Of a DNA stretch of 33,713 nucleotides, positions 1 through 33,713 are shown one piece after another. A program made the position numbers and the translations under genes. This stretch comes from Thiobacillaceae bacterium. Its GTDB lineage: Bacteria > Pseudomonadota > Gammaproteobacteria > Burkholderiales > Thiobacillaceae. The notes beneath the pieces are model-generated. The model ran no database searches and was not told where the DNA came from. It saw only the letters and a program-made list of their open reading frames with translations. The stretch's first letter is position 1; each line of letters opens with the position of its first letter. The stretch lies in NCBI GenBank assembly GCA_025054655.1, contig JANWZL010000143.1, forward strand, positions 1 to 33,713, read 5' to 3'.

Positions 1-230
1 GTCAGCCCCAGCGGTCCGGGCACGTCGATGACGCGGTCGAGGCGCAGGTCGGCGTGGGCATACAGGCGCCCGCCGCTCAGGATGGTCACGCTGTCCCCAC
101 CGGCGGCATTGTGCCGCGCGACCAGGACGATGGCGGCGAGCCCCAGCAGCAGCACCAGGCCATCGCCCCAGCGCCAACCGTAGCGCGACAGCGACCAGCG
201 CCGCGACAGGCCATGCGGCGCAGCGATCAC
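1..230 (-). CDS. NusG domain II-containing small membrane-anchored protein (partial, truncated by left window edge)
   Basis: Manual minus-strand translation from GTG at 230..228: [77 protein letters not shown]. It has an N-terminal TM helix and an 'IDVPGPLG' motif as in NusG_II proteins. The GTG overlaps the rapZ TGA (GTGA). Confidence 0.6.
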
Positions 231-1063
231 GCGGTCAGCTCCCGATGGCGCACGAGCACCTGCTGGCCCTGCCCGAAGTGTTCCGCCAGCGCCTCGGCGA
301 AATAGACCGAGCGGTGGCGCCCACCGGTGCAGCCCAGGGCTACGGTGAGATAGCTGCGGTTGTCGCGGATGTAGGCCGGCAGCCAGCGCTCGACATAGGC
401 GCGGATGTCCTCCAGCATCTGCAGGACCAGGGGCTCCGCCTGCAGGAAGGCGATCACCGCGGCGTCGCGGCCGGTGAGCGGGCGTAGGGTGGCGTCGTAA
501 TGGGGGTTGGGCAGACAGCGCACGTCGAAGACCAGATCGGCGTCCAACGGGATGCCGTGCTTGAAGCCGAAGGACTCGAACACCAAGGTGAAACGCGCAT
601 TGGTCAGGGCCAGGAAATCGCGCAGCCAGGCTCGTAGGGCATTGGCCGTGGTGTCGCTGGTGTCCATGTGGTGCGCGAGCGCGGTCAGCGGGGCGAGCAG
701 CTCGCGCTCGGCGCGGATGGCCTCCTGCAGCGACATGTCGCCGTGGCTCAGAGGATGGCGGCGGCGGGTCTCGGAGAAGCGCTTGACCAGGCTCTCCTCC
801 TTGGCCTCCAGGTAGATCATGCGCAGATCGTAGCGGCTGCGCAGGCGTGCGATCTGCTCCGGCAGGTGCGCAAGATGGCGTTCGCTGCGCGCATCCACGC
901 TCACCCCCACGTCCCGATAGCCCGACTGCTCCAGGTAGAGCAGGGTGTCTTCCAGTAGGGCGGCGGGCAGGTTGTCGATGCAGAAATAGCCCGCGTCTTC
1001 GAGCAGGTTCAGGGCCACGCTCTTGCCGGAACCGGAAAGTCCCGTGATGACGACCACGCGCAT
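227..1063 (-). CDS. rapZ: RapZ, RNase adapter / nucleotide-binding protein (YvcJ family)
   Basis: ORF 278 aa; [33 protein letters not shown] Walker A plus C-terminal [14 protein letters not shown] motif. Confidence 0.97.
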
Positions 1064-1117
1064 GCGGTGACCTCGGGCTGCAACGGCTGCATTATGCCGC
1101 AGACCGCCGGCCTGCGT

Positions 1118-2083
1118 TCAGTCCTCCTGCCCGTCCGACTCGGCGGCGGCGATGGCGGCGCGCTGGCGCTCGGCGAATTCGTCGGCGGAGTTGAAGCCGC
1201 GCAGCTTGAGGATGTGGTTGCGCACCGCCACCTCGACCAGTACCGCCAGGTTGCGCCCCACCGCCACGGGGATGCGCACCTCGGGCACCTCCACGCCCAG
1301 GATCACCCGCCCCTCGGCGTGCATGTCGAGGCGATCGACCTCCTCCCAGCGTTCCGCGGGGGTGAGGTTGATGATGAGTTTCAAGTTCTTGCGCTGTTTG
1401 ACCGCCGTCTCGCCGAACAGTCGCCGTACGTTGACCACGCCCAGGCCGCGCACTTCCATGAAGTCCTGCAGCAGCGGCGGGCAGCGCCCCTCCAGGGTGT
1501 CGGGCGAAACGGCGTAGATGTCCACCGCGTCGTCGGCCACCAGGCGGTGACCGCGCGAGACGAGCTCCAAGGCGAGCTCGCTCTTGCCCACCGCGGGGTC
1601 GCCGGTGATGAGTACGCCCAGGCCGGCGACCTCCATGAACACCCCGTGCAGCATGGTCGAGGGGGCAAGGGCCTGGCTCATGAGGTGGGAGAGCACCCGC
1701 ATGAGGTTGGGGCTCGGCTCGGGCGTGGTGAACAACGGGGTGGCCGTACGCTCGGCCGCGTCGATCAGCTCCGGTGGCACCGCCTCGCCGTTGGCCACCA
1801 CCACGGCGGCCAGCTCGGTCGAGTAGAGATGGTCTATGGCCTGGCGCAGGGCCTGTGGGGAGAGCTTGCGCAGGTAGTCCATCTCGGCGCAACCCAGCAC
1901 CTGCACCCGGTTGGGATGGACGAAGTTGAGGTGACCGATCAGGGCGAGGCTGGGTTTCTGCACCGTGTCGGAGGTCAGCCGCTTGTCGCCGCCCGCCCGC
2001 CCCGCGACCCACTCGAGCTGCAGGCGCTCGGCAGCGGCGCGGTACAGCTCGGCGACGCTGATGCCAGGGCTCACGGCCTCCAC
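1118..2083 (-). CDS. hprK: HPr kinase/phosphorylase
   Basis: ORF 321 aa, GTG start; Walker A GDPAVGKSE and HprK signature FMEVRGLGVVNVRRLFGETAV. Overlaps the ptsN 3' end by 13 nt. Confidence 0.95.
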   Translation of the reverse strand: MEAVSPGISVAELYRAAAERLQLEWVAGRAGGDKRLTSDTVQKPSLALIGHLNFVHPNRVQVLGCAEMDYLRKLSPQALRQAIDHLYSTELAAVVVANGEAVPPELIDAAERTATPLFTTPEPSPNLMRVLSHLMSQALAPSTMLHGVFMEVAGLGVLITGDPAVGKSELALELVSRGHRLVADDAVDIYAVSPDTLEGRCPPLLQDFMEVRGLGVVNVRRLFGETAVKQRKNLKLIINLTPAERWEEVDRLDMHAEGRVILGVEVPEVRIPVAVGRNLAVLVEVAVRNHILKLRGFNSADEFAERQRAAIAAAESDGQED

Positions 2084-2526
2084 TCGGTGATGGCGCGATG
2101 GATGTGGGCCGCGTCGGGGGCGTGGCGCAGCTTCTCGCGAAAGGCGGGTTCACTGAGCATCTGCGCCAGCTCGCCCAGGATCTGCAGGTGCACGTCGGTG
2201 GCCGTGGCCGGCACGAGCAGGACGAAGACCAGGTCCACCGGCAGGTTGTCGGGGGCGTCGAAGTCGATCGGTGCCTTCAGCCGCACGCAGGCGCAAGCGG
2301 CCTCCTTCAGCCCCTTGATGCGGCCGTGCGGGATGGCGATGCCGTAGCCGAGGGCAGTGGAGCCCAGCTTCTCGCGCGAGAACAGGCTCTCGAACACCTC
2401 CGCGGCGGAGATGCCATGGGTGGTCTCGAACAGCTGGCCCACCCGTTCGAACAGCCGCTTCTTGCTGGCGGCGTCCAGATCGACGAGGACGTTCTGCGGC
2501 CGGATCAGGGGCGCAATCAGGTTCAT
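2071..2526 (-). CDS. ptsN: PTS IIA-like nitrogen regulatory protein PtsN (EIIANtr)
   Basis: MNLIAPLIRPQNVLVDLDAASKK...LFSREKLGSTALGYGIAIPHGRIKGL. Start trimmed from the longer ORF (2694) to the MNLIAPL methionine. Confidence 0.95.
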   Translation of the reverse strand: MNLIAPLIRPQNVLVDLDAASKKRLFERVGQLFETTHGISAAEVFESLFSREKLGSTALGYGIAIPHGRIKGLKEAACACVRLKAPIDFDAPDNLPVDLVFVLLVPATATDVHLQILGELAQMLSEPAFREKLRHAPDAAHIHRAITEWRP

Positions 2527-2554
2527 GTCCGTATCGTCCCCTGCGGGCAGCGGC

Positions 2555-2887
2555 TCAGCCCAGATCCGCCGCCTGCCGCTTGATCCCCCCGGATTCGCGG
2601 TGCACGTCGGTGAGCTTCTGCTTGTGCTTGAGGATCTGACGGTCGAGCTTGTCGGCCAGGGCATCGATCGCCGCATACAGGTCACCATCGACATGCTCGA
2701 CGAAGATGTCCTTGCCGGGCAGATGGACGTTGACCTCGGCCTTCTGCCGCAGTTTCTCCACCGACAACACCACGGAGACGTCGATCACGTGGTCGAAATG
2801 GCGCGTGATGCGCCCGAGCTTGTCCTCCACGTAGCTGCGTAGGGCGGGGGTGACGTCGAGATGATGGCCGGTGATGTTGAGGTTCAT
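2555..2887 (-). CDS. hpf: Ribosome hibernation promoting factor HPF/YhbH (short form)
   Basis: MNLNITGHHLDVTPALRSYVEDKLGRITRHFDHVIDVSVVLSVEK; AGGAG Shine-Dalgarno upstream. Lies between rpoN and ptsN. Confidence 0.94.
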   Translation of the reverse strand: MNLNITGHHLDVTPALRSYVEDKLGRITRHFDHVIDVSVVLSVEKLRQKAEVNVHLPGKDIFVEHVDGDLYAAIDALADKLDRQILKHKQKLTDVHRESGGIKRQAADLG

Positions 2888-2908
2888 ATCGCGTGCTCCT
2901 TGCAAGGT

Positions 2909-4312
2909 TCAGGCCGACTTGCGCTGACTGGCCGGTGGGATGTTCATCGCCTCGCGGTATTTGGCCACCGTCCGGCGGGCCACCACGAAGCCCTGCTGTC
3001 TGAGCAGGTCGGAGATGGCGTGATCGGATAGTGGACAGGTGCGGTTCTCGGCCTCAATGAACTGCCGGATGAGGGCCTTGATCGCCGTGCTGGAGGCCGC
3101 CCCGCCGCTGTCGGTGGCCAATGCGCTGTTGAAGAAATACTTGAATTCATAGATGCCCCGGGGGGTCATCATATACTTCTGCGTGGTCACCCGCGAGATG
3201 GTCGATTCGTGCAGATCGAGCACATCGCCGATCTCGCGCAGGGTGAGCGGGCGCATGGCCACCTCGCCGTGTTCGAGGAAGTGGCGCTGGCGATCGACGA
3301 TGGCCTGTGCCACGCGCAGGATGGTCTCGAAGCGTTGCTGCACGTTGCGGATGAGCCAGCGCGCCTCCTGCAGCTGCGACGACAACGTCGGAGCCGCATC
3401 GCGGTGCTGACGCAGGATGTCGGCATACATCTGGTTGATCCTCAACCTGGGCATCACATCGGGGTTGAGGCTCGCCACCCACATGCCCTTGACCTTCTTG
3501 ACGATGACGTCGGGCACCACGTAGTGGGCGGCGGCGGGTGCGTAACGCGCCCCCGGCCGCGGGTCGAGCGAGGTGATCAGCCGCCGCACGGCGTTGAACT
3601 GCTGCTCGCCTTCGAGCGCGAGCAGCCGCCTGAGCTTGCCGTATTCGCGCTGTGCCAGCAGGGCCAGGTGCTGACGCACCACCGCCTTGGCCTCGGCTAG
3701 GAAGGGGGTGTCCGGCGGCAGGGCGTTCAGTTGCAGCCACAGGCACTCACTTAGGTCGCGCGCCCCCACGCCGACGGGATCGAAGCTCTGCAGTAGCTTC
3801 AGGGCCGCCTGCAGCTCCAGCGGCTCCACCTCCCATTCGCGCGGCAGCATCTGCGCGATCTCATCCAGGGCCACCGTGAGGTAGCCGTCCTCGTCCAGGC
3901 TCTCGATCAGCAGCCGCACCAGCCGGCGCTCGCGCTCGGGCATGGCGGAGAGCGACAATTGGTTGAGCAGGTGCTGGCGCAGTCCTTCGCTCGACCGGTC
4001 GGGCTGCTGGAATTCGCGCTCCTCGTCATCATCTGCAGCCGCCAGGGTGTAACTGCGCTCGCCCCAGGCCATCTCTTCGTAAACGTCGTCCGCGCCGGCG
4101 GCAGCTACCGGCTGTACCGGCAGCGGTTCATCGGTTGCGTTCTCGGCCGTCGTCTCGTCCTCGAGCCGCTCGAGCAGGGGATTGTCCTGCAGCATCTGAC
4201 CGATCTCCTGCTCCAGCTCCAGGCTGGACAGCTGCAGCAGGCGGATGGACTGTTGGAGCTGCGGGGTGAGGGTGAGCTGCTGGTGCAGCTTAAGCTGTAG
4301 GCTTTGTTTCAT
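2909..4312 (-). CDS. rpoN: RNA polymerase sigma-54 factor
   Basis: 467 aa; MKQSLQLKLHQQLTLTPQLQQSIRLLQLSSLELEQEI N-terminus, HESTISRVTTQKYMMTPRGIYEFKYFF and RpoN-box ARRTVAKYREAMNIPPASQRK. Confidence 0.98.
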   Translation of the reverse strand: MKQSLQLKLHQQLTLTPQLQQSIRLLQLSSLELEQEIGQMLQDNPLLERLEDETTAENATDEPLPVQPVAAAGADDVYEEMAWGERSYTLAAADDDEEREFQQPDRSSEGLRQHLLNQLSLSAMPERERRLVRLLIESLDEDGYLTVALDEIAQMLPREWEVEPLELQAALKLLQSFDPVGVGARDLSECLWLQLNALPPDTPFLAEAKAVVRQHLALLAQREYGKLRRLLALEGEQQFNAVRRLITSLDPRPGARYAPAAAHYVVPDVIVKKVKGMWVASLNPDVMPRLRINQMYADILRQHRDAAPTLSSQLQEARWLIRNVQQRFETILRVAQAIVDRQRHFLEHGEVAMRPLTLREIGDVLDLHESTISRVTTQKYMMTPRGIYEFKYFFNSALATDSGGAASSTAIKALIRQFIEAENRTCPLSDHAISDLLRQQGFVVARRTVAKYREAMNIPPASQRKSA

Positions 4313-4393
4313 AGAGCGAGACGATGGGCCACACGCCGCATTATCGGTCGCCCAACCCGTATCTGTAGTCGCAGCCGCCGCAGGGGCTCAGCG

Positions 4394-5116
4394 TCAGAGC
4401 CGGAAATGCTCCCCCAAGTACACCTTGCGCACACTTTCATTATAAACGATCTCCTGCGCGCCGCCGGCGGCCAGCACCGAGCCTTCGCTAATGATGTAGG
4501 CCCGGTCGCAGATGCCCAGGGTCTCGCGCACGTTGTGGTCGGTGATGAGCACGCCGATGTCCCGCTCGGTGAGGAAGCGCACGATCTTCTGGATGTCCAT
4601 GACCGAGATGGGGTCTATCCCGGCGAAAGGCTCGTCGAGCAGGACGAACCTGGGGTGCATGGCGAGAGCGCGGGCGATCTCCACCCGGCGGCGCTCGCCA
4701 CCCGAGAGGCTGGCCGCGTGCGCCTCGCGCAGATGGGTGATGTGCAGGTCTTCCAGCAGGTAGTCCAGATGCTCCTGCAGCGCCTGCCCCCTGAGACCGC
4801 GCAGCTCGAGCACCGCGGCGACGTTCTCCGCCACGGTCAGGCGCCGGAAGATGGAAGGCTCCTGCGGCAGGTAACACAGCCCCTTGCGGGCGCGGCGATG
4901 CACCGGGGCATGGGTGATGTCCTCGCCGTCGAGCAGTATGCGGCCGCCATCGGGCCGCACCAGACCGACCAGCATGTAGAAACAGGTGGTCTTGCCGGCG
5001 CCGTTCGGGCCCAGCAACCCCACCACCTCGCCGCTGGCCACCTGGATCGACACCCCGTTGACCACCTGGCGCGCACGGTAGCGTTTGGTGAGCGCTACCG
5101 CCTCCAGCACGCTCAT
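4394..5116 (-). CDS. lptB: LPS export ABC transporter ATP-binding protein
   Basis: 240 aa; GPNGAGKTT Walker A, LSGGERRR signature, [21 protein letters not shown] Walker B; ATGA overlap with lptA. Confidence 0.97.
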
Positions 5117-5724
5117 GGTCGGGTTGCCGGCCTGTCCTCGGGCCGGGTCTGCGCAGGCGAAGGCTCAGGCCGTCGTGGTGCCGACTCCTGTCCGCCGCGG
5201 CCGGACTGCGCCTCCCGCGGCAGGATCACCGCCCGCACGCGGCCGGCCTTTTGGCCCGGCAGGGCGCCGCTGGCGAAATACTGTTCGGTCTTGGCGTCGT
5301 AGGTGATGAGATCGCCGCGCAGCTCTTCCTCGCCCTTCTTGACGTAGGCCTCGCCGATCAGTCGCACCAGCTCCTTGCGGCCGTCGTATTCCACCCGGTT
5401 GGCCCAGGCATCGACCCACTCGCCACGCCCATCGAGCCGCTGGCGAAAATGCGCCGGCTTGCCGGTGGCCACGCCGGACAGGAACCCGTCGGCGTCCTGA
5501 CGCACCTCGATGCGCTCGGCCTGCACGCGCAGGGTCCCCTGGGTGAGGATGACCCTGCCTTCGTACACCGCGAGCTTTTGCAGGTCGTCCATGCGCGCCG
5601 TGTCCGCCTCGATGTGCACAGGTTTGTCACGATCGGCCCGTTCGGCCTGCGCGCTCAGGGGCAACACACCCAACAGGGCGGCGAGACAGGCCGCGCCGAC
5701 GGCGCAGCGGTCAGCGCGGCGCAT
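5113..5724 (-). CDS. lptA: Lipopolysaccharide transport periplasmic protein LptA
   Basis: [74 protein letters not shown]; signal peptide and OstA-like repeats. Start trimmed to 5724. Confidence 0.9.
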
Positions 5725-6280
5725 AGACAGCCTTGACACCGCCCGCGAGCTCCAGCCGCCGCGCCCGGCCATCGAGCACCATGCGGTCGGCGCGCAAGTG
5801 TGTGCCGCCCTGCCGCAGCTCGACCGGTTTGTCGGTCTGCAGGAGCTGGGCCTCCGGGGTGACGTGCAGATATTCCGTGGTCATGGTCAGTTCCGGTGTC
5901 TGTGCTGTGGCCGCGCGGATCACCTGCACCTGCCCAAGCAGGTGCACGTGCTCGCCACGCGGGGAGATCAGGCCACGCTGCGCCAGCGCCTGTACGCTGG
6001 GTGCGGCGCGCGCCTGCATACGAAAGTGCGGCCCGGTCAGCTCGGTCGTCTCGTCGTCCGGATAGTATCGCAGCTGTTCGGCCGACAGGACATAGCGCGG
6101 GTAGCCCTGGTGATCGTAGGCGGTGGCGGCGAAGCGGTCGATGATCAGATCCGGCTCGTGCCGGAAGGCGGCCTCGCTCATCGTCAGCGGCCGGCTGGCG
6201 ATCTGGTTGAGCCACCAGGCCAATGCTGCCAGCGCTGCCGCCAGTATGAGCGGCAACCAGGAATGCGGCTGGGTGCTCAT
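5711..6280 (-). CDS. lptC: LPS export ABC transporter periplasmic protein LptC
   Basis: MSTQPHSWLPLILAAALAALAWWLNQIA... N-terminal TM; located between lptA and kdsC, ATGA overlap with kdsC. Confidence 0.9.
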   Translation of the reverse strand: MSTQPHSWLPLILAAALAALAWWLNQIASRPLTMSEAAFRHEPDLIIDRFAATAYDHQGYPRYVLSAEQLRYYPDDETTELTGPHFRMQARAAPSVQALAQRGLISPRGEHVHLLGQVQVIRAATAQTPELTMTTEYLHVTPEAQLLQTDKPVELRQGGTHLRADRMVLDGRARRLELAGGVKAVYAPR

Positions 6281-6807
6281 CGGTCGTAGAGGGCCAATTG
6301 TTTGTCCCAACTGCCCTGCGCGCGCATGATCAGCTCGCAGACCTCGCGCACGGCTCCGCGTCCGGCCTGTGCCCGGGTGACGTAATGCGCGCGGTCGCGG
6401 ACCAGTTCGGGCGCGTGCGGCACCGAAAGGGCCAGTCCGCAGCGGCGCAGGACCGGCAGATCGACGATGTCGTCGCCCATGTAGGCGGTCTGTGCCGCCG
6501 CAAGCCCGGTCTCCGCCAACAGGGCCTGGTAGGGCAGCAGCTTGTCGTCGGCGCCCTGGAAGATGCGGTCTATGCCCAGGTTCCTCGCCCGGTGCAGCAC
6601 CACCTGCGAGGTGCGGCCGGTGATGATGGCCGCCTCCACCCCGCTGGCGCGCAGCATCTTGATGCCATGGCCGTCGAGCGAATTGAAGGCCTTGTATTCC
6701 TGGCCGTCGTCGCCGTAGAACAGGCTGCCGTCGGTGAGCACGCCGTCGACGTCGAAGATGATCAGCCGCACCTGCGCCGCCCGCTGGTAGACCGCCTGTA
6801 GCTCCAT
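6277..6807 (-). CDS. kdsC: 3-deoxy-D-manno-octulosonate 8-phosphate phosphatase (HAD family)
   Basis: 176 aa; LIIFDVDGVLTDGSLFYGDDGQEYKAFNSLDGHGIKML; GDDIVDLPVL. Confidence 0.96.
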   Translation of the reverse strand: MELQAVYQRAAQVRLIIFDVDGVLTDGSLFYGDDGQEYKAFNSLDGHGIKMLRASGVEAAIITGRTSQVVLHRARNLGIDRIFQGADDKLLPYQALLAETGLAAAQTAYMGDDIVDLPVLRRCGLALSVPHAPELVRDRAHYVTRAQAGRGAVREVCELIMRAQGSWDKQLALYDR

Positions 6808-6818
6808 CGCCCGTCCCC

Positions 6819-7805
6819 TCAGACCACCCCGGCGCGCAGCAGGTCGTGCATGTTGATCGCGCCCGTGAGCCGACCGGCCTGATCGAGGGCGAGTAGCCCG
6901 TTCACACGCGCCTCCTGCATCAGCCGAGCGGCCTCCACTGCCAGTACGTCTTGTGAGATGGTGCGCGGGTTGCGCGTCATCACCGCCCCTATGGTCAGCG
7001 CGCGCAGATCCACGTCGCGCTCGAACAGCCGCCGCAGATCGCCGTCGGTGAACACCCCGGCGAGCCGTCCCTGTCCATCGACCACCGCGGTCATGCCCAG
7101 GCCCTTGCGCGTCATCTCCAGCAGGGCCTGCTTGAGGCTCGCGTCCTCGCGCACCACCGGCAGGGCCTCGCCCTGATGCATGATGTCGCGCACGTGCACG
7201 AGTAGCCGGCGCCCCAGGCTGCCGCCCGGATGCGTGCGGGCGAAGTCCTCGGCGGTGAAGCCGCGCGCATAGAGGGTGGCCACCGCCAGGGCGTCGCCCA
7301 GGGCGAGCGCCGCCGTGGTGCTGGCCGTGGGGGCCAGGTTGTGCGGGCAGGCCTCCTGCTCCACCCGCGCGTCGAGATGGATGTCGGCCTCACGCGCGAG
7401 GGTCGAACCGGCATTGCCGGTCATGGCGATCAGCCGCGCCCCGCGCCGCTTGATCAGCGGCAGGATGGTGGTCAGCTCGGCGCTCTCGCCCGAGTTGGAC
7501 AGCGCCAGCACCACGTCCTCACCGGTGATCATGCCCAGGTCGCCATGGCTCGCCTCGGCCGGGTGCACGAAGAAGGCGGGCGTGCCGGTGCTGGCCAGGG
7601 TGGCGGCGATCTTACGGGCGATGTGGCCTGACTTGCCCATGCCGCTCACCACCACCCGTCCCCTGCAGGCGAGAAAGGCCTGCACGGCGGCGACGAAGGC
7701 AGCATCCAGCCGCTCGGTCAGGGCGGCCACCGCCTGCGCCTCGATCGCCAGGGTCCGGCGCGCCATCGCCAGGATGTCGGCGGCGTCGATCGGTTCGGAT
7801 GTCAT
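6819..7805 (-). CDS. kdsD: Arabinose-5-phosphate isomerase (SIS domain plus CBS pair)
   Basis: MTSEPIDAADILAMARRTLAIEAQAV...VVSGMGKSGHIARKIAATLASTGTPAFFVHPAEASHGDLGMI, C-terminal CBS domains. The longer ORF (to 8456) is an upstream shadow extension antisense to the antiporter gene. Confidence 0.95.
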   Translation of the reverse strand: MTSEPIDAADILAMARRTLAIEAQAVAALTERLDAAFVAAVQAFLACRGRVVVSGMGKSGHIARKIAATLASTGTPAFFVHPAEASHGDLGMITGEDVVLALSNSGESAELTTILPLIKRRGARLIAMTGNAGSTLAREADIHLDARVEQEACPHNLAPTASTTAALALGDALAVATLYARGFTAEDFARTHPGGSLGRRLLVHVRDIMHQGEALPVVREDASLKQALLEMTRKGLGMTAVVDGQGRLAGVFTDGDLRRLFERDVDLRALTIGAVMTRNPRTISQDVLAVEAARLMQEARVNGLLALDQAGRLTGAINMHDLLRAGVV

Positions 7806-7844
7806 AATGGCGGCAAAGTATAGCCGCAAGCCCCCCTGCGGACC

Positions 7845-9803
7845 ATGCCCACCACCCTGGAACTCGTCCTGCTCCTGCTCGCGACAGCCGTCGTCACGGT
7901 GGCGCTGTTCCGGCGCCTCGCGCTGCCGCCCATCCTGGCCTACATCCTGATCGGTGCCGCCCTGGGGCTCGCCCTGCCCTATCACGAGGAGGACTCGCCC
8001 GCCGTGCATCTGGCTGAGTTCGGCGTGGTCTTCCTCATGTTCTCCATCGGGCTGGAGTTCTCGCTCGCCAAGCTCAAGACCATGCGCAACGAGGTCTTCG
8101 TGCTGGGCGGGGCGCAGGTGGTGCTGACCACGCTCGCCTTCGCCGGCATCGCGCTGGCCGCCGGCTGGCCGCTGGAGTCGGGGCTCGCGGTGGGCGCCAT
8201 CCTGGCCATGTCGTCCACCGCCATCGTGAGCAAGCTGCTGGCCGAGCGCAACGAGCTGGACAGCGACTACGGCCGGCCCGTCATCGGCGTGCTGCTGTTC
8301 CAGGATCTGGCGGTCGCCCCGCTGGTGATCTTCATCCCGGCGCTGGCTGCCAGCCAGGGGCTGGCCGGCTCGCTGCTGCTGGCGAGCGTGAAGGCGGCGG
8401 CAGCGCTGGCGCTGATCCTCATCATCGGTCAGCGCATCCTGCGGCCCTGGTTCCATCTGATCGCCCAGGCCAAGTCGAGCGAGCTGTTCATGCTGAACGT
8501 GCTGCTGATCACTCTGGCGCTCGCCTACGCCACCGACCGGGCGGGGCTGTCGCTCGCCCTGGGGGCCTTCCTAGCCGGGGTGCTGATCTCCGAGACCGAA
8601 TACCGCTACCAGGTGGAGAGCGACATCCGACCCTTCCGCGACGTGCTGATGGGCCTGTTCTTCGTCTCCATCGGGCTGCTGCTCGACCTGGAGGTGCTGG
8701 CGGCTCACTGGGCGGAGGTGCTGGCCGCACTGCTCGCGCTGATCGCGGTCAAGCTCGTCATCGTCTTAGGGCTCGTGTGGTGGCTGCAGGCGAGCCTCGC
8801 TATCGCCTTGCGCGCGGGGCTCGCGCTCGCCCAGGCCGGTGAGTTCGGTTTCGTCCTGTTGTCGGTGGCCGGACGCAACGGCCTGGTGGACGCCGCCACC
8901 CAGCAATACCTACTGGCGGCGATGATCCTGTCCATGCTGGCTGCCCCCCTGCTGGTGCATTACGCCCCGCGGCTCGCGCGCCGGTTGGACGCGGGCGAGT
9001 GGAGCCGGCGCGCAGCCGACATCCATGCCATCGCCACGCGCAGCTTCGGCATCCACGACCACGTCATCCTGTGCGGCTACGGACGCACCGGACAGAGTCT
9101 GGCGCGGCTGCTGGAGGCGGAGGACGTGCCCTACATCGCCCTCGACCACGACCCCAAGCGGGTGGCTGCCGCGGCCGCGGCAGGCGAGAACGTGGTCTTC
9201 GGCGAATCCACTCGCCTGGAAGTGCTGCTGGCGGCAGGCCTGCGCCGGGCGAAGGCGGTGGTGATCACCTTCGCCCACACCCGCGCGGCCTTGCACACCA
9301 TCGCCGCCGTGCAGAGCGTCAAACCCGAGCTGCCCATCATCGTGCGCACCGTGGACGAGACCGACCTCGATCAGCTGCGTGCGGCAGGTGCGACCGAGGT
9401 GGTGCCGGAGGTGATGGAAGGGGCTTTGATGCTCGGTTCGCAGACCCTGCTCATGGCCGGTGTGCCACTCGCACGTGTGCTGCGCCGCATCCGCGCCACC
9501 CGCGAGGAGCGTTACGCCGCCCTGCGCGGCTACTTCCGCGGGCTGACCGACGAGGAGGAGCAGGACGAGGCGGCCCAGGAGCGGCTGGTCAGCATCCAGT
9601 TGACCGAACGGCATGGCGCCACCGGCAAGACCCTGGCCGAGCTGGGGTTGGAGGCCGACGGGGCGGCGGTGGTGGCCGTGCGCCGCCGGGGTATCCGCGG
9701 CACGGAGCCGTCGGCCGACACCCGTCTGCAGGCCGGCGACATCCTGGTGCTACGCGGCACACCGCAGGCACTGGCGCTGGCGGAGATGAAACTGACCGGC
9801 TGA
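7845..9803 (+). CDS. CPA2-family monovalent cation:proton antiporter with RCK (TrkA-N and TrkA-C) domains, KefB/YbaL-like
   Basis: 652 aa; ALPPILAYILIGAALGL, MFSIGLEFSLAKL, polytopic; HVILCGYGRTGQSLARLLE Rossmann (TrkA-N); C-terminal TrkA-C. Confidence 0.93.
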   Translation: MPTTLELVLLLLATAVVTVALFRRLALPPILAYILIGAALGLALPYHEEDSPAVHLAEFGVVFLMFSIGLEFSLAKLKTMRNEVFVLGGAQVVLTTLAFAGIALAAGWPLESGLAVGAILAMSSTAIVSKLLAERNELDSDYGRPVIGVLLFQDLAVAPLVIFIPALAASQGLAGSLLLASVKAAAALALILIIGQRILRPWFHLIAQAKSSELFMLNVLLITLALAYATDRAGLSLALGAFLAGVLISETEYRYQVESDIRPFRDVLMGLFFVSIGLLLDLEVLAAHWAEVLAALLALIAVKLVIVLGLVWWLQASLAIALRAGLALAQAGEFGFVLLSVAGRNGLVDAATQQYLLAAMILSMLAAPLLVHYAPRLARRLDAGEWSRRAADIHAIATRSFGIHDHVILCGYGRTGQSLARLLEAEDVPYIALDHDPKRVAAAAAAGENVVFGESTRLEVLLAAGLRRAKAVVITFAHTRAALHTIAAVQSVKPELPIIVRTVDETDLDQLRAAGATEVVPEVMEGALMLGSQTLLMAGVPLARVLRRIRATREERYAALRGYFRGLTDEEEQDEAAQERLVSIQLTERHGATGKTLAELGLEADGAAVVAVRRRGIRGTEPSADTRLQAGDILVLRGTPQALALAEMKLTG

Positions 9804-9866
9804 GACCTGCCCGCAGCCGACGGTACCGCCGGCAGACGTCGCACCGCCGCCTTATGCGCACCGGGT

Positions 9867-10550
9867 TCAGAACAACGCCGCCGCCCCGCAGTTGGCCTCA
9901 CCGCCCGCGGCGTTCCACAGACCCGTGCGGACGTCGTAACAGCGCGCCGCCACGGGCGCCGTACCGCCGCCGCTGTAGGGGCTGAAACGGAAATTGCCGC
10001 TGTCGGCACGACCATCGTCGATCTTGCGGTCGATCTCGGCCAACAGGCGGGCGGGGATCTGGTTGCCGGTCTTGAGGTTGAGGCGCAGGGAGCCGTTGGC
10101 GCCGGCGAAATCGGCGTCGTGCCTGAGCTGCAGGGTGGCGTTGTAGGGGTTGCGCGGCCATTCGCCGGCCGGGTCGGGATGGGCGTCGCGCGCCTGGTAG
10201 TTGCCGGTGATCAGGTTGGCGTGTGCCAGATGCACCCAGGCCAGCAGGCTCTCGCGCGCCTGCGCGGTATCCTGGATCACCCCGTCGCCATTGCCCCCCA
10301 CCTGCGGGCTCGCGATGCCGGCGAGGTTGGCGTAGGCGTGAGGGCCTGGATAATCGCCCGGCAGTGCGCGATATTTGTCTTGAAAGGCATAATAAGCCGC
10401 CTTGACGCTGTCGATCTGGGTGATGACGGCACGCACGCGCGCGCTTTCGATGAGCTCCTGCCCCTTGAGCACTCCGCCCAGCAACAGCCCGATGACCACC
10501 AGGACGATGGCCAGTTCGATCAGGGTGAACCCGGTCAGCACGCGCGGCAT
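9867..10550 (-). CDS. Prepilin-type N-terminal cleavage/methylation domain protein (orphan type IV pilin-like)
   Basis: MPRVLTG|FTLIELAIVLVVIGLLLGGVLKGQELIESARVRAVITQIDSVKAAYYAFQDKYRALPGDYPG: class III signal peptide G|FTLIEL. Start trimmed to 10550. Confidence 0.92.
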   Translation of the reverse strand: MPRVLTGFTLIELAIVLVVIGLLLGGVLKGQELIESARVRAVITQIDSVKAAYYAFQDKYRALPGDYPGPHAYANLAGIASPQVGGNGDGVIQDTAQARESLLAWVHLAHANLITGNYQARDAHPDPAGEWPRNPYNATLQLRHDADFAGANGSLRLNLKTGNQIPARLLAEIDRKIDDGRADSGNFRFSPYSGGGTAPVAARCYDVRTGLWNAAGGEANCGAAALF

Positions 10551-10564
10551 GGCCTGTGTGTGCA

Positions 10565-10581
10565 AGCAAGCTGTAGGCCAA
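10565..10581 (-). promoter_or_regulatory. Candidate sigma-54 (-24/-12) promoter for the pilin-like gene
   Basis: Minus-strand TTGGCCTACAGCTTGCT against consensus YTGGCACGRNNNTTGCW: TTGGC and TTGCW blocks exact, correct GG-to-GC spacing. Mismatches only in the ACGR block. Confidence 0.45.
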
Positions 10582-10582
10582 T

Positions 10583-10609
10583 CAGATGCAAGAACGCAGC
10601 GTGCATCTG
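10583..10609. repeat. Perfect 8-bp inverted repeat CAGATGCA-N11-TGCATCTG in the pilin/kinase divergent intergenic region
   Basis: Read directly from the sequence: CAGATGCA agaacgcagcg TGCATCTG. Confidence 0.75.
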
Positions 10610-10623
10610 GCCGCGTCGGCGGC

Positions 10624-10637
10624 GTCGGTTTTCCGAC
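10624..10637. repeat. Hairpin/palindrome GTCGG-TTTT-CCGAC
   Basis: Read directly from the sequence; 5-bp arms, 4-nt loop, in the same intergenic region. Confidence 0.6.
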
Positions 10638-10757
10638 ACGGCCGACAGCAGGTGGTGTGTCGAGGCGCCCAGGCATGCACTACAGTGTACGCGGGGCCGG
10701 GATCGGACTCAAATGCGACTGCAGGGCGGCGATGACCGCCCGATATACACCCTGGCC

Positions 10758-12542
10758 ATGAAATCGACCGCACCCGCCACCCACACGGCCGTCCGCGCAG
10801 CGACGGCCGAGACGGCCCTCGCCGTGGCCCAGCGGGGCAACAGGGCACTGGCCCTGATGCTGCTGTTGCTGCACGTCGCCTTCGTCTGGGGGGCCGGCGA
10901 GCCCTGGGGTCAGGCCGTCAGCCTCGCGCACTACGGCGCCTTCCTGCTCTGGCAGCCCTTCCTGAGCAATGTGCAACGCCTGCCGTGGTCGCGTGCCTTG
11001 GTGGTCCTCGCGGTGGGGGTATGGCTCGCGGTCTGGCCCACGGCCTGGGCCATCGCCCTGTGGTGCATCATGCTGGCCGCCCTCGTGGGCGGGATCGCCC
11101 TGGGCACATCCGGCTGGCGCGAGCGCCTGCCCCTGGTCCTCGCCTTCATCTATCTCCTCGCCCTGGTCGTGCTATGGCTGCTGCCGCGGCTGTATGGTCT
11201 GCCCCAGTCCTCAGCGCGGCCGTGGGGCTATGCCCACGACGCCCTGGTCCTGCTGCCGCTGCTGGTGCTGTTGCTGCCCTCGCCCAGGCCGCGTGCGGCC
11301 ACGCTGGGCAGCGACCTGCTGCATGCCGTGTTGATCTTCCTGTTGCTCGGTGTGCTGGTGCTGGGCGGTCATACCGCCATGCGCGTGCTGGACATCGGTT
11401 ACGTGCAGGGCATGCTGTGGAGTGGGCTCATCCTGGCCGGGGCCCTGTTGATGTTTGTGTGGCTGTGGGGCCCGCGCGGCGGCTTCGCCGGCCTGCGCAA
11501 TCTGTTCTCCCGCTACGTCCTGTCGCTGGGGCAGCCGCTGGAGGATTGGCTGGCACAGACGGCCGCGGCGGCGGAAAAGGAGGCCGACCCGGAGGCCTTC
11601 ATCCGCGCCACCATGGAGGGGTTTTCCAACCTACCCTGGGCCACCGGTGTAGCCTGGCGCACCCAGTACTCGGAAGGGCGGCTGGGGAAGGACAGCCCCT
11701 ATAGCGAGCGTTTCCGACATCTGGGTGTGGAGGCCGTGTTCTACACCGAACGCCCCCTCAACCCGACCTTCGTGCTGCATCTGCGCCTGCTCACCCAGGT
11801 GGTGGGGTATTTCTACGCGGCCAAGATCCGCGAGCAGGCGCTGGCCACCAATGCCTACACCCAGGCCATCTACGAGACCGGTTCGCGCTTGACCCATGAC
11901 GTGAAGAACATGCTGCAGTCGCTGCGCACCCTGAGTTCGGCCGCCGAACATAGCGGCCCGGACCAGGCAGTGGAACTGCAGCAGCTGATGCAGCGACAGA
12001 TGCCGCAGATCGTCAAACGGCTGGAGATCACCCTGGACAAGCTCAAATCCCCGCAGCGGGCAGCCGAGGTCGGCAGTGAGGGGCTCGTCCTGGCGCGCGA
12101 ATGGTGGCGGGATCTGAAGGCCCGTTACAGCCAGGACGGCATCGATTTCCACACCGATGACGCCAACGCCGAGGGCTGGCTGCCCCAGGACCTGTTCGAC
12201 AGCGTGGCCGACAACCTGTTGCAGAACGCCTTGCGCAAGCGACAGCAGGACCCCGAGCTGCACATCCGCGTGTGGTTCACGCTGCGTGGCGGCCCGCAAC
12301 TGGTGGTCATCGACGACGGGGCCGCCGCCCCACCGGAGGTCGTGCGCAAGCTCTTCCATGCACCGGTGTCGAGCCATGACGGCCTGGGTATAGGCCTGTA
12401 TCAGGCGGCCAAACAGGCCGCTCAGCTGGGCTACCGTCTGACCCTGGAGGAGAACCGCGAAGGCCGAGTGAGCTTCCGCCTATACCCGCTGCCGCCCGGG
12501 GAGGTCGGCAGCGCCGTTGGCGGCGGGAAGGCCGCGGTCTGA
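10758..12542 (+). CDS. Polytopic membrane sensor histidine kinase (orphan; HisKA-like plus GHKL ATPase)
   Basis: From MKSTAPATHTAVRAATAETALAV: several TM helices, H-box LTHDVKNMLQSLRTL, N-box DNLLQNALRKRQ, G-boxes VIDDGAAAPPEVV / DGLGIGLYQAAKQAAQLGYRLTL. No response-regulator gene adjacent. Confidence 0.85.
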   Translation: MKSTAPATHTAVRAATAETALAVAQRGNRALALMLLLLHVAFVWGAGEPWGQAVSLAHYGAFLLWQPFLSNVQRLPWSRALVVLAVGVWLAVWPTAWAIALWCIMLAALVGGIALGTSGWRERLPLVLAFIYLLALVVLWLLPRLYGLPQSSARPWGYAHDALVLLPLLVLLLPSPRPRAATLGSDLLHAVLIFLLLGVLVLGGHTAMRVLDIGYVQGMLWSGLILAGALLMFVWLWGPRGGFAGLRNLFSRYVLSLGQPLEDWLAQTAAAAEKEADPEAFIRATMEGFSNLPWATGVAWRTQYSEGRLGKDSPYSERFRHLGVEAVFYTERPLNPTFVLHLRLLTQVVGYFYAAKIREQALATNAYTQAIYETGSRLTHDVKNMLQSLRTLSSAAEHSGPDQAVELQQLMQRQMPQIVKRLEITLDKLKSPQRAAEVGSEGLVLAREWWRDLKARYSQDGIDFHTDDANAEGWLPQDLFDSVADNLLQNALRKRQQDPELHIRVWFTLRGGPQLVVIDDGAAAPPEVVRKLFHAPVSSHDGLGIGLYQAAKQAAQLGYRLTLEENREGRVSFRLYPLPPGEVGSAVGGGKAAV

Positions 12543-12552
12543 GGCCGCAGGC

Positions 12553-13281
12553 CTAGGCGCCGGCCGCCTCCACCATCAGGCGCTTCATCTCCGCCACCGC
12601 CCGCTCCCAGCCGACGAACAGGGCATGCGCGACGATGGCATGGCCGATGTTGAGCTCGGCTATACCTGGGATGGCGGCCACCGGCTGCACGTTGTGATAG
12701 TTCAGGCCATGTCCGGCGTTGACCTGCAACCCGAGCCGCCGTCCATGGGCCACCGCCTCACGGATGCGGGCGAGGGCCTCGTGCCGCTCGGCCTCGGTCA
12801 GCGCATTGGCGTAATGACCGGTGTGCAGCTCCACCACCGGGGCACCTGCCTGGTGGGCCGCGTCGAGCTGTGCGGCTTCGGGGTCGATGAACAGCGACAC
12901 GCGGATGCCGGCCTGCTTCAGCCGCCCGCAGGCTTCGGTGATGCGCGCGTAATTCGCCACCACGTCCAAGCCCCCCTCGGTGGTCAGCTCCTCGCGCCGC
13001 TCGGGCACCAGACACACGTCGTGCGGCCGCACCTCGAGGGCAATGCCGATCATCTCCTCGGTGACCGCCATCTCCAGGTTCATGCGGGTGGAGAGCAGGC
13101 GTCGCAACACGCGCACGTCCTCGTCCTGGATGTGGCGGCGATCCTCGCGCAGGTGCAGGGTGATGGCGTCCGCCCCGGCCGATTCCGCCATCAGCGCCGC
13201 CTGGATCGGGCTGGGATAGGGCGTGCCTCGGGCCTGGCGCAGGGTGGCGACGTGGTCGATGTTGACGCCGAGCTTGAGCAT
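12553..13281 (-). CDS. pdxJ: Pyridoxine 5'-phosphate synthase
   Basis: 242 aa; [56 protein letters not shown]. Confidence 0.98.
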
Positions 13282-13284
13282 GAT

Positions 13285-13321
13285 CGGGAAGCGGGAAGCG
13301 GGGAAGTGGGAAACGGGGAAG
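13285..13321. repeat. Heptamer-like tandem repeat (CGGGAAG/TGGGAAA/CGGGGAAG) immediately upstream of pdxJ
   Basis: cgggaag cgggaag cggggaag tgggaaa cggggaag, ending 4 nt from the pdxJ ATG. Confidence 0.7.
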
Positions 13322-13377
13322 GGTGGAGCGATCTTTTATTTTAACGAAGTCGGAGGTTGGCGCGATCAGGGGCGTTG

Positions 13378-14511
13378 TCAGCCTTGGCCTTGGCCGTGCA
13401 AGCCCTCGGCAAAGGCCCGCAGGGTGTCTGCCTTGAACTGCTCGGACTGCCTTTGCGCCTGGCGGGCGAGTGCACGCTGCAGCGGATCGCCTCCCCTGCC
13501 GCCGGCGGCCTGTGCATCCTCGGGCTCGGCCAACAGGGGATAGACCACGCGACGGCGGCGCTGCGCGTCGAACCAGTACAGGTTGCGCGCCACCCGTTCG
13601 TAGCCGTAGGGCATCAGCAGGGCGCCGAACTCGGCCGCCGCGGGGTAGCCCTCGCCCGCGCCCTGCGCGCCGATGAAGCCGGCCGCGGCCAGGCGCTCGG
13701 TGAACCGCGCCGCATCGCGCAGATACAGGTGGGCGAGGTAGAGATAGTGCTGCCGCCGCAGGGTCCAGGCCACCACACCGTCGGCGTCCACCTCGCGCAC
13801 GGGCGCCTCTGCCGCCGGCGTGCCGAGGGCGTTGACATGGTGCAGCACGACGCCCGCCGGGTGGGCGAGCATGGCGGGGTTGCGCCCCTCGAGGTAGTTG
13901 ACCACGCTGTAGGCAAGGCGCACATAGGCCTGCACGGGGCTGCGCAGGGTGGTGTCTGCCTGCAGGCGCTCGTGCAGGGCGAGCAACTGCGGCAGCTGGT
14001 CGGCAGGTACCGGCGCGGCCAGGGTAAGGCGGTGGCCATCGGGGAAGTCGGCCACCACCGCGTCGTCCTCGCGCGGCAACAGCACGCGCAGGTTGTAGCG
14101 GCCTTCCAGGTGGCGCCGCAGGATGTCCAGCCAGGCACCCGGGTGGATGTCGCGTACGCTGGTCGCTAGCTCGTCGAAGCGCTCGGCGCTGGTCAGACTC
14201 ACCACTTCGCTGCCGCGATAGGCGAGCTCCAGGCCGGACAGCCCGCCGGCATGGCGCAGCCGCACCCGGTGACCGTCGGCGTCCAGCCATTCAGCCGACC
14301 AGCCCCGTTTCTCCAGGCGGAAACGCTCCGGTACGAGGTCGCCGAGGAACAGGCGCGTGGGTAGATCTTGCGCGCTGCGCACCGCCGACAGCAGCGCCAC
14401 CGGCACGCGGAAAGGCCGTTGCAGCTCGGCCGGGAGGATACGGCGGGGAAATACCGGTGCACGCTCGGCTGCGCTATGCTGTTCGCCCTGGGGCACGTCG
14501 CGCGGGTCCAT
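13378..14511 (-). CDS. Uncharacterised protein, 377 aa
   Basis: ORF from [24 protein letters not shown]; long uninterrupted ORF filling the gap between pdxJ and a divergent ABC gene, globular composition ([31 protein letters not shown]). No family recognised. Confidence 0.75.
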
Positions 14512-14560
14512 CCCATCAGTATACCGCCGCCCCACCCGTCAAGCTGCGCCTGCCGCTCGC

Positions 14561-15280
14561 ATGACCAGCCAAACCTCCAGCCCCGTCTTCCGCGTGTGCG
14601 GCCTGACCAAGGTCTATCGCATGGGCGAGGTCACGGTCGAGGCCCTGCGCGGTATCGACCTGGAGCTGTATGCGGGTGAGCTCGTCGTGCTGCTGGGGCC
14701 ATCGGGCAGCGGCAAGTCCACCCTGCTCAACATCCTCGGCGGGCTGGACGCCGCCAGCAGCGGCGAGGTCTGGTACCAGGGGCAGCGGCTCAGCGACGCC
14801 GATGAGCGCGCGCTGACGCGCTTCCGCCGCGAGCACGTGGGTTTCGTCTTCCAGTTCTATAACCTCATTCCCAGCCTGACCGCGCGCGAGAATGTGGCTG
14901 CCGTGACCGAGATCGCCCGCGCCCCCATGCCGCCGGAGGAGGCCCTACGGCTGGTGGGGCTGGGCGAGCGGCTGGATCACTTCCCGGCTCAGCTGTCCGG
15001 CGGCGAACAGCAGCGTGTGGCCATCGCGCGGGCGATCGCCAAGCGGCCGGCGGTGTTGTTGTGCGACGAGCCCACCGGTGCACTCGACTCGCACACCGGC
15101 GTGGTGGTGCTGGAAGTGCTGGAGCGGGTCAACCGCGAGCTGGGCACGCTGACCGTGCTCATCACCCACAACGCCGGCATCGCGGCGATGGCCGATCGCG
15201 TGGTGCGCATGAGCGACGGCCGCATCGCCGAGGTGCGCCGCAACCTGCACAAGACGCCGGCCCGGCAGCTCAGCTGGTGA
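14561..15280 (+). CDS. ABC transporter ATP-binding protein (MacB/LolD-like)
   Basis: [99 protein letters not shown]. Confidence 0.95.
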
Positions 15281-17652
15281 ACGTGCGCGCCCTCGATCGC
15301 AAGCTCATGCGCGACCTGTGGCGCCTGCGTGGGCAGGTGCTGGCCATCGCCGCGGTGATCATGGGTGGGGTGGCCACCCTGGTGATGTCGCTGTCCACCT
15401 ACGATTCCCTGGTGTACACGCGCGACCGCTTCTATGCCGAGTACCGTTTCGCCGACGTCTTTGCCCTGGTCGAGCGCGCCCCGCAGACCGTGGCCGAGCG
15501 GCTGCGCGAGCTGCCGGGCGTGGGGCGGATCGAGACGCGCGTGCGGGCAGCGGTCAAGCTGCAGGTGGAGGGCTTCGACGACCCCATCAACGGGCTCATC
15601 TTCTCCCTGCCCGACGGCGGTGAGCCGGAGTTGAACCGCCTGTACCTGCGCCGCGGGCGGCTACCCGCACCCCTGAGCAGCGACGAGGCGGTGGTCACCG
15701 ACACCTTCGCCGAGGCGCACGGGCTTGCCCCCGGCGACACGATCGCCGCCATCATCAACGGCCGCTGGCGGCGCCTGACCCTGGTCGGCATCGCGGTGTC
15801 GCCCGAGTACATCTATCAGATCGCCCCCGGGGCCATGTTCCCCGACTTCAAGCGCTACGGGGTGCTGTGGATGGGCCGCCAGGCCTTGGCCGCCGCCTAT
15901 GACATGGAAGGGGCCTTCAACAGCGTGGCCCTCAGTCTCGCGCCCGGTGCCTCGGCCCGCGCCGTCATCGACGAGCTCGACGAGCTACTCGCCCGCTACG
16001 GGGGCATCGGCGCCTTCGCCCGCGCGGAACAGTTCTCCAACCGCTTCCTGAGCGAGGAGCTCAAGACGCTCGCCACCACCGCGCGCATCTTCCCCGCCAT
16101 CTTCCTGGGGGTGGCGGCCTTCCTGCTCAATGTCGTGCTCACGCGCACCATTAGCCTGCAGCGGGGCGAGATCGCCATCCTCAAGGCCTTCGGCTACGGC
16201 GACCTGGCCATAGGGCTGCATTACCTCAAGTTCACCCTGGCCGTCGCCCTGCTGGGGGTGGCGGCGGGCCTGGGGCTGGGGGCGTGGTTCGGCCATTCGC
16301 TGGCGACGGTCTATCAGCAGACCACCTTCCGCTTCCCTTATCTGCACTATCTGCTCACGGCCGAGGTGATCGCGCTGGCCCTGGCCGCCGGCCTGCTGGC
16401 CAGCGTGATCGGGGCACTGATCGCGCTGGTCCGTGCCGTGCGCCTGACCCCGGCCGAGGGCATGCGGCCGGAGGCACCGATGGACTACCGCGCCACCGGG
16501 CTCGAGCGGCTGGACCCAAAGCGGCGGCTCGCCCCCGCCAGCCGCATGATCCTGCGCCACATCGGGCGCCGCCCCGTGCGCTCCGCCCTGACCGTGCTGG
16601 GCATCGCCTGCGCCTGCGCCCTGATGATGGTCGGCAACTATCAAAAAGGGGCGGTCGATTACATCATCGACTTGCAGTTTCGTCACGCCGCGCGCGAGGA
16701 CCTGGCGGTGGTGTTCACCGCGCCGACCTCCGCACGCGTGCTGAGCGAACTGAGGGCCTTGCCGGGGGTGTATCACGCCGAGGGTTACCGCGACGTGGCG
16801 GTGATCCTGCGCCACGGGCCCCACCGCTACCGCGGCTGGCTCTACGGCCTCGAGCCCGCCGGCCGGCTGCACCGCGCACTCGACACCGAACTGCGGCCGG
16901 TGGCGGTGCCGGCCGGCGGGGTGGTGCTCACCGACCACCTGGCGCGCGAGGTGCTGCACATCCGCCCCGGCCAGACGCTGACCATCGAGGTGTTGGAAGG
17001 CCGCCGGCCGGTGCTGCAGGTGCCCGTGCTGGGCCTCACCCGACAATATCTGGGGGTGTCCGCCTATGTCCAGCGCGACACCCTGAACCGCCTGCTGCGC
17101 GAGGGGGCGGTGCTGACCGGGGCCTATCTGGGCATCACTGCGGGCGACGAGGCGCGGGTGTATGCCGAACTCAACCGCCGCCCGCGCGTGCTAGGCATGA
17201 TCGCCAACCACGCCTCCATCGAGAGTTTCTATGCCAGCATGGGCCAGTTCGTGCTGTTCTACAACCTGGTGGCCACCCTGCTGGCCGCCAGCATCGCCTT
17301 CGGCGTGATCTACAACGGCGCCCGCATCGCCCTGTCGGAGCGCAGCCGCGAGTTGGCCAGCCTGCGCGTGCTGGGCTACACCCGCGGCGAGGTCGCCTAC
17401 ATCCTGCTGGGCGAGCTGGCCCTGCTCACCCTGGCGGCCATCCCCCTGGGTTTCCTGATCGGGATCGGGCTCACCGCCCTGGTGGTGGAGGTCTTCCGCA
17501 CCGATCTCTACCGCCTGCCGCTGATCCTGGAGCCGTCCAACTATGCCCTGGGCGCGGCCGTGGTGCTCGCCTCCGCCCTCGTCTGCGGGCTCGTGCTGTG
17601 GCGGCAGTTGAGCCGCCTGGACCTCATCGGGGTGCTGAAGACGCGCGAATGA
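15277..17652 (+). CDS. ABC transporter permease with two FtsX-like domains
   Basis: GTG start overlapping the ATPase TGA (GTGA); [45 protein letters not shown]; two sets of FtsX-type TM segments (around [30 protein letters not shown] and the C-terminus). Confidence 0.92.
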
Positions 17653-17675
17653 AGGCCGAGGCGCACGGCCCCCCG

Positions 17676-17810
17676 CTAGGGAAACCCTGCAAAACCGTTG
17701 CGAGCGGCTTATGGGCAAAGCGCACGCAGCGCAAGCCGCGAGACATCACAAGAAGTCAGGCGAGGCAGCCGAGCACCGCGCAACGCCGCCATCCGGCCGC
17801 ACAGCAGGTT
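17676..17810. repeat. Structured intergenic element with imperfect terminal inverted repeats (MITE/REP-like candidate)
   Basis: Ends read CTAGGGAAACCCTGC (left) and, reverse-complemented, CTGAATAACCTGC (right). Internal hairpins AGGG-AAA-CCCT, CGGCTT...AAGCCG and GCGC-ACGCA-GCGC. No convincing ORF. No second copy found by eye in this window. Confidence 0.4.
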
Positions 17811-18258
17811 ATTCAGAGGTCTCCCAGGTCTCGTCGGCCGGACCGCCCACTACCTGGGCCACCACCTCAGCGGGGAAACCGCGCCCGAGCAGGAAGCGGT
17901 ACTGGCGGGCGCGCTCGCGCGCCTGCGTGGCCACCACACCGAAACGCCTGGCCCACAGCGCGCGACAGGCCTCGAGGTCGTGCGCGCGGGCGCTGGCCAC
18001 GCTGGCGGCGATCAGCTCGGCAGACAGGCCCTGCTGGCGCAAGCTGTGCTCGATCCGGCGGCTGCCCTGGCGACCGACCTTGGCCTGCAACACGGCCTCA
18101 GCATAGCGCGCATCCGACAGCCAGCCCTCGCCCTGCAGCGCATCGAGCAGGGCCTCGATCTCATCCGCGCGGCCATATGGCGCGAGCTTGCGCTTGAGCT
18201 CCGCCCGGCTCCTTTCGCGCCGGGCGAGTAGCCGCAGGGCGCGCGCGCGCAGGTCCAC
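17809..18258 (-). CDS. recX: Regulatory protein RecX
   Basis: 149 aa, GTG start; ALRLLARRERSRAELKRKLAPYG...SDARYAEAVLQAKVGRQGSRRIEHSLRQQGL; 4 nt downstream of the recA stop. Confidence 0.94.
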   Translation of the reverse strand: MDLRARALRLLARRERSRAELKRKLAPYGRADEIEALLDALQGEGWLSDARYAEAVLQAKVGRQGSRRIEHSLRQQGLSAELIAASVASARAHDLEACRALWARRFGVVATQARERARQYRFLLGRGFPAEVVAQVVGGPADETWETSE

Positions 18259-18262
18259 CCGT

Positions 18263-19291
<1,029 letters not shown>

Positions 19292-19307
19292 GCTCTGTCC
19301 CTTGTCT

Positions 19308-19321
19308 CGAACGGAAGTTCG
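19308..19321. promoter_or_regulatory. Candidate LexA/SOS box upstream of recA, Gram-positive-type CGAAC-N4-GTTCG
   Basis: Plus strand reads CGAACGGAAGTTCG, perfect 5-bp inverted arms with a 4-nt centre, beginning 17 nt upstream of the recA ATG. I saw no CTGT-N8-ACAG (E. coli type) box in the recA upstream gap. Confidence 0.6.
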
Positions 19322-19352
19322 ATGATAATCCGGTTTCGTCCAACTCGTGCGT

Positions 19353-19847
19353 CTATTGTACGCGCTCCAGCATCCCCTGTAAGGCGTGGGCCACCGATTG
19401 CGCGCGTATGCCGCGCCGGTCGCCGGTAAAACGCAGGGTCTGGCTGTCCACCCGGCCTGTGTGCAGGGCCCAGGCGAAGCAGACCGTGCCCACCGGTTTG
19501 TCCGGCGTGCCGCCGCCGGGCCCGGCGATGCCGGAGATGGCGAAGGCAGCCTGCGCCCGGCTGTGGGCGAGCGCCCCCAGGGCCATCTCGCGCACCGTCG
19601 GCTCGCTCACCGCCCCGTGCACGGCGAGCGTGGTCTCGCGCACCCCCAGCAACTCCAGCTTGGCGGCGTTGCTGTAGGTGACGAAACCGCGGTCGAACCA
19701 GGCCGAGCTACCGGCGATGGCGGTGATGGCCTGGGCGGCCCAACCGCCGGTGCAGGACTCGGCGCAAGCAAGTAGCCAGCCGCGCGCGGCCAGGGCCTGC
19801 CCCAGGCGGCCGGCGATGGCCTCCAGGTCCTCCTGCGTCACATCCAT
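19353..19847 (-). CDS. pncC: CinA C-terminal domain protein / nicotinamide-nucleotide amidase (PncC-type)
   Basis: [69 protein letters not shown]...[23 protein letters not shown]; immediately upstream of recA. Confidence 0.95.
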
Positions 19848-20353
19848 CGCTGCACCCCCTGCAGGATGGCGATGCTGTAGGCCGCGGCCACCAGGTCGTC
19901 CAACATCACCCCACCCCCTCCAGTCACACGCCGCTCCAGCCAGCCGATGGGGAACGGTTTCCAGATGTCGAACAGCCGGAACAGGCCGAAGGCGGCCAGC
20001 CAGCCCCAGGGGCTGGCCGGGGCGAAGGGCAGCACGATGAGGAAGGCGGTCAGCTCGTCCCAGACCATGGCGGGGTGGTCGGCCTGCCCCAGGGCGCGGC
20101 CGGTGCGCCCGCAGGCCCACACCCCGATCATGGCGGCGGCGACGACAACGGCCCAATAGACGGTGGTGGGCAGGTGCGTGAGCAGGGCATACGGCGGCAG
20201 CGCCGCCAGGGTGCCCAGGGTGCCCGGGGCGCGCGGGCTCAGACCGGCGCCGCAGCCCAGGGCGATCCAATGCGCGGGATGGGCGCGCAGGAAGGCGAGG
20301 TCGGGCCACACCGCGCGGCGTTCAGGCCTCGGCGCCGTCGGCGAAGTGATCAT
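19838..20353 (-). CDS. pgpA: Phosphatidylglycerophosphatase A
   Basis: MITSPTAPRPERRAVWPDLAFLRAHPAHWIALGCGAGLSPRAPGTLGTLAALPPYALL...HPAMVWDELTAFLIVLPFAPASPWGWLAAFGLFRLFDIWKPFPIGWLE; start chosen at 20353, overlapping the thiL 3' end. Confidence 0.94.
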   Translation of the reverse strand: MITSPTAPRPERRAVWPDLAFLRAHPAHWIALGCGAGLSPRAPGTLGTLAALPPYALLTHLPTTVYWAVVVAAAMIGVWACGRTGRALGQADHPAMVWDELTAFLIVLPFAPASPWGWLAAFGLFRLFDIWKPFPIGWLERRVTGGGGVMLDDLVAAAYSIAILQGVQRWM

Positions 20354-21293
20354 AGCCGCGGACCTCATAGGCCATCGTCCGTCCGTGGTCGTCGCGCAGC
20401 GCGAGCCCAGCGCCGGCGGTGATGCGGCCGATGCGGGTGAGCGGTAGCCCAAGCCGCGCGGCGAGGGACTCGATGGCGGCGCCCAGTGCGGGCGCGGCGG
20501 TGAAGACGAGTTCGTAGTCGTCGCCGCCGGCCAGCAGACAGCGCTGCGCCAGTTGCACGTCCGCACAACCGCGCAGGGCGGCCGCTGCCGGCAGACGCGT
20601 GTACTCCAGCTCGGCCCCCACCCCGGAGCGCTCGAGGATATGCCCCAGGTCGGCCAGCAGCCCGTCGGAGATATCGATGGCGGCACTGGCCAGGCCGACG
20701 AGGGCGGCCCCCAGGGCCACGCGCGGCGCGGGGGTGTGCAGACGGGCAAGACAGGCCGCCGCCGCTTCGGGCTGCAGCCGGCAACGCCCCTGCAGATGTG
20801 CCAGTCCCAGGGCGGCCGCCCCCAGCTCGCCCGAGACCCAGACCTCGTCACCCGGCCGCGCCCCGGCGCGGGTGAGGGCCCGGCCCGCCGGCACTTCGCC
20901 GATCACCGTTAGACACAGCGTGAGCGGCCCGCGCGAGGTATCGCCGCCGATCAGCTCCACCCCGTGCGCCTCGGCCAGGGCGTACAGCCCCGCGCTGAAG
21001 GCGGCCAACCACGCCTCGTCCGCCCGCGGCAGGGCGATGGCGAGCAGGGCCCAGCGCGGCCGCGCCCCCATGGCGGCCAGATCCGAGAGGTTCACCGCCA
21101 GGGCCTTGTGGCCGAGCAGACGGGGATCGGTGTCGGGCAGGAAGTGCCGGCCGGCGAGCAGCATGTCGGTGGACACGGCCAGCTCCATGCCCCCGGTGGG
21201 GGCGACGAGGGCCGCGTCATCGCCCACCCCCAGCCGAGCCGTGGCCGCCGGCCGGCTGAAATGGCGGGCGATCAGCTCGAATTCGCTGGGCAT
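20322..21293 (-). CDS. thiL: Thiamine-monophosphate kinase
   Basis: MPSEFELIARHFSRPAATARLGVGDDAALVAPTGGMELAVSTDMLLAGRHF...LAVNLSDLAAMGARP...DISDGLLADLGHIL; start trimmed to 21293. Confidence 0.96.
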   Translation of the reverse strand: MPSEFELIARHFSRPAATARLGVGDDAALVAPTGGMELAVSTDMLLAGRHFLPDTDPRLLGHKALAVNLSDLAAMGARPRWALLAIALPRADEAWLAAFSAGLYALAEAHGVELIGGDTSRGPLTLCLTVIGEVPAGRALTRAGARPGDEVWVSGELGAAALGLAHLQGRCRLQPEAAAACLARLHTPAPRVALGAALVGLASAAIDISDGLLADLGHILERSGVGAELEYTRLPAAAALRGCADVQLAQRCLLAGGDDYELVFTAAPALGAAIESLAARLGLPLTRIGRITAGAGLALRDDHGRTMAYEVRGYDHFADGAEA

Positions 21294-21322
21294 GAGGGTT
21301 GAGTCAGGGGCGAGGAGATGTT

Positions 21323-21344
21323 GGGGGTGAGGGGTGAGGAGGGG
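21323..21344. repeat. Short G-rich tandem repeat (GGGGTGA)2 plus degenerate unit, in the gap upstream of thiL
   Basis: gGGGGTGAGGGGTGAGGAGGGG between the VIT1-like stop (21349) and the thiL start (21293). Confidence 0.6.
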
Positions 21345-21348
21345 CATT

Positions 21349-22380
21349 TTAACCGAGGGTCACGCCCAGCGCCCGGCCGATCAGCCAGGTGGTGAGCCCC
21401 GCCCCGCCGCCGATGGCGAGCATGCGCAGGCCGCCGCGCCAGGCCGCCTGACCGGTGAATAGGCTGATCGCGCTGCCCACGGCGTAGAGGCCGACGCCGG
21501 AGACGAGCACCGTGCCGGCCAGGGCGGTCTTGGGGCCCAACATGAGAAAGGGCAGCAGCGGCAGCGCGGCCCCCAGCGAGAAGGCCAGGAAAGAGGAGAT
21601 GGCCGCCCCCCAGGGGGAGCCCAGCTCGGCGGGGTTGAGGCCCAGCTCCTCGCGCGCTAGGGTGTCGAGCGCGCGGTCGGGGTCGCGGATGAGCTGTTCG
21701 GCCATGTGTTTGGCCTCGTCTGGCGGCACCCCCTTGGCGGCAAAGATGAGGGCGAGCTCGGCCGCCTCGGCCTGGGGATATTGATCCAGCTCCTCGCGCT
21801 CCAGGCTGATCTGATACTCGAAGAACTCCCGCTGCGCGCGCACCGAGACGTATTCCCCGGCGGCCATGGACAAGGCCCCAGCGAGCAGACCCGCCACACC
21901 CGATAGCACGACGATGCCCGGTTCGGTCCCGGCGCCAGCCACCCCCAGGATGAGGCTGGTGTTGGAGACCAGACCGTCGTTCACGCCGAACACCGCCGCG
22001 CGCAGATTGCCACCCTCGGCGGTGGTGCGGTGGCGCGGCTCCTTGAAGTCCGCCCGCGTGGGCATGCCATGCGGGGCCGGGGCGTGATACAGGCTCATGC
22101 CGCGCACCTTCATGGCCGACAGCAGGCCGCGCAGCGGGGCCACCCCCAGCCAGCGCACCAGCCAGCCCACCAGCCGCGTGCGCACATCCGGCCGGTAGGC
22201 CGCCGGCGGCTCGCCCCCCGCCTGGCGCATGACCTCGGCCCAGATCGCCGCCTGCTCCTCCGCCGCCCGCGCCAGCTCCAGAAACAGCAGCTGGCGCGTG
22301 GTGCCCGACTCCTGGTCGGAGATGATGCGGTAGAGATAGGCCGAGCGCTTCTCTTCGCGCCAGGAGTCCAGTGCCTGCAT
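21349..22380 (-). CDS. VIT1/CCC1-family membrane protein with N-terminal ferritin-like (rubrerythrin-type) domain
   Basis: MQALDSWREEKRSAYLYRIISDQESGTTRQLLFLELARAAEEQAAIW (helical N-term) then RAAVFGVNDGLVSNTSLILGVAGAGTEPGIVVLSGVAGLLAGALSMAAGEYVSVRAQREFFE (VIT1 core). Confidence 0.9.
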   Translation of the reverse strand: MQALDSWREEKRSAYLYRIISDQESGTTRQLLFLELARAAEEQAAIWAEVMRQAGGEPPAAYRPDVRTRLVGWLVRWLGVAPLRGLLSAMKVRGMSLYHAPAPHGMPTRADFKEPRHRTTAEGGNLRAAVFGVNDGLVSNTSLILGVAGAGTEPGIVVLSGVAGLLAGALSMAAGEYVSVRAQREFFEYQISLEREELDQYPQAEAAELALIFAAKGVPPDEAKHMAEQLIRDPDRALDTLAREELGLNPAELGSPWGAAISSFLAFSLGAALPLLPFLMLGPKTALAGTVLVSGVGLYAVGSAISLFTGQAAWRGGLRMLAIGGGAGLTTWLIGRALGVTLG

Positions 22381-22396
22381 GATGCGCAGTCTAGAC

Positions 22397-22432
22397 GTGA
22401 AACGGGAAATGGGAAATGGGAAGGGCAAAGGG
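22397..22432. repeat. Heptamer tandem repeat (GTGAAAC GGGAAAT GGGAAAT GGGAAGG...) upstream of the VIT1-like gene
   Basis: gtgaaac gggaaat gggaaat gggaagg gcaaagg; same GGGAARY unit as at 13285..13321. Confidence 0.7.
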
Positions 22433-22437
22433 TGGGG

Positions 22438-23808
22438 TCAGGGGGTGGCGAGGGCCGCGACCACGTCGTGCAGGAAGGCCTCGTGGTCCCAGCTGCCCGG
22501 GTCGAGCGCCAGGCCCAGCCGCACCACCACCAACCGGTGCGTGGGGATGATGCTGACGTATTGCGCGCCGTGGCCGGCGGCGTGGAAGCTATGCACCGGC
22601 ACCAGGTGCGGGCGGCCCACACCCTGGCGGTCGGGGGCGGGCACCCGCAGCCAGAAATGGGCGCCGTATTCGCGCCGCGGGTCGGCCGGTGCTGGGGTGC
22701 GGCTGAAGGCCACCCAGCCCGCGGGCAGGATGCGCCGGCCCGCCCACACCCCGTCGTTCAGATACAGCAGCCCCAAGCGTGCCCAGTCGCGCGCGCTGGC
22801 CCAGACGTAGGACGACAGGCCCGGATAGCCGGCGCTGTCCGGCTCGATCACCGCGCTCGTCATCCCCAGCGGGGCGAACAGCGTCTCCTGCGCGAATCGC
22901 GGCCAGGGCTTGGGGGCGGCGGCGGCCAGGATGCGCGCGAGGATGGCCGAGCTACCGCTGGCGTAGCTGTAATGGCGGCCGGGCGCGGCGGCAAGAGGCT
23001 TGGCGGCGGCGTAGGCCGCCATGTCGCGGCTGGCATAGAGCATGCGGATCACGTCCGCGCGCGGGTCGTCGTAGTCCTCGTCGAAGGCAAGTCCGCTGGA
23101 CATCTGCAGTAGCTGCCGAAGGGTGATGGCGTGGCGGGCATCGGCAGGGTCGGCCCACTCCGGCACCGGGGCGGGGGCATCGAGCGCGAGCCGGCCCTGC
23201 CCCACCAGGATGCCGAGCAGCGCATTGAGCACGCCCTTGCTCAGCGACCAACCCGGGAAACGGGTGTGCGGCCCGTAGCCCGGCGCATAGTGCTCGGCGA
23301 TCACCCGCCCGTCCTGCAGCACCAGCACAGCCCGCGTGCGCCGCGGGCGCGTCGGGTCCGGCTCGGTGAAGGCGGCCAGGACCACCTGGTGCAAGGCGGC
23401 TGGGGTGGGCGCCCGCGGCATCTCCGGCACTGGCGCCAGCTGTGGTGGCGCGGGCACGGGCGCGGGCGGTCCCGCCAGGCTCAGCGTGCAGCCGAGCCCC
23501 ACGCGATACACCGCCTCACGCCGGCCCAGGCCCAGGATCGCGGCGCTCACACGGGGTGGGCCGGAATCGACCCGCCAGCGCACCCGATCGAGTATGGCGG
23601 AGCGAAAGGCGGGCAGGTCGCCAGCGGCCACCTCCGCCGCGGCACGACCGGCGAGAAAGACCTGTGAGCAGAGGTACTTGGCGACGAAGGCGCTGCCCAG
23701 GCCGGCCAGGCCCACCACCTGTACCAGACCGATGATGAGCGCGACGAATCCTGCCGCCGCAACCGTGACCATGAAAACCCTCTTCCGCGGCCATGCCTGC
23801 GCAGTCAT
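22438..23808 (-). CDS. Serine hydrolase, beta-lactamase/6-aminohexanoate-dimer hydrolase (NylB)-like, with N-terminal membrane anchor or signal
   Basis: From MTAQAWPRKRVFMVTVAAAGFVALIIGLVQVVG: SxxK motif GWSLSKGVLNALLGILVGQGRL, LRQLLQMSSGLAFDEDYDDP, YSYASG, HAAGHGAQYVSI. Longer ORF start (23997) discounted. Confidence 0.88.
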   Translation of the reverse strand: MTAQAWPRKRVFMVTVAAAGFVALIIGLVQVVGLAGLGSAFVAKYLCSQVFLAGRAAAEVAAGDLPAFRSAILDRVRWRVDSGPPRVSAAILGLGRREAVYRVGLGCTLSLAGPPAPVPAPPQLAPVPEMPRAPTPAALHQVVLAAFTEPDPTRPRRTRAVLVLQDGRVIAEHYAPGYGPHTRFPGWSLSKGVLNALLGILVGQGRLALDAPAPVPEWADPADARHAITLRQLLQMSSGLAFDEDYDDPRADVIRMLYASRDMAAYAAAKPLAAAPGRHYSYASGSSAILARILAAAAPKPWPRFAQETLFAPLGMTSAVIEPDSAGYPGLSSYVWASARDWARLGLLYLNDGVWAGRRILPAGWVAFSRTPAPADPRREYGAHFWLRVPAPDRQGVGRPHLVPVHSFHAAGHGAQYVSIIPTHRLVVVRLGLALDPGSWDHEAFLHDVVAALATP

Positions 23809-23939
23809 GGCGCTAATAGGCTGGCCCTGCCTTAAACCGGCCTGGTTCAAGTTTCTGCACCTGCTTCCGTAAATGGATGAGAGTCTGCCACAGATGCAGC
23901 CCTCACCCTGCGAGGTATGTAAGTCGCCGATAAGTTCAG

Positions 23940-26312
23940 ATGACACTAGCTTGCCTGCGCAATTTCGGACCTCGCCTTCGAACCGCTGCGTCTGCATGCC
24001 TACTGCCCTGGCTATGGGCCGCAGCCTGTCTCGGCTGGCTTGCGCTCGCCAGCCTGCCGGTGGACATCCACAGCCAGGGATGGCTCGCCGTGGGTGCCTT
24101 GACCGTGCTGTTTACTCTGCGCAGTCCGGCGCGTAAACGCCCCATGTGGCGGCTGACCTTCCTCGTCCTGGCAGGACTACTTACCGCCCGCTATCTGTAT
24201 TGGCGCGCCACCGAGACCTTGGTGGTGACGGACCCCTTTTCCACCCTGGCCATGCTCGCCCTGTTCCTGGCCGAGCTCTACGCGGTGGCCATCTTCTTCT
24301 TGGGCATATTCGTCAATGTCATGCCCTTGCACCGCGTACTGCCCACACTGCCCGCAGACCGCACGCGCTGGCCGACTGTGGACGTACTCATCCCCACCTA
24401 CGACGAAGACCCGGAGTTGCTGCAGACCACGCTCATCGCCGCGCTCAACATGCGTTACGCCCCAGGGCGCATGCAGGTCTATCTGCTCGACGATGGCGGC
24501 ACTGACCAGAAGTGCAACGACCCCGATCCGATCAAGGCCATGGCGGCGCGGCTGCGCCGTGAGCAGCTGCAAGCTTTGTGTGCGCGGGTAGGGGCGCACT
24601 ATCTCACCAGGGCGCGCAACGTACACGCCAAGGCGGGCAATCTCAACGCCGCTTTGGCGCACATCGACGGTGAGCTGATCGTCGTGCTGGATGCCGACCA
24701 CGTGCCAACCGCCGATTTCCTCGCGCGCACCGTGGGCGCCTTCCTGGCCGACGAACGCCTCTTTCTCGTACAGACTCCACACTTCTTCGTCAACGCCGAC
24801 CCGGCCGAGCACAATCTGCGCATCTTCGGCCGTATGCCGCCGGAGAACGACATGTTCTACGGTGCTATCCAGCATGGGCTGGACTTTTGGCAGTCCTCCT
24901 TCTTCTGCGGCTCAGCCGCAGTACTGCGCCGCAAGGCCCTGGACGAGGTGGGCGGCTTCACCGGCGAGACCATCACCGAAGATGCCGAGACCGCCCTGGA
25001 ACTGCATAGCCGCGGCTGGCGCAGCCTTTACTACGGCAGGCCCCTGATCTCCGGGCTGCAGCCGGAGACCTATGCCGGCTTCATCACCCAGCGGGTGCGC
25101 TGGGCGCAGGGGATGCTACAGCTGCTGCTGCTCAAAAACCCGCTACGCCGTCCGGGGCTCAAACCCTGGCAACGCTTGGGATATCTCAACAGCAGCGCTT
25201 TCTGGCTCTTTCCTTATGCTCGCCTCGTCTTCCTGCTCGTGCCCTCGGCCTGGCTGATCTTTGGCCTGCAGATCTATCACGCCAATCTCGCGCAGTTCGC
25301 CGCTTACACCCTGCCGCACCTGGCTGCGGTAGTGCTTGCCGGCCACCTCCTCTATGGCCGCGTGCGCTGGAGCTTCGTGTCCGAGCTGTACGAGATGCTG
25401 CAATCCTTCTATTGCCTGCGCGGCCTCAATCAGGTCCTGCGCAACCCGCGCGCGCCGCGCTTCAAGGTCACTCCCAAGGGCGAGGTACATTACCGCGACT
25501 ACGTCTCCTCTTTGGCCAAACCCTTCTACCTGATCTACACCCTAGCTTGGGTGTCGATCGCCTGGGGGATATGGCGTTGGCTGGAGCAGCCGCTCACACG
25601 CGAGGTAACCGCCATCACGCTGGGCTGGGAGGTATTCAACCTGCTGCTGTTACACGGTGTGCTGGGGGCGATGTACGAACGCAGACAACGCCGTGGGGCG
25701 CCGCGTGTTGGCGTGCGCGAAGCAGCACGCCTGACCGGGGCCTTTGGCACAGCGCTGGAGGTCCGCATCGTCGATGTCTCCGCAAGCGGGCTGCAGCTCG
25801 CATACGACCCAGCGCAGTCGCTGCCGGATGGACCTTTGCATCTTGAGCTTACACCGGCCGCCTTAGGCCGCCCGGTCCACCTGCCTGTGATCCGCGTGTG
25901 GCACAGGCCGGGGGCGTTGGGGCTGAAGTTTGCACCCAAGGGTCTGGAGCAGCAGCGCGAGATCGTCGCCCTGGCCTACGGCGACAGCCAGCGCTGGCTG
26001 CAGATACAGAATGCGCGTCGGGACGAGGCGGAGCGGGTCGGCGTCCTGCGCGCCTTCTTTTTGCTCGTGGGTGTGGGTGCGCGCGGCGCATTCCATCACT
26101 TACTTGCCCTGCTCAGCGAACTTATCATCTGGCTCACCCGCCGTGACACACGCGCCAAGGCGCGCGCAAGTGCCAAAGTACAGGCCAACTGGCTCAAAGG
26201 CGCAGACCACACCGCTCCAGCCAAGCTTGTTCCATCCGATCATCTGGATGTGCAGGACGCGTCTGTGCCTACCCTCACAAACAACCCACTGGTCGTCGTG
26301 GAAACAACATGA
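23940..26312 (+). CDS. bcsA: Cellulose synthase catalytic subunit BcsA (UDP-forming) with C-terminal PilZ domain
   Basis: 790 aa; VDVLIPTYDEDPELL, VLDADHVPT, TITEDAETALELHSRGW, QRVRWAQGM (QxxRW); PilZ RGAPR (RxxxR) ... VDVSASG (DxSxxG). Confidence 0.97.
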   Translation: MTLACLRNFGPRLRTAASACLLPWLWAAACLGWLALASLPVDIHSQGWLAVGALTVLFTLRSPARKRPMWRLTFLVLAGLLTARYLYWRATETLVVTDPFSTLAMLALFLAELYAVAIFFLGIFVNVMPLHRVLPTLPADRTRWPTVDVLIPTYDEDPELLQTTLIAALNMRYAPGRMQVYLLDDGGTDQKCNDPDPIKAMAARLRREQLQALCARVGAHYLTRARNVHAKAGNLNAALAHIDGELIVVLDADHVPTADFLARTVGAFLADERLFLVQTPHFFVNADPAEHNLRIFGRMPPENDMFYGAIQHGLDFWQSSFFCGSAAVLRRKALDEVGGFTGETITEDAETALELHSRGWRSLYYGRPLISGLQPETYAGFITQRVRWAQGMLQLLLLKNPLRRPGLKPWQRLGYLNSSAFWLFPYARLVFLLVPSAWLIFGLQIYHANLAQFAAYTLPHLAAVVLAGHLLYGRVRWSFVSELYEMLQSFYCLRGLNQVLRNPRAPRFKVTPKGEVHYRDYVSSLAKPFYLIYTLAWVSIAWGIWRWLEQPLTREVTAITLGWEVFNLLLLHGVLGAMYERRQRRGAPRVGVREAARLTGAFGTALEVRIVDVSASGLQLAYDPAQSLPDGPLHLELTPAALGRPVHLPVIRVWHRPGALGLKFAPKGLEQQREIVALAYGDSQRWLQIQNARRDEAERVGVLRAFFLLVGVGARGAFHHLLALLSELIIWLTRRDTRAKARASAKVQANWLKGADHTAPAKLVPSDHLDVQDASVPTLTNNPLVVVETT

Positions 26313-28501
26313 AACCCTGCCTCATTGCCGGCCTTCTCGCTCTCTGCCTCAGCCTACCGCTCGGTGCTGCCCTACCACCGCCCCCGTCCGAGCCGACCGA
26401 CACGGCCGCCGCTCTGCAGCACTTCATGCCTGCGCCCACCCCCATAGACCTCCGCGGTGCTCATGCCCGCGCAGAGCTGGCTATCCCCGTGGCAGCAGGG
26501 ATCGAGCCCCAGCGATTGACCCTTTATCTTGCGGCGGCCAACTCTGTTGCCCTACGACCCAACCGCTCCGTCTTGCGTGTGCTGCTGGACGATGTCCTAG
26601 TGGCGCAGATTCCGCTTGATCCCAGGCGCCCGCGTATCGAGGCCGAGATCGAACTGCCGGTGCAGGGGCTTGAAGCCGGTTATCACCGGCTCGTGTTCGA
26701 CGTCGCGCAGCACTACACCGAAGATTGCGAGGACCCGCACGCCCCCGAGCTGTGGACGCAGATCGACACGCGGCGCTCCTGGCTCGCCTTGCAATGGCGC
26801 TGGCGCGATGAACCGTATACCGTGGCCGTACCCGAGCGCCTGTTCGACCCCAAGCGTTGGGGAGTGCATCGGCTGACCATTGCCACCCTGGGCGAGATGA
26901 CCCCAGAACTTGCCCGCTTAGGCGCCCTTGCCAGTCAGGTCGCGGCCCTGCATCTGCGCTATCGCCCGCTGCAAGTGCTTCACCGCCGCGTGCAGGCAGA
27001 GGAACTGCAGACCCTGATGCAGCTGGCCGAGGGCCCTATCGTCTTACTCGCCCCACCCGGCCGGCCCGTGGTCCTGCCTGGACAAGCCGCTCCGGATGCG
27101 GCCACCCTCAGCGTGCACCGCACCAATACAGGTTGGCCGCTGCTGCGGGTGCAAGGCACGACCACTGAGATGGAACGCGCCCTGCGGGCCCTGCAGCTGA
27201 CCCGCACGCCCCTGCCCGAACGCACCCAGGTCCATGTGCTTGCAGTGGATGCGCCCGTAGGGTCTCGGCGCACGTTGGAGACAGGGCCGGTCAGCCTGCG
27301 TGAGCTGGGTTGGACGCACGACTGGGCCGTGCGGGGCATGTACGCCAGCCGTAAGCTGGAGTTCAGGCTGCCGGCTGACTTCTACACGCCACGCACGGAC
27401 TTTCTCACCCTGCGGCTCAACCTGGCCTACGGCGCCGGGTTGCGTGCGGATTCTGTGCTCAACGTGCTTGTCAACGGGCGCTTTGCTCAAGCGGTAGCCC
27501 TCGATCAGCGCGGTGGTGCCCGTTACGAGGACTATCAGGTGCGTATCCCCCTAGAGTTGCTGCAGCCTGGAGACAACACGCTCGAATTCGCCGTCAGCCT
27601 GGTGCCAGCTGAGGGCGGTCGCTGCCTCATCCAGTCCGCCGAGGGGCTGCGCCTGACCCTGCGGGCCGACTCCACCTTGCGCCTGCCTTCCTACGCGCCG
27701 GTGGCCGCCGTGCCCGACTTACGTCTACTTGCCCGCACCGCCTACCCTTATGCGCAAACCTCCGGTACGAGGTTATGGCTGGGGGATACCAACAGCTCTA
27801 CATTGGGGGCAGCATGGACTCTACTCGCGCGTCTGGCCCAGGCCAAAGGCGATTTGTTGCCCCTGACCCAGGTCGTCCTCAGTGGTCGACTGCCCCCCGC
27901 CGATGCAGACATCATCCTGGTCGGGGCACCGCATCAGCTGCCCTCAGACTTGAATAGCCTGCCACCTGTACTGAATAAAGGGCGTATCCTGCACGCGCTG
28001 GCCGACACAAGCGCAGAATCCGGCTTCGGGTCCGTGCAGGGGTGGGTTGCATGGTTTAACTGGCTCGCACGCGGTCTACCTGCGGTGCAGGCGCATCCCT
28101 ATCCTGCTCGTGTGGGCGTGGACCCGCCGCTGCTGGGACAACAGGCGGCCTTGCTGCAATGGGTGGATGAACAGGGTCGTCTGCTCACCTGGCTGACGGT
28201 CGAGGATGAGGCCTTATACGCCGAGCGTATGCGTGAATTGATCGGAGCCGGACTGTGGGGCCGACTGCGAGGTGATCTCTTCGTTTGGCGCGACGCTGAC
28301 ACCGCCCATGCCAGCCGCGTAGGCGCCACGGCACTGCGCGGCAGGGCCGGTATGTGGATGCGCCTGAGCTATGTATTCAGCCACCGCCCCGTACTGTGGG
28401 TGCTCGTCGGCCTGGTGGTGGTGGCCCTGGCCTGGAGCACGCACCGTCTGCTGCTGCGCTTCAAGGCCAGGCACCACGCCGGCATACGCGAGGAGGACTA
28501 A
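26309..28501 (+). CDS. bcsB: Cellulose biosynthesis cyclic-di-GMP-binding regulatory protein BcsB
   Basis: 730 aa; signal peptide MKPCLIAGLLALCLSLPLGAA, long periplasmic beta-rich region, single C-terminal TM (VLWVLVGLVVVALAWSTHRLLL); ATGA overlap with bcsA. Confidence 0.92.
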   Translation: MKPCLIAGLLALCLSLPLGAALPPPPSEPTDTAAALQHFMPAPTPIDLRGAHARAELAIPVAAGIEPQRLTLYLAAANSVALRPNRSVLRVLLDDVLVAQIPLDPRRPRIEAEIELPVQGLEAGYHRLVFDVAQHYTEDCEDPHAPELWTQIDTRRSWLALQWRWRDEPYTVAVPERLFDPKRWGVHRLTIATLGEMTPELARLGALASQVAALHLRYRPLQVLHRRVQAEELQTLMQLAEGPIVLLAPPGRPVVLPGQAAPDAATLSVHRTNTGWPLLRVQGTTTEMERALRALQLTRTPLPERTQVHVLAVDAPVGSRRTLETGPVSLRELGWTHDWAVRGMYASRKLEFRLPADFYTPRTDFLTLRLNLAYGAGLRADSVLNVLVNGRFAQAVALDQRGGARYEDYQVRIPLELLQPGDNTLEFAVSLVPAEGGRCLIQSAEGLRLTLRADSTLRLPSYAPVAAVPDLRLLARTAYPYAQTSGTRLWLGDTNSSTLGAAWTLLARLAQAKGDLLPLTQVVLSGRLPPADADIILVGAPHQLPSDLNSLPPVLNKGRILHALADTSAESGFGSVQGWVAWFNWLARGLPAVQAHPYPARVGVDPPLLGQQAALLQWVDEQGRLLTWLTVEDEALYAERMRELIGAGLWGRLRGDLFVWRDADTAHASRVGATALRGRAGMWMRLSYVFSHRPVLWVLVGLVVVALAWSTHRLLLRFKARHHAGIREED

Positions 28502-28502
28502 A

Positions 28503-29495
28503 GTGCGGCTGATCCTGCTGCTGGCGCTGTTGATCTCGATCGCGCCCGCTGTGCACGCCCTAGACGGGGGGCAATGGCGGCTATGGCGCGCACGTTTTGT
28601 TGATGTGCAGGGCCGTGTGATCGATAACGGGCAAGGTGGGGTGAGCACCTCCGAGGGGCAGGGTTATGGCATGTTGCTGGCAGCAGCGGCTGGTGATGCC
28701 GTCAGCTTTGAACGCATCTGGCGCTGGACCCGTCGTCATCTCGCCGTACGTAACGATGGATTGCACGCTTGGCGCTACCACCCCCTGCGTGGGGTAGAGG
28801 ACGATAACGCCGCCACGGACGGCGACTTACTCATCGCCTGGGCGCTGGCCTGCGCCGCGGAACGTTTTGGCCGGGCAGAATATAGGACACAGGCCCAGGC
28901 ACTGGCCGTGACCATCCGACGACGGCTCGTGGTGGACAGCCCCTCGGGCCCCATCCTCAAACCCGGTCCGCGCGGCTTCGACCGCCCTGAAGGTCCGGTC
29001 GTCAACTTGTCTTATTGGGTCTTCCCCGCCTTCGATGCCCTCGCCCGCATCGACCCCGATCCGGTATGGCCCGCCTTGCGTGCAAGCGGCTTGCACCTGT
29101 TACGCCAGGCGCGTTTCGGTCGCTGGGGCTTACCGCCCGACTGGTTGCAACTCGGGTCGATCCTGCGCCCTGCTGCCGGCTGGCCCGCGCGCTTCGGCTA
29201 CGATGCGATGCGTATCCCCCTTTACCTGATCTGGGCGGGCGAACGCGACGAGGAGCTGCTCGCGCCCTTCCGTAACTTCTGGGCCACCTATGCCTGCACG
29301 GGTAGGCTGCCCGCCTGGACCGACTTCGAGCAGGATGCCGTCGATGCCTGGGGTGAGTTCGCCGGGGTGCGGGCCATCGCCAAACTGCTGGGTTTACGCC
29401 TGCCTGGCCCTGAACCTACCCTAGACCGACTGGACTATTATCCCGCCGTCCTGGTCCTGCTCGCAGACCTGGCGGTCAGCAAGGGCCCGTTATGA
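28503..29495 (+). CDS. bcsZ: Endo-1,4-beta-glucanase BcsZ (GH8)
   Basis: GTG start 2 nt after the bcsB stop; VRLILLLALLISIAPAVHALDGGQWRLWRARFVD...VSTSEGQGYGMLLAAAAGD (GH8 signature), FGYDAMRIPLYLIWAGERDEELLAPFRNFWA. Confidence 0.94.
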   Translation: MRLILLLALLISIAPAVHALDGGQWRLWRARFVDVQGRVIDNGQGGVSTSEGQGYGMLLAAAAGDAVSFERIWRWTRRHLAVRNDGLHAWRYHPLRGVEDDNAATDGDLLIAWALACAAERFGRAEYRTQAQALAVTIRRRLVVDSPSGPILKPGPRGFDRPEGPVVNLSYWVFPAFDALARIDPDPVWPALRASGLHLLRQARFGRWGLPPDWLQLGSILRPAAGWPARFGYDAMRIPLYLIWAGERDEELLAPFRNFWATYACTGRLPAWTDFEQDAVDAWGEFAGVRAIAKLLGLRLPGPEPTLDRLDYYPAVLVLLADLAVSKGPL

Positions 29496-31897
29496 GAGCC
29501 GCCTTGTTGCCCCTGGTTTGGTGTGTCCTGACCGCCCACGGAGCGGCCCCGACCCTGTCGTCGTGGCCCGAACCTGCCCTGCGACTGCGCCAGGAGCACG
29601 ACCCCGGGCTCAGGCTCGATCGCTCGGCTGAGCCTGTACGCATGCGCGGTGTCTCGGCAGAGATACCGACACCCCTGCCTGCGACAGCGCGACGGTTCAA
29701 GGTGCGCAGCCAAAACAAGCCGCCACTGGCAAATGCAACGGCGGCTTCAGCGCCTTCATCCCCCCCACAGCCCGACCCGCTCGAACGCTTGCGCCTCGCT
29801 TTAGACGAGGCCGAACGCGCCGTGCCCAAGCCGCAGTTCCTGGACGAGGCGCTGACAGCGGCCGAGATGCTGCCTGCCGACAGTGACCTGCTACAAAGGC
29901 TGGGTTGGATCATGTTGAACAGCGGTCGCGTGCAAACGGCCGCACGTCTCTTCACACAAGCCCTGGCGCGCGACGAGACCATGCACACTGCCCGCCTGGG
30001 CCTGGCCGAGGCGCTGGCCAGGCAGGGCGCGCACGCACGCGCCCATGCACTGCTCTTGGGACTGCCTGAGGCTGCGAAAACACGGCGAGACCTGGCTGAC
30101 ACCCTGGCCGAGGCGGCTCGTCAGCGCGGCGAGGACGACGAGGAACGGCGTTGGTTGCTCGCCGCTCTGGAGGAGGCCGGAGACGATGCCGGCCTGCGCG
30201 AGCGGCTGGCCTGGAACGCCGTACGCACACGTCGCTGGGACGAGGCCGTCATTGCCTTTCGCCACCTGCTGACTACGGCCGCCGACGACCGCTGGCGCGA
30301 GGGCCTGGCCACCGCCCTGCAAGGGCTGGGTAAGCTGGAAGAGGCCTACCGCACCCTCGCCGGCCTACCCGCGGCGGCAGGCTGGCGGGCAGCGCTTGCC
30401 AATGAACTGGCAGAGTCCGCGCACCGTGCCGACCGGATCGAGGCCGAACGTGCCTGGTTACAAGTCGCCCTGGCGGAAGGCGGCGAAGAGGCAGGACTCA
30501 TGCTGCGTTTAGGACATAACGCCGCCGCGCGGGGCGAGCGCGATGAAGCCCTCAACTGGTGGGCGCGCGCCTACGCCCTACGGCCGGATGACGTAACGGC
30601 TGAGGCCTACGCCGAGGGCCTATGGGTGGTCGGACGGCGACAGATGTTGGAGCGACTCGCGGCACAGGACCATGGGCCCCTGGCTAAGGCCTGGCGCATG
30701 CGCATGGCCCGCGCGCTCCTGCAGCAGGGGCAGGCCCGCGCGGCCGCCTCCATCGCCCCTCAGGATGCCCAGCCAGAGCTTGCGGGCGTGCTCGCACCAC
30801 GCCTGGGGTTAGGCATTGCCCAGCGTGCCAAGGCAGGCAGCCGGGGCGGTAGCCGCCTACACCTGCGGCTGTCCCCACAGCTGAGCTATGCCAGGGTCTA
30901 TGCCGGCGGATGGTTGGAGCTCGAGCTGAGCGGAGGCACCGTCGATGCCGGTAAGGTCGAAGTGCCTTTCGGCTCCGCGCTCAGCGGTCAGCCTGCCGTG
31001 TATACGCGCGAGGTGGGCCTGACTGCCATACAGCTCACCTGGACCCATCTGGGTGCCGCCGGCGGCCCTCTGCTGCGCCTTGGCAGCACACCCATCGGAG
31101 GACCTGTGCCAGCCACGGCCACATTCTCGCTCGGGTGGCAGGTGCGCCAGTCGGGGCACGATTGGCAGGCGGCGCTTTATCGTGAGCCGGTGCGTGACTC
31201 CGTGCTGTCGCTAGTGGGCCAGCGCGACTCGGGCAGCGGTGCGGCCTGGGGGCGTGTGCTGCGCCACGGCGTGCTGCTGGAGGGCCACCGCCAAATCGCT
31301 GCGGGACCATGGCGGCTGAGCGGGCAGCTACGCCTAGAATACCTGCAAGGCCAGGCCGTGGCCGATAACCGTCGCTTCGCCTTCTCGACCGGGTTGATGC
31401 GCGACCTCGGGGTGGAGGGCCTGCACTACCTGCAGCTTGGGCCGGTGATCAGATGGGAGGGCTACAGGCGCGACCTCTCCGCGTTCACCTGGGGGCATGG
31501 GGGTTATTTCAGCCCGCAGGCCTTCACCCAGCTGGGACTGGCCCTGCAGTTCGAAAGCGATGGCCCACCCGACCGGCGCTTTGCCGGCCGCTTGAACGCG
31601 CACCGGCAACGCATCGAGCGGGACGCCTCGCCTTGCCACCCCCTGCCCCCCCCGGCTGGGCCTACCACCTGCACCGGGGCCTACGCCGCCGAGCGTGCCG
31701 AGGGCTGGGCCGGTGAGATTGAGCTGCGCGTCGTGCTCCGACTCGCCCCTCGCTGGCACTTGGCCGCCAACGCCGGCTGGCGGGCCGGGCCGGCCTACCG
31801 CGACGCGGCCCTGGGGCTTACCCTCCACTATCTGTTCGAGCCGCAGACGAAGCTCCATCCGGAAGACCTGCCCGCGGGGTTCGGCGGGCTTTGGTAA
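29492..31897 (+). CDS. bcsC: BcsC-like cellulose export protein (periplasmic TPRs plus C-terminal outer-membrane beta-barrel), compact form
   Basis: 801 aa; signal peptide, TPR-like repeats (LLQRLGWIMLNSGRVQTAARLFTQALARDETMHTARLGLAEALARQG...), barrel-like C-terminus (LHLRLSPQLSYARVYAGG...DAALGLTLHYLFEP); ATGA overlap with bcsZ. Confidence 0.88.
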   Translation: MRAALLPLVWCVLTAHGAAPTLSSWPEPALRLRQEHDPGLRLDRSAEPVRMRGVSAEIPTPLPATARRFKVRSQNKPPLANATAASAPSSPPQPDPLERLRLALDEAERAVPKPQFLDEALTAAEMLPADSDLLQRLGWIMLNSGRVQTAARLFTQALARDETMHTARLGLAEALARQGAHARAHALLLGLPEAAKTRRDLADTLAEAARQRGEDDEERRWLLAALEEAGDDAGLRERLAWNAVRTRRWDEAVIAFRHLLTTAADDRWREGLATALQGLGKLEEAYRTLAGLPAAAGWRAALANELAESAHRADRIEAERAWLQVALAEGGEEAGLMLRLGHNAAARGERDEALNWWARAYALRPDDVTAEAYAEGLWVVGRRQMLERLAAQDHGPLAKAWRMRMARALLQQGQARAAASIAPQDAQPELAGVLAPRLGLGIAQRAKAGSRGGSRLHLRLSPQLSYARVYAGGWLELELSGGTVDAGKVEVPFGSALSGQPAVYTREVGLTAIQLTWTHLGAAGGPLLRLGSTPIGGPVPATATFSLGWQVRQSGHDWQAALYREPVRDSVLSLVGQRDSGSGAAWGRVLRHGVLLEGHRQIAAGPWRLSGQLRLEYLQGQAVADNRRFAFSTGLMRDLGVEGLHYLQLGPVIRWEGYRRDLSAFTWGHGGYFSPQAFTQLGLALQFESDGPPDRRFAGRLNAHRQRIERDASPCHPLPPPAGPTTCTGAYAAERAEGWAGEIELRVVLRLAPRWHLAANAGWRAGPAYRDAALGLTLHYLFEPQTKLHPEDLPAGFGGLW

Positions 31898-33713
31898 AAC
31901 AACCGGCCAGCCGCGCCAGCGCCTCGCAGGGGCCGCAGATGCGGTCCGAATCGATCCGTCCGTCGCACAGGAAGATGCGGTCGAACACCTGCCGATAGAT
32001 CCACAACGCCCCGGCCGTGAGGGTCAGGACGATGGTCAGGGCAAGTCCCATGATCTGGTTCGGCCCTTTGGGACGCAGCCAACGCACCCAGCCCAGGCGT
32101 TTGATCCACTCCTGCACCGCCCCCATGCCGAACAAAGGCACGGCGAGGGCCACCAGCAGATAGGGCAGGAGGTCCTGCACGGTGATGTGTCCAGTCAACA
32201 GGACCAGGGCGTCGGGGGCGCACAGGCCGTAGGATCTTGTGCGTGCACCGGGCTCGGCCAGCGTGTGGCACAGCGACCACCAGAAAATACCCAGGAAGGC
32301 CCCCAACAGGGGCAGAGCGATCGCCCAGGACAGCACGGGCCTGAGGCGGAAGGCGCGGAAAAACAGGTGCTTGCCGATCTTCAGACGTCGATGCAACCAG
32401 GCGAGCTCGCGGCTGTCGCGCAAACGCGGCACGATCGCATGGAAGCGCCAACGCGGTTGCTGTGGTGGCGGTGCGCACAAGGCGGCAAAAGCGGGAGCCT
32501 GCAGCCGGTCGTGGAGCAAACGGTAGGCGTGATACATCAGGGCGTAGGCCTCGGCATCGCTGAACGCGTCCAGGTCTGTGCGCAGGTTGGACAGCCGATA
32601 TATCGTCCCTTCCGGCCGGTCCACCGGACCCGGAAAGGCGGGGTGTTGCGCACTGTTGCCGAAATTCTGCCGCAAATGGATCAGGGCGTATGCATTCAGG
32701 TCGTTTTCGTCGAGTGTGCAAGCATGGACGACACAACCCGACTGCCGTAATGCCGCATGGAGATCGCACCCCGCATGCAAGCGGTACAGGGTCTCGGTAC
32801 GGATCTTGTCCATCATCACGTTACTGGCCCGTTGCACCACCTGGGGCAAGCGCGTGCCCAGGATGCGCTCGTCCTCGAGCTGTCCGCTGGCGTCGCTGAC
32901 GATCATGTGGGTACAACGATGCTGGAAAAGGGCGTCCATCCCCTGGTTGTCAAACACCCCGCCATCGGTCAGTTGCACCACGATCTCCTCGCCGCGGCTG
33001 TTGGTGTAAAGATCGTGTATCGCCAGCGGTGGGAAGATGCCAGGGACGGCGGCCGAGGCGGCCACGGCGTCGGCCAGGGTGAGGCAGGCGAGCTTGCTGC
33101 GCTGGCGGTCGGACAGACGGCGTCGCTCGCCCGCCGGAAGCTTGCGATCGGCGTGATAGGTGCCGTCGAAGCGCAGTTGCGGCAGCCGCACATTGGTGTC
33201 CACCTCACGCTCGAACTCACGCCGCGGCGGGGGCTCACCCACGTAGGCGCCGGTGAAATGCCAGGGGTGACCCGTGTTGAGGCAGGTGGCGTTGATCACC
33301 AAGATGGGGATCTTGTATTCGGCATGCGCGTTGTACAGATCGATGTCGAAAGAAGATGAGGCCATCAATTCGCTCAAGCGCACATCGCGGTCTGTGCGGG
33401 TCTGACTAAGCAGGGTCAGACCCGGCTGGATGTGGATCTCGCGTAGCTTGAGCCCCGTCTTCCCCACGATGGGCGCGAAAAAATGTTCGTCGAGCAGTTC
33501 GGCCAGGCGGTCGGTGCGGGAATAATCCTCTGCTGCCATGCGCAGGTTTTTCCACGGATTGGAGAACAGGCGCAGACGGATGTTCTTCTGCACCGCGGCC
33601 AAGAAGTCCCGCTCGATCTCCTGCACGATGTGCACATAGGCCTCGGGGGAGGGGACCGGCCAGCCAGGCCGGTTGCCTTCCAGCAGTTGCTTGACCTTGA
33701 GGTAGTAATACGC
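31818..33713 (-). CDS. Patatin-like phospholipase with C-terminal transmembrane region (partial, N-terminus beyond right window edge)
   Basis: Reading frame stays open to the edge (AYYYLKVKQLLEGNRPGWPVPSPEAYVHIVQEIERDFLAAVQKNIRLRLFSNPWKNL...); AASAAVPGIFPPLAIHD, catalytic-Asp motif LTDGGVFDNQGMDAL; hydrophobic helices near the C-terminus. The nucleophile motif is expected outside the window. Confidence 0.87.
   Translation of the reverse strand, partial: AYYYLKVKQLLEGNRPGWPVPSPEAYVHIVQEIERDFLAAVQKNIRLRLFSNPWKNLRMAAEDYSRTDRLAELLDEHFFAPIVGKTGLKLREIHIQPGLTLLSQTRTDRDVRLSELMASSSFDIDLYNAHAEYKIPILVINATCLNTGHPWHFTGAYVGEPPPRREFEREVDTNVRLPQLRFDGTYHADRKLPAGERRRLSDRQRSKLACLTLADAVAASAAVPGIFPPLAIHDLYTNSRGEEIVVQLTDGGVFDNQGMDALFQHRCTHMIVSDASGQLEDERILGTRLPQVVQRASNVMMDKIRTETLYRLHAGCDLHAALRQSGCVVHACTLDENDLNAYALIHLRQNFGNSAQHPAFPGPVDRPEGTIYRLSNLRTDLDAFSDAEAYALMYHAYRLLHDRLQAPAFAALCAPPPQQPRWRFHAIVPRLRDSRELAWLHRRLKIGKHLFFRAFRLRPVLSWAIALPLLGAFLGIFWWSLCHTLAEPGARTRSYGLCAPDALVLLTGHITVQDLLPYLLVALAVPLFGMGAVQEWIKRLGWVRWLRPKGPNQIMGLALTIVLTLTAGALWIYRQVFDRIFLCDGRIDSDRICGPCEALARLAGCFTKARRTPRAGLPDGASSAARTDSGG

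Follow-up and report, generated by a model that had tools for sequence, protein, structure and literature searches.

Canonical LexA repressors of beta- and gammaproteobacteria use the operator CTGT-N8-ACAG. A noncanonical LexA with the motif GAACGaaCGTTC has reportedly been described in members of the Gallionellales, Nitrosomonadales and Methylophilales. The box of the Bacillus DinR/LexA repressor is GAAC-N4-GTTC (PMC3323433), and UmuDAb of Acinetobacter, which is helped by DdrR and controls umuDC-type genes, has a large operator consisting of TTGA/TCAA arms and a GTWAC core (PMC11332147). PMC8565304 cites Sanchez-Alberola et al. 2015 (J Bacteriol 197:2622, PMID 25986903) for the noncanonical betaproteobacterial LexA. 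The circuit presented here is of this noncanonical betaproteobacterial kind, which was already described in related betaproteobacteria and is thus not unprecedented. Our data extend it to the Thiobacillaceae, in which it is patchily distributed beside the canonical LexA of sister genera and in which only some of the genera possessing this LexA exhibit a box at recA.

The window, i.e. the whole analyzed stretch of 33,713 nt, contains on its minus strand recA (18263-19291; 342 aa; TIGR02012, E 1.6e-174) and, 4 nt behind it, recX (17809-18258; 149 aa; NF001055, 149.5 bits, above the cut-off), which is probably cotranscribed with recA. A gap of 61 bp (19292-19352) separates recA from a cinA-like gene ending at 19353. 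Within this gap, reading of the sequence and a motif scan disclosed at 19308-19321 the plus-strand sequence CGAACGGAAGTTCG, corresponding to CGAACTTCCGTTCG on the strand of recA. The original prediction had placed a CGAAC-N4-GTTCG palindrome at exactly this site, and the match is indeed exact: the half-sites CGAAC and GTTCG are perfect, and the spacer TTCC is non-palindromic. The edge of the box nearest to recA is 17 positions away from the first base of the ATG, leaving 16 nt in between. No second exact match to CGAAC-N4-GTTCG exists in the window, in which five sites were counted when one mismatch was allowed (shuffle mean 0.81). Alignment of upstream regions revealed that the box adjoins TATCAT (19322-19327, minus strand), a putative -10 hexamer of recA, which in the relatives G001, G011 and G013 reads CATAAT. 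A consensus scan, which also requires a -35 region, did not report this hexamer. Because the box abuts the putative -10 region, its position would be suited to blocking the RNA polymerase. We are highly confident in predicting that the palindrome is the operator by which the only recognized LexA of the host, a noncanonical and autocleavable protein, represses recA and probably recX as well.

The LexA protein of the host comprises 194 aa and reached 95.2 bits against TIGR00498, which is below the cut-off of 110.95. Pfam assigned only Peptidase_S24 to it and gave no match to LexA_DNA_bind. Among solved structures, its peptidase domain scored best with UmuD. The cleavage site Ala77-Gly78 and the residues Ser113/Lys150 are present. 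In the AlphaFold2 model of a homologue with 80% identity (Prado227, L131), three helices and a wing precede the S24 fold, and the best match in the PDB was the full-length LexA of Thermotoga maritima (E 2.2e-15). The host LexA is a noncanonical one, in which a UmuD-like S24 peptidase domain is predicted to follow a LexA-like winged helix-turn-helix. The recognition helix, to which the original prediction had drawn attention, is located in the region SKSSVAALIARL and turned out to be closer to the Firmicutes sequence SSSTVHGHLARL of Peribacillus than to the proteobacterial SPNAAE type. In a quick tree (SH-aLRT support, no bootstrap), the protein formed a joint clade with LexA of Sideroxydans and Gallionella (SH-aLRT 89) inside a clade supported at 97, a grouping that also takes in LexA of Methylophilaceae and others. 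Canonical LexA (98) and two Firmicutes LexA proteins (99) constituted separate branches.

Compared with the described systems, the host circuit shares with that of Sideroxydans and Gallionella the LexA clade and the GAAC-N4-GTTC box at lexA. It also has the boxes at further SOS genes (recA and a DinB-like gene) and the residues for RecA-stimulated self-cleavage that a circuit of this kind would possess. It differs from that of Sideroxydans and Gallionella by its occurrence in the Thiobacillaceae, by a centre that is mostly GATC at lexA and at the polymerase gene, and by a recA box restricted to some genera. With the Bacillus DinR/LexA the host shares the operator pattern and, as mentioned, a similar recognition helix, but the Firmicutes proteins lie on another branch of the tree, and the host protein has the UmuD-like peptidase domain and lacks the Pfam LexA_DNA_bind match. 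Its assignment to the Firmicutes type was rejected since the operator fits but the branch does not. The canonical LexA of beta- and gammaproteobacteria has the same architecture and autoregulation; however, it is another repressor with an SPNAAE-type recognition helix and another operator. The host protein was not accepted as canonical either, given its TIGR00498 score, the lacking LexA_DNA_bind match and the absence of CTGT-N8-ACAG at lexA and recA. Unlike the operator of UmuDAb, the GAAC-N4-GTTC operator of the host does not comprise TTGA/TCAA arms with a GTWAC core.

To the places where the box should recur, the original prediction had counted the promoter of lexA and those of other SOS genes. 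The lexA promoter of the host does contain the same box, GAACGATCGTTC, 36 nt upstream of the start. The gene of a DinB-like Y-family polymerase is preceded by two tandem boxes in four genomes and by one box in a fifth. The host genome (G000), G001, G003 and G011 each contain three copies of GAACGWWCGTTC, and G013 contains one. All of these sites are located in lexA or polymerase promoters, those of the host being distributed as one at lexA and two at the DinB-like gene, and the reversed control gave no site in any of the five genomes. Thus, the expectation held for lexA and the polymerase gene, but not for recN and uvrA, whose promoters revealed no box; imuA was not found in the host genome, in which the search yielded only RecA/RadA cross-matches. 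As recN and uvrA are devoid of boxes, the regulon looks small. Targets were sought by the exact pattern and by family searches, and sites with one mismatch were surveyed in the window, so that the list of regulon members may be incomplete. The shorter pattern GAAC-N4-GTTC is present at 32 sites of the host genome compared to 14 for the control. Most of the 32 sites reside within genes, presumably by chance. The intergenic ones are those at recA, at lexA and at the polymerase gene (two boxes), one between hupB, a tRNA gene and ppiD, and two at contig edges or beside uncertain gene calls.

The site near hupB, CGAACGTGAGTTCG (L103:3076-3089; approximately 6575-6588 of host contig C114), is flanked by tRNA-Asp and a ppiD-like gene and lies downstream of the HU gene. 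It may possibly be another LexA site or a product of chance. Since it lies 16 nt after tRNA-Asp, we did not count it as a target despite its intergenic location.

The palindrome upstream of recA is very probably a binding site of the unusual host LexA. According to the proposed circuit, the repressor would recognize GAAC-N4-GTTC instead of CTGT-N8-ACAG, and a dimer bound next to the -10 region would keep the RNA polymerase off recA. Once DNA is damaged, RecA filaments would induce LexA to cleave itself at Ala77-Gly78 by means of the Ser113/Lys150 dyad, whereupon recA, lexA and the DinB-like polymerase gene would be released. Binding, repression, cleavage and induction are proposed by analogy with established LexA biology, the evidence itself consisting of sequences of draft genomes.

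The motif recurs in the recA promoters of G001 and G003, which belong to the genus of the host, and of G011 and G013, which represent two other genera, at a distance of 17-20 nt from the start codon. The box is thereby present in three genera. In an alignment anchored on the five boxes, the half-sites CGAAC and GTTCG were identical throughout, the central four bases differed (TTCC, TTTC, GATG, GATA and GACT), and nearly everything else in the flanks had changed. Invariant half-sites combined with a drifting centre and drifting flanks are what a binding site would be expected to show. The -10-anchored pattern CATAATCGAAC-N4-GTTCG was detected in only three genomes of the family, all of them in already known recA promoters. 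Six genomes (G005, G006, G012, G016, G017 and G024) encode a noncanonical LexA of the same type, yet have no box at recA. As several genera with this LexA lack it, the circuit does not invariably include the control of recA. This absence, together with a recA box whose centre is not the palindromic GATC found at lexA and the polymerase gene, would fit a circuit in which binding of the noncanonical LexA to the box brings about little or no repression of recA and whose main role is the control of lexA and the polymerase. We consider such a restricted role unlikely, since the half-sites are clearly conserved in those genera that have a recA box and since the position at the -10 region suits repression.

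A second S24-type repressor, either phage-like or UmuDAb-like, might use the box in place of the main LexA. Some relatives within the family do have more than one LexA/UmuD-type protein, and the host genome is a draft of 84% completeness. The LexA model, however, matched a single protein of the host (contig C52), and one LexA-type protein is likewise present in each of three congeners, among them a genome with a listed completeness of 100%. Moreover, the box precedes the gene of the main LexA itself, and the distant paralogues of other genera have none upstream, which makes this explanation very improbable. The original prediction had suggested either a host LexA with divergent specificity or a second LexA-like regulator. 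Its first part is supported by the boxes that precede lexA and the DinB-like gene and by the absence of CTGT-N8-ACAG, while the second regulator is not needed, as one LexA-type protein was found in the host and in each of the three congeners.

That the recA palindrome arose by chance and plays no regulatory role can be regarded as highly improbable. The pattern as such does emerge fortuitously, as illustrated by the predominance of intragenic sites among the GAAC-N4-GTTC matches. From the density of CGAAC-N4-GTTCG in the host genome (8 exact sites in 2.21 Mb), however, an expectation of 2.2e-4 results for the 61-bp gap, in agreement with the original estimate of well below 1 in 1000. The conservation of the box, with its position kept and its half-sites invariant in four further genomes, speaks against chance, as does the recurrence of the motif at lexA and twice at the translesion polymerase gene. 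Finally, a canonical LexA acting through CTGT-N8-ACAG, with the palindrome being a relic or belonging to an unrelated regulator, is hardly credible, for although canonical LexA and such boxes exist in other Thiobacillaceae, a survey of profile matches found no canonical LexA in the host genus, and CTGT-N8-ACAG, named beforehand as contrary evidence if present at lexA and SOS genes, was found neither in the promoters of the host lexA and DinB-like genes nor within 200 bp upstream of recA. With 2 sites in the host genome against 7 for the reversed control, this pattern is not enriched and was rejected as the true operator.

To compare LexA types and box types, we inspected the promoters of full-length lexA genes from 61 relatives within 45 nt of the start. 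GAAC-N4-GTTC preceded 16 of 17 noncanonical genes (12 of 13 in the Thiobacillaceae and all four from elsewhere). The same stretch upstream of 20 canonical genes contained an exact CTGT-N8-ACAG in 12 cases and GAAC-N4-GTTC in none. Among the relatives, the type of the box follows the type of LexA. Within the family (117 genomes), noncanonical LexA is encoded by 26 genomes from 8 of 12 genera. The box was detected at 24 of the 25 lexA genes of the closer type, the exception being that of G007, whose LexA is fast-evolving (branch 0.76). Five more distant paralogues of the LexA/UmuD type in the Thiobacillaceae exhibited no box upstream. These paralogues (L301-L304 and L300) are of the RDPEHLAKLRDFY type in G067, G073 and G079 and of another type in G097. 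Eight further genomes (G004, G015, G022, G035, G036, G025, G032 and G034) yielded only weak S24 peptidase matches and no full LexA of either type. They may be without a LexA-type SOS repressor or may be incomplete.

Homologues were also encountered in Magnetococcia, Nitrospirota, Omnitrophota, Lentisphaerota, Verrucomicrobiota and Patescibacteria, where GAAC-N4-GTTC frequently lies near the start. On individual contigs (L131-L183), the pattern was seen near LexA-like starts in Patescibacteria, Omnitrophota, Lentisphaerota, Nitrospirales, Magnetaquicoccus and Deltaproteobacteria. This spread over phyla hints at an old, widely exchanged LexA lineage; earlier publications on Patescibacteria and Verrucomicrobia may have treated a part of it already. 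Somewhat short of an even chance, and therefore tentatively, we suggest that a LexA lineage closer to UmuD than to the canonical protein and tied to GAAC-N4-GTTC extends over the Betaproteobacteria and the six groups listed first, that it alternates with canonical LexA in the Thiobacillaceae, and that recA enters or leaves its regulon from genus to genus. If this holds true, the family would provide a naturally occurring series in which the exchange of a master repressor and of its operators can be followed.

The Thiobacillaceae very probably harbor an SOS circuit whose operator is of the Bacillus style, beside the canonical CTGT-N8-ACAG circuits of this family. Near relatives differ in which of the two repressors they have and in the presence of a recA box, so that the rewiring of the response to DNA damage can be put to a practical test. 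Scans for the SOS-box motif of E. coli would miss the regulon in such genomes. Elsewhere in the window, positions 23940-31897 are occupied by a cellulose synthase operon encoding a BcsA-like glycosyltransferase with PilZ, BcsB and a BcsC-like outer-membrane protein.
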